Shown here: positions 1 through 64,000 of the stretch, piece by piece
Layout: each line of letters opens with the position of its first letter
Position numbering within the stretch: the first letter of the stretch is position 1
Source of the DNA: Nocardia fluminea
Lineage (GTDB): Bacteria > Actinomycetota > Actinomycetes > Mycobacteriales > Mycobacteriaceae
Length of the DNA stretch: 64,000 bases
NCBI RefSeq assembly: GCF_002846365.1
Contig: NZ_PJMW01000001.1
Coordinates: 372,001-436,000 of the forward strand
Direction: 5' to 3'
The notes under the pieces: generated by a model
The model's database searches: none
Seen by the model: the letters and a program-made list of their open reading frames with translations, nothing else
What the model was told of the DNA's origin: nothing
Translations under genes and position numbers: made by a program

Positions 1-780
1 ATTTCCCGCGAAACGGTCGTCGGTGAGCATCAGCCGCAAGGTGTTGACCACCAGGTTCAGCATCGGCTCGATGCCCGCGCCGTAGAGCACCAGCAGCTGG
101 TGCACCATTTCCTCGTCGGTCAGCGCCGCCTGGTGCTGGAGCAACCGGGTGGCGACATCGTCACCGGGCTCGCGCTGACGCAATCCCACCAGATCAGCGA
201 GTGCGGAGGCCAGCAGGTTGTTGCCCGCCTCGGCGTCGTCACCCTCGAAGATCTGCGCCATCCCGGTGGCGACCTGCTGCCCGATCTCGGGGGTGCACCC
301 GAGCATCGAGTTCAGCGCCTGGAACACCAGCGGAAACGCGTACTGGCTCAACAGGTCCGCCGACCCGGTCGCGCAGAAGCTGTTGATGAGCGGGATGGCG
401 AACTGTTCGACGGTGCTGTGCATCGCGTACAGATCCACCCCGGCGATGCCGGCGACGTTGGCCTGCCGATATCGCGCGTGCTCGGCACCGGTGGTGCGCA
501 GCGCGGCGGGACGGAACTGCAACATCGGCAGCACCGGGCAGTCCAGTGGGATGTCGCGTTGCCACATCCGGGGGTCGGCCGGGAAGTGCTCCGGGTCGTT
601 GAGAATGCGCACCGCGGTGTGATAGCCGATCACCAGCGTGGCCCGGATGCCCGGCGACAACTCCACCGGCACCACCGAGCCGAACCGGCGGCGCATCCGC
701 TGATAGGCCGCCTGGGGATCAGCGGCGAATTCGGGTGCCCACATCGCCACCCGTTCGTCGGCGGCGATATCGACCGTCAT
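1..780 (-). CDS. Cytochrome P450 of a conservon, C-terminus beyond left edge
   Basis: About 260 N-terminal codons are present; the heme-ligand Cys region lies outside the window. Seen: a C-helix-like GAEHARYRQ near residue 100 and an I-helix-like segment LVLYGAGIEPM near residue 232. The acid-Thr pair usual in the I-helix of monooxygenases is not visible there (IEPM instead of an E/D-T pair). The ATG overlaps the TGA of the upstream GTPase gene as ATGA, so it is translationally coupled as the last gene of the cvnA-B-C-D set. Known for the family: conservons of actinomycetes often end in a P450 whose substrate is unknown. The altered I-helix may mean non-standard oxygen activation (inference). 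Confidence 0.9.
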   Translation of the reverse strand, partial: MTVDIAADERVAMWAPEFAADPQAAYQRMRRRFGSVVPVELSPGIRATLVIGYHTAVRILNDPEHFPADPRMWQRDIPLDCPVLPMLQFRPAALRTTGAEHARYRQANVAGIAGVDLYAMHSTVEQFAIPLINSFCATGSADLLSQYAFPLVFQALNSMLGCTPEIGQQVATGMAQIFEGDDAEAGNNLLASALADLVGLRQREPGDDVATRLLQHQAALTDEEMVHQLLVLYGAGIEPMLNLVVNTLRLMLTDDRFAGN

Positions 781-1379
781 GACGCTGTTGCTTCCTGTCT
801 GCGAAAGAGATACTCCGCCAGAGTGATCAGTGCCCGCAGGCCCTGATCCCGACGACGGGCGTCGAGCGCGATCACCGGAGTATCGGCCGCGAGGTCGAGC
901 GCCTCGCGCACCTCCTCGAGCGGGTAGCGCCGGAACCCTTCGAATTCGTTCACCGCCACCGCGTAGGGCACGCCGCGCTGTTCCAGCGCCGAGAGCACGT
1001 CGTCGGCCTTCTCGATGCGCCGGGTGTCGACGAGCACCAGCGCCCCGAGGGCGCCACGAGCCAGTTCCTCCCACAGCGGGGCGAACCGTTCCTGACCCGG
1101 TGTGCCGAACAGATACAGTGCCAGTTGCGGATTCAGGGTGATGCGGCCGAAATCCAGTGCGACGGTGGTCGACACCTTGCTGCCCAGGCCCGCCATGTCG
1201 TCGACACCGATGCTGGCCTCGGTGATCGTCTCTTCCGTGCGCAGTGGCCTGATCTCGGACACGCCACAGACGAAGGTGGTCTTGCCGACACCGAAATTGC
1301 CTGCGACCAGGATCTTCACCGACCGTGTCACGGTTTCCGCGACGTAGTCGACCTCATCCCGCGATGGCGCGGAGGCCAT
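777..1379 (-). CDS. cvnD: Conservon GTPase (CvnD-like)
   Basis: A 200-residue small Ras-like GTPase. The P-loop AGNFGVGKTTF is at about residues 26-36, the Walker B-like DTRRIEK follows, and VNEFEG near residue 140 stands where NKxD is expected. The FGTPGQERF stretch matches the switch II GQ motif of these proteins. A strong RBS (AAGGAGGT) lies just upstream inside cvnC, so the ATG at 1379 is secure. It overlaps cvnC by 26 bp and the P450 gene by 4 bp. In conservons the GTPase is thought to work with the CvnA-B-C proteins as a membrane-linked, G-protein-like signalling complex; its signal here is unknown. Confidence 0.93.
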   Translation of the reverse strand: MASAPSRDEVDYVAETVTRSVKILVAGNFGVGKTTFVCGVSEIRPLRTEETITEASIGVDDMAGLGSKVSTTVALDFGRITLNPQLALYLFGTPGQERFAPLWEELARGALGALVLVDTRRIEKADDVLSALEQRGVPYAVAVNEFEGFRRYPLEEVREALDLAADTPVIALDARRRDQGLRALITLAEYLFRRQEATAS

Positions 1380-1704
1380 GCAGCACCTCCTTGATCAATG
1401 CGAGTTCCGGCTTCACCTGTGCCGGGGTGGGGCAGTGCAGGTGACCGCTGTCGAGCAGATCGGAGACGATGATCTTCACGACGGAGGCGGGCAGGTCGAG
1501 ATAAGCCGACAGCTCGGCGATCGACAGGGCGCCGCGGCGGCTGGTGAGGGCCAGCAGACGACGCTCGTCGGGGCGGTGATCGGGGCGTGCGTCCTCGACG
1601 GCACGGACCAGGGTCACCAGGTCCAGGTCATGGGCGGCACGCACCCGCCCGCCGGTGCGCACATAGGACCGCACCAGGTCGGGATCGCGCCTGCCGCGGC
1701 TCAA
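1354..1704 (-). CDS. cvnC: DUF742 protein of a conservon (CvnC-like)
   Basis: A 116-residue DUF742 protein with a winged-helix-like core: SIAELSAYLDLPASVVKII near residues 60-79, then DLLDSGHLH. The longest start is a TTG whose TGA overlap (TTGA) touches the cvnB stop. A GGGAGGA sequence lies unusually close (about 2 nt), so a start a few codons later, such as the GTG at codon 11, is possible. It lies between cvnB and cvnD, all overlapping, which supports one transcript. Role by family: an accessory component of the CvnA-D signalling complex. Confidence 0.88.
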   Translation of the reverse strand: MSRGRRDPDLVRSYVRTGGRVRAAHDLDLVTLVRAVEDARPDHRPDERRLLALTSRRGALSIAELSAYLDLPASVVKIIVSDLLDSGHLHCPTPAQVKPELALIKEVLHGLRAIAG

Positions 1705-2114
1705 TTCCTCCCGCCTAGGCGGGGCGCGCTGCCGATCTCGTGACCCACGCGCGAGGCCAGTTCGTTCATCCGATGCGCCACCAGCGCGACGTCGACATCG
1801 GGAGTGGTGGCGACCCCGAGCAGCGCGCCCGCGCCCGCGGCGGTGATCATGATCATGCCCTCGTCGTACTCGGTCATGTTCTGGCGCACCGTGTTCGAGG
1901 GGCCACCGCAGAACTCACCGAGCGCCTTGCCGAGCGAGCGCAGGCCGGAGGCGGCCGCGGCGAACCGTTCGGCGTCGTCTTTCAGCACGCCACCGGAGTG
2001 GGCGATGCGCAGTCCGTCCTCGGACAGCAGGACCGCGAAGCGGACCCCGGGGATCTCGAGATCCTCGAGCAGCCACGCCAATCGGTTGGTGCTATCGGCT
2101 ACCGGTGTGCTCAT
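1701..2114 (-). CDS. cvnB: Roadblock/LC7 protein of a conservon (CvnB-like)
   Basis: A 137-residue Roadblock/LC7 domain protein, typical of regulators that bind small GTPases (MglB/CvnB class). Seen: N-terminal LAWLLEDLEIPGVRFAVLLS and the central AAAASGLRSLGKALGEFCG helix. The ATG at 2114 is preceded by GGAAGGAA, which decides the start against a longer open frame to 2153. It overlaps the end of cvnA by 23 bp and cvnC by 4 bp. In this family the protein is expected to contact the downstream GTPase. Confidence 0.92.
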   Translation of the reverse strand: MSTPVADSTNRLAWLLEDLEIPGVRFAVLLSEDGLRIAHSGGVLKDDAERFAAAASGLRSLGKALGEFCGGPSNTVRQNMTEYDEGMIMITAAGAGALLGVATTPDVDVALVAHRMNELASRVGHEIGSAPRLGGRN

Positions 2115-3471
2115 CGGCTGTTCCTTCCGTGGTTCGCTCGGCCGCAGCGGCACGACCGCTGCGGGATCCGCTGCGCCAGGCAGCGGCGAGGTCGGGGCGC
2201 GCCTGCCCCGACTCGGTCGTTACCCCCGCCGAATCCGGGGCAACCGGTCTGCGGCGGCGCTTGGGCAGCCCGCCGCTGGTGATCTCGTGGACGTCGGCGC
2301 CGGGCGATTCGATTTCGGCGACCGGCACCGGAATATGTGCGGGTGCGGCGAGTTCGGGCTCGGGCAGGCGCGGTGCGTCGCCACTCACCAGCAACGCCGA
2401 CGGTACATAGACCATCGCCCGCATGCCACCGAAGATGTTGGGCCCGTCCACGTGCACGGAGAACCCGTAACGCCGGGCCAGCGCCGCGATGCCGGGGAAG
2501 CCGACCTTCGGCGCGGGGCCGAGATCGTGGATGTCGACCGGGCGTTCGCCACTGAGCACCAGTCGCGCGTCCTCGAGCTGCTCGGGACTCATCCGCATAC
2601 CCGCGTCGTCGATGATCACGGTGACACCGTGATGGCCCTCCTGGAAACCGATCTCGACGAACGACGACGGCGGCGAGTAACGCAGCGCGTTGTCGAGCAG
2701 AGTCGCCATGGTGTGCACGAGCGGTTCGACCGCGCGGCTGATCACGATCCGGTCCGACTGCGCCGCCCGGACCCGCAGGTATTCCCTGACCCGCCCGGTC
2801 GCGCCGCCCGCCACGTCGGTGAGCGACTGCTGCGGCCACCGGCGCCCCGGCAGACCGCCGGAGACGATCACATAGGACTGCGCCTGCCGGATCATCTGCT
2901 GCACGGTGTGGTCGATCCGGGTGAGCGTTTCGTAGATGGCGTCGTCGCGGTGTTCGCGCAGCGCGGCACTGACGACCTGTCCGAGGTCGGTGCCCAGGCT
3001 CACCACCGAGGTGCCGAACGAACGCACCGCGGCGCTGGTCGCCGCTCGCGAGGATGCCGAGAGTTCGGCGCGGGTCTGTTCCTGGGCGGCCTGTATCTCG
3101 CCGAGGCGACGTTGTTCGCCGTAGCGTTCGACCATCGCCCTGGTTTCCTCGGCGACCACGCGCAAGTCCTCGGCATGACCCGTGGCAATCCATTGCAGCG
3201 CTTGGCCGAACTGCGAATCACCCAGTTCCACCGGCAGGTCCACCGCGACCGAGGGGATCTCGTGGCGGCGTACCGCGGCGGTGATCGCGGGCAGCGTGTT
3301 GTGCGCCAGCTGCATCAAGGCGTTCTCGCAGGCGAGGCGCTCGCGGATGGCGGCGTCGGCCCGCTGCCGCTGTCGGCGCTCGTTGCGCATGGCCATGACA
3401 CTGACCGCGATAGCGAGCAGTAACAGCGGCGCACCGATGACGAGCAACAGCACCGCGATTCCTGAGTTCAT
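2092..3471 (-). CDS. cvnA: Membrane sensor with histidine-kinase-type ATPase (CvnA-like)
   Basis: About 459 residues. One N-terminal membrane segment (LLLVIGAPLLLLAIAVSVM) is followed by a charged linker, a long coiled region and a C-terminal GHKL ATPase. The N-box reads LLDNALRYSPP, the G1-like box DDAGMRMS, and a glycine-rich G2 region follows. No clear phospho-accepting H-box was identified. The start at 3471 puts the membrane segment at the N-terminus, as in relatives; a frame open to 3639 is less likely. It heads the conservon, probably transcribed from the 300-bp divergent region shared with the gene at 3769. Proposed role: input component anchored in the membrane. Confidence 0.9.
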   Translation of the reverse strand: MNSGIAVLLLVIGAPLLLLAIAVSVMAMRNERRQRQRADAAIRERLACENALMQLAHNTLPAITAAVRRHEIPSVAVDLPVELGDSQFGQALQWIATGHAEDLRVVAEETRAMVERYGEQRRLGEIQAAQEQTRAELSASSRAATSAAVRSFGTSVVSLGTDLGQVVSAALREHRDDAIYETLTRIDHTVQQMIRQAQSYVIVSGGLPGRRWPQQSLTDVAGGATGRVREYLRVRAAQSDRIVISRAVEPLVHTMATLLDNALRYSPPSSFVEIGFQEGHHGVTVIIDDAGMRMSPEQLEDARLVLSGERPVDIHDLGPAPKVGFPGIAALARRYGFSVHVDGPNIFGGMRAMVYVPSALLVSGDAPRLPEPELAAPAHIPVPVAEIESPGADVHEITSGGLPKRRRRPVAPDSAGVTTESGQARPDLAAAWRSGSRSGRAAAAERTTEGTADEHTGSR

Positions 3472-3768
3472 CAGATCTTTCGTCGTCCTCGACCACACGG
3501 CGCTGTTGCCGGTGGCCCTCGCCGGCCGGCCCGCCGAGGCATTCGCTTTCCGCCGCGGAGTGACGTCGAATACTCGATTCACACGGCTCACTTCCAGCGA
3601 CCCGCCACACATTAGCAGCACACGTAACAATCGCGACACGGATCTTGCTGTCTGCCATCATGTTTCCCGCCCGAAACACGACACGATGCTGGACGGTTGA
3701 TCTATTCTGATTCGCTATGCCTCGAGCTGATGCTGACGGAACCGCGGGTACCGGATAATATCGCCGAC

Positions 3769-4200
3769 GTGGCGAAACTGAAGCTTTCCGTCGATGTCCC
3801 CGTCCCGCCGGACCAGGCCTGGGCGCACGCGTCCGACCTTCCCCACCTCGGCGATTGGCTGACCATTCACGAGGCGTGGCGCGGAACGCTGCCCGAGGAG
3901 CTGACTTCGGGCACGGTTCTCGTCGGCATCGCCCGCGTGAAGGGCTTCCGCAACAAGGTCACCTGGACCGTGCGCACCGCCGAGCCGCCGCGCAAGCTCG
4001 CGCTCACCGGCACCGGTATCGGTGGCACCAAGTTCGGCCTCGGCCTGCTCGTCGAGCCGAAGGGCAGCGGGTCGAAGGTGAGCGTCGACATCGACCTCGG
4101 CGGCGCACCGCTGTTCGGTCCGATCGGCTCCGCCGTCGCGAAGGCGCTGCGCGGCGATATCGAGCGCTCCCTCGAGATGTTCGTCAAGCTCTACGGCTGA
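3769..4200 (+). CDS. SRPBCC-fold protein, Rv0910-like
   Basis: 143 residues from the GTG at 3769 (MAKLKLSVDVPVPPDQAW); an in-frame ATG at 3697 would add 24 residues without family support. The whole sequence follows mycobacterial Rv0910: an N-terminal strand, ASDLPHLGDWLTIH, and a C-terminal FGPIGSAVAKALRGDIERSLEMFV helix. That helix-grip fold binds hydrophobic ligands. Rv0910 is listed as the toxin of a Rv0909/Rv0910 pair, but no small antitoxin-like gene precedes this copy, so a toxin role is doubtful here. It ends 11 bp before a strong hairpin. Confidence 0.85.
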   Translation: MAKLKLSVDVPVPPDQAWAHASDLPHLGDWLTIHEAWRGTLPEELTSGTVLVGIARVKGFRNKVTWTVRTAEPPRKLALTGTGIGGTKFGLGLLVEPKGSGSKVSVDIDLGGAPLFGPIGSAVAKALRGDIERSLEMFVKLYG

Positions 4201-4211
4201 CCCCCCGACGT

Positions 4212-4250
4212 GAAAGCCCGGACGCGACATGGTGTCGCGTCCGGGCTTTC
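4212..4250. terminator. Perfect 18-bp hairpin between convergent genes
   Basis: Arms GAAAGCCCGGACGCGACA (4212-4229) and its exact complement (4233-4250) enclose a 3-nt loop. A TTTT lies just beyond on the plus strand. It sits between the stops of the SRPBCC gene (+) and the DHA2 transporter (-), so it can end both transcripts. Confidence 0.9.
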
Positions 4251-4263
4251 GTTTTCGGGGCGA

Positions 4264-5796
4264 TCAGGCCAGCGCCACCGCTTCCGCGTCGATCGGTGCC
4301 TTCGGCTTGGTCCGCGGCAGGAAGAACGCCGGAATCAGCGTCAGCAGCGCGAGCACCACGGTGACCCAGTAGGTGTTGCTGAACGCTGTCGCCGCCAGGT
4401 CGAGTCCCTGTTCGATGACCGACGGGGGGACCTGCGCGGCGAGGTCGGGATCGGCATTGGCCCCGATCGCGACCTTCGCTTCCGGGTGATCGTTGAGCTG
4501 GGCGGCCAGTACGACCGACATCGTCGCCGTGCCGATCGACGCCGCGGTCTGGTTGATGATGTTCATCAAGGTCGAACCGCGCGCGACCTGTGCGTGCGAG
4601 AGCGTCTGGATCGCGGCGGTCATCACCGGCATCATGGTGCAGCCCATGCCGAGACCCATCACGAACAGCGCCCCGCCGATCAGCAGGTAGGAGGTGTCGG
4701 CACCCAGCTGCGTGAACCCGGCCAGGCCGAGCGTGATGAAGGTGATGCCGAACATGACGATCTTGCCGGGACCGATCTTGTCGACCAGGAATCCCGCGAT
4801 GGGCATCGTCAGCATGGCGCCGATGCCCTGTGGCGCCATGAGCAGACCGGCGTCGAACGCGCTCTCCCCGCGCACCTGCTGCAAATAGTTTGGCAGCAGG
4901 AAGCCCGCCCCGAAGAACGCCGTCGCGAACAGCGACATGGTGAGCACGGAATAGCGCAGCGACGGATTGGAGAACAGCCGCAGGTCGATCAGCGGATGCT
5001 CGGTGCGCAGCGCGTGGAACACGAACGCCACCAGCAGTACCGCGCCGATGATCGCCGGAATCAGCACGCGCGCGGCCATGACGGTGCCCTTCTCCGGAAT
5101 GGAGGAGACACCGAACAGGAACAGCGCCAGGCCCGGCGAGGCGAGCAGCATGCCGAGGAAGTCGAACGCTTCCGAGGGCTTGGGCTTGTCGGGAGACAGC
5201 ACGACCCAGGCCAGGATCAGCGCGACGATACCCAGCGGCAGATTGATCAGGAAGATCCAGTGCCAGCTGAAGGAGTCGATGAGCCAGCCACCGAGAATGG
5301 GGCCACAGATGGGGCCGAGCAGCATGGGCACGCCGAGCACGGCCATCACGCGCCCGATCCGCTGCGGGCCCGCGGCGTGGGTCATGATCGTCATGCCGAG
5401 GGGCATGAGCATGCCGCCGCCGATGCCCTGGATGACGCGGAACGCCACCAGCGACTCGATACTCCATGCCATCGAACACAACACCGACCCGATGATGAAG
5501 AAGGTCAGCGCCGCCATGTAGAGGCGTTTGGTGCCGAATCGGTCCGCGGCCCAGCCGGTCATCGGGATGACCGAGGCCAGCGCCAAGGTGTAACCGGTCA
5601 TGGTCCAGGCGACGACCTCGACGGAGGCGTTGAAGTCCTGCATGAACGTCGGGATCGCCACGGTGACGACGGTGATGTCGAGAATCGACATCACCGCACC
5701 GAGAACGACGACGCCCGCCACCTTCAGTACGGCGGCATCCAGCTTGTCACGAGTGCGATCGGGCGCGGCGGCACCGATATCCGGAGGTTTCGTCAC
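4264..5796 (-). CDS. DHA2-family MFS multidrug exporter
   Basis: 510 residues with about 14 predicted membrane spans. The helix-1 motif LDITVVTVAIPTF (about residues 40-52), the loop 2-3 motif GWAADRFGTKRLY (about 80-92) and the helix-5 region LGPICGPILGGWLI place it in the EmrB/QacA 14-helix drug:H+ antiporter group. The start is a GTG with no strong RBS. It lies 68 bp downstream of the DapA-like gene on the same strand, so co-transcription is possible. Substrate unknown. Confidence 0.92.
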   Translation of the reverse strand: MTKPPDIGAAAPDRTRDKLDAAVLKVAGVVVLGAVMSILDITVVTVAIPTFMQDFNASVEVVAWTMTGYTLALASVIPMTGWAADRFGTKRLYMAALTFFIIGSVLCSMAWSIESLVAFRVIQGIGGGMLMPLGMTIMTHAAGPQRIGRVMAVLGVPMLLGPICGPILGGWLIDSFSWHWIFLINLPLGIVALILAWVVLSPDKPKPSEAFDFLGMLLASPGLALFLFGVSSIPEKGTVMAARVLIPAIIGAVLLVAFVFHALRTEHPLIDLRLFSNPSLRYSVLTMSLFATAFFGAGFLLPNYLQQVRGESAFDAGLLMAPQGIGAMLTMPIAGFLVDKIGPGKIVMFGITFITLGLAGFTQLGADTSYLLIGGALFVMGLGMGCTMMPVMTAAIQTLSHAQVARGSTLMNIINQTAASIGTATMSVVLAAQLNDHPEAKVAIGANADPDLAAQVPPSVIEQGLDLAATAFSNTYWVTVVLALLTLIPAFFLPRTKPKAPIDAEAVALA

Positions 5797-5864
5797 CGGT
5801 TAACCCAAGCACTTTTCGCTCCCGGTGACCAGTGAAATCTATTGTTCGCGATCCGGTCTCGATG

Positions 5865-6755
5865 TCACACCCGCGAAATCGTCGCCGCCTCGCTCGCCAT
5901 GAGTGCCGCCCGCGTCGCGGCGCTGGAGGCGGGCAGCATCGGCAGTCGAACCGCCGCGCTGGAAATCTGGCCGCGCTCGGCCAGTACCGCCTTGATGACC
6001 GTCGGGTTGGGCTCGGCGAACAACGCCGCTCCGAGCGCGTCGAGGCTGTCGCCGATGGCGCGGGCCCTGGTGACGTCACCGGCGTGCCACGCCTCGATGA
6101 GGTCGGCGTATTCGCGGGGCGCGATATTGGCCGCGGCGAGGATCGCACCGTGCGCGCCGAGGGCCAGCAGCGCGGAGGCGAATCGGTCGTCGCCGCTGAG
6201 CACTGTCGCCGGTGTGTGCGCGGCCATCAATTCGACACTGGCCGCGTCGATTCCGCCGACGGCGTGTTTGAACCCGGCGATGTTCGGTGTGTTCGCGAGC
6301 CGGATCAGCGTGCTGCCGCTCAGCGGGCGCCCCGTGCGGTGCGGCACGTCGTAGACGAGCACCGGTGCCGGGCTGACCGCTGCCAGCTGCGTGAAGTGCG
6401 CGATCACGCCTTCTTCGCTGGGCCGCACGTAGTAGGGCACCACCGCCAGCACGGCCGCGACCGGCCGCCCGAGTTCGGCGATGGCCCTGACCGATTCCGC
6501 GGTGGCGTTGCCGCCCGCGCAGGCGATCAGCGGTGCGCCGCGGTCGGCGGCCACGCCGGCGCAGATGTCCAGGACGCGCGCGCGCTCGAAGGCGGTGAGC
6601 GCGGACGGCTCCGCGGTGGTGCCGAGCGCGACGAGTCCGGTGGCACCCGCGTCGAGGACGGCGTGCGCGTGCCGTTCCAGTGCGGCGGGCTCGACCGCCC
6701 CGTCAGCGGTGAACGGCGTGATCAGGGGGACGAAGAGGCCGTGTAGCGATGTCAT
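5865..6755 (-). CDS. DapA-family class I lyase/aldolase
   Basis: 296 residues, the normal DHDPS/NAL length. The GTTAEPSAL motif (usual GTTGE) is near residue 45, YDVPHRTG carries the conserved Tyr (about 134-141), and GFKHAVGG carries the Schiff-base Lys (about 160). Ala replaces Gly in GTTGE, which suggests a substrate other than the lysine-pathway one. It is transcribed away from a LysR gene across a 71-bp region, the usual layout for LysR control, which points to catabolism of a small keto-acid-derived compound. Confidence 0.88.
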   Translation of the reverse strand: MTSLHGLFVPLITPFTADGAVEPAALERHAHAVLDAGATGLVALGTTAEPSALTAFERARVLDICAGVAADRGAPLIACAGGNATAESVRAIAELGRPVAAVLAVVPYYVRPSEEGVIAHFTQLAAVSPAPVLVYDVPHRTGRPLSGSTLIRLANTPNIAGFKHAVGGIDAASVELMAAHTPATVLSGDDRFASALLALGAHGAILAAANIAPREYADLIEAWHAGDVTRARAIGDSLDALGAALFAEPNPTVIKAVLAERGQISSAAVRLPMLPASSAATRAALMASEAATISRV

Positions 6756-6789
6756 GGTCCTATCGTCGAGCCCGAACTACCATCAGGTC

Positions 6790-6826
6790 CAGTTCACATT
6801 CATGATGCCGACCGTAAGCTGAACTG
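6790..6826. promoter_or_regulatory. Inverted repeat, candidate LysR binding region
   Basis: CAGTTCA (6790-6796) and its exact complement TGAACTG (6820-6826) are separated by 23 bp, about three helical turns centre to centre. They lie between the divergent DapA-like and LysR genes; the second arm abuts the LysR start codon. Binding by the LysR protein is inferred. Confidence 0.45.
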
Positions 6827-7699
6827 ATGCTCGATGTCCGCAAACTTCGCTTGCTCCGCGAACTCGCCCACCGCGGCACCATCGCCGCGGTCGCCGAGGC
6901 GCTCAGCTATACGCCCTCGGCGGTCTCCCAGCAGCTCACCGCCCTCGAACGCGAAGCGGGTGTCCCGCTGCTCGAACGCTCTGGCCGGCGCGTCACTCTC
7001 ACCCCTGCCGCCCAGCTCCTCGTCGGACACACCGAGACGATCCTGGCCGCCCTCGAACACGCCGACGCCGAACTGTCCTGCACCCGCGATGAGCTGGCAG
7101 GAACCCTGCGCATCGGCACCTTCCCGACCGCGGCGCGCACCCTGCTGTCCCCCGCCCTCGTCACCTTGAGCACCGACCATCCTCGTCTGGAACTCACCGT
7201 CTCCGAGATCGACCCTGCCGACATCCCGAACGCCCTGCGCGCGGGCACCCTGGATATCGCGCTCACCCACGACTACGACCTGGTTCCCGCCGACACGGAC
7301 CCCTCTTTGCAAACCGAGCCGCTGCACACCGAAACCGTCTACCTCGCCACGCTGACCCCCGTGCCCGCCGAGGATTCACTGGCAGCCCACCGCCAATCCC
7401 CCTGGATCGCGGGCACCCCCGGCACCCTGTGCCACACCCTGACGATCCGAGCCTGCCAGGCAACAGGATTCACCCCCCACATCCGCCACCACGCCGACGA
7501 CTTCGACACCGTCCTGACCCTCGTCGCCGCGGGCGCAGGCACCGCGATAGTCCCCGCCCTCGCCCTCTACGCACCCCCCGAACAGATCACCCTCACTCCC
7601 CTACCCATCCGCCGCCACACCCACCTGGCCTACCGCAACGGCACCGGTCTCCACCCGGCGATCCACGCCGCTCGCCTCGCCCTGCACGCCGCGGCCTAG
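6827..7699 (+). CDS. LysR-family transcriptional regulator
   Basis: 290 residues. The N-terminal winged helix (LRLLRELAHRGTIAAVAEAL, then TPSAVSQQLTALEREAGVPLLERSGRRVTLT) is textbook LysR, followed by a periplasmic-binding-like effector domain. Divergent from the DapA-like lyase, which is its likely target. The ATG is immediately preceded by one arm of an inverted repeat. Convergent with the GntR gene. Confidence 0.93.
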   Translation: MLDVRKLRLLRELAHRGTIAAVAEALSYTPSAVSQQLTALEREAGVPLLERSGRRVTLTPAAQLLVGHTETILAALEHADAELSCTRDELAGTLRIGTFPTAARTLLSPALVTLSTDHPRLELTVSEIDPADIPNALRAGTLDIALTHDYDLVPADTDPSLQTEPLHTETVYLATLTPVPAEDSLAAHRQSPWIAGTPGTLCHTLTIRACQATGFTPHIRHHADDFDTVLTLVAAGAGTAIVPALALYAPPEQITLTPLPIRRHTHLAYRNGTGLHPAIHAARLALHAAA

Positions 7700-7734
7700 C
7701 AGCACCGGACTTTCACCCCGCACCGCGGAGAGTT

Positions 7735-8469
7735 TCAGGCGCTTTTGCCCCGCTGGCGGGTGCGGGTGGCCGAGACGGGGTCGATGGCGGGCATGGACCA
7801 CTTCGCAGACAGAGCCAGGCTGGGCTCCCGGCCGGAAGCTACATGGCGGTACGCGATTTCGGCGGCCGCGTCGGGGTCGTTGGCGGCGATCGCGGCATAC
7901 AGGGCTTCGTGTTCGTCGCATTGGGTGCCGGGGTCGCGTTCCTTGGTCAGGTGGAACAGCCAGCGGACCCGGGATTCCAAGGGACGCAGCAACGATTGCA
8001 GCAGTGGGTTGCCGGAGACCTCGACGATGACGGCGTGAAAGCCCGCGTTGGCGGCGGCGATCGCGGCCTGATCGCCTCGGGTGGTGGCCTGGCGGGCCGC
8101 GCTCAGCTGCGCGCGCAGGGCAGCGAGATCGGCCGGTTCGGCGCGTTCGGCGGCCAGGCGCGCGGCGAGGACTTCGAGACTCTCGCGGACATCGAACAGA
8201 TCGCGCACGTCGGTCACCGTGAACGGGGCCACGATCGCGCCCTGCCTCGGCACGATCACGACCAGACCTTCGCGTTCGAGCATCTGCAGTGCCTCGCGCA
8301 GGGGGATCCGCGAGATGGCCAGCTCGGTCGCGAGGTCGCGTTCCACCAGCCGCTGACCGGGGCTCAAGCGCAGATCGATGATCCGGTCGCGCAGCTCCTC
8401 GTAGGCCCGATCCCGCAGCGATTTCTTCGCCGGTTCGTCTGCCACCGCACCATCCTTCTGCTCTCGCAC
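7735..8469 (-). CDS. GntR-family regulator, FCD subgroup
   Basis: 244 residues. An N-terminal winged helix (AYEELRDRIIDLRLSPGQRLVERDLA, ISRIPLREALQMLEREGLV) is joined to an all-helical FCD effector domain with metal-ligand-type histidines (FHAVIVEVSGN near residue 145). It faces the BMP-type importer operon across 135 bp that contain a GTATAC palindrome, so it very probably controls that operon and itself. Confidence 0.92.
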   Translation of the reverse strand: MREQKDGAVADEPAKKSLRDRAYEELRDRIIDLRLSPGQRLVERDLATELAISRIPLREALQMLEREGLVVIVPRQGAIVAPFTVTDVRDLFDVRESLEVLAARLAAERAEPADLAALRAQLSAARQATTRGDQAAIAAANAGFHAVIVEVSGNPLLQSLLRPLESRVRWLFHLTKERDPGTQCDEHEALYAAIAANDPDAAAEIAYRHVASGREPSLALSAKWSMPAIDPVSATRTRQRGKSA

Positions 8470-8552
8470 AACCCCAACGGTAGCCCGCCGGCCGCGTGCG
8501 ACCGTTTCTTACTTTTCGGTAATCCGCCCGTCATCTACGGGCCCCAGGCTGA

Positions 8553-8576
8553 CACTTAACGGTATACCGCTAAGTG
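8553..8576. promoter_or_regulatory. 24-bp palindrome with GTATAC core, candidate GntR operator
   Basis: The central CGGTATACCG (8560-8569) is a perfect palindrome. It is flanked, after one mismatched pair, by CACTTA (8553-8558) and TAAGTG (8571-8576), so 11 of 12 base pairs are symmetric. FCD-type GntR proteins commonly bind sites centred on GTATAC. It lies 28 bp upstream of the BMP lipoprotein start, where binding would block the promoter. Confidence 0.75.
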
Positions 8577-8604
8577 AGCGGTTCGTTCGATCAAGGAGTA
8601 CCCC

Positions 8605-9597
8605 GTGCACAAGTCCACTCGGCGCGCGATCGCCTTCGGCTCGGCCGCCCTCGCCGCCGCTGCCCTCCTGTCGGCCTGCGGTTCCGCCGACACCACCGCG
8701 TCGGGCGGCACACTGAAGGTCGGCGTGTTCTTTCCCGGCTCGCTCTCGGACACCGGCTTCATGCAGTCGGGATACCTCGGCTACCAGCGCATCGCCGACG
8801 CCCTCGGTGACAAGGTCGAACTCAGCAAGGTCGAACAGGTCGCGGCCAGCGACTACCAGCAGGCGCTGGTCCGTTTCGCCTCGACCAACGACCTGGTGAT
8901 CTCCCTCGGCGGTCAGACCGACGCCGACGTGCGCAAGGTCGCGCCGCAGTTCCCGAACGTGAAGTTCGTCGAGATCGGCGGACCGGCCGACGCCGAGCCA
9001 CTGGCCAACCTCGCCTACTACGACCCGCAGCAGGCCGAGGCCGAATTCCTCAGCGGCGCAGTGTCGGCGGCGGGGTCGAAGACGGGCACGGTGGCATTCG
9101 TCGGCGGCGTCGAACTGCCCGCGATCGTCAACGCCGCCAACGCCTTCGGCAACGGCGCCCGGTTCGCCGTGCCCGAAGCGAAGGTGCTCACCCCGCAGTA
9201 TGTCGGCGACTTCAACGACCCCGCCAAGGCCAAGCAGGCCGCACTGGCCGACTACGGCGCCGGTGCGGGCACGCTCGGCCAGATCGTCAACCTGGGCAAG
9301 GCGGGCATGGAGCAGGCCGCGACCCAGGCCGGCGCCACGATGGTCGGCGGTCCGATTCCCGGCGACTGCACCAACCCCGCGTACCTGGGCTACGTGCACA
9401 CCGACATCGGCGCCGAGGTCGAGTTCGCGGTGAAGGCCGTGCTCGACAACTCGTGGAAGGCCGAGAACGTGCGCTTCGGGCTGACCTCGCCCAATGACGG
9501 CACCGATTTCGTGTTGTGCAGCAAGGACCCCGCGGTCGCCGATGCCCTCGCGAAGGCGAAGACCGCCCTGTCCACCGGCGCGGTCAAGCCGTACTGA
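8605..9597 (+). CDS. BMP-family substrate-binding lipoprotein
   Basis: 330 residues from GTG with RBS AAGGAGT. A type II signal peptide ends in the lipobox LLSAC at residues 21-25, followed by the BMP/PnrA-like periplasmic fold (LKVGVFFPGSLSDTGFMQSG). Relatives bind nucleosides, purines or related ligands outside the membrane. First gene of an operon with a double ATPase (6-bp gap), two permeases and two enzymes. Confidence 0.93.
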   Translation: MHKSTRRAIAFGSAALAAAALLSACGSADTTASGGTLKVGVFFPGSLSDTGFMQSGYLGYQRIADALGDKVELSKVEQVAASDYQQALVRFASTNDLVISLGGQTDADVRKVAPQFPNVKFVEIGGPADAEPLANLAYYDPQQAEAEFLSGAVSAAGSKTGTVAFVGGVELPAIVNAANAFGNGARFAVPEAKVLTPQYVGDFNDPAKAKQAALADYGAGAGTLGQIVNLGKAGMEQAATQAGATMVGGPIPGDCTNPAYLGYVHTDIGAEVEFAVKAVLDNSWKAENVRFGLTSPNDGTDFVLCSKDPAVADALAKAKTALSTGAVKPY

Positions 9598-9603
9598 TCC
9601 GCG

Positions 9604-11268
9604 ATGAGCACTCCCGCATTGACCCTGCACGGGGTCGGTAAGCGCTTCGGTGACGTGCAGGCGCTCCACGATGTGGACGTCACCGTCGAATCCGGCACCG
9701 TCCATTGCATTCTCGGCGAGAACGGCGCGGGCAAGTCCACGCTGTGCAACCTCGTCTTCGGCGGCTACCAGCCCGACAGCGGGCGTATACAACTGGGTGG
9801 CAAGGACTTCCGGCCCGACTCGCCCGCCGCCGCGATGGCGTCCGGCGTGGCCATGGTGCATCAGCACTTCAGCCTCGTCACCACCATGACCGTCGCGGAG
9901 AATCTGCTGCTCACCCAGCACGGACTCCGGTCGCGTCGCACAGAGCTCACCGACCGGCTCGACGAGATCGCGCAACGCTACCGCCTGCGCGTCGACCTCG
10001 ACCAGCAGGTCGCGACCATGCCGGTCGGCGCCAGGCAGAAAGTCGAGATCGTCAAGGCACTGCTGCGCGATCCGGCGCTGATCCTGCTCGACGAACCGAC
10101 GGGAGTGCTCGATCCGGCCGAGATCGACGCGTTGATCGACACCTGCCGCGCCATCGCCGCCGACGGTAAGGCGGTGATCCTGGTGACGCACAAACTCGGC
10201 GAGGTGGCCAGGGTCGCCGATGCCGCGACCGTGCTGCGCCGCGGCACGGTCGCCGGTGGCGGGCGGATGTCGAACACCACCATCGCCGGGTTGCTCACCG
10301 CGATGGTGGGGCGTACCGCTGCCGACCTCGACCCGAGCGTCGCCGCGACCATCGGCCTGGATCCCGCCGACGCGGCGCGCCCCATCGGCGTTCCGGTGTC
10401 GAACACCGAAACGGATTCACCTGCGCGGGCTCTCACCGACGAGCCCATCATCGATCGCGGCACCGCGTCGGCGCCATCGAGCGCCCGCCTCGTACCGTCC
10501 GCCGATTCCGTCTCTCCCGCGCCGGTTCTCACCATCGACCGCGTCACCGTGCATCGTGCCGACGGCAGCGCCGCCCTCGACGACGCGCGCCTGGTCGTGC
10601 GGCCCGGCGAGATCGTCGGGATCGCCGGTGTCGAAGGCAATGGGCAGAGCGAACTCGTCGCGGTCCTCGCTGGCGGCACCTCGGTGAGCGGTGGCCGGGT
10701 GACCCTCGCCGATACCGATATCACGACCGCGAGCCCCGCGACCCGAACCGCGCTCGGCCTCGGCGTGGTGCCAGAGGATCGGCACCGCGATGCGATGGTC
10801 GCCGAGATGACCTTGGCGGAGAACCTCTTCCTCGGCCAACTGGGTCGCTTCCGGCGTTTCGGCCTGCTCGACAAGCAGGCGATGGGTCGCGCCGCCCAGG
10901 CCGAACTCGACCGCTTCGATGTGCGCGCGGCCGGACCGTGGGTGCCGATGGGCTCACTCTCGGGTGGCAATCAGCAGAAGGTGGTACTGGCCCGCGAACT
11001 GTCCGCCGCGAATCTGCGCTGCCTCGTCGCCGCCCAGCCGACTCGCGGGTTGGACATCGGCGCAGTCGATTTCGTACTCACCCAGTTGCGTCGCGCGGCC
11101 GCTGACGGCTGCGGGGTGCTGGTGGTGTCGAGCGAAGTGCCGGAATTGCTGGCGCTGTGCGACCGGGTGTTCGTCGCGTATCGCGGCGCCCTCGCGGGCC
11201 CGGTGGAGACCGCCGATCCCGCAGCGGCACAACAGATCAGCGAGTTGATGATGGGAGTGGCGCCATGA
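9604..11268 (+). CDS. ABC ATPase with two nucleotide-binding domains
   Basis: 554 residues. The N-terminal domain has Walker A GENGAGKST (about residues 38-46), a degenerate signature (VGARQKVEIVKAL) and Walker B LILLDEPTGVLD. The C-terminal domain has the degenerate P-loop GVEGNGQSEL usual in this family, signature LSGGNQQKVVLAREL, and AAQPTRGLDIG in place of a Walker B Asp-Glu. About 60 residues of low-complexity linker (around 250-310) join the halves, longer than I expect for the family. Powers the two downstream permeases; its stop overlaps the next start as ATGA. Confidence 0.93.
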   Translation: MSTPALTLHGVGKRFGDVQALHDVDVTVESGTVHCILGENGAGKSTLCNLVFGGYQPDSGRIQLGGKDFRPDSPAAAMASGVAMVHQHFSLVTTMTVAENLLLTQHGLRSRRTELTDRLDEIAQRYRLRVDLDQQVATMPVGARQKVEIVKALLRDPALILLDEPTGVLDPAEIDALIDTCRAIAADGKAVILVTHKLGEVARVADAATVLRRGTVAGGGRMSNTTIAGLLTAMVGRTAADLDPSVAATIGLDPADAARPIGVPVSNTETDSPARALTDEPIIDRGTASAPSSARLVPSADSVSPAPVLTIDRVTVHRADGSAALDDARLVVRPGEIVGIAGVEGNGQSELVAVLAGGTSVSGGRVTLADTDITTASPATRTALGLGVVPEDRHRDAMVAEMTLAENLFLGQLGRFRRFGLLDKQAMGRAAQAELDRFDVRAAGPWVPMGSLSGGNQQKVVLARELSAANLRCLVAAQPTRGLDIGAVDFVLTQLRRAAADGCGVLVVSSEVPELLALCDRVFVAYRGALAGPVETADPAAAQQISELMMGVAP

Positions 11269-12410
11269 GGGGCAAGATGTCCGCGGGGCCAAATCCGACG
11301 AGCCTGCGCGACTGGGCACACCACCCGATCGTCGTCGCCGGCGCGGCGATGCTCGCGGCGGGGGTGATCGGTCTGATTCTGGCCGCTGTCGCCGGCGCGG
11401 CGCCGAGCGCCACGGTGACAGCACTGTGGGAGGGCATGTTCGGCAGCGACTACGCGATCGGCGCCTCGCTCAATGTCGCGGCGACTCTCATGCTGGTGGC
11501 GGTCGGCTTCACCATCGCGCACCGCGCCGGGTTGGTCAATGTCGGTGGTGAGGGCCAGATCTGTGCCGGCGGCATCGCCGCCACCGCGATCGGCACCACC
11601 CTCACCGGTACCCCCGCGGCGATCACTCTGCCCGCGGTGCTGATCGGGGCGGCAGCCGCGGGCTGGCTGTGGGCCGCCATCGCGGCGTACCTGCGGGTCG
11701 CCCGCGGCACCAGCGAGATCATCACCACGCTGCTGCTCAACTTCGTCGGGCTCGCGCTGGTGCTGCTCGTCGTGCACGAGCCCGCGCTGCTGCGCCAGCC
11801 GGTGACCTCCTCGGAGACGCTGCCGCAGTCCGAACAGCTCACCGCGGCCGCGCATCTGCCGCTGCTCGGCATCGAACGCTCCCCCGCGACCATCGCCCTG
11901 TGGATCGCCGTGGTGGCCGCGTTCGGCACCGCGATCCTGGTGCGCCGCACCGCACTCGGCACCCGATTGCGTGCGGTCGGGCTCAATCCCGACGCGGCGG
12001 CGCGGCTCGGACTGCCGGTGCAGCGGCTGCGCTTCCTGAGTCTGTCGGCGGCGGGCACCTTCTCCGGCCTCGCGGGCGGGTTGCTCGTGGCGACGGCGCC
12101 GTTCGTGCTCGCCGAAGGGTTCTCCTCCGGCTACGGATTCTCCGGTCTGGTCGTCGGCCTGCTGGCACGTGGCTCATTGGCCGCCGTCGTCGCGGTGTCG
12201 CTGCTGCTCGGCTTCCTCGTCTCCGGCGGGATCAACCTGCAACTGGCCGCGAATGTGCCCGCGTCGACCATCTCGGTCGTGGAGTCGCTGATGATCGTGT
12301 TCATCGCGGGCGCCGCCGTCTGGACCTATCGCAGACGCAAGGCCGAACCTTCCGCATCACCACCGGTCGCCTCGGTGGACACCGCCGAACTGGCAGGAGC
12401 GCCGCGATGA
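11265..12410 (+). CDS. ABC permease, nucleoside/simple-sugar type (first)
   Basis: 381 residues with about 10 membrane spans. The family segment VGFTIAHRAGLVNVGGEGQI (about residues 80-99) and ARGTSEIITTLLLNFV identify the BMP-type importer permease. Start chosen at the ATG overlapping the ATPase stop; an open frame reaching upstream to 11157 is spurious. The stop overlaps the second permease start (ATGA). Confidence 0.93.
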   Translation: MRGKMSAGPNPTSLRDWAHHPIVVAGAAMLAAGVIGLILAAVAGAAPSATVTALWEGMFGSDYAIGASLNVAATLMLVAVGFTIAHRAGLVNVGGEGQICAGGIAATAIGTTLTGTPAAITLPAVLIGAAAAGWLWAAIAAYLRVARGTSEIITTLLLNFVGLALVLLVVHEPALLRQPVTSSETLPQSEQLTAAAHLPLLGIERSPATIALWIAVVAAFGTAILVRRTALGTRLRAVGLNPDAAARLGLPVQRLRFLSLSAAGTFSGLAGGLLVATAPFVLAEGFSSGYGFSGLVVGLLARGSLAAVVAVSLLLGFLVSGGINLQLAANVPASTISVVESLMIVFIAGAAVWTYRRRKAEPSASPPVASVDTAELAGAPR

Positions 12411-13333
12411 GCCTGGACACCGTCACCGATATCGCCACCAGCGGAATCGGTTTCACTCTGCCCATCCTCGTCGCCGCGAGTGGTGAGCTGGTCAGCGAGC
12501 GCGCGGGCGTGCTCAATCTGAGCCTCGAGGCGATGATGCTGACGGGCGCGTTCGCCGGTGTGCTCGGCGCCGTCACCACCGGTTCGCCGGTGCTCGGGGC
12601 GGCCACCGCGGTGATCGCCGCGCTGATCTTCGGTGCGCTGCAGGCGATCTGGAGTATCGGTTTGCGCGCCGACCAGATCGTCGTCGGCATCGCCAGCAAC
12701 GCCCTGGCGCTGGGCGCCACCACCTACGGCGCGCGTCTGCTGCTCGCTGACGGCAAGGGCCACAGCGTGCCCGGTTTCGACGCACTGCGGATACCTGTGC
12801 TGCACCATGTCCCGGTCATCGGTCCCGCCCTGTTCGGGCAGACCGCCCTGGGCTATCTGTGCATCGCGGTGGTCGCCGTCCTGGCGTTCGTGTTCTCCCG
12901 CCGCACCAAGCTGGGTCTGGTGATCGATGCGATCGGCGAGGACGCCGTCGCCGCCGACCGCACCGGTCTGCCCGTGCGGGCCGTCCGCTACGGCTGCGTG
13001 CTGCTCGCCGCGTTCGCCGCGGGCCTCGGCGGTGCGCAATTGGCGCTGTCGGAGGTGCATTCGTTCAGCGACAACATGACCGGCGGCATCGGCTATCTCG
13101 CCGTGGTCGCGGTGATCGCAGGCCGTTGGCGTGCGCTTGGGGTGATCTGGGCATCGGTGTTCTTCGGTCTCGCCCAGGCCCTGCAGTTCGCGCTGCCCGC
13201 GCTCGGTGTCGATGTGCCGTTCGCGTTGCTGGTGATGCTGCCCTACCTGATCGCGATCGTCGCCGTGAGCGGCCTGGTCGGCAACAGCCGCTCGCCGCGT
13301 GACCTCACCGTCGCCTTCGCCCGAACTTCCTGA
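12407..13333 (+). CDS. ABC permease, nucleoside/simple-sugar type (second)
   Basis: 308 residues, about 8-9 membrane spans. The N-terminal TLPILVAASGELVSERAG, then VLNLSLEAMMLTGAF, is the signature of the smaller permease of BMP-type importers. It starts at 12407 by ATGA overlap and forms the membrane channel with the preceding permease. Confidence 0.93.
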   Translation: MSLDTVTDIATSGIGFTLPILVAASGELVSERAGVLNLSLEAMMLTGAFAGVLGAVTTGSPVLGAATAVIAALIFGALQAIWSIGLRADQIVVGIASNALALGATTYGARLLLADGKGHSVPGFDALRIPVLHHVPVIGPALFGQTALGYLCIAVVAVLAFVFSRRTKLGLVIDAIGEDAVAADRTGLPVRAVRYGCVLLAAFAAGLGGAQLALSEVHSFSDNMTGGIGYLAVVAVIAGRWRALGVIWASVFFGLAQALQFALPALGVDVPFALLVMLPYLIAIVAVSGLVGNSRSPRDLTVAFARTS

Positions 13334-13361
13334 CCCGCCACTACTTTCGCAGGAGCCATCG

Positions 13362-14342
13362 TTGACTCTGATCCTGTCGCACTCCGATGTGACCGCCGTC
13401 CTCGACCGCGGCGAGGTGCTCGCCGCCGTCGAGCGCGCACACGCCGATCTGGCGCTGGGCACCGCGTTCGTCCCCGCCCCACCGGCGATGGCACTGGGCG
13501 GCGCGGCCTTCGTGCCCATGGTCGCCGCCGCCGAATCCGCCGGTGCCGCCGCCGTCAAGCTGCTCGCCGACCTGCCTGCCAATCGTGCGCGCGGTCTGCC
13601 GGTGCAGCGGTCGGTGATCGTGGTGACCTCGGCGGCCGACGGTGCGTGCGAGGCGCTGATCGACGGACGTCTCGTCACTGCCGTCCGCACCGCCGCCGCC
13701 AGCGCGGTGGCGACGAAACACCTGGCCCGGCGATCGAGTTCGATACTGGGCGTGATCGGCGCGGGCAATCTGGCCGTGGAGCACACCCGCGCGATAGCGA
13801 CCGTGCGCGCGCTCGAAACCGTACTGGTCTGGTCGCGCAGCGCGGCCACCGTCGACCGCTTCCGCCGTGCGACAGCCGACCTCGGACTCGAGGTGCGTGC
13901 CCTCGACAGCCCGCAGGCGGTCACTCGCGGCGCCGATGTGCTGTGCACCCTCACGCCCTCGCGCGAGCCGATCGTCCACGGTGCCTGGTTCGGCGACGGC
14001 CTGCACGTCAACGCCGTCGGCGCACCACCGAGGGCGGATCACCGCGAGGTGGACGGTGAGGCCATGCGCCGGGGCAGGGTCGTCGTAGACTCGGTCGGCA
14101 CCACGCTCACCAAGTCCGGCGACACCCTGCTGGCCATCGCCGAAGGCGCGATCACCCAGGACGCGGTGAGCACCGAACTGGGTGAGGTGATCACGGGCCG
14201 GGCAGTTGGGCGTCGCGACGACCGCGACATCACCCTGTTCAATTCGGTGGGCATCGGCCTGCAGGATCTGGCCGCCGCCCGTCTGCTCATCGACAAGGCC
14301 CGCGCCAACGGCATCGGAACGGAAGTGGATCTCACCGCATGA
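13362..14342 (+). CDS. Ornithine cyclodeaminase/mu-crystallin family enzyme
   Basis: 326 residues from a TTG at 13362 preceded by AGGAG; an in-frame ATG at 13299 lies inside the preceding permease gene and lacks a good RBS. Seen: VTAVRTAAASAVATKHLA (substrate-side helix), the NAD(P)-binding GVIGAGNLAVEH (about residues 127-138), VGAPPRADHREVD and VVVDS. Members are NAD(P)-dependent imine reductases, alanine dehydrogenases or cyclodeaminases. Position inside an importer operon suggests it acts on the imported amine or a breakdown product. Coupled to the deaminase by ATGA. Confidence 0.88.
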   Translation: MTLILSHSDVTAVLDRGEVLAAVERAHADLALGTAFVPAPPAMALGGAAFVPMVAAAESAGAAAVKLLADLPANRARGLPVQRSVIVVTSAADGACEALIDGRLVTAVRTAAASAVATKHLARRSSSILGVIGAGNLAVEHTRAIATVRALETVLVWSRSAATVDRFRRATADLGLEVRALDSPQAVTRGADVLCTLTPSREPIVHGAWFGDGLHVNAVGAPPRADHREVDGEAMRRGRVVVDSVGTTLTKSGDTLLAIAEGAITQDAVSTELGEVITGRAVGRRDDRDITLFNSVGIGLQDLAAARLLIDKARANGIGTEVDLTA

Positions 14343-14815
14343 GCGAGCTCACTGATATCGACATCACCCATCTGCGCCGTGCCATCGACCTCGCCGGGCA
14401 CGCCACCGCACTCGGCGATCGCCCCTTCGGCGCGGTCGCGGTCGGTCACGACGGTGCGGTCCTGGCCGAGGGCGTGAACGCGGTGAACACCACCGGCGAT
14501 GTCACCACCCACGCCGAACTCGTCGCGATCACCCTTGCGACCGCCGCGGGCCATGCGCCGAAACTGCGTGGTGCCACCGTGTACGCCAGCGGCGAACCGT
14601 GCCCGATGTGCGCCGCCGCCATGGTGTGGGCCGGGGTGGCGCGCATCGTCTTCGCCGCGGCGGCAGCCGAATTCGGGCCGATCCTGCCTTCGGACACCAC
14701 CTTCGGACTCACCTGCGCCGAAGTCACCGCGAGCTCCAATGTGAGGGTCGAGGTCAGCGGACCGCACCTGGGCGAGGAAGCACTCGCCGTGTTCCGCGCG
14801 GCCGCGAAGAACTGA
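14339..14815 (+). CDS. Nucleoside/nucleobase deaminase (CDA fold)
   Basis: 158 residues. Zinc-site motifs are complete: HAELVAI (His and catalytic Glu, about residues 57-63) and PCPMCAAAM (two Cys, about 88-96). Relatives deaminate guanine, cytosine or tRNA adenosine; the operon with a nucleoside-type importer favours a free base or nucleoside. The last gene of the operon, followed by a hairpin. Confidence 0.9.
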   Translation: MSELTDIDITHLRRAIDLAGHATALGDRPFGAVAVGHDGAVLAEGVNAVNTTGDVTTHAELVAITLATAAGHAPKLRGATVYASGEPCPMCAAAMVWAGVARIVFAAAAAEFGPILPSDTTFGLTCAEVTASSNVRVEVSGPHLGEEALAVFRAAAKN

Positions 14816-14823
14816 TCCGAAGA

Positions 14824-14864
14824 CACCGAGGGCGCGGCGCCGCATCGACGCCGCGCCCTCGGTG
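14824..14864. terminator. 16-bp hairpin ending the importer operon
   Basis: CACCGAGGGCGCGGCG (14824-14839) pairs exactly with 14849-14864 around a 9-nt loop. No T-run follows. It sits between convergent stops at 14815 and 14871. Confidence 0.8.
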
Positions 14865-14870
14865 CGCGGT

Positions 14871-16229
14871 TCACTTCACCGCGACGACCTCGACGGGCTC
14901 GCCCAGTTCGCGCTGTTCCTCGATCGCCTCCGGCGTGCCCGGCACCTGCGTGCCGCGCAGCGAGACACCCTTGGTCTCGATGAGGAAGAAGGACGCGATC
15001 AGGCCGACCGCGCACGCACCGAGCATGTAGTACGCCGGCACCATGTTGTCGCCGGTCGCGCTGATGAGCGCCTCGTTGATCACCGGGGCGGTGCCACCGA
15101 AAATCGAGGTGGCCACGTTGTAGCCGATCGCCACCCCCGCGAACCGCACGATCGTGGGGAACATCGCGGGGAATGTGGCCGAAATGGTCGCCAACTGCGG
15201 GGCGTAGAGCATGCCCAGGATCGCGAACCCGACGATCGCGCCGGTGAGCGAGGAACCGATCAGGTGGTAGACCGGGATCACCGCCACCATCATCGCCGCA
15301 CACGAGAACATCCACATGGGTTTGCGCCCGATCCGGTCGGAGAGAGCACCGAGGAACGGCAGGGTGCACAGCATCGCGACCTGTCCGATCAGTGGCACGA
15401 GCAGCGCGTCGGATTTGTCCATACCGAGCGCGGAGCCGAGGTAGGTCGGGGTGTAGCTGATCAACGAGTAGTTGACGACGTTCAGCGCGATCACCAGACC
15501 GAACAGGGTCAGCACCGGGCGCAGGTACTTCGTCACCAGATCGCGGTAGACGCCGGAGACCTCCTCGGTCTCGTCCTTGCTGTCGACCTCACGGAACACC
15601 GGGGTGTCCTCCACCCGGCTGCGCAGGTACATGCCGATCAGGCCGAGCGGACCGGCGATCATGAACGGGATGCGCCAACCCCACGAATTCATCGACGCGT
15701 CGTCGAGCACATTCACCAGCAGCAGGGCGACCAGGTTGCCGAGGGTGAAGCCGGCGAGCGTGCCGACCTCGAGGAAACTGCCATAGAATCCGCGCTTGCG
15801 ATCGGGCGCGTATTCGGCCATGAATGTCGCGGCGCCACCGTATTCACCACCGGCCGAAAGTCCCTGGATCATGCGCAGCACATACAGCAGAATCGGGGCG
15901 CCGATGCCGATCATCTCGAAGCTCGGGATAAGACCGACGGCGAGAGTCGATCCGGCCATCAGGATAATCGTGGTGGCGAGCACCCGTTTGCGCCCGATGC
16001 GGTCACCGAGCGGACCCCAGATCATGCCGCCTACCGGCCGGATCAGGAATGATACGGCGAAACCGAGCAGCGTGTAGACCATCCCGGATTCACCGTCACC
16101 GGGGAACAACGACTTCGCGATATATGTCGCCAGATAGGCGTAGACACCATAGTCGAACCATTCGACCGCATTACCGATCGCCGACGCACCGATTGCCCGG
16201 TGCAGCACCGATTTCGATTCCCTTGACAT
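14871..16229 (-). CDS. MFS transporter, metabolite:H+ symporter (ProP-like) type
   Basis: 452 residues from the ATG at 16229; the frame is open to 16349 but the extension has no family character. About 12 spans. NAVEWFDYGVYAYLA opens helix 1, GDRIGRKRVLA is the loop 2-3 motif, and RMIQGLSAGGEYGGAATFMAE is the helix-4/5 signature of the MHS family (proline/betaine, citrate, alpha-ketoglutarate). The C-terminus is hydrophilic. Divergent from the luciferase-like gene. Confidence 0.92.
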   Translation of the reverse strand: MSRESKSVLHRAIGASAIGNAVEWFDYGVYAYLATYIAKSLFPGDGESGMVYTLLGFAVSFLIRPVGGMIWGPLGDRIGRKRVLATTIILMAGSTLAVGLIPSFEMIGIGAPILLYVLRMIQGLSAGGEYGGAATFMAEYAPDRKRGFYGSFLEVGTLAGFTLGNLVALLLVNVLDDASMNSWGWRIPFMIAGPLGLIGMYLRSRVEDTPVFREVDSKDETEEVSGVYRDLVTKYLRPVLTLFGLVIALNVVNYSLISYTPTYLGSALGMDKSDALLVPLIGQVAMLCTLPFLGALSDRIGRKPMWMFSCAAMMVAVIPVYHLIGSSLTGAIVGFAILGMLYAPQLATISATFPAMFPTIVRFAGVAIGYNVATSIFGGTAPVINEALISATGDNMVPAYYMLGACAVGLIASFFLIETKGVSLRGTQVPGTPEAIEEQRELGEPVEVVAVK

Positions 16230-16322
16230 CCCCAACACCCTCTCGTCGTCGCCTTTCACGAATACCCGCACCCACCCGCGAGCAAACGTTACGACCGCGC
16301 GAAGAACGGTATTTACGGGCTC

Positions 16323-16334
16323 TATACTGCGAAT
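16323..16334 (+). promoter_or_regulatory. -10 box of a probable leaderless promoter
   Basis: TATACT at 16323-16328 ends 6 nt before the ATG at 16335, so transcription should begin at or next to the start codon. There is no Shine-Dalgarno sequence. No convincing -35 was found. Confidence 0.5.
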
Positions 16335-17132
16335 ATGGTCTTGCGACACGGGGTATATCTACCGCCGTTCGGCGAACTGGCCGACCCGCGAGTGCTGGCC
16401 GAGATCGCGGTCGAAGCCGAGACCGCGGGCTTCGACGGCGTCTTCGTCTGGGACCACGTGGCACGTCCCCGGGACGCGGGTCTCGCTGTCGGCGACGCCT
16501 GGATCGGGCTGGCCGCGATCGCCGCCGCGACGAGCCGAGTGGTGTTCGGTCCGCGCGTGACCCCATTGTCACGCAGGCGTCCCCAGGACGTGGCGCGCGA
16601 AACCGTGGCTCTCGATCTGCTCAGCGGCGGCCGACTCGCCCTCGGCGTCGGCCTCGGATCCGAGGCGACCGGGGAGTTCTCCCGGCTCGGCGAGGTGAGC
16701 GCCCCCCGTGATCGCGCCCGGCGACTCGACGAGGCGCTGACGGTGATCACCGACTTGTGGTCGGGCGAGGTCGTCCATCACGACGGTCCCGCCTATCGGG
16801 TGGACGGGCTGCGATTCCTGCCACGCCCCGTCCAGCGGCCACGCATCCCGATCTGGGTCGCCGCCCAATCGGTTCGCCAGGCCCCGCTGCGGCGGGCGGC
16901 GCGCTACGACGGGCTCTGCCCCGAGGCGAGCCCGGATGAACTCGTCGACATGCTGGCGATCGTCGCCGAACACCGCGGCGATCTGAACGGGTTCGCGGTC
17001 GCGGTGGCCGCGTCCACCGACCGCGACCGCGACGCCTACGAAAAGGCCGGCGCGACCTGGTGGTTGGCCGAACTGCCGATGCTGTGTACGAAAGCGGAGG
17101 CGCTTACCCGCGTTCGACGAGGCCCCGACTGA
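16335..17132 (+). CDS. LLM-class flavin-dependent oxidoreductase
   Basis: 265 residues in the bacterial luciferase-like TIM-barrel fold. Seen: GFDGVFVWDHV near residue 38, then ALDLLSGGRLALGVGLG (about 93-109), the phosphate-side signature, and PIWVAAQSV. Such enzymes use FMN or F420. It is short of the full 300-residue length but reads complete. No operon partner: divergent from a transporter and convergent with the sigma factor gene. Confidence 0.87.
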   Translation: MVLRHGVYLPPFGELADPRVLAEIAVEAETAGFDGVFVWDHVARPRDAGLAVGDAWIGLAAIAAATSRVVFGPRVTPLSRRRPQDVARETVALDLLSGGRLALGVGLGSEATGEFSRLGEVSAPRDRARRLDEALTVITDLWSGEVVHHDGPAYRVDGLRFLPRPVQRPRIPIWVAAQSVRQAPLRRAARYDGLCPEASPDELVDMLAIVAEHRGDLNGFAVAVAASTDRDRDAYEKAGATWWLAELPMLCTKAEALTRVRRGPD

Positions 17133-17203
17133 CCGGAGCAGGTCGACAGCCCACAGTTCGATCGAGCGGTTCGGCAGACCGACGGGATCGCAGCGCCCGA
17201 CGA

Positions 17204-18481
17204 TCAGGCGAGGGCCGCGAGTTTGTTCGCGAGGACGCTCTTCTCGCGTTCGTTGCCGCACCGGCGGATGGCTTCGGTGAGCTCCACCCGAGCTTCGGTG
17301 GTGCGCCCGAGCCGGGTGAGGAGTTCACCGCGCACGCTGGGCAGCAGGTGTGAGGTGGACAGGGCGCCGGATGCGCTGATCTCGTCGACGATCGGCAAGG
17401 CCGCGGCGGGCCCGTCGGCCATCGACACCGCGACCGCCCGGTTGAGATCCACCACCGGCGAGGGTGCGAGCCTGCCGAGTGCCTCGTACAGCACGACCAC
17501 CCGTTCCCAGTCCGTGCGTTCGACCGAGGACGCGACAGCGTGACATTCGGCGATCGCGGCTTGTAGCCCGTAGGCGCCCAGCCCACGCCCGACCGCACCG
17601 GCTTTCGCCAGCGCCGCACGACCGCGCCGGATCGCCGAGCGGTCCCAGCGGTGGCGATCCTGCTGTTCGAGCAGGACCGGCTCACCGTCGGGGCCGGTGC
17701 GGGCGGGAAACCGCGCCGCGGTCAGTTCGAGCAGGGCCAGCAGCCCGTAGACCTCGGGTTCGTCGGGCATCAGCCGCGAGAGCACGCGGGCCAGCCGCTG
17801 CGCCTCCCCCGCGAGATCGAAACGGATGAGGTCGTCGCCGGTGCTCGCCGTCGATCCCTCGGTGAAGATCAGGTAGATGACGCCGAGCACCGAACCCAAC
17901 CGGGACCGGCGCTCGGCGGCGGGTGGCACCTCGAAGGGAACTTCGGCGGCGCCGAGGGTCTTCTTCGCCCTGGTGATCCTGGCTTGCACGGTCGCGGTCG
18001 GCACCAGGCACGCCTTGGCGATCTCGTCGCTGGTCAGACCGCCGACGACGCGCAGCGTCAAGGCCAACCGCGCTTCCCGAGAGAGCACCGGATGACACGA
18101 GATGAAGATCAGCGCGAGCACGTCGTCGTCGATCTGATCGGGGTCCCACAGCACGTCCTGCCCGGCGCGCACGGGGTCGCCGCCGGTGAGCGCGTCGCCC
18201 TCGCCGAGGTCGGCGGCGAGGGCGGTGTAGCGGTCATCGAGGGCGGCGCGACGCCGGAACGCGTCGATGGCCCGGCGCCTTCCGACAGTGAGCAACCACC
18301 CGGCCGGCTGCCGTGGCACGCCTTCGCGCGGCCAGGTCACCAGTGCCTCGGCGAAGGCCTCCTGGGCGAGATCCTCGGCCATCGCGAAGTCGCCGGTGTA
18401 GCGCGCGAGCGCGCCGACGATCCGGGCCGATTCGATCCGCCAGACGGCGGCGACGGCCTCACGGCCGGTGTGGTCGCTCAC
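17204..18481 (-). CDS. ECF sigma factor, ECF42 type with long C-terminal extension
   Basis: 425 residues. Region 2 has MAEDLAQEAFAEALVTWP near residue 34, and region 4 has GGLTSDEIAKACLVPTATVQARITRAKK near residue 150. A TPR-like C-terminal extension of about 220 residues follows, containing VDLNRAVAVSMADGP and ending in the conserved HLLPSVRGELLTRLGR and NEREKSVLANKL stretches. This build defines the ECF42 group, where the extension is needed for activity. A DGPF gene lies 6 bp upstream in the same operon, the standard ECF42 partner. No anti-sigma gene is present. Confidence 0.93.
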   Translation of the reverse strand: MSDHTGREAVAAVWRIESARIVGALARYTGDFAMAEDLAQEAFAEALVTWPREGVPRQPAGWLLTVGRRRAIDAFRRRAALDDRYTALAADLGEGDALTGGDPVRAGQDVLWDPDQIDDDVLALIFISCHPVLSREARLALTLRVVGGLTSDEIAKACLVPTATVQARITRAKKTLGAAEVPFEVPPAAERRSRLGSVLGVIYLIFTEGSTASTGDDLIRFDLAGEAQRLARVLSRLMPDEPEVYGLLALLELTAARFPARTGPDGEPVLLEQQDRHRWDRSAIRRGRAALAKAGAVGRGLGAYGLQAAIAECHAVASSVERTDWERVVVLYEALGRLAPSPVVDLNRAVAVSMADGPAAALPIVDEISASGALSTSHLLPSVRGELLTRLGRTTEARVELTEAIRRCGNEREKSVLANKLAALA

Positions 18482-18487
18482 CGTGAG

Positions 18488-18907
18488 TCAGAGCTGGCCG
18501 GTGGCCTCACGCCACGCGCGCTCCCTGGCGACCCACACATTGTCCTGGGGGAATTCGTCGATGCTCGGAACCCGCCGGATCTCGGTCTTGGTGCCCGGCA
18601 CGACGACCGGCATGCGCTTGGCCCACTCGATCGCCTCTTCCTTGGAGGCCACGTTGAGAATGTAGAACCCGCCGAACAGTTCCTTGGTCTCCCCGTAGGG
18701 CCCGTCGGTGACGACCGGGGTCTCCGACGAGTAGTCGACGACCACGCCCTGGGCCGGGTCGTCGAGCCCCTCGGCGGCGACCAGCACGCCGGCGCTGATC
18801 AACTCGTCGTTGAACTTGCCCATGGTCTCGAGCATCTCGTTGAAGTCGATATCGGCCGCCGCGGCCCAGGCTTCGTCGGTGGCGCGCATGATCAGCATGA
18901 ACTTCAT
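18488..18907 (-). CDS. DGPF/YciI-domain protein, ECF42 partner
   Basis: 139 residues with the ferredoxin-like YciI fold. The namesake motif appears as VTDGPYGETKELFGGFY (about residues 66-82). RBS GAGGAGA. Genes of this family are the usual neighbours and targets of ECF42 sigma factors; biochemical function unknown. It is the first gene of the operon, downstream of a sequence resembling an ECF42 promoter. Confidence 0.93.
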   Translation of the reverse strand: MKFMLIMRATDEAWAAAADIDFNEMLETMGKFNDELISAGVLVAAEGLDDPAQGVVVDYSSETPVVTDGPYGETKELFGGFYILNVASKEEAIEWAKRMPVVVPGTKTEIRRVPSIDEFPQDNVWVARERAWREATGQL

Positions 18908-18965
18908 GGTTTCGTCTCCTCGGATCGATGTGGACCCGCCTGCCGGGCCCTGCGTTCATCCCTAG

Positions 18966-18993
18966 GTCGAACGGGCACCGCTGCGAATCGACA
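18966..18993 (-). promoter_or_regulatory. ECF42-like promoter upstream of the DGPF gene
   Basis: On the minus strand TGTCGA (18993-18988) is followed after 18 bp by CGAC (18969-18966). ECF42 promoters are described from memory as TGTCGA with a CGA/TC-type -10. The -10 lies 59 bp upstream of the ATG, suggesting autoregulation of the operon. Confidence 0.55.
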
Positions 18994-19160
18994 CCCGGCC
19001 GGAAATTTCTTTTCGCGAGTGTTCGGCAGCCTACGGCGAGTGCCGGGTGCGCGCGACGACGACGGACACGAATCCCCGATTGGGGTATTCAAGATCGTCC
19101 GGCGTGATACAGATCGGAGAGGTTTGTCATGCTGACAGCCACCTAGCGAAGGAGTCACTC

Positions 19161-19940
19161 GTGAGCGCAGTTCTCGTCGAGCAACGCGAGCATGTGCTCG
19201 TCATCGTGCTGAATCGGCCCGAGGCCATGAACTCGGTCAACGCCGAAGTGAGCACGGGCGTCGGCGAGGCGCTCGAGCGAGCCGAGGCCGATCCGCAGAT
19301 CCGCGCGGTGGTCCTCACCGGCGCGGGCGAGCGGGCGTTCTGTGCGGGCGCGGATCTCAAGGCGCTGAGCCGCGGGGAATCGATTCTGGCTCCCGGCCAC
19401 GAGGATTGGAACCTGGCCGGGTACGTCCGGCACCCGATCAGCAAGCCGACCATCGCCGCGGTGAACGGTTTCGCGCTCGGCGGCGGCACCGAACTCGTCC
19501 TGGCCAGTGATCTCGCCGTCGCCGCCGAGACCGCCACCTTCGGCCTACCCGAGGTCGCGCGCGGTCTGTTCGCCGCGGCCGGCGGCGCGTTCCGCCTGCC
19601 CGAACAGCTCCCCCGCAAGGTCGCGATGGAGATGATCCTCACCGGCGAGCCGATCACCGCGGCTCGCGCGCTGGAGCTGGGTCTGATCAACCGGGTGGTG
19701 CCCGCCGCGCAGGTACTCGACGCGGCGCTGGAGCTGGCCGGCCGGATCGCCGAGAACGCGCCGCTGGCGGTGCAGGCGAGCAAGCGGGTGGCGCTGGGCA
19801 TGATCGAAGGCAAGCTCGCCGACGATGCCGCCTGGGATCAGACCAACCGCGAGATCGTGGCAGTCGCCCAGACCGAGGACATGCGCGAAGGCGCCATGGC
19901 GTTCGCGCAGAAGCGCAAGCCGAACTGGCAGGCGCGCTGA
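19161..19940 (+). CDS. Enoyl-CoA hydratase/isomerase family protein
   Basis: 259 residues from a GTG with RBS GAAGGAG; a longer frame from 19047 is not family-like. Crotonase fold: the oxyanion-hole segments AFCAGADLKAL (about residues 59-69) and NGFALGGGTELVLASDL (about 103-119). Both catalytic-Glu positions are partly retained (GGGTE and FGLPEVARGLF). The C-terminal FAQKRKPNW is typical. Likely acts on an acyl-CoA in fatty-acid or related breakdown. The gene for an epimerase-like protein starts 4 bp later. Confidence 0.9.
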   Translation: MSAVLVEQREHVLVIVLNRPEAMNSVNAEVSTGVGEALERAEADPQIRAVVLTGAGERAFCAGADLKALSRGESILAPGHEDWNLAGYVRHPISKPTIAAVNGFALGGGTELVLASDLAVAAETATFGLPEVARGLFAAAGGAFRLPEQLPRKVAMEMILTGEPITAARALELGLINRVVPAAQVLDAALELAGRIAENAPLAVQASKRVALGMIEGKLADDAAWDQTNREIVAVAQTEDMREGAMAFAQKRKPNWQAR

Positions 19941-19944
19941 CGCG

Positions 19945-20751
19945 GTGCGGATCCTGATCCTCGGCGCCTCCGGTTTCGTCGGCAGCGCACTGCACGCGCA
20001 CTTCGCGGCGAACCACGAGGTCGTCGGGACGAGCCGGGGCGGGCACGGCCTCGCCCCGGTGGATCTCGCCGACACCGGCGCGGTGCGCGCGCTCGTCGAA
20101 CGGGGTTTCGACGTCGTCGTCCACACCGCCGGTGTCGTGGATCTCGGTGCCGCGCAACGTGATCCCGCCACCGCCTACGCGGCGAACGTGGCGCCGATGG
20201 TGCCGCTGCTCGACGCCATCGACGAGGTGGGCGCGAAGCTCGTGTACCTCTCGACCGACAACGTCTTCGACGGCACGGCCGAGCATTACGACGAAAGCGC
20301 AACGCGCGCACCGATCAACGTCTACGGCGAGACCAAGGTGGCCGCCGAGGACCTGGTCCTGGAACGCGACCGGCACCTGATCGTTCGCCTGCCGCTCGTG
20401 TACGGGCGCAGCCCCCTGTCGAACAAGTTCCTGGCCCGTTTCGCCGCCTCCGAGATCGAGGCGCGCACCGATATCGTCTGCAACCCGCTGTATCTGCCCA
20501 GCCTGGCACCCGCGCTCGAGCAGCTCACCGACAAGTCGGGTGTCGTGCACATCGTGGGCGCGGAGACACTGAGCCGCTACGAACTCATGACCCGGGTCCG
20601 CGACCACCTCGGCGCTCCGGCACGCGTCGTGGCGACCGATCGTTTCTCCGCCGTCCAGGACTGCCCGCGACCATTGCGGCTGGTCATGCGGAGTAATCGC
20701 CACGATGTGGTCGGTCCGGACGTGGATTCCGCTCTCGCCGATCTGCCCTGA
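19945..20751 (+). CDS. NAD(P)-dependent epimerase/RmlD-like reductase
   Basis: 268 residues from GTG. The N-terminal Rossmann motif GASGFVGSALHAHF and the extended-SDR features YLSTDNVFDG and INVYGETKVAAED (Tyr-xxx-Lys active site) match dTDP-4-dehydrorhamnose-reductase-like proteins. Four bases separate it from the enoyl-CoA hydratase stop, so they share a transcript. No sugar-nucleotide genes are near, so the substrate is open. Confidence 0.87.
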   Translation: MRILILGASGFVGSALHAHFAANHEVVGTSRGGHGLAPVDLADTGAVRALVERGFDVVVHTAGVVDLGAAQRDPATAYAANVAPMVPLLDAIDEVGAKLVYLSTDNVFDGTAEHYDESATRAPINVYGETKVAAEDLVLERDRHLIVRLPLVYGRSPLSNKFLARFAASEIEARTDIVCNPLYLPSLAPALEQLTDKSGVVHIVGAETLSRYELMTRVRDHLGAPARVVATDRFSAVQDCPRPLRLVMRSNRHDVVGPDVDSALADLP

Positions 20752-20765
20752 TCACCTGTTGTCCA

Positions 20766-20800
20766 TTGACGCCCACCGAAGAGTGAGTGTACAGTCACTC
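20766..20800 (+). promoter_or_regulatory. Promoter overlapped by a TetR-type palindrome
   Basis: -35 TTGACG (20766-20771) and -10 TACAGT (20790-20795) are 18 bp apart; the ATG follows 7 nt after the -10, so the message may be leaderless. The palindrome GAGTGA-g-TGTACA-g-TCACTC (20781-20800) covers the -10. Binding of the encoded TetR would repress its own gene. Confidence 0.65.
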
Positions 20801-20802
20801 AC

Positions 20803-21372
20803 ATGACCAAGCGCGGTGCCACCCTCTCCACCTCCGACGTCCGGCGTGACGCGGTCGTCGACGCCGCGATCATCGAGTTCGCCAAGACCGGCTACCACGG
20901 CACCCCGATCAACACCGTCGCCGCACGCGCCGACATCTCCCCCGCCTACGTCTTCAAACTCTTCCCCGGCAAGGTCGCCCTGTTCGTCGCCGCGCTCGAT
21001 CACTGCTTCGATCTCGTCGAACGCGCGATGTCCACGGGCGCGGCCGATTCCACCGCGACGGACCCGGTCGGCATCCTGCACGACATGGGTGGCGCCTATG
21101 CCGAACTCATCGCCGACAAGAGCCTGCTCATGTTGCAGGTACACGCCCAGTCCGCCACCGACATCCCGGAAATCGCCGACGCGTTGCGCCGCGGCCTGGC
21201 CAAGGTGACCACGTTCGCACAGCGCCGCTCCGGCGGCACCCCCGAGCAGATCCAGTACTTCATCGCCTACGGCCAGCTCTGCCACCTCGTCACCACCCTC
21301 GGCCTCGACGGCGACGACAGCGCGTGGGCCACCGCTCTCACCACCGGAATGCGCCACCCGAACGCCCTCTGA
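20803..21372 (+). CDS. TetR-family regulator
   Basis: 189 residues. HTH: AAIIEFAKTGYHGTPINTVAARADISPAYVFKLFPGK split over residues 19-55. The C-terminal ligand domain is undistinguished. It lies upstream of a quinone-reductase-like gene in the same direction, and matching 14-bp operator-like sites precede both genes. A rho-independent terminator ends it. Confidence 0.92.
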   Translation: MTKRGATLSTSDVRRDAVVDAAIIEFAKTGYHGTPINTVAARADISPAYVFKLFPGKVALFVAALDHCFDLVERAMSTGAADSTATDPVGILHDMGGAYAELIADKSLLMLQVHAQSATDIPEIADALRRGLAKVTTFAQRRSGGTPEQIQYFIAYGQLCHLVTTLGLDGDDSAWATALTTGMRHPNAL

Positions 21373-21378
21373 CCCTTC

Positions 21379-21410
21379 GCTCCAGCCTTTCCAGGGTGGA
21401 GCTTTCTTTT
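21379..21410 (+). terminator. Rho-independent terminator after the TetR gene
   Basis: Stem GCTCCA-g-CC (21379-21387) pairs with GG-g-TGGAGC (21394-21402) around a 6-nt loop, then TTTCTTTT. It separates the TetR transcript from the downstream reductase. Confidence 0.85.
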
Positions 21411-21420
21411 GCAGCAAGAG

Positions 21421-21434
21421 TGATTGACCAGTCA
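21421..21434. promoter_or_regulatory. Second copy of the TetR operator-like site
   Basis: TGATTGACCAGTCA matches TGAGTGTACAGTCA (20784-20797) at 11 of 14 positions, with the outer arms TGA and CAGTCA conserved. It lies 24 bp before the reductase start. Confidence 0.6.
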
Positions 21435-21457
21435 CACACCATGGAAGGCAGTTCCTG

Positions 21458-22477
21458 ATGAACACCACCACCGCCACCGAAATCGTCCTGCCCGGGCGCG
21501 TCGACCCCAGCGGCTTGCTCGTCACCCACCGCGAACTCCCCGCACCCGCACCCGGTCGCGCCCTGGTTCGCGTCGACGCCACCGGAGTGTCCTTCGCCGA
21601 GCAGCAGATGCGGCGCGGCAAGTACTACGACCAGCCACCGTTCCCGTTCGTGCCCGGTTACGACCTGGTCGGCACGGTGGTCGAAGCCGATGACGCGATG
21701 CTGATCGGCCGTCGGGTCGCGGCGTTGACCAAGACCGGCGGCTGGAGCAGCCACGTCGATCTCGACGCCGCCGACCTGATCCCCGTGCCGGACGCCCTGG
21801 AAGCCGCCGAGGCGGAAACCTTTGTCGTCAACGGCATCACCGCCTGGCAGATGCTGCACCGCGTCGCCGATGTGCGGCGGGGCGAGACGATCCTCGTGCA
21901 CGGCGCCAACGGCGGCGTCGGCTCGACCCTGGTCCAATTGGCCCGTGCCGCGGGCATTCACGTGATCGGCACCGCGTCCGCGCGCCATGCCGACGCGGTC
22001 ACCGCGCTGGGCGCCACCTGGATCGACTACTGCGCCGATGTGCCGCACCGGGTTCGCGCCCTCGCACCGCACGGCGTGGACGCGGTGTTCGATCACGTCG
22101 GCGGACCCGGCATCCGCGATTCGTTCGGCCTGCTCGCCGACGGCGGCACCCTCGTTTCCTACGGAACCGCGGCCACCAAGAACGACGAGGGCGATTCCCG
22201 CTTGCCCGTCCTGAAACTGTTCGCCCGCCTGCTGTGGTGGAACATGCTGCCCAACAAGCGAAGTGCGCACTTCTACAACCTGTGGGCAGGCAAACGCAAC
22301 ATCACCCGATTCCGCGCCCGGATCGCCGAGGACCTGGCTCAGGTCTTCGCACTCGCCGCCACGGGCACCGTCACCGCTCAGGTGGCGGCCCGTATCCCCC
22401 TCACCGATGCCGCCCGAGCCCTCGAGCTCGCCGAATCCGGCACCGTCACCGGCAAAGTCGTCCTCGTCAGCGCCTGA
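21458..22477 (+). CDS. Zinc-independent medium-chain dehydrogenase/quinone oxidoreductase
   Basis: 339 residues. GroES-like N-terminal half with PPFPFVPGYDLVGTV (about residues 52-66), then a Rossmann half with the nucleotide motif VHGANGGVGSTLVQLARAAG (about 147-166). No zinc-binding Cys cluster, so it belongs with NADPH:quinone reductase/VAT1-like enzymes. Expected to reduce enones or quinones with NADPH. Probably induced when the upstream TetR releases its site. Confidence 0.9.
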   Translation: MNTTTATEIVLPGRVDPSGLLVTHRELPAPAPGRALVRVDATGVSFAEQQMRRGKYYDQPPFPFVPGYDLVGTVVEADDAMLIGRRVAALTKTGGWSSHVDLDAADLIPVPDALEAAEAETFVVNGITAWQMLHRVADVRRGETILVHGANGGVGSTLVQLARAAGIHVIGTASARHADAVTALGATWIDYCADVPHRVRALAPHGVDAVFDHVGGPGIRDSFGLLADGGTLVSYGTAATKNDEGDSRLPVLKLFARLLWWNMLPNKRSAHFYNLWAGKRNITRFRARIAEDLAQVFALAATGTVTAQVAARIPLTDAARALELAESGTVTGKVVLVSA

Positions 22478-22744
22478 CCCGCCGGTTCGACGCTGAGCGT
22501 CGACACCGCCGCGACCCTCTGGCCGACCGGTTCCGGGCTGATCGTCGGACTGCTCTATCTGGCGGGCGGCGCCGCGTACCGCGACGTCCTGCAATACACC
22601 CTCGGCGCCTGGCTGGCCGTGAGCTCCACGGCCGCACTGTTCCTCGACGGCGCGGCCCTGTACTGGGCGCTGGCACTGGCCGGCGGTGGCAGTTATCTGC
22701 TCGCCGCCGCGCTCGAGCCACGCAGGATCGCCGCCGCGCGCTGA
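22478..22744 (+). pseudogene. Start-less reading frame for a membrane-protein fragment
   Basis: Directly after the reductase TGA, in the same frame, 88 sense codons run to a TGA at 22742. The translation has three hydrophobic stretches (GSGLIVGLLYLAGGAAY, TLGAWLAVSSTAALFL, YWALALAGGGSYLLAAAL) and a basic tail, typical of a small multi-pass membrane protein. No ATG, GTG or TTG lies near its beginning; CTG at 22493 is the only near-cognate option. It is either the 3' part of a gene whose front was lost, a CTG-started gene or a readthrough extension. I favour a remnant. Confidence 0.6.
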
Positions 22745-22793
22745 GCATCGCCGCACGTGCCCGTCCGCGGTTGCGGGCGGGCACGGTCGCCGT

Positions 22794-23402
22794 TCAGGCC
22801 TTCGGCTGCGCGCCGATCGCCGAGCCCATCCACCGGCGCAGGTATCGGCGCAGTTCGTCGTCGGAGCGTGCCGGGTCGCCAGGCGACAAGAAGAACGACT
22901 GCATGGTGCGCAGGACGTATTCGACGAGTTCGCGCAGTGCGGGCTCGTCGTAGCCGTGCGCGGCCCAGTCGACATCGAAGCGGCGGATCATGGTCATGCC
23001 GAAGGCTTGCGCTTCGTCGGAGGTCATGCCTTCCGGGTGCGCGTTGGAATACGAACTCGACAGCAGGATCCCCAGGTGGGGGGTGCGCCGGACGTCGGTG
23101 AGAGTGAAGACGACGGCCTCTGTCATCGCTTCGACCGGGTCGCCGAGGCCGCTGACCTGGCGGGCGAGTCGATCGAGGAAGTCGTCCGCAGAGGCGATGG
23201 CCGAGGCGGTCATCAGCGCGTCGGCGCTGGGGAAATACCGGTAGACCGTCTGACGGATGACGCCCAGCGACTCCGCCACGTCGGCGATGCTGATCTCCGC
23301 ACCGGTCCGGCCGATGAGTTCGACCGCGGCAGCGATGATCCGGCGTGTCGCCTCCGCATCGTCACCCGGCGGACTGCCGCCCCACCCACGTCTACGCGCC
23401 AC
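22794..23402 (-). CDS. TetR-family regulator
   Basis: About 202 residues if started at the GTG at 23402; the frame is open to 23519 but that part covers the intergenic operator. HTH: AAAVELIGRTGAEISIADVA and LGVIRQTVYRYFPSADAL. The long C-terminal domain ends in RYLRRWMGSA. Divergent from the diiron-hydrolase/membrane-protein pair, its probable target. Confidence 0.88.
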   Translation of the reverse strand: MARRRGWGGSPPGDDAEATRRIIAAAVELIGRTGAEISIADVAESLGVIRQTVYRYFPSADALMTASAIASADDFLDRLARQVSGLGDPVEAMTEAVVFTLTDVRRTPHLGILLSSSYSNAHPEGMTSDEAQAFGMTMIRRFDVDWAAHGYDEPALRELVEYVLRTMQSFFLSPGDPARSDDELRRYLRRWMGSAIGAQPKA

Positions 23403-23451
23403 CAGGTGGACGCTAGCACAACCGCAGGTCAGGGCGAATTCCGCAAAAGTT

Positions 23452-23473
23452 ATCATACACTCGAAGGTGTGAT
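23452..23473. promoter_or_regulatory. Imperfect palindrome between TetR and the PF10118 operon
   Basis: ATCATACAC (23452-23460) opposes GGTGTGAT (23466-23473); 8 of 11 pairs match. A further GTATGAT overlaps to the right. Candidate TetR operator 48 bp before the start at 23521. Confidence 0.45.
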
Positions 23474-23520
23474 CGTATGATTGCTTCATCAACCGTGGCC
23501 GAACAACGAGGTAACTCACC

Positions 23521-24447
23521 GTGACCGACCTTCACGTCCGCAAAATGGATTTCGCGTTCTCCGACTACGACGTGCCGTTTCTGTGGAATCCACAGAACCC
23601 GGCGTTCTCGTCGATGGCCAATGCCGTTTCATTCCTGGCGATCGGCTTCGAGAAGATGATCGTGCAGCTGATCACGCAGGCGAAACCGCAGATCACCGAC
23701 CCCGAGGTGGCCGCAGAGGCCGACGCGTTCATGCGCCAGGAGGGCCAGCACTCGACCGCGCATCGCCAGCACGTCAAGGCGCTGATCCGGCGCTACCCCG
23801 GCTTGCAGCAGACCCTCGACGCGGTGATCGGCGAGTTCGACAAGCTCACCGCCGAGACTCCGGTGAAGTACCGCCTCGCCTACACCGCGGACCTCGAGGC
23901 GACGTTCACGCCGGTGTTCAAGCTGATGCTCGACAACGACAAGAACCTGTTCGCCCCGGGCGACGACCGCGTCGCCTCACTGTTCATCTGGCATTTCGTC
24001 GAGGAGGTCGAGCATCGCAGCTCCGCGCTGATCATCTTCAATTCGGTGGTCGACAGCGAGCTGTACCGGATGCGGGTGGCGGCGTCGATCTTCCGGCACG
24101 TGCTGAAGGTGATCCGGGTGGCGTGCGAGGGCTTCAATGAGCATGTGCCGCTGGAGGATCGGCAGGTCGACGCGCTGTCGATGTTCGCCAACTATCGCCG
24201 CGGGCAGACCCTGCGCCGGTGGCTGCCGTTCCTCCAGCCCGCCGACAACGGCACGATGCCGCGCGCGTTCGACGATCTGGGTCTGCGCGAACAGCTCGTC
24301 GCCCTGGGCGGCATCATCCGCAGCCAGACGCCCGGGCACAATCCGGCACACGAGAAGCTGCCCGCCCTCGCGGACGAGTGGTTCCGCCGCTACGACGAAG
24401 GTTACGACGTAACCCGTTGGTACACCGCCGATTCCGTCAGCTCGTAG
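23521..24447 (+). CDS. Predicted metal-dependent hydrolase (PF10118-like)
   Basis: 308 residues from GTG. The protein is helical and carries two metal-ligand clusters: RQEGQHSTAHRQH (about residues 77-89) and FVEEVEHRSSA (about 159-169), plus an early E in GFEKM. This spacing of E/ExxH is that of a ferritin-like diiron carboxylate site, as in the PF10118 family of unknown reaction. It is followed 11 bp later by a multi-pass membrane protein gene and faces a TetR gene, so the pair may modify a lipophilic compound at the membrane (inference). Confidence 0.82.
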   Translation: MTDLHVRKMDFAFSDYDVPFLWNPQNPAFSSMANAVSFLAIGFEKMIVQLITQAKPQITDPEVAAEADAFMRQEGQHSTAHRQHVKALIRRYPGLQQTLDAVIGEFDKLTAETPVKYRLAYTADLEATFTPVFKLMLDNDKNLFAPGDDRVASLFIWHFVEEVEHRSSALIIFNSVVDSELYRMRVAASIFRHVLKVIRVACEGFNEHVPLEDRQVDALSMFANYRRGQTLRRWLPFLQPADNGTMPRAFDDLGLREQLVALGGIIRSQTPGHNPAHEKLPALADEWFRRYDEGYDVTRWYTADSVSS

Positions 24448-24458
24448 AAGGTACTCCG

Positions 24459-25610
24459 ATGGCCGAACACTGCTCCCCCACCTTCGCCGAGCTCACCCAC
24501 GAACTCGGCTTCTCCTGCGAGGAGGCGGGCGGACTCGTCGAGTTCCGCAACCCGTTCGCCCTCGAGAACTGGACCCTGCCGGTCCTCGAACTCACGATCG
24601 TCGTCGGCGCCGTTCTCGCGCTCTGGTACGCGATCGTGCGCCTGCGCCGTCACGGCGACCCGACCAATCTCGTGCTGTGGTTCGGTGCCACCGCCTATCT
24701 GTTCGTCATCGAGCCGCCGCTGTACTTCCCGGCGGCGTTCGGCATCGAAGACCACGTCGACACGATGTTCGCGCACAACGTCTTCACCGTGGACTTCCTC
24801 TGGGGCCGACTTCCTATCTACATCATCGCGATCTACCCGTTGATGGCGACGATGGCGTTCGGCATCGTCCGGATGCTCGGTATCTTCCGCCGCTACGGCA
24901 CCCTGATCGGGGCCACCTGCGTCGGCTTCGTCCATCACGCCTTCTACGAGATCTTCGACCACCTCGGCCCGCAATTGCGCTGGTGGGAATGGTCGATCGA
25001 CAACCCGCTCAACCAGCCGATGTTCGATTCGGTCCCGATGGGCAGCGTCGTGGTCTTCGCGGCCCTGTGGCCGATGTCGCTGGCCTTCTGCGTGCAGTAC
25101 TTCGTCGGCCGCCACGTCGACGACGGCCGGCACTTCTCCGGCGTCGAATTGACCTGGCGCACCATCGTCATCGGCCTGCTGGCCTCGCTCGGCACATTCC
25201 TGCTCCCCCTGCCCGCCACCGTCATCGGCATGAGCAGCACCACTGTGCGCGGGATTGTGTACGGGCTGGAACTGGCAATCCTGGTCGTGGTCGCCGGCGT
25301 CGTGATGGTCCGCCAATGGCGCGAACTACGCCACGGAACCGCCACACCCCCGCAGTACGAAGACCCGTTCGTCCAACGATTCGCCACCCTCTACCTGGTC
25401 GTCTTCGCCGCCCTCTGGATCGCCTCCCTTCCCGACTTCTTCGCCGCCGTCAACGGCGAGACAACCAACGGCGACCCCATCGGAAACCTCTGGTACACAG
25501 CAGCCTGCTTCGCCGTCGCGATCGCCTCGGTCGTGGCAACCTTCACCATCCCCCGCCAACAGGCCGGCCCGGACGCCACTGTGTCAGCGGCTTCGACCGT
25601 CGCTAGCTGA
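24459..25610 (+). CDS. Multi-pass membrane protein of unknown family
   Basis: 383 residues from ATG at 24459. About nine to ten hydrophobic spans, for example LELTIVVGAVLALWYAI, YIIAIYPLMATMAFGIV and LELAILVVVAGVVMV. Conserved-looking polar motifs sit in loops: FVHHAFYEIFDHLGPQ (about residues 153-168) and WWEWS with NPLNQPMFDSVPMGS. The His/Glu/Asp-rich FVHHAFYEIFDH could bind metal. I do not recognise the family. Operon with the PF10118 gene; ended by a hairpin. Confidence 0.82.
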   Translation: MAEHCSPTFAELTHELGFSCEEAGGLVEFRNPFALENWTLPVLELTIVVGAVLALWYAIVRLRRHGDPTNLVLWFGATAYLFVIEPPLYFPAAFGIEDHVDTMFAHNVFTVDFLWGRLPIYIIAIYPLMATMAFGIVRMLGIFRRYGTLIGATCVGFVHHAFYEIFDHLGPQLRWWEWSIDNPLNQPMFDSVPMGSVVVFAALWPMSLAFCVQYFVGRHVDDGRHFSGVELTWRTIVIGLLASLGTFLLPLPATVIGMSSTTVRGIVYGLELAILVVVAGVVMVRQWRELRHGTATPPQYEDPFVQRFATLYLVVFAALWIASLPDFFAAVNGETTNGDPIGNLWYTAACFAVAIASVVATFTIPRQQAGPDATVSAASTVAS

Positions 25611-25653
25611 TCCGTCCAGTAGCACCGCCAAACAGCGGTGCTACTGGCGGATC
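25609..25653. terminator. Long hairpin after the membrane-protein gene
   Basis: CCAGTAGCACCGC (25616-25628) pairs with 25635-25647 around a 6-nt loop; GATCCG/CGGATC extend the stem past a one-base bulge. It overlaps the TGA of the gene. No T-run. Confidence 0.75.
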
Positions 25654-25748
25654 GCTCGCCGATGAGGTAATCGGATCGCACGAAAGCAGACTTGCCCAAA
25701 ATCCACTATCGACCGGGATCCCTCACAGCCCAGTTGTTTCCGGTTCGG

Positions 25749-26834
25749 TCAGGTCAGCCGCACGGACGCAGAAGCTTCGCCGTCGAGCAGCCGGCGGATC
25801 TCATCGTCCGGGTACGGGGTGCTGCGGCTCGTCTGCTGGAACGCACGCGTGAACGCGGACATCGCCGCGGCGACCGGCGCGTGCCGGGTGAGGACCGCGG
25901 CGACCCCTTCTGAGATGCCCTCCGGCGTCCTGCCCTCGGCGATGGCACGCACCATCTCCGCGCGTATCTCCCGATCGTCCCGCCGCAGCCCGTACAGCGC
26001 GGTGAGCAGCCAATTCACCAGGTAGGTGACCGTGAACCCGCGGTCATAGCTCTGGTTCTGGTCGAAGAAGCCGGCTTCCTGTGGCGAGAGGTCGAACTCG
26101 GAGGAGAGCGCGAGGCCGTAGTCGGCGAAGTAGAGGCGCCGACCGTCGGTCAGGATGTTCTGGAAGTGCGCATCGAGGTGCAGGAGCCCACGGCTGTTCA
26201 TGAACGCGGTGCCGGCGGCCAATTCCCGTTCCACCGTGGCGCAGGCCCGGTCGGTGGCCTCGTCGCCCGCCTCGATCTGGGCGTTCAGCCACTCGTGCAG
26301 AGTGTGCGGAATGTACTCCAGGAACAGTGCGATACTCGCCGACGAGTCGCGGATGGCCTCGATCCGGTGGCGTATCCGAGGTTGCCCGTCCCAGTAGGCG
26401 ACGGCGCGATCGACATCCGCGAGTTCGGCCGGCAACGGCGACGCGTCCGGCAGCACCCGCCAGTGATACATCAGCGGGAAACCCGCGTCGTCGGCAGCGA
26501 GCACCCAATCAGTGGTCATGGTGTGCACGGCGAGCTCACGCCAAGCCCCGAACCCCGCCCCACCGATCAGACCGACACCGTAGTGGTAGAACAGCGGCAC
26601 ATCGAACAGATTCGCCGTGGACCCAACGTGCTCCGGCTGCCGTTCCAGATCCGCGAGGGGCAGGCGCTTCACGAAAACCGGAGTTCCATCGATCTCCAGC
26701 AACACTGCCTTCCCGCCGATACCGGAACCGACCGGCACCGCCGCATCCACGAGTTCACCCAACGCACGATCGCTGTGCAGTGCAAGGGCTTTGGAGACGG
26801 CATCGTGGACGTCCAGGCGCTGCGAGCGCGACAT
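25749..26834 (-). CDS. Protein-kinase-fold phosphotransferase, unclassified
   Basis: About 361 residues (ATG at 26834; the frame opens at 26894). Kinase-like elements: a glycine-rich GSGIGGKAVLLE, VFVKRL with the probable ATP-binding Lys, the catalytic loop GLLHLDAHFQNIL (HxDxxxxN) near residue 220, and the metal motif YFADYGLAL (DYG for DFG). The set is complete enough for an active fold, closer to aminoglycoside/small-molecule kinases than to PknB-type. Substrate unknown. Its neighbours include an ADP-ribosylglycohydrolase on the other strand. The 285 bp upstream show no clear promoter. Confidence 0.7.
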   Translation of the reverse strand: MSRSQRLDVHDAVSKALALHSDRALGELVDAAVPVGSGIGGKAVLLEIDGTPVFVKRLPLADLERQPEHVGSTANLFDVPLFYHYGVGLIGGAGFGAWRELAVHTMTTDWVLAADDAGFPLMYHWRVLPDASPLPAELADVDRAVAYWDGQPRIRHRIEAIRDSSASIALFLEYIPHTLHEWLNAQIEAGDEATDRACATVERELAAGTAFMNSRGLLHLDAHFQNILTDGRRLYFADYGLALSSEFDLSPQEAGFFDQNQSYDRGFTVTYLVNWLLTALYGLRRDDREIRAEMVRAIAEGRTPEGISEGVAAVLTRHAPVAAAMSAFTRAFQQTSRSTPYPDDEIRRLLDGEASASVRLT

Positions 26835-27120
26835 GCCGATGTTCCCCGAAGCATCACGGGACAACGCTTGTCTACCACGCATCACCACGCACACCCCTCC
26901 CCCATCACACTCGCGATTCCATCCCGACCAGCCGTCAGCCTATCCCGATCTTCACCCGCCCCAACAGCCGCAGATGCCACCCTGCGCGCCGTCGGAAACA
27001 GCCCGCACGGCACGTCGAATATCCACGGCCCGAAATCATCTCAACCTTTGACTACACCCGAATATCGAGGAGCGTGCATCATGGGCGGCGAGCGAGGCCT
27101 CGAATAGATACGGTATCGCT

Positions 27121-27504
27121 GTGGTAGCGATGCTGAGCAAGGGCGACAGCTGCGAATTGCTCGCCGTCGCCGTTAGTTGGCTTACAGACGATCCCCAACC
27201 GGGCATCGTTCTCGTCGAATTGCTGGATGCATACGGCCGTCCTCATCAGCTGGTCGGCAAGAGCGTCTACTTCGGTGGTGAGCTTCTTCCAACGTCGCCC
27301 TATCCGTGCCCGACAAGCATTCGGTGCACAATCGAGGACATCAACGACGACCTCGCAACGGTCAGCACGACGGACTTGCTCACCGACGGCCCCGCCCACC
27401 TACCTTTCGTCTTCGAAGTGCTTCTGGACCTTCTCGTTCCGCCAAACCCTCAGCCGCCGAACGCGTCAACATCCCTCGCGGCGACTGTCAGACTGGCTGA
27501 ATGA
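27121..27504 (+). CDS. Small acidic protein coupled to ADP-ribosylglycohydrolase
   Basis: 127 residues from GTG, family not recognised. Beta-rich by eye (VAVSWLTDDPQPGIVLVELLDAYG) with a hydrophobic FVFEVLLDLLV helix. Its stop overlaps the next start as ATGA, which supports it as a real gene making a partner of the hydrolase. No transmembrane segment or signal peptide. Confidence 0.6.
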   Translation: MVAMLSKGDSCELLAVAVSWLTDDPQPGIVLVELLDAYGRPHQLVGKSVYFGGELLPTSPYPCPTSIRCTIEDINDDLATVSTTDLLTDGPAHLPFVFEVLLDLLVPPNPQPPNASTSLAATVRLAE

Positions 27505-28394
27505 ACCCTGATGGACAGGCACGGGCGCTGTCCTCGTTGCGTGGTTTGGCGGTAGGTGACGCGTTCGGGGCATGTTTCGACGACGCGATCAACCATGGCG
27601 CGTTGCAGACGCGAAACCTGTTGCCCGGGCCGTGGTTGTGGACCGACGATACGCAGATGGCGTGTTCGATTTTCGCTGTGCTCAGTGCCCACGGTCGAAT
27701 CGATCAGGAGGTGCTGGCCCGTTCTTTCGCTGAGCGTTACGACATCTATCGCCGATACGGGCCAGGGACCAGCCGGATCCTGCGGCTCATGCGCCAAAAG
27801 GGCTATCACTGGCGTGAACTCGCACAACAGGCACGTGAGGGGCGGGGTTCCTGGGGCAATGGTGCCTCTATGCGGGTGGCACCGCTGGGCGCGTGGTTCG
27901 CTGACGACCTGGACCGGGTCGTCGATGAGGCGGCAGCTTCGGCGGTGGTCACTCATACCCACCCCGATGCTGTAGCCGGTGCGGTCGCGGTGGCTGTCGC
28001 TGCTGCCTTGTTCTCGACGCAACCGCAGCTACGCCGTAGTCAGTTTCTCGACACGGTCGCCGCCTGGACGCCGCCCGGCCCGGTCCGAGACAAGATCACC
28101 ACCGCCCAGGATGTGCGCGATGCTGTCACTGCGGCTGCGGAATTGGGCGTCGGACACGACACCTCCGCGCTCGATACTGTCCCGTTCTGTCTCTGGGTAG
28201 CGGCTCACCACGGCCATGATTTCGCCGAATCGTGCTGGACAGCCGCCTCGGCAGGTGGCGACAGTGACACCACGTGCGCGATCATCGGCGGAATCATCGG
28301 TGCCGGCCCCCTCGTCGAGGCAGTCCCGCCCGAATGGGTCGCCCGTTGCGAGTTCCTACCTGCATGGGCAACCGCGGCGATACCGCTCGCCTGA
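27501..28394 (+). CDS. ADP-ribosylglycohydrolase (DraG/ARH family)
   Basis: 297 residues. Magnesium-site motifs are at both ends: LWTDDTQM (about residues 46-53) and GGDSDTTCAIIGGIIGA (about 252-268), with SWGNGASMRVAPLG between. These are the hallmark of enzymes removing ADP-ribose from protein side chains or related adducts. Coupled to the small upstream gene. The reversed target is unknown; no ADP-ribosyltransferase was seen in the window. Confidence 0.92.
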   Translation: MNPDGQARALSSLRGLAVGDAFGACFDDAINHGALQTRNLLPGPWLWTDDTQMACSIFAVLSAHGRIDQEVLARSFAERYDIYRRYGPGTSRILRLMRQKGYHWRELAQQAREGRGSWGNGASMRVAPLGAWFADDLDRVVDEAAASAVVTHTHPDAVAGAVAVAVAAALFSTQPQLRRSQFLDTVAAWTPPGPVRDKITTAQDVRDAVTAAAELGVGHDTSALDTVPFCLWVAAHHGHDFAESCWTAASAGGDSDTTCAIIGGIIGAGPLVEAVPPEWVARCEFLPAWATAAIPLA

Positions 28395-28571
28395 GCACAC
28401 GATGTAGTGCCGCGAACCAGCAGTTCGGTCAGACCGGGGCACGCCCGCTGCCGCGCATTAGCGAAACGTCGCTGACGCAGCAGGCGGAATCTGTGTACGA
28501 GATCTCCTGCCCACAAAGCGATTTGGCAGTCGCGCTGGAGTGCGCACTCACCCTTCGAGGACGTTCGACTA

Positions 28572-28602
28572 TTGAACTTTACAGGTGGCTAGCCTACTGT
28601 AA
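28572..28602 (+). promoter_or_regulatory. Promoter embedded in a 24-bp palindrome
   Basis: -35 TTGAAC (28572-28577), 17-bp spacer, -10 TACTGT (28595-28600). The ATG of the TetR gene follows 8 nt later, so the transcript is probably leaderless. A palindrome with arms TTACAG/CTGTAA and inner GGCTAGCC (28579-28602, 10 of 12 pairs) covers the spacer and -10, ideal for autorepression. Confidence 0.72.
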
Positions 28603-28608
28603 GGATCC

Positions 28609-29196
28609 ATGACAGGCGCATCGACGAGCTCGGGACGACGAACACTGGCGGGCCGTTCCGGCGAAACCGTGGATCGCCTGTTGGAAGCAGGACTGGAGGT
28701 GTTGCGTGAACACGGATACGAACAGCTCTCGATGCGTGAGGTGTGCCGTCGCGCCGGGCTGACGCACGCGACCGCGTACGGATACTTCTCAGCCAAACAG
28801 CATCTGGTCAGCGAGATCTATTGGCGACGCGTACAGCAGTGGTGCGAGACGCCGGTGGTTTCCGGTACCCAGCAGGAACGGCTGGCGGCGGTATTCGCCG
28901 AGCTGGCCGAATTGGCCGCGGCCGAACCGGAACTGAGTGTGGCCGCGTCGGCGGCGGTACTGAGCCGGGACCCGGACGTCGCTCGGGTGCGCACCCTCAT
29001 CGGTACGGCGATGAACGGGCGTGTGCGACTCGCAGCCGGGCCCGGTTGTTCCGAGGATGTGCTCGACGCGCTCGGCATCGCTGTCAGCGGCGCAATGGTG
29101 CAGGCAGGCATGGGTTACTCCACCTATCAGGATATGGCGTTGCGGCTGACTCGTGTCGCGCGACTGCTGTTGCCCACCGATTCCCCCGAACGCTGA
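28609..29196 (+). CDS. TetR-family regulator
   Basis: 195 residues. HTH: AGLEVLREHGYEQLSMREVC and RAGLTHATAYGYFSAKQHL. Immediately preceded by the palindromic promoter described at 28572. It points toward a small ORF and an SDR gene, which it may also control. Confidence 0.92.
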   Translation: MTGASTSSGRRTLAGRSGETVDRLLEAGLEVLREHGYEQLSMREVCRRAGLTHATAYGYFSAKQHLVSEIYWRRVQQWCETPVVSGTQQERLAAVFAELAELAAAEPELSVAASAAVLSRDPDVARVRTLIGTAMNGRVRLAAGPGCSEDVLDALGIAVSGAMVQAGMGYSTYQDMALRLTRVARLLLPTDSPER

Positions 29197-29269
29197 AGAC
29201 CCCCGCACGACCTAGCGAAGGGTTCCTCATCGGACACACGTTTCGACAGATGAACGAGGAAGGCTGGCA

Positions 29270-29440
29270 ATGAGTTTCGATCGCGGCGAGATGAATTTCA
29301 AAGATCACACCAACACCCACGAGTTGACCGCGCTGTCCAAGGCTGCCGGTCGTCCACAACCGGGACACCGTGCGGGCCGGCACAGACGAGCGGCCCGTTG
29401 TGGCTGGTCCCGACCGTCGAGTTGTGAGGGCAACAGATGA
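29270..29440 (+). CDS. Short ORF (56 aa) coupled to the SDR gene
   Basis: A strong RBS (GAGGAAGG) lies 6 nt before the ATG. The ORF encodes a hydrophilic, Arg-rich 56-residue peptide beginning MSFDRGEMNFKDHTNTHELT and ends by ATGA overlap with the SDR start. The first 25 residues look protein-like while the rest is Arg/Pro-rich, so it may be a frameshifted remnant that still works as a translational leader. No known family. Confidence 0.45.
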   Translation: MSFDRGEMNFKDHTNTHELTALSKAAGRPQPGHRAGRHRRAARCGWSRPSSCEGNR

Positions 29441-30426
29441 GCTCCGTGGAACATCCGCAGTGGATGGCACAAGATCTGTCCGGCCGGGTGGCTGTGGTGA
29501 CCGGCTCCAACACCGGCATAGGGCTGGAGGTCGCCCGGGCACTGGCCACTCGGCGTGCCACGGTAGTGCTGGCGTGCCGGAACCGGGACCGCGCCGAAGC
29601 GGCACGCGAGAACATCCTCGCGTCGGCGCCGAGCTCGAACGTCGTTGTCGCGCAACTCGATACCAGCAGTCTGGCGGCTGTCGCGGAGTGCGCGCAGATG
29701 CTGCGGCAGCGATGGCCGGTGATCGACCTACTGATCAACAACGCCGGAGTAATGGCCCGTGAGCACGCCTACACCGTCGACGGGTTCGAAACAGACTTCG
29801 GCACGAATTTTCTCGGTCACTTCGCTCTGACCGGCGGCCTGATAGATGCCCTGATCGCCGCGCCGGCCGGGCGGATCGTCACCGTCAGCAGCATCACCCA
29901 TCGTCGCCGCGACGCCGGACTGGACTTCGACGATCTCGCTTACGACCGTGGCTTCGACCCGAAGGTGGCATACGCGCGGTCGAAGATGGCATCGATGACC
30001 TTCATGGTCGAGTTACAGCGGCGATTGAGTGCGGCCGGCGCACCCACACTGTCGCTGGCCGCACACCCCGGCGGAGTCCGCACCGGCATTCTGCAACAGC
30101 AGAATCGGCTGGTCCAACTGGTCTACCACCCCCGCCTGACGGGAGTGACCGGCTGGTTCACCCAAAGTCCCGCCGAGGGCGCACAGCCGATTCTGCGCGC
30201 GGCGCTCGACACCGAAGCACGGGGAGCCGATTTCTTCGGCCCCGGCGGCCGCTGGGAACTGATCGGAAAGCCCGTCCCGGTGGCGATTTCGCGCCGCGCC
30301 GAGGACCCCGCGACCGCCACCCGACTCTGGACAGCCGCCGAAGAGCTCACCGGTTTCCGATTTCTCGACCAGTCTCAGAGTCCCGGCACGGAAACGGACT
30401 CTGGATTGGCGGGCCTTGAACCGTGA
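29437..30426 (+). CDS. Short-chain dehydrogenase/reductase
   Basis: 329 residues. Cofactor motif VVTGSNTGIGLEVARALA (about residues 15-32), NNAGVM (about 98-103), catalytic Ser in VTVSSITHRR and Tyr/Lys in YARSKMAS (about 180-187). Resembles the retinol-dehydrogenase-like SDRs common in actinobacteria; substrate unknown. Downstream of a TetR gene. Confidence 0.92.
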   Translation: MSSVEHPQWMAQDLSGRVAVVTGSNTGIGLEVARALATRRATVVLACRNRDRAEAARENILASAPSSNVVVAQLDTSSLAAVAECAQMLRQRWPVIDLLINNAGVMAREHAYTVDGFETDFGTNFLGHFALTGGLIDALIAAPAGRIVTVSSITHRRRDAGLDFDDLAYDRGFDPKVAYARSKMASMTFMVELQRRLSAAGAPTLSLAAHPGGVRTGILQQQNRLVQLVYHPRLTGVTGWFTQSPAEGAQPILRAALDTEARGADFFGPGGRWELIGKPVPVAISRRAEDPATATRLWTAAEELTGFRFLDQSQSPGTETDSGLAGLEP

Positions 30427-30484
30427 AGTTCTACATCAGCACGGGCTATCTAGCTGCGGATACGGCGATGCCGCCAGGCCAGTT

Positions 30485-30796
30485 TCAGCAGGTGCCGTTC
30501 TGCACCGGAAAGTGGATGACGACCGCGCCGCCGGTGGCGTAGTTGGCGACATCGGCAGCCGCCTGCTTGCCCTGCGGAGACGCCCTCGCCGCGGTCATTG
30601 CCGCGATGTCAGCGAACTCGGCCTCGAAAACCGCGAAGTACGGCGTCTGCCCCTGGGTCGCTGCCACCTCGAAGCTGTAGCGCCACGCGAGCAGGCCTGG
30701 CATGAGCCTGACCAGCGGGAGGTGATTGTTCACGTAGTAGTCGCGGAAGTGGTCGGGATCGGCGGGCTCGGGATACAGGACCATCAGCTTGTGCAT
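30485..30796 (-). CDS. EthD-family protein
   Basis: 103 residues from ATG with RBS CGGAGGTT; upstream codons to 30847 are excluded. The DHFRDYYVNNHLPLVRLMPGL stretch, split around residue 15, is the EthD dimeric alpha-beta barrel signature. Small proteins of this fold help ether degradation or act as mono-oxygenase/cyclase-like enzymes. Convergent with the SDR gene. Confidence 0.87.
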   Translation of the reverse strand: MHKLMVLYPEPADPDHFRDYYVNNHLPLVRLMPGLLAWRYSFEVAATQGQTPYFAVFEAEFADIAAMTAARASPQGKQAAADVANYATGGAVVIHFPVQNGTC

Positions 30797-31043
30797 AACA
30801 ACCTCCGTTGAGCGGCGCGCGACCACGACACCTCGAAGTACGCGCAACGCGAGGTGGACAGTAGATCAGGCTTCACGCCAAGATCAACCGCATTTGTGCC
30901 TGCCCAGTCGATGACAGCCGCAGCGGCAGCCGACGAACACATTCAATCGCCGATGAGCGGAGTTTCTCTTGTGCGATCCCGCGGTCTCAACCCATCTGGA
31001 AAACCTGACAAGAGCTGACACAGGGCGGTGACATCCTGTTCCC

Positions 31044-31484
31044 ATGGCGACATGGCAGCAGTTCGCGACCGAGGCACCTGAATTGGCCGCGCAGGTGAGA
31101 TCCCGGTTCGAGGCCCAGAAATCACATGTGCTGGCCACCCTGCGCCGGGACGGCGCCCCGCGAGTAAGTGGATCAGAGGTCGAGTTCATCGGGCCAGACC
31201 TGATGTTCGGGTCCATGCCAGCCGCCAGGAAAGCAGCCGACCTGCGGCGCGACGGTCGGTGCGCTATCCACGCGCACCCTGGCGATGGTGACGCCAAGGT
31301 CATGGGTGTCGCAGTCGAGATCACCGGACCGGCCAAGGCCACCTTCGGATCACCACCGGGTGTCCACGACTTCCGGCTCGACCTCACCGATGCAGTCCTC
31401 ACTTCCGTCGACACAGTCGCAGAGGTGCTCGTCATCCAGCACTGGCGTCCCGGTAGCGGTGTGACGGTCACCCGGAGACGATGA
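31044..31484 (+). CDS. Pyridoxamine 5'-phosphate oxidase-fold protein
   Basis: 146 residues. Split-barrel flavin fold: SHVLATLRRDGAPRVSGSEVEF (spanning about residues 28-49) and DLRRDGRCAIHAHP. Members bind FMN or F420; no substrate hint here. Divergent from EthD. Confidence 0.82.
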   Translation: MATWQQFATEAPELAAQVRSRFEAQKSHVLATLRRDGAPRVSGSEVEFIGPDLMFGSMPAARKAADLRRDGRCAIHAHPGDGDAKVMGVAVEITGPAKATFGSPPGVHDFRLDLTDAVLTSVDTVAEVLVIQHWRPGSGVTVTRRR

Positions 31485-31682
31485 TCAGTCCGCTGTGACT
31501 CGAGCGATTTCGCTCGAGTACGAACGGATTCCAGCTCTCCAGCAGGCCAGCTGAGGTTCGTGGTACGACGATTCTTCGGTCATGCCGCTGCACGCGTCGG
31601 CGACGCGGTCTGGCGGTTGACGTCCGCCGAACGGCTACCTCGACGCTTCTCAGATCTCGAACGGGCAGACACAATGCAGGAC

Positions 31683-33008
31683 ATGGCGAACGGTGATGAC
31701 AAGGACGCGACCGCACCCTCCCCCGCCGTTCAGCACTGGACGGTGGGTTTGACGTGCGTGGCGATCGTCGCGACCGGCTACCTGATCGCCGGGCTGTTGC
31801 ACGAGCCGGAGCCGGAGTTGACGACCGTACCGATCACCACCACCACTTCGGAGCCACCGGAACCAGCCGAGTATTCGTATGTCACTCCGCCGGTCACATT
31901 TCCGGCGCAGATCCCCGGTTGCGATGTCGTGGAGCCGCCACGGCCAGCGCAATCGTTTTCGATGGTTACCTTCAAAACACCCGAATACGACAACCCGTCC
32001 TATCCGTGGTTCTCCGGGCCCAAGGCCGTCGCGATGTCACAGGCGCTGCGTGCGGCGCTGCCCGCTGGTGTCGAGATCGCCTTCGCACCGGTGGATCGGT
32101 CACTGATATTCCAGCCGATCCTCGACGACCCCACGCAGGACAAGGGGTTCGGCGGTTGGACCGACGCACGTGCCACGCTGCTGCGCGGCGACCGATCGGG
32201 CTCGCTGTCGGTGAACGTTCGCGAGTCCACCATGCCGATCCCGTCGTGCGTCGCCGGTGATCTCGACGAGAGACGCCGCCTTCCCGACGGCACGATCGTC
32301 GATACCCACGACACCTGGTCGGAGACGAATGGTGTTCGCACCCTTACGCGCTCGGCCATCGCTTACCTGCCCGACGGATCCGTCGCCTAAGCCTACGCCA
32401 CCGACGACGCCGCTGACGGAAGCGGCTATACCGGAACCGTCCCGCTGACCATCGAAGAGCTCGTCGCGCTCGTCACCGTCCCCGGACTTCGCGTCCTCGC
32501 GCCGGTTCCGCCCGGAACGCCGAACCCACCCGAGTCCTGCGATATCTGGGCGGAGTCCTCCCCCACGATCGATCAGGCCCAGGCCCGTCGATGGGACGCG
32601 GTCCTGGCGCAGGTTCCACTCGACGGCTTGTCCCTCGACCCGCCGCTGGGGGCGCTGCTACCAGCGAGCACCGGCGGGGCGTGCCAGGTGGTTCGGGTGA
32701 CCACACCTGGCCGTCGATCACGGTTGAGCGTGGCGATCAGCACCGGACAGCCTCTCCCGAAGGAGCTTTCGCCGGATGACGGCGCGACGTCACGTCGGCA
32801 GCCGGACGGAACGGTGGTCGAGACGCGCGAATCGCGAAGCACAGTGATGGAGCCGTCCCCTTCCACGCAAACGACCCGCACTGTGACCGTCACCCGCCCG
32901 TCCGGGACCCAGATCCAGGTCACCTCCGGCGATGGTCCCGCCGAACCGTTGCCGTTCGAGCTACTCGAGGCGATCGCCTCGAATCCGGGACTGGAGGTGT
33001 CGCGATGA
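31683..33008 (+). pseudogene. Membrane-anchored two-repeat protein with an in-frame TAA
   Basis: One frame runs from ATG at 31683 to TGA at 33006-33008 except for TAA at 32388-32390. An N-terminal span (LTCVAIVATGYLIAGLL) and a Thr/Pro linker precede two homologous domains of about 190 residues. In each, a Cys-containing start (PGCDVVEPP; ESCDIWAESSP) leads to PDGT(I/V)V(D/E)T and a final helix near the C-terminus. Aligning the repeats puts the TAA opposite a Gln, so a CAA to TAA change is likely. The stop overlaps the next ATG (ATGA). Family unknown. Only a short front part would be made today, unless there is readthrough or a sequencing error. Confidence 0.8.
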
Positions 33009-33433
33009 GAACGATTCCCGGGCTGCGCAACCTCGTGCTCGCCGCTGCGGCGGCCGTAGTCGCCACCGCCGGTGCGGTGATGGTCCATGTACAACCCGAG
33101 GACACCACGCGCAAGATCACCGGTACCGCGGACTCCGCTCCCGGCCTCGCCTGGTCGACAAGCGCTGCCGGGTTCGGACGCGCAGGGGCGGAGTTCCGCG
33201 ATCCGCGAGCGGGCACCGATTTCGACACCTACGGAACAGGATTCATCGACGGTGGTGACACACTTGTGACGGTGCTCGCGGAGTCGGACGACGGGTACCT
33301 GCGAGATCCGGTGCTGGTCGGCATCGATGCCGGTACCGGCGCGAAGCGCTGGCAGAGCCCCGCCGCGGACCTGAACGGTTGCGGATCTACCCCCGTCGAT
33401 GGCCAGGTCGTCTGTTTCAGCTCCGACCGGGCA
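33005..33433 (+). pseudogene. 5' part of a secreted/anchored beta-propeller gene split by IS elements
   Basis: 143 codons. The N-terminal membrane segment (LVLAAAAAVVATAGAVMV) is followed by PQQ-propeller-like blades (VLVGIDAGTGAKRWQSP). The frame is cut at CTAG 33434 by IS-A and IS-B. Removing 33438-35787 rejoins ...GCA CTA GTC GGC... and restores a 455-residue protein with the segment at 35784. Coupled to the upstream two-repeat gene by ATGA. Confidence 0.85.
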
Positions 33434-34066
33434 CTAGGTCATGTCTCCCAATAGCTTCAGCCATTCGACCGTGAGGGCCATGACGATCCCGGCCCGGTAA
33501 GTACAGGCCAGCTTGTCGTAACGAGTTGCGACACCACGCCAGTGTTTGGCCTTGTTGAACGCTCGCTCGACCACATTGCGACCCTTGTAGGCATCGGAGT
33601 CGAACCCGGGCGGGCGTCCACCGGCACGACCTCGACGTTTCCGGTTGGCGACCTGATCAGACCGCTGCGGGATCACCGCCACAATCCGCTTGCTCCGCAA
33701 CAGCTTTCGATTCGCCGCCGAGGAATACGCCTTGTCGGCCAGGACCTGATCAGGATTCCGGCGCGGCGGACCACCAACCAATCGCGGGACCGCGATCGCG
33801 TCGAGCACAGCGGGCATCACCGGACAATCTGCAGCCTGGCCCGCGGTGATCAACACCGCCAAACCGCGACCGTTGCCGTCGGTAGCCAAGTGGGCTTTGG
33901 TAGTCAGCCCGCCCCGAGACCGGCCGATCCCGTGATCAGCCGGCTCATAACTCACCGTCCGGGCCGGAAACCGTGCCCTCGCCACGACGGGTGTTGGCGC
34001 CATGTTGATGCACCCGCACGATCGTCGAATCGACCGAGACCACCCAATCGAGATTCCCGGTCGCAT
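33434..34066 (-). CDS. IS-A transposase, C-terminal frame (orfB)
   Basis: 210 codons in the +1 frame relative to orfA. ADHGIGRSRGGLTTKAHL starts the catalytic core, the second Asp is in VLADKAYSS and the Glu in NVVERAFNKAKHWRG. Together with orfA this gives a complete DDE enzyme, so a +1 frameshift (or -2) in the 120-bp overlap is needed. Its stop TAG is formed by the CTAG target flank (33434-33437). Confidence 0.85.
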   Translation of the reverse strand: MRPGISIGWSRSIRRSCGCINMAPTPVVARARFPARTVSYEPADHGIGRSRGGLTTKAHLATDGNGRGLAVLITAGQAADCPVMPAVLDAIAVPRLVGGPPRRNPDQVLADKAYSSAANRKLLRSKRIVAVIPQRSDQVANRKRRGRAGGRPPGFDSDAYKGRNVVERAFNKAKHWRGVATRYDKLACTYRAGIVMALTVEWLKLLGDMT

Positions 34067-34410
34067 CGGCCAACGCAGTCAGCGCGACCAGCACCCGATC
34101 CCAGGTGCCGTCGGCGGCATACCGGCGGTGCCGTTTCCATACCGTCTGCCACGGACCGAATACCTCGGGCAGATCACGCCAGGGCATCCCGGTCCGCAAC
34201 CGGAACAACATTCCCTCGACGACCTGGCGGTTGTTGGAGAAGTTACGGCCCACGCGGCCATCGGATTTCGGTAACAGCAGCTCGAGGAGTTCCCACTGGT
34301 TGTCCGTCAGAACCTGATGCCGATCACCGACAGTCGCCGCCACGGCGAACATGATGCCCGACCCGACGATCTATCGGGCGAGAACCGGAAACTCAATTGG
34401 GAGACATGAC
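33438..34410 (-). mobile_element. IS-A copy 1, IS5 family (IS427-like), 973 bp
   Basis: The terminal inverted repeats read GGTCATGTCTCCCAAT at the left and its exact complement at the right. The first G belongs to the CTAG flank if a 4-bp duplication is assumed; a 2-bp TA duplication is equally consistent. Flanked by CTAG at 33434-33437 and 34411-34414. Carries two overlapping transposase frames on the minus strand. Inserted in the beta-propeller gene next to IS-B. Confidence 0.88.
33945..34352 (-). CDS. IS-A transposase, N-terminal frame (orfA)
   Basis: 135 residues. LTDNQWELLELLLP, then GMLFRLRTGMPWRDLPEVFGPWQTVWKR split over residues 45-75, is the IS5-family N-terminal domain. The first catalytic Asp is in VVSVDSTIVRVHQHGA. 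The frame ends TTA TGA inside orfB. TTA is a rare codon in high-GC actinobacteria. Confidence 0.85.
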   Translation of the reverse strand: MFAVAATVGDRHQVLTDNQWELLELLLPKSDGRVGRNFSNNRQVVEGMLFRLRTGMPWRDLPEVFGPWQTVWKRHRRYAADGTWDRVLVALTALADATGNLDWVVSVDSTIVRVHQHGANTRRGEGTVSGPDGEL

Positions 34411-34605
34411 CTAGTACTCCAGCCGCACTTCGTGATGTAATCGGTGTCGCCGCTGGTAGTGGGCTTGTTTGGCCCGGTATTGGTGGCGGCGCCGCCAGAT
34501 CGACCATTGCCAGACCCGGTCGAGGGTCGGGTCGGTAGTGATCAGGTGTGCCAGGAGACGTCGAACTTCGCCGAGGGTGAGCGAGATGAGGCCGCTGCCA
34601 ACGCT
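34411..34605 (-). CDS. IS-B transposase C-terminal extension in -1 frame
   Basis: The zero frame reads GCC CCA AAA; a -1 slip on C_CCA_AAA (34611-34605) leads into 64 residues containing LISLTLGEVRRLLAHL and WSIWRRRHQYRAKQAHYQRR, the typical IS701 end. The fused product would be about 442 residues. The frame ends TAC TAG, where CTAG is the target duplication. Confidence 0.7.
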   Translation of the reverse strand, partial: SVGSGLISLTLGEVRRLLAHLITTDPTLDRVWQWSIWRRRHQYRAKQAHYQRRHRLHHEVRLEY

Positions 34606-35783
34606 TTTGGGGCAATAGCGGCGGTCACGGCGAGGTAGGTGTGGGCGAGCATGGCGAGAGTGACATGCCGGTACCAGGCGTCGTAGCGCCGGACCTGATA
34701 CTGGTCGAGCCCGACCTCGGTTTTCGCGGTCTGGAAACAATCCTCGACAGCCCAGCGAGCACCGGCGACCCGGATCAGTTCCTCATCGCTGGTACCGGTC
34801 GGCGCGCAGCACATGTAGTAGGCGATCTCCAACTCGCCCTTGGTATTCGGAGACAAGCCACGCCGAGCGAGTAGCCACCGGCTCCACCCCGGTGGGGTCG
34901 TCCACTCGTAGACCGGAAGCGACGCGACGGCCCAGTCGAACATTCGTGGCCCCTTCGCGCCTGCCCCGCAGCTCAGGCGCTTCCACGCCTGCGCGGGGGC
35001 GTGCGCGACAAGATGATCGGCACGGGTGCTGCCCGCGGTGACCGGGATCGTCTGATTTCTCGGGACGGCGACCACGTACCCGATGCGACGGTCTTCGAGC
35101 CAGGTCCGGAACTTGTAGTCACCGCCGTAGGCTTCGTCCGCGGTCACCCACCGCGCAGGCACTCCGGCATCCAGTGCTCGGGCCAGCATTTGTTTGGCGA
35201 GCGTGGTCTTGGTAGCGAACTCGACGTTATCGGGTACGTATGCCTCGCGGCAGCGGTCACGGTCGCCGGTCCACGATTTCGGCAGATACAGTTCCCGGTC
35301 GATCAGCGTGCGGCCCTTGACGGTGGTGTATGCGCAGAACACCCCGAGTTGACAGTTCTCGATCCGACCAGCTGTGCCGGAGTATTGCCGTTGTACCCCA
35401 GCTGATTTCACTCCCTTTTTGATAAATCCGGTCTCGTCGACTACCAAAACTCCATCCGGGTCGCCCAGGTACTCGACCGCATAGGCGCGCACGTCGTCAC
35501 GTACCCCGTCGGCGTCCCAGGCAGCATGGTTCAACAGCCGTTGCATCCCATCCGGGGTCTCCTCACCAGCGGCTTCGGCAATTGTCCAGCCATTCTTCCC
35601 GGCTAGCGGCGCCAACAAGCCGCGCACGTAGGCGCGGGCCCGTAATCTCGGCTCTGCCCGGTAGAAACGGCCAGCGACTCGCCCGAACAGGTCATCCAGC
35701 CCGGCCACCCACGCGACCAGGTCCTCATCGATCGACACGACGGAAGACGTTACCGCACAACATAACTAAGTGCGGCTGGAGTA
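34415..35783 (-). mobile_element. IS-B copy 1, IS701 family, 1369 bp
   Basis: The ends are inverted repeats beginning TACTCCAGCCGCACTT. It is flanked by CTAG at 34411-34414 and 35784-35787, matching the 4-bp YTAR-type duplication of IS701 elements. The left CTAG is shared with IS-A. Confidence 0.88.
34542..35738 (-). CDS. IS-B transposase, zero-frame product
   Basis: 398 residues. DDE motifs: VLVVDETGFIKKG (first Asp), VTADEAYGGD (second Asp) and WAVEDCFQTAKTEVGLDQYQVR (Glu, near residue 335). The zero-frame tail after APKA loses family resemblance, whereas the -1 frame from 34605 gives the expected IS701 C-terminus. All three copies share this arrangement. Starts with GTG, no strong RBS. 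Confidence 0.85.
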   Translation of the reverse strand: MSIDEDLVAWVAGLDDLFGRVAGRFYRAEPRLRARAYVRGLLAPLAGKNGWTIAEAAGEETPDGMQRLLNHAAWDADGVRDDVRAYAVEYLGDPDGVLVVDETGFIKKGVKSAGVQRQYSGTAGRIENCQLGVFCAYTTVKGRTLIDRELYLPKSWTGDRDRCREAYVPDNVEFATKTTLAKQMLARALDAGVPARWVTADEAYGGDYKFRTWLEDRRIGYVVAVPRNQTIPVTAGSTRADHLVAHAPAQAWKRLSCGAGAKGPRMFDWAVASLPVYEWTTPPGWSRWLLARRGLSPNTKGELEIAYYMCCAPTGTSDEELIRVAGARWAVEDCFQTAKTEVGLDQYQVRRYDAWYRHVTLAMLAHTYLAVTAAIAPKALAAASSRSPSAKFDVSWHT

Positions 35784-36722
35784 CTAGTCGGCTACGACCT
35801 CACCACCGGAGATGTCACCCGCACACCGACGACGTGGTTTCCCTTCGCCATCGCGACACTCGATAATCGCGCGTACGTCGCCGAGGGCGACATCGAATCC
35901 GACGACGTGCGCGTCCACGCCGGCACCCTCGCCGACCCGGATGCGTACTGGTCTCAGGCATTCGTCATGGGTGCGTTGTGGGAAGACTTCTACTCCTTGG
36001 ACGTATCCCACGGCCAAGGAGTCTTCACCCTCGGCGCCGATATCGCCGGGTTCGACCTCGCCAGCGGAAAGCAGACCTGGACCACCACCCAGGACAGATG
36101 CTCCTATGCCGGCGCAACCAGCGGCGCATTGCTCGTGCGCGCCCGAACCGAATGCGGCGACGAAGAAGCCGCCGGCAGCGACCTCCTCAACCGCACCGGC
36201 CGCACCATTGCGACCTCCAACAGCGCAGTCGCCCAGACACTTTCGATCGACCTCCCTACCGACGACACCGTCCCCGTCCTGCTCGGCGACAGCGGCTATG
36301 ACCGCCGCACCGGCAGCCACCTGTGGACGAGCTCCGACCTGATTTCCGCACCCCAGGAAACCAACGCTACGACCGGCACCGCAGCCGCAATATTCGGCGA
36401 CGTCGCCCTCCTGCAAGACACCAACGCGAACACCACAAGCGGCCTCGACTTACGCACCGGACACCGCTTGTGGCGGACCGACACCACCCGCTTCGGCACG
36501 ATCCTGGGCTGGGACGGCCACACCGTAGTCCTCTCCGATTACACCGGACTCTGGGCAATCGACCCCCGAACCGGCACCATCACCTGGGACATTCCATTCC
36601 TCGCCGTGAACACCGACACCGAGGCCCTCACCGGACCAAGCCAACTCGCCGCACACGATAAGGGCCACTACACCTACGCCAGCGCCCAAACAATAATCAG
36701 GCTCCGACCCCTCGAACAGTGA
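35784..36722 (+). pseudogene. 3' part of the split beta-propeller gene
   Basis: 312 codons with propeller-blade motifs: VGYDLTTGD, AGFDLASGKQTW, GYDRRTGSHLW, GLDLRTGHRLW and WAIDPRTGTITWDI (each a (A/G)xDxxTGxxxW-type strand turn). This is the PQQ-binding-like repeat without other domains. Continuous in frame with 33005-33433 when the insertion is removed. No start codon of its own is evident. Confidence 0.85.
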
Positions 36723-36771
36723 CACCGAATCTCTGAATCCTCGCCGCCAGAATCGATTCATACGTTCCGGC

Positions 36772-37020
36772 GTGGGGCCGAGTCCGAGCGCCAACAAGAT
36801 CACGGCGGTGTCCGGCTTCTACCGCACCTGCAAACGCACCCGCATGCTGCGCCACACCTTCGTCACAACGATGCTCGACCCTGATGTCCACCTGCGTGAT
36901 GTCCAGATCGCGGCTCGCCATGCCGACCCACGGACGACCATGCGCTACAACCGCGCTCGAACCAACCTCGACCGGCACGCCAACTACATCCTGGCCGCCT
37001 ACATAGCCTCGGGCACATGA
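36772..37020 (+). pseudogene. C-terminal remnant of a tyrosine recombinase
   Basis: About 80 codons containing MLRHTFVTTMLDPDVHLRDV, then the ARHADPRTTMRY stretch with the nucleophilic Tyr, and the tail DRHANYILAAYIA typical of actinobacterial integrases. The N-terminal binding domains and first catalytic Arg are missing. No att-like repeats were found. Leftover of an old mobile element. Confidence 0.75.
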
Positions 37021-37173
37021 CACCTCAACGCACGCTCATGCCGAATAGCGTGCCATCGACGGCTTGAAAGGTTCGCGATTTCGGTATTCCGGTGGGCAGC
37101 CGATTGGAGCACCGACCGGGCGCATCCGGCATGATCTCGGCTACTCGTCGGCTGTGACGCCGCCGTGAAGCCC

Positions 37174-37771
37174 TCACCTGTCGAGGCCCGAATAGATAAG
37201 CGCGACACGTGCCCTGGGGAAATCGAGGCCCTCGGCCTCGCCGGTGTACAGCGCCACCAGTGAGTCCGGACCTCGCCACCAGGTATCCGCGATACCCATC
37301 ACCTCGCGCACCGGTTCGTAGTTGTCCAAGTTGATTCCTTCGAGCTCATCGCCGATGAGCCTGGTGATCCGGCGTGCCCACATCGATGCGTGGTGGGCCA
37401 GAGCGAGTGATTCCACCCAGCCCTCGATGGTCGAATGCAGAGGGACCCACCCGGCCCTATCAGCTTGGATTCCGAACTCACCCGACGGGCCGATCATGAA
37501 CATGAAGGGCACCGCGGTCCGTTGCGTGCCAGCTTCGAACCACCATCCCGCAGTGTCTGTCTCGGGGGAATCCGGATAGAAATAGCGGGGGCCGCCGTCG
37601 TACTGGGGCGCGGGTGGCAAATGCAAGCCGCCCCACTTCTTCTGGTAGGCCGTCATACGGTCGATCAATCCCGCAGGAATGCCTCGCTCGAGCCACCATT
37701 GCCGGTGGTCTTCCGCAGGCTTGACCTCGACCCTGACGCCGTGTGTGCTGACGTACGATCGCGCGCGTGAG
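37174..37771 (-). pseudogene. Hypothetical protein gene cut by IS3 (main part)
   Basis: About 199 codons of native sequence; the frame runs on to 37803 only through the IS end. Trp-rich: QWWLERGIPAGLI, KKWGGLHLPPAPQYDGGPR, WVESLALAHHASMWA and VMGIADTWWRG. I recognise the pattern from uncharacterised actinobacterial proteins, possibly SMI1/KNR4-like, but cannot name it. Removing IS3 and one GAG copy joins it in frame to codons right of the element (VPDGLT|SRARSY). Confidence 0.65.
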
Positions 37772-37837
37772 TGAGGTTCCCCCGCTTTCACGGAGAGCTC
37801 CAACCCGTGGTCCTATAGGACCGGAAGGAGTCGATCA

Positions 37838-38143
37838 GTGGCAGCACCGAAGAAATATCCGGACGAGTTGAGAGCTCGAGCCGTGCGGTTGTATCGAGAG
37901 TCCGATCCCAAGCCGACGATCCGGAAGCTCGCCGAGCAACTCGGGGTGCATCACGAGGCATTGCGGAACTGGATCCGCCAAGCCGAAGCCGATGCCGGCC
38001 ACCGCCACGACCGCCCGACGACCGACATGGCCGAGGAGAACAAGCAACTCCGTAAACGAGTCGCCGAGCTGGAGCGGGTCAACGCTGTATTGCGTGATGC
38101 GAGTGCGTATTTCGCCTCGGAGCTCGGCCAGACCCGGCGGTGA
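37838..38143 (+). CDS. IS3 OrfA (HTH protein)
   Basis: 101 residues from GTG with RBS AAGGAG. HTH: ELRARAVRLYRE and IRKLAEQLGVHHEALRNWIRQ. A leucine-zipper-like LRKRVAELERVNAVLRDA follows. The stop overlaps the orfB start as GTGA; orfB is in the -1 frame. No A-rich slippery run was seen. Confidence 0.92.
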   Translation: MAAPKKYPDELRARAVRLYRESDPKPTIRKLAEQLGVHHEALRNWIRQAEADAGHRHDRPTTDMAEENKQLRKRVAELERVNAVLRDASAYFASELGQTRR

Positions 38144-39033
38144 TTGTGCGGTTCGTCAATGAATATCCGCAGCACCCGGTCGAGCTCGTATTACGGGTTC
38201 TGGGGATCGCGTCCTCGACGTATTACGGCTGGTTGCGGCAGGCGAAGGCGCCGTCACGGCGGAAACTGGCCGACCAAGAGCTGCTGGCTGAGATCGTCGA
38301 TATCCATACCAGCTCCGGCGGGACTTACGGGTCGCCGCGGGTTCACGCGATGCTGGCCCGGCGCGGGTTCTCGGTCGGCCGCAAACGCGTTGAGCGGTTG
38401 ATGCGGAGTGCGGGTTTGCAGGGCGCGTTCCTGCGGAAGAAGTGGCGGCTGGGCTCGACCCGACAGGATCGGCGTGCCGCCCCAGCTCCAGATCTGGTCA
38501 ACCGGGACTTCACTGCCGGCGAGCCGGACCGGCTGTGGGTCGCCGATGCCACCCGCATCGTCTGCGGCGAGGGTGTGTTCTGGCTGGCCGCGGTCCGGGA
38601 CGCGTTCTCGAACCGAATCGTGGGCTGGAAGTGCTCGGACCGTTGTGACACCGAGCTGGTTCTCGGCGCTCTCGAGTACGCGGTCTGGACCCGCGATGTT
38701 CGTGACGGGCAGCTCGTCCATCATTCCGATCGCGGGTCGACATACACGGCAATCCGGTTCGCTAACCGGTTGGCAGACAACGGGATAGCGCAATCCATGG
38801 GTTCAGTCGGAGACAGCTACGACAACGCTCTCATGGAGAACTTCTTCTCCACTCTGAAGACCGAGTTGGTGTATCGGAACAGTTGGCGGACAAGGGAAGA
38901 CGCCGAGAACGCCTTGTTCGCCTACATCGATGGCTGGTACAACACCCAGCGGATCCAGAAGAGGCTGGGTTGGCAGTCACCCGACGAGTACGAAGCCAGC
39001 TACCATGGCCAGGTTCCAGCCGGAACCAGGTAA
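38140..39033 (+). CDS. IS3 OrfB transposase
   Basis: 297 residues with the rve-type DDE core: VADATRIV (D), VHHSDRGSTYTAI (D) and NALMENFFSTLKTELVY (E). The N-terminal HTH_21-like region (LLAEIVDIHTSSGGTYGSPR) is present. Complete and probably active. Confidence 0.93.
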   Translation: MIVRFVNEYPQHPVELVLRVLGIASSTYYGWLRQAKAPSRRKLADQELLAEIVDIHTSSGGTYGSPRVHAMLARRGFSVGRKRVERLMRSAGLQGAFLRKKWRLGSTRQDRRAAPAPDLVNRDFTAGEPDRLWVADATRIVCGEGVFWLAAVRDAFSNRIVGWKCSDRCDTELVLGALEYAVWTRDVRDGQLVHHSDRGSTYTAIRFANRLADNGIAQSMGSVGDSYDNALMENFFSTLKTELVYRNSWRTREDAENALFAYIDGWYNTQRIQKRLGWQSPDEYEASYHGQVPAGTR

Positions 39034-39063
39034 TTCGCTCTCCGGCTCAGCGGGGGAACCTCA

Positions 39064-39413
39064 GAGGTCAGGCCATCGGGTACACCTTCAACGGGATGGA
39101 CGATCACCGAGGCCAGTTTATTCGGTGGAGCAAACCAGTACGCTCGTGCGCGGCGAACGCACTCGTCTGCCGCATACCGCGCTGATCGAACCGGCCAGCG
39201 GGCGGTCCGGAAGTCAACAGGTCGAGCCGATCTGACACCGGCCGAACGCTCGCTACTGCCGATGTGCGCGCACCTCTGGTGGTCCAGGATACTCGGACAG
39301 TGGTCCCAAATGTCGATGTTAGAGCGAATAGTGCACGCCCAGGCCGGATCACACCGTGACAGCACCTCAGCGCACGAGTATCCGCTCTTGCCGAGGACCG
39401 TGCTGGAACTAGA
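39064..39413. other. Flank of IS3 holding the lost 5' end of the split gene
   Basis: On the minus strand from 39066 upstream the frame of the 37174 gene continues (APPNKLASVIVHPVEGVPDG). It is open to 39365, with a possible GTG at 39107 but no clear RBS. Nothing else is recognisable in this 350-bp stretch. Confidence 0.45.
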
Positions 39414-39824
39414 TCAAGGCTGGGTGCAGGCGTGGTCGCGATTGAACGAGCCGGCGCTTCCGGTGCCGGTGGGGAGGTTGCGGGTGGCGTCTGCGTATGC
39501 CTCCCCCGGGGTCGCTCCTTTACCGAAGCCCACGATCGGGAACCCTGCGACGATCGCGAGCGGACTCGTCACGACCGCACCGCAGCCGTTCGCGAACGTC
39601 ACCATCATCCGGCAGTCGATGATGCCTTGGCCCTTGCACGCTCGATCGGCGGCTCGAATGGCGTCGGCTTCCGTCGGGTGGTTGACCGAAAACGCGTAGA
39701 CGTTGCCCCACACGCTGAGGGAAACGGCGCCCCAGTTGACCGGGCCGGCGCCGGCGGGCGGTGCCGCAAGAACGGCAGCGGCGCTCACCGAGAGCGCGGC
39801 GACCGCAAAGGATTTGGTGAACAT
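39414..39824 (-). CDS. Secreted DUF4189 protein
   Basis: 136 residues from the ATG at 39824. A signal peptide (FAVAALSVSAAAVLAAPPAGA) is followed by the DUF4189 domain with two conserved-type Cys pairs (ACKGQGIIDCRMMVTFANGCGA, spread over residues 69-90) and WGAVSLSVWG. Small exported protein of unknown function common in Nocardia and mycobacteria. RBS region AGGAAGCACGAC. Confidence 0.85.
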   Translation of the reverse strand: MFTKSFAVAALSVSAAAVLAAPPAGAGPVNWGAVSLSVWGNVYAFSVNHPTEADAIRAADRACKGQGIIDCRMMVTFANGCGAVVTSPLAIVAGFPIVGFGKGATPGEAYADATRNLPTGTGSAGSFNRDHACTQP

Positions 39825-40050
39825 GTGTCGTGCTTCCTCTGCGCGCCGACCAGGGTGCGGCGATCGCATGGAAGATACCGCAGCGCGTGAACTCGTGATC
39901 GCCCCAAGTCTTGGGGGCACGGCAAAGACCGTCACGAGCTGCGGCCTTCGTGACGGATCTGCCTTTGGGCGCGCGCGGTCACGAACGTCCGCATCTGCCG
40001 ATTATGTGATGTCGGGTAGGCCTGATCGAGCTGAGTCCTATGGTCTGGGA

Positions 40051-40641
40051 ATGGCCCTCGATGCTCGATACCAGGCAGTCCCTTACGAACCATTGCTCGA
40101 ACGCGCGATGCGCGATCGCGAGGCCGCCGAAAACGCCATTCAATTTTTCAGCAGCTTGGCTACCAACGATGTCGCCGATTCGCGATACCGGGATGACCCC
40201 ATCTGGGTGGAGCTGGCCCCGGTCGCTCGTCAGGTCGCGAGGCAGCGGTCCGGCATTCTCGACCGGACTTTTTCCACGCGGGCGTGGGACGCGGTGTACT
40301 GGGTGCTTGCGCCCAACCGCCGGAAGCAGGAAGAACGCAATCCCGCGGGGTTGGCCGAGATCGCGGTATTCGGGGCGGAGTCCCTCGCTTCGGGTGCGAC
40401 TGCGGGGCAAGGGAGTCCGCTTCGGTTTGTTCTGCCGACTACTGCGCGGACCGTAGCTGACTATGTGGAGAACAGTCTGGAGACTGCTTCGCATCTGTTC
40501 GACGCTGAAGCGATGGAAGCAACCAATGTCTATAAGGGACCGTGGGATCGCGACTACCTTCTCGATGAGCTGGCCAGGTATGCCGAGTTGTATCGGATTG
40601 CCGCCGACCTAGACGAATGCATACTGGTAACACTTGACTGA
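40051..40641 (+). CDS. DUF1877/YfbM-like protein
   Basis: 196 residues from ATG at 40051; the frame is open upstream to 39703 but that part overlaps the DUF4189 gene. STRAWDAVYWVLAPN (about residues 76-90) and a C-terminal YKGPWDRDYLLDELARYAELYRIAAD match the YfbM/DUF1877 layout. Function unknown; genes of this type often occur alone in accessory regions. Confidence 0.7.
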   Translation: MALDARYQAVPYEPLLERAMRDREAAENAIQFFSSLATNDVADSRYRDDPIWVELAPVARQVARQRSGILDRTFSTRAWDAVYWVLAPNRRKQEERNPAGLAEIAVFGAESLASGATAGQGSPLRFVLPTTARTVADYVENSLETASHLFDAEAMEATNVYKGPWDRDYLLDELARYAELYRIAADLDECILVTLD

Positions 40642-41037
40642 ACCAGCAGTTCGATCAAGCGATGAGTGTCTCGATCGACTCGCGACCGGAGGCCTTCTGA
40701 TGCCTCGACCCGCGCGGTCTGAGGTCGTGACGAAAGATCAACAGCGCGACATGATCTCGAAACCCGCATCGATAGAACGTCGCAATTGCCGATGACACCT
40801 CGGATAGGTGGACCACGTAGCGCATCGTCATCGGCCTATCTCACGTGCCCAGAACCTACCCCCGCAAAGCGCTATCCGCACACCCGCCCTTACCGCGATC
40901 CGCGCGTTCAGCAGAGAAGACCACTGGACTCAGGACATCCGTAACACCGACTCGAGTGCGTTTGGCTGCCTACCGGCCGTGAGCCGCCTTCGTCCGGGGG
41001 CTGGCTACTCATCCACTTTCGAGCCATGATGCCGCGC
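40642..41037. other. 396-bp region without a recognisable gene
   Basis: No credible ORF with RBS, hairpin or repeat was seen on either strand. Confidence 0.5.
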
Positions 41038-41379
41038 TCACCAGTCTCGCCCGGCAATCAGTTCCTCGGAATCAGCCTCCGTGAAGCCGTAGGCGGAGGC
41101 GATCAAGCAGAAGTCATCAGCGATCAATTCCCTTGCGACCGTCTCGATTTCACTGCCGGCTGCCTCGAACTCTGCCTGTAGACCGTTGAACTCCGCGGTT
41201 GCGGCTTGGGTAAGCACGTACAGGGTCGCCAGATCCGATGGCCGGTCCGACTCGATCGTCTCGCACAGCCGCAGCAACACAGCCCTGCACCGGTCGAGCA
41301 CGGCATCGGGATAGTAGGGGTCCTCGTACATCTCTTGCAGGAACGCGTACCCCGCGGTCTGATGGTTCGTGATCGGCAC
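41038..41379 (-). CDS. DUF5713 protein
   Basis: 113 residues. The DUF5713 signature MYEDPYYPDAVLDRCRAVLLRLCE (spanning about residues 17-40) and an acidic C-terminus are seen. RBS GGAGAAA precedes the ATG. Function unknown; lies alone in the accessory zone. Confidence 0.78.
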   Translation of the reverse strand: MPITNHQTAGYAFLQEMYEDPYYPDAVLDRCRAVLLRLCETIESDRPSDLATLYVLTQAATAEFNGLQAEFEAAGSEIETVARELIADDFCLIASAYGFTEADSEELIAGRDW

Positions 41380-41733
41380 GGCGTTTCTCCGTCTCTCGGT
41401 GTGACGCGTCGATCATGCACGACAGGACCGACAGCTGCGCGGTCACCGATGCCCTCATCGGGCCGAACGACGAGAAGGATACCCACGCCCCGAGTCACTG
41501 CGCTGGAGCCCTACCAGCAGCGCGCAGTGCTTATCGAAACTGCTTGCAGGAGCAGGACTTCGAACGACGCTAGCCGTGCGCCCGTCATCAGAGCATCGTT
41601 CCGGCGTCGTATCCTCGGGGCTTGGCAGCGTTGCGGTGGGGTGGCAACAGCGTCACGAAAAACGACGGAGCTTTGATACACCTGGCGCTGGCGGTCGGCT
41701 CGTCCGACGGGCTTGTGTCGGCAGCGGACTACT
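41380..41733. other. 354-bp region without a recognisable gene
   Basis: Only short antisense or background frames; no repeat or hairpin noticed. Confidence 0.5.
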
Positions 41734-42300
41734 TCAGGCATCGGTGGATGAGATCAAAGCTGTGACCGCGTCCACCACGAGGCTGCGACGTTGGGATTCG
41801 GGCACCAATCGCGCGATGTCTTCGGCGGGTTGGTGCCACATGTTCGCGACTGTCAGCACCAAGGCCAGGACATGGGTGGCGGGCATCGTCGTGGTCACCG
41901 TGCCGCGTTGCTGAGCTTGTTCGATCGCCTCGACCTTGGTTCGCATGGACTCGGCCACCGACGCGCGCTGGGCGGACTCGCCACGCAGCAAGTGGTACCA
42001 CATCAGGAACCGCATCACCTCGGGATGGGCCAGTCCGGCGTCGTATAGCTGAGCCGCATAGTCCGGCAGCCGGTCCGCGTCGAGCGGCACGGTCGCCACC
42101 GTCGTGTCCACGATCATGCCGAAGACGGCATCGAACAGTTCGTCCTTGCCCTTGTAGAACGAATAGACCAGGCCGGCACTGACTCCCGCCCGCTTGGCCA
42201 GCCGATCGATGCGCGCACCAGCCAGACCGAACTCGGCGAACTCGGCCAGCGCGGCGTCGAACAGCTGCTGCCGTTTCGCTTCGGGGTTCCTGGTGCGCAC
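41734..42300 (-). CDS. TetR-family regulator
   Basis: 188 residues from GTG. HTH: AALAEFAEFGLAGARIDRLA and RAGVSAGLVYSFYKGKDELF. Divergent from an SDR gene across 96 bp with two operator-like palindromes. Confidence 0.92.
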   Translation of the reverse strand: MRTRNPEAKRQQLFDAALAEFAEFGLAGARIDRLAKRAGVSAGLVYSFYKGKDELFDAVFGMIVDTTVATVPLDADRLPDYAAQLYDAGLAHPEVMRFLMWYHLLRGESAQRASVAESMRTKVEAIEQAQQRGTVTTTMPATHVLALVLTVANMWHQPAEDIARLVPESQRRSLVVDAVTALISSTDA

Positions 42301-42317
42301 CTATCCAAGGTAGTTAT

Positions 42318-42374
42318 TGAACGTTCATTTGACAAAGCGGGCGCGCCGCCGCAGTCTGTTAATGAACATTCATT
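42318..42374. promoter_or_regulatory. Two palindromic sites between TetR and SDR genes
   Basis: TGAACGTTCA (42318-42327, perfect) and AATGAACATTCATT (42361-42374, one central mismatch) share the core TGAACnTTCA, 45 bp centre to centre. TTGACA at 42329-42334 could be a -35 for the SDR. Likely TetR operators controlling both genes. Confidence 0.7.
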
Positions 42375-42396
42375 CAACAACGAAGGCGTGATCTGC

Positions 42397-43305
42397 ATGG
42401 CGCATTGGACACCTGACGACATTCCTGATCAGACCGGCCGCACCGCCCTGATCACCGGCGGTAACAGCGGTATCGGATTGGAGACGGCCAGCGTCCTGGC
42501 CGCTCGCGGCGCGCGGGTCATCCTGGCCGGTCGCGACCAGACCAAGCTCGACACAGCGGTCGACGTCGTGCGCGCCGCGGCACCCGAGGCCGAGACCGAG
42601 ACCCTGCTCCTGGATCTTTCCGACCTCGCCTCCGTGCGCAGCGCTGCCCAGCGGATCGCCGAAACCGAGACCATCGACCTGTTGTTCAACAATGCCGGGG
42701 TGATGAATTTGCCCACACGGCTGACCACCCGCGACGGGTTCGAGATGACAGTGGGTACCAACCACCTCGGCCATTTCGCCTTCGATGCCCAGATCTGGCC
42801 CGCTGTGCGCCGCTCGGCCGCGGCTCGCGTCGTTACCGTCAGCGCGATCGCCGCACGCTGGCCCATCGGCAAGCTCGACGACCTGATGAGCGAAAACAGC
42901 TACCGTGGCATGACCGCGTACGCAAAGTCCAAGCGCGCCAACATCGTCTACACCCTCGAACTCGCTCGCCGCACCGCCCACACCGATGTCGAGGCGTTCG
43001 TCATCCACCCCGGTTCGGCGATGACCGGCCTCCAGCAACACGGCACAACTACGCTGACGCGCCTGCTCACCCCACTCGCGGAGCGGTTGCTGATGGGTTC
43101 CGCCGCGGGCGCCGCCTGGCCCTCGCTCTACGCCGCCACCAGCCCCGATGTCACCACTGGAGAATTCATCGGCCCAGCCGGACGCGACCAGACCTCCGGC
43201 ACCCCCAAACCCGCCAAACTCCCGAAAGACGCCGTCGATACTGAGCTGGGCGCGCGATTGTGGGCCGACAGCGAACGACTCACCGAAGTCACCTTCAAGC
43301 CCTGA
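42397..43305 (+). CDS. Short-chain dehydrogenase/reductase
   Basis: 302 residues from ATG at 42397. Motifs: ALITGGNSGIGLETASVLA (about residues 17-35), FNNAGVMN (about 91-98), VVTVSAIAAR (Ser) and YAKSKRAN (Tyr/Lys, about 173-180). Same subgroup as the SDR at 29437. Probably induced through the divergent TetR. Confidence 0.92.
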   Translation: MAHWTPDDIPDQTGRTALITGGNSGIGLETASVLAARGARVILAGRDQTKLDTAVDVVRAAAPEAETETLLLDLSDLASVRSAAQRIAETETIDLLFNNAGVMNLPTRLTTRDGFEMTVGTNHLGHFAFDAQIWPAVRRSAAARVVTVSAIAARWPIGKLDDLMSENSYRGMTAYAKSKRANIVYTLELARRTAHTDVEAFVIHPGSAMTGLQQHGTTTLTRLLTPLAERLLMGSAAGAAWPSLYAATSPDVTTGEFIGPAGRDQTSGTPKPAKLPKDAVDTELGARLWADSERLTEVTFKP

Positions 43306-43598
43306 AGTTGTTGTAACCGCTCGGCAGGATCTTTCGATCCGATCAGATCGTCGAGCAAGTCGTGATGCGATAGCGAGCAGATCGTAATTCCTGGTCGGTC
43401 AACAGATCAGCGCCCGAAGCCAGCCGCGTCGCGTAGGACTCCTGAACACGTGCGCCGGTGCCCTCAGCGTGGTGAAGAACGTGACTGTGCGCGATCAGCC
43501 AGACTGCGCGCGACATGTTCCTTTGCGCGAAAGTGCTCCAGGGATGCTTCGGTTTGTACGAACAACTCCACGGGCGATGAGCAGCGACCTGAGTCGCG

Positions 43599-44279
43599 TC
43601 AGTGGGTGATCGTGTGGACTGGTTGGGTGAGGATGCTGCTCAGCCATCGTTGGGCGTGGCCGACGTCGGGGGCCAGATATTCGGCCAATGTCGCTTCGCT
43701 CGGGGACAGAGCGGGTGCCCAGCTCGGGATGGCCAGTACCCGCATTCCCGCCGCGTGCGCTGACCGAATGCCGGCTACCGAATCCTCTACTGCTACAGAA
43801 GCATTCGGCTCGACTGATAGTAGGGCCGCGGCATGTAACCAGGGCTGTGGGTGGGGCTTGGTGTGTGGCTGGTCCTCGCGGGCGATCACGACCTGCAGGG
43901 ATCGGCGCAGCCCGAAATAGTCGAGGGTGGCCGCGACGAACCGGCGCGGAGAAGCTGATACGACGCCGGTAACTGCCCGGCTCGTGGCAGCCGCCAGCAG
44001 CGCGTCCACGCCGGGGAGCAACTCGATGTGACCGGCCTCGACCTGGTCGATCATCGCCTCCACGCAGTCGGCGATCACCCGATCGACGGCATCGACACCG
44101 CACACCCGGGCCAGATGCTGGGCCCAGTCACCGTGGCCGTGGGTGCTGTGCCGGTCGAAATCGGTCCATATGTGGCCGTGAGCGGCGGCGTATCGCGCCC
44201 AGCAGCAGTCCCAGGGCTCCATGGTCGCGGCGAGAGTCCCGTCCAGATCGAACAGGACGGCCTCGACGTACTTGCTCAT
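43599..44279 (-). CDS. HAD-superfamily phosphatase coupled to ribB
   Basis: 226 residues. HAD motif I VLFDLDGTLA (residues 7-16), motif II VVSAS, the Lys motif in TKPHPQPW and motif IV VAVEDSVAGIRSA. The cap is the C1 helical type (beta-phosphoglucomutase-like). Its ATG overlaps the ribB stop (ATGA). Flavin synthesis needs a HAD phosphatase for the ribitylaminouracil phosphate, so that role is a reasonable guess, unproven. Confidence 0.87.
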   Translation of the reverse strand: MSKYVEAVLFDLDGTLAATMEPWDCCWARYAAAHGHIWTDFDRHSTHGHGDWAQHLARVCGVDAVDRVIADCVEAMIDQVEAGHIELLPGVDALLAAATSRAVTGVVSASPRRFVAATLDYFGLRRSLQVVIAREDQPHTKPHPQPWLHAAALLSVEPNASVAVEDSVAGIRSAHAAGMRVLAIPSWAPALSPSEATLAEYLAPDVGHAQRWLSSILTQPVHTITH

Positions 44280-44929
44280 GCGGGGGTTGTGGTGGCGGCG
44301 TTGCGAGCGATGAGCTGATCTATCGAAATCAGTTTCAGCCCATGGGAATCGGCGAACGCGCGTAGTGCGGGCAACCGCATCACCGTCCCGTCGTCGTGAC
44401 AGACCTCGCTGATCGCCGCCACCGGCGACAAGCCCGCCAGCCGCATCAACTCCACTCCTGCCTCGGTGTGGCCTTGACGCGCCGCGAGTCCGCCGGGGTG
44501 TGCTCGCAGCGGGAAAACGTGGCCCGGGCGTTGCAGGTCTTCCGCTCGGGTAGCCGGATCCGCCAGTGCGCGCAGGGTAGCGGCTCGATCGGCCGCGCAG
44601 ATGCCGGACACCACGCCCGCTACCGCATCGACGGTCACGGTGAACGCGGTCTGCTTGCAGTCCTGGTTCACCGCGGTCATCAGCGGCAACCCGAGCAGCT
44701 CGGCCCGCTCGACCGACATCGGCGCACACACCACTCCTCCGGTGTAGCGAATGAAGAACCCGAGTGTCTCGGGCGTGGCCAGTTCGGCGGCCATGATCAG
44801 GTCGCCCTCGTTTTCGCGGTGCTCGTCGTCGACAACGATCACTGCCCGGCCGGCAGTGATTTCGCTGATCGCGGCGTCGAGATCGTCGAAGAGGTTCGCT
44901 CGGTCCTGGGTGCTCGCTGAAACGGTCAT
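44276..44929 (-). CDS. ribB: 3,4-dihydroxy-2-butanone 4-phosphate synthase
   Basis: 217 residues from the second of two adjacent ATGs (RBS AGGAAGG at best spacing). Family motifs are complete: VVDDEHRENEGDLIMAAE (about residues 30-47), VVCAPMS, GHTEAGVELMRLAGL (about 150-164) and EVCHDDGTVMRLPAL. It makes the four-carbon unit of riboflavin from ribulose 5-phosphate. A stand-alone RibB without the RibA half. No FMN riboswitch was seen upstream; IS-B lies 140 bp upstream. Confidence 0.93.
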   Translation of the reverse strand: MTVSASTQDRANLFDDLDAAISEITAGRAVIVVDDEHRENEGDLIMAAELATPETLGFFIRYTGGVVCAPMSVERAELLGLPLMTAVNQDCKQTAFTVTVDAVAGVVSGICAADRAATLRALADPATRAEDLQRPGHVFPLRAHPGGLAARQGHTEAGVELMRLAGLSPVAAISEVCHDDGTVMRLPALRAFADSHGLKLISIDQLIARNAATTTPA

Positions 44930-45074
44930 CATCGGCCTTCCTGTCCAGGTCATGGGAGTGAAAGCACACACTCGACACAGCAGGCGAGAATGAAAACCAA
45001 GATCATGTGATCGTACGCCCCGAGGCTTGCGCACGCAGCCCCTGATCTACTACCCCGACTTGGGGGCCTGCTAG

Positions 45075-46443
45075 TACTCCAGCCGCACTTAGTTATGTTG
45101 TGCGGTAACGTCTTCCGTCGTGTCGATCGATGAGGACCTGGTCGCGTGGGTGGCCGGGCTGGATGACCTGTTCGGGCGAGTCGCTGGCCGTTTCTACCGG
45201 GCAGAGCCGAGATTACGGGCCCGCGCCTACGTGCGCGGCTTGTTGGCGCCGCTAGCCGGGAAGAATGGCTGGACAATTGCCGAAGCCGCTGGTGAGGAGA
45301 CCCCGGATGGGATGCAACGGCTGTTGAACCATGCTGCCTGGGACGCCGACGGGGTACGTGACGACGTGCGCGCCTATGCGGTCGAGTACCTGGGCGACCC
45401 GGATGGAGTTTTGGTAGTCGACGAGACCGGATTTATCAAAAAGGGAGTGAAATCAGCTGGGGTACAACGGCAATACTCCGGCACAGCTGGTCGGATCGAG
45501 AACTGTCAACTCGGGGTGTTCTGCGCATACACCACCGTCAAGGGCCGCACGCTGATCGACCGGGAACTGTATCTGCCGAAATCGTGGACCGGCGACCGTG
45601 ACCGCTGCCGCGAGGCATACGTACCCGATAACGTCGAGTTCGCTACCAAGACCACGCTCGCCAAACAAATGCTGGCCCGAGCACTGGATGCCGGAGTGCC
45701 TGCGCGGTGGGTGACCGCGGACGAAGCCTACGGCGGTGACTACAAGTTCCGGACCTGGCTCGAAGACCGTCGCATCGGGTACGTGGTCGCCGTCCCGAGA
45801 AATCAGACGATCCCGGTCACCGCGGGCAGCACCCGTGCCGATCATCTTGTCGCGCACGCCCCCGCGCAGGCGTGGAAGCGCCTGAGCTGCGGGGCAGGCG
45901 CGAAGGGGCCACGAATGTTCGACTGGGCCGTCGCGTCGCTTCCGGTCTACGAGTGGACGACCCCACCGGGGTGGAGCCGGTGGCTACTCGCTCGGCGTGG
46001 CTTGTCTCCGAATACCAAGGGCGAGTTGGAGATCGCCTACTACATGTGCTGCGCGCCGACCGGTACCAGCGATGAGGAACTGATCCGGGTCGCCGGTGCT
46101 CGCTGGGCTGTCGAGGATTGTTTCCAGACCGCGAAAACCGAGGTCGGGCTCGACCAGTATCAGGTCCGGCGCTACGACGCCTGGTACCGGCATGTCACTC
46201 TCGCCATGCTCGCCCACACCTACCTCGCCGTGACCGCCGCTATTGCCCCAAAAGCGTTGGCAGCGGCCTCATCTCGCTCACCCTCGGCGAAGTTCGACGT
46301 CTCCTGGCACACCTGATCACTACCGACCCGACCCTCGACCGGGTCTGGCAATGGTCGATCTGGCGGCGCCGCCACCAATACCGGGCCAAACAAGCCCACT
46401 ACCAGCGGCGACACCGATTACATCACGAAGTGCGGCTGGAGTA
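45075..46443 (+). mobile_element. IS-B copy 2, inverted, IS701 family
   Basis: Same 1369-bp element as at 34415 but on the plus strand, flanked by CTAG at 45071-45074 and 46444-46447. With copy 3 it brackets IS-A in inverted orientation. Confidence 0.88.
45120..46316 (+). CDS. IS-B transposase (copy 2), zero frame
   Basis: Identical in sequence to the 398-residue product at 34542. The slippery heptamer CCCAAAA is at 46247-46253; the -1 frame would extend to the TAG at 46445-46447, again supplied by CTAG. Confidence 0.85.
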   Translation: MSIDEDLVAWVAGLDDLFGRVAGRFYRAEPRLRARAYVRGLLAPLAGKNGWTIAEAAGEETPDGMQRLLNHAAWDADGVRDDVRAYAVEYLGDPDGVLVVDETGFIKKGVKSAGVQRQYSGTAGRIENCQLGVFCAYTTVKGRTLIDRELYLPKSWTGDRDRCREAYVPDNVEFATKTTLAKQMLARALDAGVPARWVTADEAYGGDYKFRTWLEDRRIGYVVAVPRNQTIPVTAGSTRADHLVAHAPAQAWKRLSCGAGAKGPRMFDWAVASLPVYEWTTPPGWSRWLLARRGLSPNTKGELEIAYYMCCAPTGTSDEELIRVAGARWAVEDCFQTAKTEVGLDQYQVRRYDAWYRHVTLAMLAHTYLAVTAAIAPKALAAASSRSPSAKFDVSWHT

Positions 46444-47076
46444 CTAGGTCATGTCTCCCAATAGCTTCAGCCATTCGACCGTGAGGGCCATGACGATCCC
46501 GGCCCGGTAAGTACAGGCCAGCTTGTCGTAACGAGTTGCGACACCACGCCAGTGTTTGGCCTTGTTGAACGCTCGCTCGACCACATTGCGACCCTTGTAG
46601 GCATCGGAGTCGAACCCGGGCGGGCGTCCACCGGCACGACCTCGACGTTTCCGGTTGGCGACCTGATCAGACCGCTGCGGGATCACCGCCACAATCCGCT
46701 TGCTCCGCAACAGCTTTCGATTCGCCGCCGAGGAATACGCCTTGTCGGCCAGGACCTGATCAGGATTCCGGCGCGGCGGACCACCAACCAATCGCGGGAC
46801 CGCGATCGCGTCGAGCACAGCGGGCATCACCGGACAATCTGCAGCCTGGCCCGCGGTGATCAACACCGCCAAACCGCGACCGTTGCCGTCGGTAGCCAAG
46901 TGGGCTTTGGTAGTCAGCCCGCCCCGAGACCGGCCGATCCCGTGATCAGCCGGCTCATAACTCACCGTCCGGGCCGGAAACCGTGCCCTCGCCACGACGG
47001 GTGTTGGCGCCATGTTGATGCACCCGCACGATCGTCGAATCGACCGAGACCACCCAATCGAGATTCCCGGTCGCAT
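46444..47076 (-). CDS. IS-A transposase orfB (copy 2)
   Basis: Identical to the product at 33434; the stop TAG again comes from the flanking CTAG. Confidence 0.85.
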   Translation of the reverse strand: MRPGISIGWSRSIRRSCGCINMAPTPVVARARFPARTVSYEPADHGIGRSRGGLTTKAHLATDGNGRGLAVLITAGQAADCPVMPAVLDAIAVPRLVGGPPRRNPDQVLADKAYSSAANRKLLRSKRIVAVIPQRSDQVANRKRRGRAGGRPPGFDSDAYKGRNVVERAFNKAKHWRGVATRYDKLACTYRAGIVMALTVEWLKLLGDMT

Positions 47077-47420
47077 CGGCCAACGCAGTCAGCGCGACCA
47101 GCACCCGATCCCAGGTGCCGTCGGCGGCATACCGGCGGTGCCGTTTCCATACCGTCTGCCACGGACCGAATACCTCGGGCAGATCACGCCAGGGCATCCC
47201 GGTCCGCAACCGGAACAACATTCCCTCGACGACCTGGCGGTTGTTGGAGAAGTTACGGCCCACGCGGCCATCGGATTTCGGTAACAGCAGCTCGAGGAGT
47301 TCCCACTGGTTGTCCGTCAGAACCTGATGCCGATCACCGACAGTCGCCGCCACGGCGAACATGATGCCCGACCCGACGATCTATCGGGCGAGAACCGGAA
47401 ACTCAATTGGGAGACATGAC
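46448..47420 (-). mobile_element. IS-A copy 2, IS5 family
   Basis: Same element as at 33438, flanked by CTAG at 46444-46447 and 47421-47424, placed exactly between two IS-B copies. Confidence 0.88.
46955..47362 (-). CDS. IS-A transposase orfA (copy 2)
   Basis: Identical to the product at 33945, including the terminal TTA TGA. Confidence 0.85.
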   Translation of the reverse strand: MFAVAATVGDRHQVLTDNQWELLELLLPKSDGRVGRNFSNNRQVVEGMLFRLRTGMPWRDLPEVFGPWQTVWKRHRRYAADGTWDRVLVALTALADATGNLDWVVSVDSTIVRVHQHGANTRRGEGTVSGPDGEL

Positions 47421-47424
47421 CTAG

Positions 47425-48793
47425 TACTCCAGCCGCACTTCGTGATGTAATCGGTGTCGCCGCTGGTAGTGGGCTTGTTTGGCCCGGTATTGGTGGCGGC
47501 GCCGCCAGATCGACCATTGCCAGACCCGGTCGAGGGTCGGGTCGGTAGTGATCAGGTGTGCCAGGAGACGTCGAACTTCGCCGAGGGTGAGCGAGATGAG
47601 GCCGCTGCCAACGCTTTTGGGGCAATAGCGGCGGTCACGGCGAGGTAGGTGTGGGCGAGCATGGCGAGAGTGACATGCCGGTACCAGGCGTCGTAGCGCC
47701 GGACCTGATACTGGTCGAGCCCGACCTCGGTTTTCGCGGTCTGGAAACAATCCTCGACAGCCCAGCGAGCACCGGCGACCCGGATCAGTTCCTCATCGCT
47801 GGTACCGGTCGGCGCGCAGCACATGTAGTAGGCGATCTCCAACTCGCCCTTGGTATTCGGAGACAAGCCACGCCGAGCGAGTAGCCACCGGCTCCACCCC
47901 GGTGGGGTCGTCCACTCGTAGACCGGAAGCGACGCGACGGCCCAGTCGAACATTCGTGGCCCCTTCGCGCCTGCCCCGCAGCTCAGGCGCTTCCACGCCT
48001 GCGCGGGGGCGTGCGCGACAAGATGATCGGCACGGGTGCTGCCCGCGGTGACCGGGATCGTCTGATTTCTCGGGACGGCGACCACGTACCCGATGCGACG
48101 GTCTTCGAGCCAGGTCCGGAACTTGTAGTCACCGCCGTAGGCTTCGTCCGCGGTCACCCACCGCGCAGGCACTCCGGCATCCAGTGCTCGGGCCAGCATT
48201 TGTTTGGCGAGCGTGGTCTTGGTAGCGAACTCGACGTTATCGGGTACGTATGCCTCGCGGCAGCGGTCACGGTCGCCGGTCCACGATTTCGGCAGATACA
48301 GTTCCCGGTCGATCAGCGTGCGGCCCTTGACGGTGGTGTATGCGCAGAACACCCCGAGTTGACAGTTCTCGATCCGACCAGCTGTGCCGGAGTATTGCCG
48401 TTGTACCCCAGCTGATTTCACTCCCTTTTTGATAAATCCGGTCTCGTCGACTACCAAAACTCCATCCGGGTCGCCCAGGTACTCGACCGCATAGGCGCGC
48501 ACGTCGTCACGTACCCCGTCGGCGTCCCAGGCAGCATGGTTCAACAGCCGTTGCATCCCATCCGGGGTCTCCTCACCAGCGGCTTCGGCAATTGTCCAGC
48601 CATTCTTCCCGGCTAGCGGCGCCAACAAGCCGCGCACGTAGGCGCGGGCCCGTAATCTCGGCTCTGCCCGGTAGAAACGGCCAGCGACTCGCCCGAACAG
48701 GTCATCCAGCCCGGCCACCCACGCGACCAGGTCCTCATCGATCGACACGACGGAAGACGTTACCGCACAACATAACTAAGTGCGGCTGGAGTA
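47425..48793 (-). mobile_element. IS-B copy 3, IS701 family
   Basis: Flanked by CTAG at 47421-47424 and 48794-48797. The right CTAG also contains the stop codon of arfB. Confidence 0.88.
47552..48748 (-). CDS. IS-B transposase (copy 3), zero frame
   Basis: Identical to the product at 34542; slippery heptamer at 47615-47621. Confidence 0.85.
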   Translation of the reverse strand: MSIDEDLVAWVAGLDDLFGRVAGRFYRAEPRLRARAYVRGLLAPLAGKNGWTIAEAAGEETPDGMQRLLNHAAWDADGVRDDVRAYAVEYLGDPDGVLVVDETGFIKKGVKSAGVQRQYSGTAGRIENCQLGVFCAYTTVKGRTLIDRELYLPKSWTGDRDRCREAYVPDNVEFATKTTLAKQMLARALDAGVPARWVTADEAYGGDYKFRTWLEDRRIGYVVAVPRNQTIPVTAGSTRADHLVAHAPAQAWKRLSCGAGAKGPRMFDWAVASLPVYEWTTPPGWSRWLLARRGLSPNTKGELEIAYYMCCAPTGTSDEELIRVAGARWAVEDCFQTAKTEVGLDQYQVRRYDAWYRHVTLAMLAHTYLAVTAAIAPKALAAASSRSPSAKFDVSWHT

Positions 48794-49222
48794 CTAGTCG
48801 TCCGGGGAGGCGCGTCGGTTGCGTTTGGTGACACCGCGCCGCTTCTTCGCGGAAATGCGTCGTTCCTTCGCTCCGCGCGAGGGCTTGGTCGGGCGTCTAA
48901 CAGGCGGCGGGGCGGCTGCGGCGTCGCGAAGTAGCGAGGCCAGTCGCTCGCGGGCGACCGCGCGGTTCTGCAGTTGTGCGCGTTGCTCGGAGGCGGCGGT
49001 CGTGAGCACGCCGTTGACCAAGCGGGTGGCCAGGCGCTCGAGCATTCGGGTGCGCAGCCACTCCGGCACCGAGGGTGAGTTGGCGAGGTCGAACGACAGC
49101 TCTACCCGGCTGTCGGTGGTGTTGACGTGCTGTCCGCCCGGACCGGACGACCGTGAGAACCGCTCGCGTAGCTCGGATGCGGGTATCACCAGTCTCCTGG
49201 TCACGGTCAGGTCCTCTGCCAT
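48794..49222 (-). CDS. arfB: Ribosome-rescue peptidyl-tRNA hydrolase ArfB
   Basis: 142 residues from ATG at 49222. SSGPGGQHVNTTDSRVEL (about residues 25-42) contains the catalytic GGQ of release-factor-like hydrolases, followed by the helical linker and a Lys/Arg-rich tail (GAKERRISAKKRRGVTKRNRR) that enters the mRNA channel. It frees stalled ribosomes. Its stop TAG is the complement of CTA 48794-48796, that is, the IS target itself, so the insertion left the protein unchanged. Confidence 0.92.
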   Translation of the reverse strand: MAEDLTVTRRLVIPASELRERFSRSSGPGGQHVNTTDSRVELSFDLANSPSVPEWLRTRMLERLATRLVNGVLTTAASEQRAQLQNRAVARERLASLLRDAAAAPPPVRRPTKPSRGAKERRISAKKRRGVTKRNRRASPDD

Positions 49223-49424
49223 GATCCGACGCCGCTCTTTCCGATCGAACAGCCGGCTGGGCCAGGTCGGCCCAGGTGCGACCTGAACGTTCACGATAGC
49301 GACGACCTGGTCGTCGCCTGACAACCAGGGCGTCGGCCACGCGGAGTGGCGGCGTGCGATCGAAATGCCCGCAGGGCAGACTTGGCCGGTCCAGAGCTTC
49401 ATCGCCCCCGACACCGAGGCAACG

Positions 49425-50471
49425 ATGACACCGATTCCGGCTGGTATCTCGCTCGACACCCTCTCCGAACTTCCCCAGTATCCCGTCGGGACATCGTTCG
49501 GCTCCGACATCGACGCCGTCAACGAGATCCTGCTGTCCGACACCGATGAGCAGACCAAACGCGCGGCGTTTCTGGACTGGGCAGCCCGGCACCAGCCCTG
49601 TGTTTTCGGACGGATGGCCACCAAGGTCGGCGCCCCTGCGCGGGGATTGGCGATGAATCTGTGCTGGATCGACGAGCAGGTGCTCGCGGCCGGGCCGCAC
49701 GCGATCGCGGAGCGCATCGCCGCGGACCGCCGCACCTGGAAGGAACAGGCGGCGCGCGGAAAGAGCAGCGCCTTCCTGGTGATCTTCAACAGCCGGTGTC
49801 TCGCTCACGCCCGCCCCAGCCCCGAATTCGCTCGTTTGTGCACTGATCTGGCTTCCTTGTACCTGACCGAACTGGCGCCCGTGCTGTCCGACGTGATCTA
49901 TACCGAGGCCATCCCGCTGCGCGGTCGCGACGGAGTGCTACGCCTGTTCAAAGGCAGTGTGCAGCTGTTCCATACCGGCGCGCATCTGCGACGCCATCAC
50001 GACCGCCGGATCCCCGGCGGGGTGATGATCTCGGTGAACGGACCGGGCCACTACGCCAATTCCCTTGTTACTCAGGGAATATGCGCGGACCTGTCCGAAT
50101 CTGCCCCCATGGTCCGAAGCCTCGCCGCACGTTCGATAGGCGCGGGCGGCCGCGGAGACGAGCGCGCGCTCAGCACCACCTGGCATCGCGACCTCGCCGC
50201 ACGCGACACCACCCGCTGGTTCTCCGCGGCCTACCACCTCGACGTTCTGGTCCAATCCGATGTCGTCAGCGATCCCCGCCCGCGCACCGGCCCCTGCCCC
50301 GCCCACGAACAATGGTCCTGGCTACACCTGGATTACATCGATGCCCGCGAAACCTCCCCCACCGATCCCACCCACGGCTGGTTCCACGGCGTCCCCGTCC
50401 CCGAACACGACCTTCACCACAACCCTTGGCTCCCAGTCGTTCCCATCGACGCACCAGACTTCAACTACTGA
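49425..50471 (+). CDS. Hypothetical protein, His/Trp-rich C-terminus
   Basis: 348 residues from ATG at 49425 (an in-frame ATG lies at 49365). Family not recognised. Seen: CVFGRMATKVGAPARGLAMN near residue 63, a central HTGAHLRRHHDRRIPGGVMIS (about 188-208), WHRDLAARDTTRWFSAAYHLD and a Pro-rich end rich in H and W. No signal peptide or membrane span. The conserved look and high coding bias suggest a real enzyme; divergent from arfB. Confidence 0.72.
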   Translation: MTPIPAGISLDTLSELPQYPVGTSFGSDIDAVNEILLSDTDEQTKRAAFLDWAARHQPCVFGRMATKVGAPARGLAMNLCWIDEQVLAAGPHAIAERIAADRRTWKEQAARGKSSAFLVIFNSRCLAHARPSPEFARLCTDLASLYLTELAPVLSDVIYTEAIPLRGRDGVLRLFKGSVQLFHTGAHLRRHHDRRIPGGVMISVNGPGHYANSLVTQGICADLSESAPMVRSLAARSIGAGGRGDERALSTTWHRDLAARDTTRWFSAAYHLDVLVQSDVVSDPRPRTGPCPAHEQWSWLHLDYIDARETSPTDPTHGWFHGVPVPEHDLHHNPWLPVVPIDAPDFNY

Positions 50472-50618
50472 TCAGCCGCCGGATGGGGCGACCCGCCTAC
50501 AACCCGATCAGGCCGGCGCGCGGCCTCGCCGCGATTCCGCATTCGCCGTTCCTCGCGCACCGTCCAGCACGGAGCCGTGCGACAAGCGCCTTCTTCCCGG
50601 CAACACCGCATTTCGCCC

Positions 50619-51041
50619 CTAGGCGAAACGGGTGGTGAGTTCGGTCGCGATCTCGTAGTGGCGCACGAGGAACGAACGTTCGTCGAGCCTTTTGCGGCGT
50701 AGCCAGCCGGTCACCTCGGCATTGCATTTGCTGGCGTTGCACGAGCCACACGCGGGCACGACGTTGCCGAGCGTGTAGCGGCCGCCGCGTGAGATGGCCT
50801 GTACGCAGTCCTTCTGGAGTGAGGAAGCAGGGGACCGGCAATAAGCACACCCACCCCACGACGTCTTGAGCGCGTCCCATTGCGCGTCGGTGAGGTCATG
50901 GGTGACGGCCGCCATCCGCTTCTTGCGTTTGCGTGTGGCGCGAACCTGTTTGCTACCGCCGGTCGGCACGAGAACGAGGGTACGCGTTGCGATGGTCGAG
51001 CGGTCGGAAGCCGGGCGCACTGTTTCCAGCACAGTCGGCAC
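50619..51041 (-). CDS. HNH endonuclease-domain protein
   Basis: 140 residues from GTG; ATG codons further in are alternatives. A CAYCRS...ACGSCNASKC zinc pair brackets the HNH core (CVQAISRGGRYTLGNVVPAC), where Gln/Ser replace the first His, so catalytic strength is uncertain. N-terminal basic stretch RKRKKR. Single gene, no restriction partner nearby. Confidence 0.8.
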   Translation of the reverse strand: MPTVLETVRPASDRSTIATRTLVLVPTGGSKQVRATRKRKKRMAAVTHDLTDAQWDALKTSWGGCAYCRSPASSLQKDCVQAISRGGRYTLGNVVPACGSCNASKCNAEVTGWLRRKRLDERSFLVRHYEIATELTTRFA

Positions 51042-51101
51042 CCCCGATACCGGACATGGCTCTGCTCGGCACTCCCCCGAACCGTCGATGGCCGGTGCCG
51101 C

Positions 51102-54144
<3,043 letters not shown>

Positions 54145-54247
54145 TTTCACTTATCGGACGCTGGAGGCACTCGGTATACGCTGGATCTACCACGACCTCA
54201 TCGCGGCGTGCCGGGATGGGCACACGGCAGCGACGTCGGCGTCGACG

Positions 54248-54718
54248 CTAGCCCCGCATCGCACCGTTCGGCCACACCACATCAACTGGAACGCCCCGCT
54301 CACGCGCCAGGGCCACCACGGTTCCGGTACCCGCACGCTCGCCGATCTTCCCGTCCCACACCGCGATCATCCGGTCGGCCTCGCCGACCAGGACCTCGTT
54401 GGCGGCCTCATATGCTTCGCGGCCCGCACTGTCGAAGTCCATCACCCGAACCGTGGCGGCCCGTGCGACGAGCGCGTCGAACTGCGGCAGCTGGTCCGGC
54501 TTCACTTTCGAGTCCCGATAGTCGCGCGACGGCAACACGACCTCGAGCTGCCCGCCCGCCTCGAGGACTACTTCCGCGAACACACTGTCCGCGCCGCGGG
54601 CCAAACACGAAATGCCGACCACATCCGGTAGGCCGGCGATCAGATCGGCGATGGCCGCACGAACGATCGGGACCGTTTCGGCGGCGATGTTCAGGTGCCC
54701 GGTGACACTGATTCGCAT
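54248..54718 (-). CDS. SLOG-fold nucleotide-binding protein
   Basis: 156 residues from ATG at 54718. Rossmann-like pattern ISVTGHLNIAAETV, then VGISCLARGADSVFAEVVLEAGG (spanning about residues 32-54), VVLPSRDYRDSK and ADRMIAVWDGK, as in YpsA/DprA-related SLOG proteins that bind nucleotides or cleave phosphoribosyl compounds. No effector gene of a defence system adjoins it. Ends 103 bp after rox (convergent). Confidence 0.72.
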   Translation of the reverse strand: MRISVTGHLNIAAETVPIVRAAIADLIAGLPDVVGISCLARGADSVFAEVVLEAGGQLEVVLPSRDYRDSKVKPDQLPQFDALVARAATVRVMDFDSAGREAYEAANEVLVGEADRMIAVWDGKIGERAGTGTVVALARERGVPVDVVWPNGAMRG

Positions 54719-54728
54719 GCTGAAACGC

Positions 54729-55229
54729 TCAGCGACCGGGTTCGTCCGGGCGCGACGAACCAGCCTCACCGCTGTCGCCCCGTCCGACCCTGCGTGGCCG
54801 CACCATCCGCCGCGCACCGCCGGGGCGGTTTTCCCCGCCGGCCCGTTTGCGGCGCGACGCGTCGAAGTCGAGCAGACTCGCCTCGCGCTCGGCGTTCCCA
54901 CCCGACTCGGCCGCCGCCTGCGCCGCGCCGTCGACGGGCATCGATCCTGATTCGCGCTCCAATTCCGCGCGCGTCACCGGGCGGGTCTCCGCCGGATCGT
55001 AGGCACCCTCGGGGGCCGGAGACCAGCGCGGAGCTGCGCCGATCTCCTCTTGACGTCGCCGCGGCGGCCTGGGCAGGCGCACGACATTGGACGGCATGTC
55101 TTCGCCATGGCGCGGACCCGTCGCGGCGGCCTTCGACTCCGCCAGCTTCTGACGCAGCCGCTCCACGGCATCGAATCGACTGTCGCCGGGTCCGCGTGCG
55201 GGCGGCGGGCCTGCTTCCTGGTCCGACAT
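54729..55229 (-). CDS. Charged, probably disordered hypothetical protein
   Basis: 166 residues from ATG at 55229. Rich in Arg, Ala, Glu, Pro and Gly with no predicted domain; one helix VERLRQKLAESKAAA and a basic RLPRPPRRRQEE. Immediately upstream of the SLOG gene (10-bp gap), so possibly co-transcribed. Coding status is less certain because of low complexity. Confidence 0.5.
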   Translation of the reverse strand: MSDQEAGPPPARGPGDSRFDAVERLRQKLAESKAAATGPRHGEDMPSNVVRLPRPPRRRQEEIGAAPRWSPAPEGAYDPAETRPVTRAELERESGSMPVDGAAQAAAESGGNAEREASLLDFDASRRKRAGGENRPGGARRMVRPRRVGRGDSGEAGSSRPDEPGR

Positions 55230-55307
55230 CGAACTAACCGCAGACAGGCGCCGCGACACCCGCCCCGAACTTCGGCTTACTTCTCTCGCTCACGTTCACA
55301 TTCTGCC

Positions 55308-55730
55308 TCACAACTTGTCATCGGTCTGCTGCCCGTTGCGCTCACCAGCTGTGACGACCTCTCGACGGGTGGCCGACGACCCCCGCAGACCCTCGACGTA
55401 CTCCGCGCCCCAGCGGTTCAGCTCGGACACGAAACCGCGCAGTGCTCGCCCCGTGGGAGTGAGCGAGTACTCCACGCGGGGCGGGACTTCGGCGTAGGAG
55501 TGTCTGTTGACGATGCCGTCTTGTTCCAGTTCGCGGAGTTGGCGGGTGAGCACGCGAGGGGTGACCTCGCCGACCTTGCGACGCAGTTCGCCGTAGCGCA
55601 GGGGCTCGTCGAGCAGGTGTTTGACGATTGTCATCTTCCAGGCGCCGCCGAGGACGGCGATGCTCACTTCGACGGGGCAGCTCCGCATCGCTCGGACGAT
55701 CGGCGCCCTGACTTCATCCGTGGTGGCCAT
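55308..55730 (-). CDS. HxlR-family regulator
   Basis: 140 residues from ATG at 55730; starts at 55748 or 55775 would run into the operator palindrome. The winged helix CPVEVSIAVLGGAWKMTIVK, then LRYGELRRKVGEVTPRVLTRQLRELEQDGIV, is typical HxlR. The N-terminal Cys (position 17) is the residue redox/electrophile-sensing members use. Divergent from an MFS gene, its likely target. Confidence 0.9.
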   Translation of the reverse strand: MATTDEVRAPIVRAMRSCPVEVSIAVLGGAWKMTIVKHLLDEPLRYGELRRKVGEVTPRVLTRQLRELEQDGIVNRHSYAEVPPRVEYSLTPTGRALRGFVSELNRWGAEYVEGLRGSSATRREVVTAGERNGQQTDDKL

Positions 55731-55751
55731 ACGCCCGATGGTATCCATTCC

Positions 55752-55763
55752 GTCCATATGGAC
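55752..55763. promoter_or_regulatory. Perfect 12-bp palindrome, candidate HxlR operator
   Basis: GTCCATATGGAC is fully symmetric and lies 22 bp before the HxlR start and 80 bp before the MFS start; GTAT/ATAC extend the symmetry further out. Confidence 0.6.
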
Positions 55764-55842
55764 AAGATTGTGCATACTGCCGATCTCGATCGTTGGTTGA
55801 TAGAAACGAGGGTAAGGACGTCGAGCAACGCGAAGGGTTCCG

Positions 55843-57135
55843 GTGCGTATTTCCGCAGTCGATATCGAGCAGCCCGCGATCCGCCGGGCGCCCCGTTTTC
55901 ATCCCGCGTGGACGATCGTGGCCGTGGCTGCCCTCGCGCTTGTCGCGGCGGGCAGTTTCGCCACCATCGCGGGACTGATCACCGAACCGCTGGTCGAGAC
56001 GAAGGGCTGGAGTCGTACCGGAATCGGCGTCGCGGTGGCGGTGAACATGGTGCTCTACGGGGTGGTCGGGCCGTTCGTCTCGGCCATGATGGACCGCTAT
56101 GGCATCCGCCGGGTCACCTCCTGCGCGCTGTCGGCACTGATCGCGAGTTCGGTCCTCACCGCGCTCTGCACGCCGTCGGTCCTGTGGTTCGTGCTGTGGT
56201 TCGGCTTCGCCATCGGGGTCGGGACCGGGTCGATCACCACCGTGTTCGCCGCGACGGTGGCGAATCGGTGGTTCTACCGCAAGATCGGTCTTGCCACCGG
56301 GTTGCTGACCGCGGCAGGCGTATTCGGTCAATTCGCGATGCTGCCGCTGCTGTCGGTGCTGCTCGGCTCGGCCGATTGGCGCGCGCCGGTACTCGCCTGC
56401 GGAGCGCTGGCGACCGTCGCCTTGCTCGGCGTGCTGCTTTTCCTGCGCGAGAGCCCGGCCGCGGTCGGCGCCGTGCGCTACGGTGCGGATCCCGACAGCA
56501 CAACAGCCGACTCCGATCGCCAGGTCAACCCGTTCGCTCGCACTGTCGCCGCCTTGCTCGCCGCCGTGCGTGACACCCGTTTCTGGGCGCTGGCCTCGAT
56601 GTTCGCGCTGTGCGGCGCCACCACGAACGGCCTGATGTGGAGTCACTTCACACCCGCCGCGCACGATCACGGCATGGCCGCCACGACCGCGTCGGGACTG
56701 CTGGCGATCATCGGCGTCGCCAATATTCTCGGCACCGTCTCCGCGGGCTGGCTCACCGACCGGATCGAACCGCGACTGCTTCTCGCTGTGTTCTTCCTCG
56801 GTCGCGGGGTGTCCCTCGCCCTCCTGCCGATCCTGTTCACCCGCGGGTGGTCGCCCGATCTGGTCGGCTTCGCCGTGGTGTTCGGCATCCTCGACGTCGC
56901 CACAGTGCCGCCGACACTGGCCCTGTGCCGGCACTACTTCGGCGCCGACAGCGCCCTCACGTTCGGCTGGATCAGCGTCTTCCATCAACTCGGCGCGGGC
57001 GCGATGGCCCTCACCGGCGGCCTGATCCGCGACCTCAACGGCTCCTACACTCCCCTCTGGGTCACCGCCGCCCTCGCCTGCCTCACCGGTGCCGCCCTCG
57101 GAGCTGCGAGCTCTCGCTTCCGGCAAGTTTCGTAG
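55843..57135 (+). CDS. MFS transporter (OxlT/monocarboxylate type)
   Basis: 430 residues from GTG, about 12 spans. MMDRYGIRRVT is the loop 2-3 motif, GTGSITTVFAATVANRWFYRK (spanning about residues 126-146) is the helix-4/5 signature of the oxalate:formate/monocarboxylate branch, and a second GWLTDRIEPR appears in the C-half. Likely a carboxylate or drug exporter induced via HxlR. Confidence 0.9.
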   Translation: MRISAVDIEQPAIRRAPRFHPAWTIVAVAALALVAAGSFATIAGLITEPLVETKGWSRTGIGVAVAVNMVLYGVVGPFVSAMMDRYGIRRVTSCALSALIASSVLTALCTPSVLWFVLWFGFAIGVGTGSITTVFAATVANRWFYRKIGLATGLLTAAGVFGQFAMLPLLSVLLGSADWRAPVLACGALATVALLGVLLFLRESPAAVGAVRYGADPDSTTADSDRQVNPFARTVAALLAAVRDTRFWALASMFALCGATTNGLMWSHFTPAAHDHGMAATTASGLLAIIGVANILGTVSAGWLTDRIEPRLLLAVFFLGRGVSLALLPILFTRGWSPDLVGFAVVFGILDVATVPPTLALCRHYFGADSALTFGWISVFHQLGAGAMALTGGLIRDLNGSYTPLWVTAALACLTGAALGAASSRFRQVS

Positions 57136-57300
57136 CCGATCGAATTCACCGGCCTCGGATTGATACACATAATCAGTAACATATCCCACAATCGCTAGCT
57201 GAACTCCCTGCTATCGGCATGATTGAGCCTCCACGATCACAGAATCTGCATAAACTTATGCCGATGCGTCGAGGGTCGGCGCGCGCCGAGGAGGGCCCGG

Positions 57301-57405
57301 ATGTCCGCAGTCATCGTCGATGTTCCCCGGACACCTGGCATCCAGGTCCGGCGGCACCCGCTGAGCCCGGGCGTGAGCGCCATGATCACCGAGTGGCGGC
57401 GATGA
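57301..57405 (+). CDS. 34-aa leader ORF coupled to acyl-CoA dehydrogenase
   Basis: ATG at 57301 with RBS GAGGAGGG; 34 codons (MSAVIVDVPRTPGIQVRRHP...) ending in ATGA overlap with the dehydrogenase start. The overlap and good RBS support translation; function unknown, perhaps only coupling. Confidence 0.5.
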   Translation: MSAVIVDVPRTPGIQVRRHPLSPGVSAMITEWRR

Positions 57406-58592
57406 CCGGCGACAGCGCGGCGATGGTCGCCGGCGTTACCAAGAAGACCGAACTCCTGGTGCGACAGTTGGTGTTGCCGGTCGAGGAGCAACACGGAGGG
57501 AATGCGCACGATCTGCCCGATGACGTGCGGCGCGCCTTGCAGACCGCGGCGAGAACAGCCGGGGTCTTCGCGCCCCAGGTCGGTGCGGCGTTCGGTGGTC
57601 TCGGACTGAACATGCGCGATCGCGCGCCCGTCTTCGAGGCCTCCGGCTATTCACTGTTCGGCCCCGTCGCCCAGAACTGCGCAGCGCCCGACGAAGGCAA
57701 CATGCACCTGATGGAGCGATTGGCGTCACCGGATCAGCAGCTCCGGTACCTGGTACCACTGGCCGCCGGCCGCATCCGCTCGTGCTTCGCGATGACAGAA
57801 CCGATGCCCGGCAATGGATTCGACCCGTCCGCGCTGCACACGACAGCCGAGAAGACCAGTTACGGCTGGGTGATCAACGGCCGCAAGTGGTTTGTCACCG
57901 GGGCCGACGGTTCCGCCTTCGCCATCGTGGTGGCGCGCACGAGTGGCGAGCCGGATTCCCGCAGCGGAGCGACGATGTTCCTCGTCGACGCGGGCTCGCC
58001 CGGCCTGAGGGTTCAACATGACCGAGGAGCTCACCGGACCACCACGTTCGCGCGAGAGTCGGAGTTGATCTTCGAGAATCTGGAGGTCAGCGACGATATG
58101 GTGCTGGGCGAGGTGGACCGAGGGTTCGACTACGCCCAGACCAGGCTGTGGAACACCCGGCTGACCAACTGCATGCGCTGGCTCGGATCAGCACGACGCG
58201 CCGCCGACATCGCGGTGGCGCGGGCCGCGAACCCGTCGTCATCCGGGGACAGGCTCGGCGATCTCGGCATGGTCCAGCACTTGATCGCCGACAACGAGAT
58301 CGACATCGCGGCATCTCGGGGATTGGTGGAGCGGGCGTGCCTGCTGCTCGACGCCGGCGAGCCGTCGGCGCAGGCGACCGCGATCGCGAAGACTTTCGTT
58401 GCCGAGGCGGTGGGGCGTGTGGTGGATCGGTCGCTGCAGATCTGCAGTGCGCCGGGCAATACGGAGGATGCGCCACTCTCCTGGCTGTACCGCGAGGTTC
58501 GACTGTTCCGCGTAGACGACGGGCCGCTGGAGACTCAACGTTGGGCGATCGCACGCCGCGCGCTTCGGGCAGCCGACGGACGAGTTTCATGA
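57402..58592 (+). CDS. Acyl-CoA dehydrogenase family protein
   Basis: 396 residues from ATG at 57402. FAMTEPMPGNGFDPSALHTTA (spanning about residues 131-151) is the FAD-proximal motif; GWVINGRKWFVTGA follows. The C-terminal LYREVRLFRVDDGPLETQR replaces the usual IYxGT and resembles ACAD10/11-type enzymes. Catalyses alpha-beta oxidation of an acyl-CoA. The N-terminal domain is a little short. Confidence 0.88.
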   Translation: MTGDSAAMVAGVTKKTELLVRQLVLPVEEQHGGNAHDLPDDVRRALQTAARTAGVFAPQVGAAFGGLGLNMRDRAPVFEASGYSLFGPVAQNCAAPDEGNMHLMERLASPDQQLRYLVPLAAGRIRSCFAMTEPMPGNGFDPSALHTTAEKTSYGWVINGRKWFVTGADGSAFAIVVARTSGEPDSRSGATMFLVDAGSPGLRVQHDRGAHRTTTFARESELIFENLEVSDDMVLGEVDRGFDYAQTRLWNTRLTNCMRWLGSARRAADIAVARAANPSSSGDRLGDLGMVQHLIADNEIDIAASRGLVERACLLLDAGEPSAQATAIAKTFVAEAVGRVVDRSLQICSAPGNTEDAPLSWLYREVRLFRVDDGPLETQRWAIARRALRAADGRVS

Positions 58593-58898
58593 CCAGGCAA
58601 CGGCAGTCGCCCTCGCGAGCTCGGCATGAGACTTCCTGATGCCGGTGTCTCGTTCACCGCGCCCCGAAGAACCCGACACACACCTGCGAGTGATCAGTTC
58701 CGATCTGGTGGTGGATTTCTGCGGCTGCCGCACCGCCGTCCGGAACTTCCTGCACGACAGGCTCTCCCACCCGCATCCCTCCATCGTCGCCATGGAAGTC
58801 AGCGACGGCCTCCTACCGGATCGGCGAATGCCGTGTGAGGCGCTGTGGCTCGATCCGTGAGGAATGTCGGCATTCCGGGCCTGCCGACCGCGGCATTT
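58593..58898. other. 306-bp region with one doubtful short ORF
   Basis: A frame 58639-58860 (73 codons, HLRVISSDLVVDFCGCRTAV) is open but lacks an RBS and a recognised family. Otherwise no feature. Confidence 0.35.
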
Positions 58899-58926
58899 TG
58901 ATAGTTTCGTGCCGGTACAACTATCA
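58899..58926. promoter_or_regulatory. 28-bp inverted repeat, TetR operator site 1
   Basis: TGATAGT (58899-58905) and ACTATCA (58920-58926) are 14 bp apart; the next pair (T/A) also matches. The same arms and spacing occur at 60803-60830. Lies 82 bp before the MpaB-type gene. Confidence 0.72.
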
Positions 58927-59007
58927 CACCGCTCGGCAACCATCCGGCTTCGGGGGTCACCGAACACCATCCGGAACACGCCGCCCTCCGGAGACAGAAG
59001 GAAGACG

Positions 59008-59982
59008 ATGACCACGTCCACCCACCGAAATACCGGATCCGGCAACGAAGCCGAACGTCGCAGCGCGACCAGTTCGATCGATCCGTCCGACCCGATCGAA
59101 CTGATCGCCATCGACTCGATGACCGCCGAGATGGTCGGCCATTGGACCTATCTGATGGTCGAGGGCGCCGCCTTCGCCATGCAGGGTCTGCACCCGACCA
59201 TCCGTGACGTCGTCGACAAGTACTCGGTGTCCCGTACCGATCCGGCGGGGCGGGCCATTCGGTCGGTCGATTCGGTGTTGCGCTGGACCTACGGCGGTGC
59301 CGAAGCGATCGAGGAAGGCCAGCGCCTGCGTTCGTTGCACGAGCCGTTGCGGATGAAGAACGCCGACGGAAAGCCCATCAGCGCCCTGAATCCCGATGCC
59401 TACCAATGGGTTATCGCCACCGCCTATGTCACCACCGCCAAGGCCGGGCCACTACTGATCGGGCGCGAATTCACCGCTGCGGAATTGGACGAGTTGCTGG
59501 CCGACAATATTCGTATCGCACGGATCTTGCAGGTGCCGATGAAGGGTTACCCCAAGACCAGAGCCGAGTTCGACACCTACTACGAGCACATGGTCGCCGA
59601 CGTACTGTGCGCCACCGACGATGTGCGCGAGCAGTTCCGGCAGTTGCGCGACGGCGAGATCGAACAGCTGGCGAAGATGCCGTTTCCGGCGGATCGCGTG
59701 TTGCGCTGGGCGATGCTGCCCCTGCTGCGCTTCAACTACCTGTCGATCGTCGGCCTGCTCGATCCACGCCTGCGGGCCATGATCGGCGTCGAATGGAGCC
59801 GCGCCGAACAACGCAGCCTGGAGCGCATCTACACGGTGATCCGGTTCGCCTACCGCGTACTCCCTGACCGGTTGACCTATTTTCCGATCGCTTACCACGC
59901 CCGCAAGCACCACCAGTCCATCGAGCGGATGAAGAAGCGGGAGCTCAAATCAGCCGCCTACAAGGTGCGTCCGAAGCAGTAG
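59008..59982 (+). CDS. MpaB/DUF2236-family oxygenase (first)
   Basis: 324 residues from ATG at 59008 with RBS GAAGGAAG. Helical protein of the latex-clearing/MpaB class: RAIRSVDSVLRWTYGG (about residues 85-100), then RSLHEPLRMKNADGKP, a His-containing heme-side segment, and NPDAYQWVIATAYVT. Members bind heme b and oxidise unusual hydrophobic or peptide substrates. Flanked by a TetR gene and a second paralogue. Confidence 0.85.
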   Translation: MTTSTHRNTGSGNEAERRSATSSIDPSDPIELIAIDSMTAEMVGHWTYLMVEGAAFAMQGLHPTIRDVVDKYSVSRTDPAGRAIRSVDSVLRWTYGGAEAIEEGQRLRSLHEPLRMKNADGKPISALNPDAYQWVIATAYVTTAKAGPLLIGREFTAAELDELLADNIRIARILQVPMKGYPKTRAEFDTYYEHMVADVLCATDDVREQFRQLRDGEIEQLAKMPFPADRVLRWAMLPLLRFNYLSIVGLLDPRLRAMIGVEWSRAEQRSLERIYTVIRFAYRVLPDRLTYFPIAYHARKHHQSIERMKKRELKSAAYKVRPKQ

Positions 59983-59997
59983 GGCGCCGCGCGCCCG

Positions 59998-60639
59998 CTA
60001 TCGAACGGCGTGCGGAAACAGCAGCGGAGCGAGATACTGCCGGGCGAAATCGCGTGCGGCATCGGCGTCATGGAGCGGAAGTACCCCACTCGGGTTCGCG
60101 ATGAACGACATGGTCAGTCTGACGAACAGCTCGGCCACGATGTCGGGATCGAAGTCACCGAGTTCGCCTCGCTGCTGCCAATAGGCGATGAACCGGGCGA
60201 CACCGACGCGCCCGTGATCGACGAATTCGTCACCGGTCACGAAATCGGCCATCTGCCCGGCCGCGCCCGAGGTGCGCAGGTTTCGCGTCAGCAGTCGGGG
60301 TGCGGACGCTTCACTGACAAAGGCCGAGAACATCTCCGCGAGCGCACCGACCGGGCCCGCCGACCTCTGCATGGCCTCGTAGATGATGTCGCCGACCCGT
60401 TCGGCCTCGGCCATCAACGCGTAGCGCACGATCGCCGACTTGGTCCCGAACCTGCGATAGACCGTCGCGACCCCCACTTCGGCACCATCGGCGATCTGTA
60501 CCATCGTGGTCTCTTCGAAGCCGTCCTGCACGAAACACTCGCGGGCGACATCGACGATGCGCCGGGATTTGGCGTCCAGTCGGCTCAGCTCCGCCCACGC
60601 TTCGGGCAGCGGGGCGGGATGGTCGCTCACCCGCATCAC
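59998..60639 (-). CDS. TetR-family regulator between two MpaB-type genes
   Basis: 213 residues (GTG 60639 or ATG 60636). HTH: ARECFVQDGFEETTMVQIA and AEVGVATVYRRFGTKSAI. It is convergent with the first oxygenase and divergent from the second. Matching operators precede both oxygenase genes. Confidence 0.92.
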   Translation of the reverse strand: MMRVSDHPAPLPEAWAELSRLDAKSRRIVDVARECFVQDGFEETTMVQIADGAEVGVATVYRRFGTKSAIVRYALMAEAERVGDIIYEAMQRSAGPVGALAEMFSAFVSEASAPRLLTRNLRTSGAAGQMADFVTGDEFVDHGRVGVARFIAYWQQRGELGDFDPDIVAELFVRLTMSFIANPSGVLPLHDADAARDFARQYLAPLLFPHAVR

Positions 60640-60802
60640 GCTCCCACCGCGCCCGGCGCGGTCTCGGCCGCCGCGCGCGGACCCGCATCCACAACCAGGT
60701 CGTCGTCCACCGCTGTCACCCTACCGGCTGGTCCGTGCATCCCGAGGAGCGCTCTCGGCCGATGGACGCGCGAAAGCGCCACTGCCGTTGACAGATACCG
60801 GA

Positions 60803-60830
60803 TGATAGTCTGAACGCAGTACTACTATCA
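60803..60830. promoter_or_regulatory. 28-bp inverted repeat, TetR operator site 2
   Basis: TGATAGT (60803-60809) and ACTATCA (60824-60830), 14 bp apart, identical in arms and spacing to 58899-58926. TTGACA at 60788-60793 may be a -35. Lies 15 bp before the second oxygenase start. Confidence 0.78.
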
Positions 60831-60845
60831 CCAAAGAGGTGACCA

Positions 60846-61832
60846 GTGACTCGGGACGCGCACATCCGAGAGGTCCTAAACTCTCAACAATCCCCAGTCT
60901 CAGCGACTGCGATCCGCCCCGAGGTGATGACCGAGTTCCGCAAACACACAGCCAGCGCTCTGTCCGCCGTCTTCGCCGGAGCGGCGTTCGATCAAGTGGC
61001 CCTGGCACCCGTCGCGGCCGCGGTCGATCGAACCGGACGATTCGCGGACAATTTCGCCGATCGTGGTGTGCGCAGCGGGTTCTCGTCCTTGCTCGCCATC
61101 TGGGGCGATCCGGTCGATCGGGCCGCCGAGGCGGAGTGGCTCAAGATGCGACACCGTGACGTCCACGGCCGAGGTGCGGGCCACTACCACGAGATCCGTT
61201 ACAGCGCACTGGCTCCGGATGCCTGGGTGTGGGTCGGCCTCAGCGGCGTCTTTGTCGCGTTGCGAACCTTCACCTACTGCACCGGCACAGTGCTGCGACC
61301 CGCGGAGCAGGAAGCGGCCTACCAGATGCTGCGGGAGTCCTTCTCCGATCTGGAGCTGCGCGCCGAATCCGGGAAGTTACCCGCGACCCTCGCGGACGCG
61401 AGCTCCTATTACGACCGGATGCTCGACACCGAATTGCGGTCCAGCCCGTTTCTGGTGGAGCAGTTCGCCGCGCTCACGCGACTGCCGCTGCCGACGATCG
61501 GGATGTCCGCGCCGGCGCGAGCCGCGCTGTCTCCGCTGTGGTTGCTCGTTCGGCCGCTCGTCGGGCACGTCATTCAAGTCTGCTCGTCCAAGGCGATGGT
61601 TCCGAAAATGCAGGCACTCACCGGTTTTCGGCTACGTCCGCACCACGATCTGGAATTCGCCGTCTACATCACAGTGTTGCGGGCCGCATGGCGACTGCTG
61701 CCGGACCGTCTGCTGCTGGCGCCGCTCGCGTACAACCGACTCCAGTACGAGAAGCTCGTGCATGCGCATCGCAAGTACGCGCTGGACACTTTCTCGGTCC
61801 CCGCAGAGCGCAGCGGCGGGTGCCCGATCTGA
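60846..61832 (+). CDS. MpaB/DUF2236-family oxygenase (second)
   Basis: 328 residues from GTG with AGAGG upstream. Family motifs: VAAAVDRTGRFADNF (about residues 55-69), LKMRHRDVHGRGAGHYHEIRY (spanning about 98-118) with candidate heme-ligand His, and APDAWVWVGLSGVFVAL (about 121-137). Diverged paralogue of the gene at 59008, so the pair may act on related substrates. Confidence 0.85.
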   Translation: MTRDAHIREVLNSQQSPVSATAIRPEVMTEFRKHTASALSAVFAGAAFDQVALAPVAAAVDRTGRFADNFADRGVRSGFSSLLAIWGDPVDRAAEAEWLKMRHRDVHGRGAGHYHEIRYSALAPDAWVWVGLSGVFVALRTFTYCTGTVLRPAEQEAAYQMLRESFSDLELRAESGKLPATLADASSYYDRMLDTELRSSPFLVEQFAALTRLPLPTIGMSAPARAALSPLWLLVRPLVGHVIQVCSSKAMVPKMQALTGFRLRPHHDLEFAVYITVLRAAWRLLPDRLLLAPLAYNRLQYEKLVHAHRKYALDTFSVPAERSGGCPI

Positions 61833-61933
61833 TCCCGGCGTAGCGCTTCCCGCCCTTCCCACGGCGGCCGAAAGCCCCGAGATATAGCTTCTCACCTCAC
61901 CTTTCGCACTGTCTAAGTTGATGGAAATTCAGC

Positions 61934-61962
61934 TTGACACGCATGTAAGGCTGGGTTAGCTT
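61934..61962 (+). promoter_or_regulatory. Candidate sigma-70-type promoter
   Basis: -35 TTGACA (61934-61939), 17-bp spacer, -10 TAGCTT (61957-61962), about 130 bp before the substrate-binding protein gene. Confidence 0.5.
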
Positions 61963-62092
61963 CTAGTGGCCCAGATCACAACTAGTGGTCGGGTCGCCGG
62001 AATCCCCGAACGGGCGATCAGGCGTCGAACATGAGATCGACGGGTTGCCCGGCGCCGTTCGCCAGGGCAACCGGCCTGGAAAGGCATTCAGA

Positions 62093-63355
62093 ATGGTCAA
62101 TAAATCTCGCCGGATCGCCGCGGTCGCGGTAGCCGCGGCATGCGTGCTTTCCGTTGCTTCGTGCGGTGACAACAGCAGTTCCGACGCGAGCGGCAGCACG
62201 ACCGCCATCGCGCCGGGAGTCAAGGCGACCGGCGCCCCGATCAAGATCGGGTTGTTCAATCCGTCGAAGGGCCCGGCCACCCAGGCGGGGGTGACCACCG
62301 GCAAGAACGCGGCAATCGAGTACATCAACAACCAGATCGGCGGGATCGACGGCCGCCCGATCGAGGTCGTCGACTGCGGTATCGACAACACCTCCCCCGA
62401 ATCCACGATCTCGTGCGCCAACCAGTTCGTGCAGGCCGGCGTGGTGGCGGCGGTCGACGGCTACAACGCCGAATCGGCCGCGGCGATGCCGATTCTGACC
62501 TCCGCGGCGATTCCGCTGATCGGCCAGATCCCCTTCAATACCGCGACCGGTGCGGTGACCGAGAACCGCGTGTTCTTCGGCCCGCCCCCGGCGGCGTTCC
62601 TGGTCGGCTTCCTGCAATCTTTGAAGCAGTCGGGGAAGAACTCGCTGACCTTGGTCAACTCCGATCTGCCCCAGGCGCACCAGGTGTTCGACAGTCTCCT
62701 GACCCCGCTGGGCAAGCAGTTGGGAATCGAAGTCAAGAGCGCGTATTACCCGCCGGCGGGTCCGAACTTCACCGCGCTCGCGTCCACGATCGCGGACGGT
62801 TCTCCGGCCGCGGGCGGTCTGATGACCGCGCCCAACGACAACACCTGCAACAAGCTGGCCCAGGCGCTGAAGTCCGTGAAGTACTCGGGCACAGTGTTTT
62901 TGGCGGCGTGCACGGAATACGTCGACGTCATGGGCGCACAGGCCGTCGGCGCTCAGTCCTATTCGCCGGTGTGGCTGCCGCCTGCCATCGACGCCGCACC
63001 CGAACCCGCGAAATCGAATCTGAAGACAGCCGAGCAGTTCATCGACAATGCCGGTGGAACGGCCGGGTTCTACGCGTACGGCACCTTCGCCACGTTCGTC
63101 GATCTGGCGCGGGCACTCACCTCGGCTCCGCCGGCCGAATTCACCGGCCCGGCGATCCTCACCGCGCTCGAGGGACTGGTCGACTACCAGAGCTTCCTCG
63201 GCCCGAAGCTCAACTGCGGCAAGGCGACCTCGCCCAACTGCACCACCGACATGTTGTTGTTCGAGGTGACCGGAGACAAGAAGACAGCACCCGTCTCCGG
63301 CGGGTACATCACCCCGAGCCCTGAGGTCCTCGCACTGATCCCGGGTGCGGCGTAA
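62093..63355 (+). CDS. Branched-chain amino-acid-type substrate-binding lipoprotein
   Basis: 420 residues from ATG at 62093 with RBS GGAAAGG. A lipoprotein signal with lipobox-like SVASC (Cys about residue 23), then the Leu/Ile/Val-binding fold (KIGLFNPSKGPATQAG, GGIDGRPIEVVDCG). Such proteins also bind urea, amides or aromatic acids. First gene of the transporter; a permease gene follows after 37 bp. Confidence 0.9.
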   Translation: MVNKSRRIAAVAVAAACVLSVASCGDNSSSDASGSTTAIAPGVKATGAPIKIGLFNPSKGPATQAGVTTGKNAAIEYINNQIGGIDGRPIEVVDCGIDNTSPESTISCANQFVQAGVVAAVDGYNAESAAAMPILTSAAIPLIGQIPFNTATGAVTENRVFFGPPPAAFLVGFLQSLKQSGKNSLTLVNSDLPQAHQVFDSLLTPLGKQLGIEVKSAYYPPAGPNFTALASTIADGSPAAGGLMTAPNDNTCNKLAQALKSVKYSGTVFLAACTEYVDVMGAQAVGAQSYSPVWLPPAIDAAPEPAKSNLKTAEQFIDNAGGTAGFYAYGTFATFVDLARALTSAPPAEFTGPAILTALEGLVDYQSFLGPKLNCGKATSPNCTTDMLLFEVTGDKKTAPVSGGYITPSPEVLALIPGAA

Positions 63356-63392
63356 CCCACCGGCCTGCGGCTACCGATAGAAAACAGGGCAC

Positions 63393-64000
63393 ATGGGCCA
63401 GTTCTTGCAGTTCGTCTTCCTAGGTCTGTCGACCGGCGCGGTGTACGCGGTCCTGGCCACGTCGCTCGTCGGCGTGCACGCCGCGACGGGAATCATCAAT
63501 TTCGCCCAGGGCGCGTTCGCCTTGTGGGCGGTCTATGTCGTGGCCGCGCTGCGGACCGACGGGACATTCGTCCTGCCGGTCGGCAGTATCGCGCTGGGCA
63601 GTGAGGATCACCCGACGCCCATGGCGGCGGCGATCGCGCTGGGAATCGCCTCCGCGACGGCATGGGCGTTGCTGGCACATCTGGTGGTGTTCCGGCCCCT
63701 GCGGCACGCGCCGGTGCTGGCGCAGGTGGTCGCCTCGGTCGGACTGATGTTGTTCATCCAGGCGCTGGTGGGACTACGGTTCGATACCGAAAACCTCTTC
63801 GCCACACCGATTCTGCCGGAGAGCACGGTGACGGTGGCCGGGGCGCTGGTCAACGTGTCCGACCTCGTTCTGGCGGCGATCGCGATCGCGATCGCCGTCG
63901 GGCTGCGGGCCTACTTCACGCTCACCACCGCCGGCATCGCGACTCGCGCGGGCTCGGAAGACGAGCTCGCCGCACGCCTTACCGGATATTCACCCGACCG
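63393..64000 (+). CDS. LivH-type ABC permease, C-terminus beyond right edge
   Basis: About 202 N-terminal residues from ATG at 63393. FLGLSTGAVYAVLATSLV and TGIINFAQGAFALWAVY (about residues 31-47) are hallmarks of the LivH permease; VVASVGLMLFIQALVGLRF is a later span. Partner of the preceding binding protein; remaining operon lies outside the window. Confidence 0.92.
   Translation, partial: MGQFLQFVFLGLSTGAVYAVLATSLVGVHAATGIINFAQGAFALWAVYVVAALRTDGTFVLPVGSIALGSEDHPTPMAAAIALGIASATAWALLAHLVVFRPLRHAPVLAQVVASVGLMLFIQALVGLRFDTENLFATPILPESTVTVAGALVNVSDLVLAAIAIAIAVGLRAYFTLTTAGIATRAGSEDELAARLTGYSPD

Follow-up and report, generated by a model that had tools for sequence, protein, structure and literature searches.

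The locus raises the question of what ends the transposase frames of two different insertion sequences that lie side by side in a stretch of 64,000 nucleotides from Nocardia fluminea (the window), where the reading frames of both elements run out into a flanking CTAG. The window contains three copies of an IS701-type element (IS-B), the same base for base, and two equally identical copies of an IS5-type, IS427-like element (IS-A). The elements are joined by shared CTAG into two arrays, CTAG IS-A CTAG IS-B CTAG at 33434-35787 and CTAG IS-B CTAG IS-A CTAG IS-B CTAG at 45071-48797. Their features are as follows.

33434-33437, no strand: CTAG target copy; its minus-strand TAG is the stop of IS-A orfB (from sequence).
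33434-34066, minus: IS-A orfB, with the end ATG ACC TAG (open reading frame).
33438-34410, minus: IS-A, IS5-family (IS427-like) insertion sequence, 973 bp (NF033580 transpos_IS5_3).
33945-34352, minus: IS-A orfA, DUF4096 (open reading frame and domain).
34411-34414, no strand: CTAG target copy at the IS-B right end, also the IS-A left flank; minus-strand TAG 34413-34411 is the stop of the -1 tail.
34411-34740, minus: IS-B -1 frame with the C-terminal tail (..LTLGEVRRLLAHLI...WRRRHQ...VRLEY), closed by the target TAG.
34415-35783, minus: IS-B, IS701-family insertion sequence, 1369 bp, ends TACTCCAGCCGCACTT... (inverted ends and CTAG flanks; NF033540).
34542-35738, minus: IS-B zero frame, GTG start, 398 aa, ending before the C-terminal tail (DDE_5 and DDE_Tnp_1 domains).
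34605-34611, minus: slippery heptamer C CCA AAA, in frame, candidate -1 site (from sequence; phase kept in 30 of 66 distinct -1 relatives).
35784-35787, no strand: CTAG target copy at the IS-B left end (from sequence).
45075-46443, plus: IS-B copy two, identical; -1 tail stop in CTAG 46444-46447.
46444-46447, no strand: palindromic CTAG common to the stops of the IS-B (plus) tail and the IS-A (minus) orfB.
46448-47420, minus: IS-A copy two, 973 bp, identical; orfB stop in CTAG 46444-46447.
47425-48793, minus: IS-B copy three, identical; tail stop in CTAG 47421-47424.

IS-B scores 439.4 bits against the IS701 transposase model NF033540 transpos_IS701 (cut-off 150). Against the IS5 model NF033580 (cut-off 110) orfB and orfA of IS-A score 139.9 and 123 bits, respectively, and IS-A presumably belongs to the IS427 group. 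At 1369 bp IS-B falls slightly under the range of 1400-1550 bp given in the accessible part of PMC2266710, and its end TACT, the only stretch compared, is compatible with the YACT of the end consensus given there. The best named protein relatives of the IS-B transposase, among the best 120 of 7997 matches, are from Nocardia.

On the minus strand the -1 frame of IS-B ends with GAG TAC TAG, in which TAG is 34413-34411, and orfB of IS-A ends with ATG ACC TAG, the TAG lying inside CTAG 33434-33437 in one copy and CTAG 46444-46447 in the other. Neither frame contains an earlier stop, each staying open up to the element's final base. The coordinates and codons that a preliminary description had given for the two ends proved correct on recheck, and so did its statement that the elements have no stop of their own and find TAG in the flanking CTAG at all five insertions (three of IS-B and two of IS-A), which are copies of two elements and hence two observations only. 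The borrowed stop in IS-B and IS-A is thereby confirmed, the TAG of the target closing a transposase frame that lacks its own stop, an arrangement of the IS870 type. Across the source assembly the target stop is present in 6 of 6 full-length IS-B copies at 100% protein identity, in 5 of 5 IS-A copies and in one 94% IS-A relative; the exceptions in this genome are a 60% IS701 relative with its own stop (L007) and a degenerate IS-A copy (L018/L019).

Stop codons supplied by the target are already known. IS870 is an element from Agrobacterium and belongs to the IS5 family, IS427 group. That it requires CTAG to generate a stop codon is stated in the title of Fournier, Paulus and Otten (1993; cited in PMC6471742); as in IS-A and IS-B the CTAG target gives the stop of its large open reading frame, although IS-B is of another family. 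As far as the consulted portions of the two reports extend, the transposase stop of ISRe46/TnRErm46 (IS481 family) is the TAG of the right flanking CTAG (PMC6794481), and that of ISLxc2 and ISLxx4, also of the IS481 family, lies within the duplicated target NCTAGN (PMC2516522). The source of the stop is thus like that in IS-A and IS-B, but ISRe46 has an NCTAGN duplication and an IS481 transposase, and ISLxc2 and ISLxx4 likewise differ in family and in duplication length. The use of the same CTAG by two families, which the preliminary description called striking, is no new surprise, since it has been published for IS870 as well as for IS481-family members. What is extended here, from the CTAG case known since 1993, is the range of families: IS-B shares with the IS701 family, as described in the accessible part of PMC2266710, both transposase model NF033540 and a 4-bp duplication; with it, a third transposase family joins the IS5- and IS481-type elements that take their stop from the target. 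No account of such a stop in IS701 was found in the literature searched, which had most subscription papers and ISfinder outside its scope. The excerpts available of PMC2266710, PMC8944449, PMC7371123, PMC8024623 and PMC9569102 state none for IS701, those of PMC3119063, PMC9676059 and PMC9569102 contain nothing on target-supplied stops, and the text available of PMC2266710 on IS701 contains nothing on stop codons or a -1 shift.

All window copies have CTAG on both sides, as the 4-bp target duplication of IS701 demands, and the flanks of relatives are equal in 87 of 104 rows, one of the 104 (L085) being a false end. YTAR is the known target of IS701. Two members of the family, ISGka1/2, have repeats of 4-9 bp without consensus (PMC8024623, in the part available), which means that YTAR does not hold for the whole family. 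When the flanks of the 94% IS-A relative from this genome are joined with one CTAG, they match six other genomes of the genus at 97-100%, and in two of the six over 244 of 244 bases. The single CTAG in these uninserted genomes means that CTAG pre-existed and was then duplicated; in this relative the stop sequence was in the target before insertion (six genomes). The joined flanks of the IS-A+IS-B unit in the window align gap-free (83-93%) with the four relatives checked, which carry CTCG (two), ATCG and ATGA at the place of CTAG. Since these relatives are without CTAG, only the four-base duplication is supported at this site, and the gap-free alignment, while fitting a 4-bp duplication, is no evidence on IS-B alone. 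A clean empty site was not found for the IS-A copy C2:5286968 (L016), for which two relatives (G629, G630) have about 242 bp between the flanks and lack CTAG at the junction; the presence of these ~242 bp in two relatives (L203, L204) as against L016 reflects either a deletion that came with the insertion or an insertion in the relatives. For the three-element array at 45071-48797 no empty site was recovered, as relatives match the right flank only: the joined-flank query is matched from about base 115-123 onwards, in a few cases later, and in G640 from base 101. An empty site for a lone IS-B copy was likewise not found.

The stop in IS-B matters only if the -1 frame is used. The preliminary description took the full-length IS-B enzyme to require this frame, and this is borne out, for the conserved C-terminal tail is reached there; in correction of that description, the 398-residue zero frame is no alternative full-length protein, as it lacks that tail. 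A tail profile was made from 17 seeds, all target-stop relatives; of 136 IS701 loci scanned with it in three frames, 134 gave a match, the exceptions being L071 and L149. Among the 80 distinct IS701 elements kept (see below) the tail lies in the -1 frame in 66, in frame in 12 and otherwise in 2. The 12 in-frame elements, 48-56% identical, group together as a distant clade in which each has one open frame of 448-507 codons, and all of them come from 20 loci selected mostly for long open frames. The presence of the tail in both -1 and in-frame elements argues that it is an old part of the enzyme, which the near relatives reach by a shift. On sequence comparison, then, the -1 frame of IS-B is a genuine C-terminal tail of the transposase.

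A -1 slip at 34611-34605 would give a predicted product of 378 + 64 = 442 residues. Among the 66 distinct -1 elements CCCAAAA is conserved in phase within the overlap of the two frames in 30, A AAG GGG in 13 and an in-phase heptamer of any X XXY YYZ type in 45, with no strict in-phase heptamer in the overlap of the other 21. In the same open reading frames CCA accounts for 65 of the 1124 codons for proline, and AAA for 171 of the 748 for lysine. No stimulatory RNA structure was detected, the 126 nt around the heptamer folding no better than shuffles (z -0.67). Some -1 frameshift sites work without such a structure. In pairwise comparison of 10 elements the tail beyond the zero-frame stop differs at 565 third, 550 first and 483 second codon positions, with 308 synonymous and 687 non-synonymous codon differences; the near-even distribution over the codon positions suggests that purifying selection beyond the zero-frame stop is weak or masked. 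The shift at C CCA AAA is most likely ribosomal and is probably both programmed and productive. A -1 shift in IS701 is not mentioned in the literature examined, including the accessible part of PMC2266710. Gene callers will clip IS701 transposases at the zero-frame stop and so miss what is likely the real C-terminus.

The survey of relatives addressed how general the borrowed stop is. Of the 136 IS701 loci examined, 30 were dropped for want of a YTAR right flank, for a contig end, for lack of a tail or for a tail stop >60 nt from the end, and the 82 distinct rows became 80 when L083, whose end is false, and L148, which has an internal deletion, were removed. Sampling was not random: it took in the best 80 of 562 confirmed places, part of the matches of other searches and 20 chosen loci, and the resulting fractions are not population frequencies. 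In the IS427-like survey ends were obtained for 43 of 61 loci, giving 32 distinct elements, with L018/L019 (one locus seen twice, the degenerate copy of IS-A, which runs on) outside this count. The scoring of ends and flanks that the preliminary description had proposed gave a divided answer: the stop overlaps the target in 30 of 80 IS701 and 18 of 32 IS427-like elements, and is the element's own in 50 of 80 and 14 of 32. The target-supplied stop is thus recurrent and facultative among the relatives. Among the 18 IS427-like loci without ends, nine are target-stop-like by eye (L102, L109, L114, L116, L117, L159, L177, L178 and L181).

The own stops of the 50 IS701 relatives are situated 5-35 nt inside the element end. 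In L020, which is 90% identical to IS-B, an own TAA starts 17 nt before the end, in the right repeat, and this codon aligns with GAA of IS-B; neighbours also differ, L025 being unlike L024 and L026 in its stop state. On a quick maximum-likelihood tree of IS701 the stop state changed at least nine times, five of the changes being forced by starred branches, and with an own-stop root assumed there were 6-7 gains and 2-3 losses of the target stop; the trait has been gained and lost repeatedly. The end register is right in 30 of 30 target-stop elements, by definition, and in 19 of 50 own-stop IS701 elements (counted from end offsets), with 7 of 14 for own-stop IS427-like elements. The own-stop values are near the unconstrained expectation. 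None of the 80 IS701 and none of the 32 IS427-like elements kept is both stop-less and out of register.

The right flanks of the 80 elements are CTAG (54), CTAA (12), TTAG (8), TTAA (5) and TCTA (1), a YTAR right flank having been the filter for inclusion in all but L041. This element has TCTA, not YTAR, on both sides, and its own stop. Five elements (L066, L073, L086, L097 and L147) have TTAG on the left and CTAA on the right, which are inverted complements and form no direct repeat; four of the five are in one clade, and either recombination between copies or a different definition of the ends would account for them. Inspection of the surroundings of 20 rows, of which 19 had been dropped, gave target-stop-like ends for L027/L131 (a single locus at a tandem junction, recovered twice), L054 and L137. 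The other rows that show an end are mostly own-stop-like, L146 and L190 showing none; the right flank of L093 is GTAG. L044, dropped by the distance filter, runs past the element end to the contig end in the tail frame and is a changed copy whose siblings have their own stop. A megablast search of plasmids gave one weak IS701 match.

The 30 distinct target-stop IS701 elements share a simple rule. The preliminary description proposed that a terminus in TA turns any YTAR into tyrosine and a stop, which holds for all four YTAR variants. All 30 place TA or TG before the Y of the target, reading TAY TAR (Tyr-stop) in 26 and TGY TAR (Cys-stop) in the other four. Because NNY is synonymous for either Y and TAR is always a stop, only this phase lets the target close the frame by itself, and the same protein results from all four YTAR targets. 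With two element bases before YTAR, it makes no difference to termination which YTAR variant is the target. A TA terminus also acquires a stop on any flank that starts with A or G, TAA and TAG both being stops, so that a bad target will often still end the frame.

These features are best explained if termination by the target serves as an economy (probability roughly 0.8). The transposase frame would cross the right terminal inverted repeat and stay open up to the element's final base, two bases into a codon. A legitimate YTAR would then be read as NNY TAR, Y being a synonymous third position and TAR the stop, so that neither the last residue nor the point of termination would vary between legitimate insertions. 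In IS-B a -1 shift at C CCA AAA (most likely ribosomal) would lead into the tail, and in IS-A orfB would be closed by CTAG. Lineages without their own stop would have to hold the register, and those with a stop just inside the repeat would not. With a stop provided at each landing site, an element would need none of its own, which may provide robustness as well as economy; selection would on this explanation have acted on termination rather than on target sensing. Counting against economy are the 21 of 66 elements without a heptamer, the weak codon signal, the missing RNA fold, the run-on in L044, the non-random sample and the IS701 members elsewhere without a consensus target (in the available part of PMC8024623).

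A tail that is open to the end in the TAG register purely by chance, and free of selection, is unlikely. The chance of the right register is about 1 in 3 per element, given a frame open to the end, which for the two elements of the window is not small, and L044 and L018/L019, both outside the counts, are indeed stop-less and out of register; on the other hand, coincidence predicts neither the absence of such elements from the 80 and 32 that were kept nor the 6-7 independent gains inferred in IS701. It is quite unlikely, too, that IS-B is a frameshift mutant whose enzyme is the 398-residue zero frame, making the stop of a dead tail irrelevant. Among the best 120 of 7997 protein relatives 102 are 396-398 aa in length, all 17 aligned relatives end V(S/F)WHT, and the codon-position signal is weak, but 12 of the 80 elements, those of the distant clade, carry this tail in frame with the main open reading frame, and relatives as little as ~55% identical still have it in -1, often with CCA AAA despite both being minority codons.

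The preliminary description went further and suggested that the overlap ties expression of the complete enzyme to proper insertion. Under such a coupling a complete and correctly ended enzyme would be made only at a legitimate target, and mis-inserted or circular forms would run on and be self-limiting. Loss of the target TAR would indeed yield a different protein, with a run-on of 0 to 142 codons (median 30) in the actual flanks of 30 elements, and of 7 to 400 codons (median 15) at a hypothetical junction of the element's two ends without a spacer. These run-ons are mostly short, however, and the TA end closes on an A or G flank, as in L068, an IS701 relative with a non-YTAR right flank (ATAA), where TA followed by A gives TAA at the junction. 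Any copy that is expressed is also already inserted by definition. Nearly all right flanks are YTAR, but this results from the filter (except for L041), so mis-insertions would be under-counted. Close relatives have their own stops (L020 at 90%; L025 beside L024 and L026). The preliminary description had itself named close homologues with a stop well inside the element as evidence against its claim, and the survey largely bears this out: own stops are found in L020 and in 50 of 80 relatives, although near the end rather than well inside. The coupling is therefore unsupported and very unlikely. A stronger form, in which the -1 shift and borrowed stop together make a fidelity check in IS701, is likewise very unlikely; only copies at YTAR would make the correctly ended 442-residue transposase, copies elsewhere would have another end and lower activity, and the target would license the next jump. 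The observation itself is correct and of a known kind, the regulatory meaning given to it is unsupported, and the economy of a stop found in the target is the preferred explanation.

The arrays show some further arrangements. At 46444-46447 one palindromic CTAG provides TAG for two converging transposase frames on opposite strands, the open reading frames 46118-46447 (plus) and 46444-47076 (minus) overlapping by that CTAG. The pair IS-A CTAG IS-B is seen three times with differing outer flanks, at 33434-35787, at 46444-48797 and at ~922,600-925,600 of G000:C1 (L004, L012), and on contig C3 three IS701 copies (L005, L006 and L007) stand in a row, joined by CTAG. Such pairs and rows may have arisen by stacking of elements at each other's CTAG or by movement as a unit. 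The IS-A+IS-B unit at 33434-35787 apparently interrupts a gene of the beta-propeller (PQQ_2) type: the open reading frame 35907-36722 downstream of the unit matches PQQ_2, and the site is uninterrupted in relatives.
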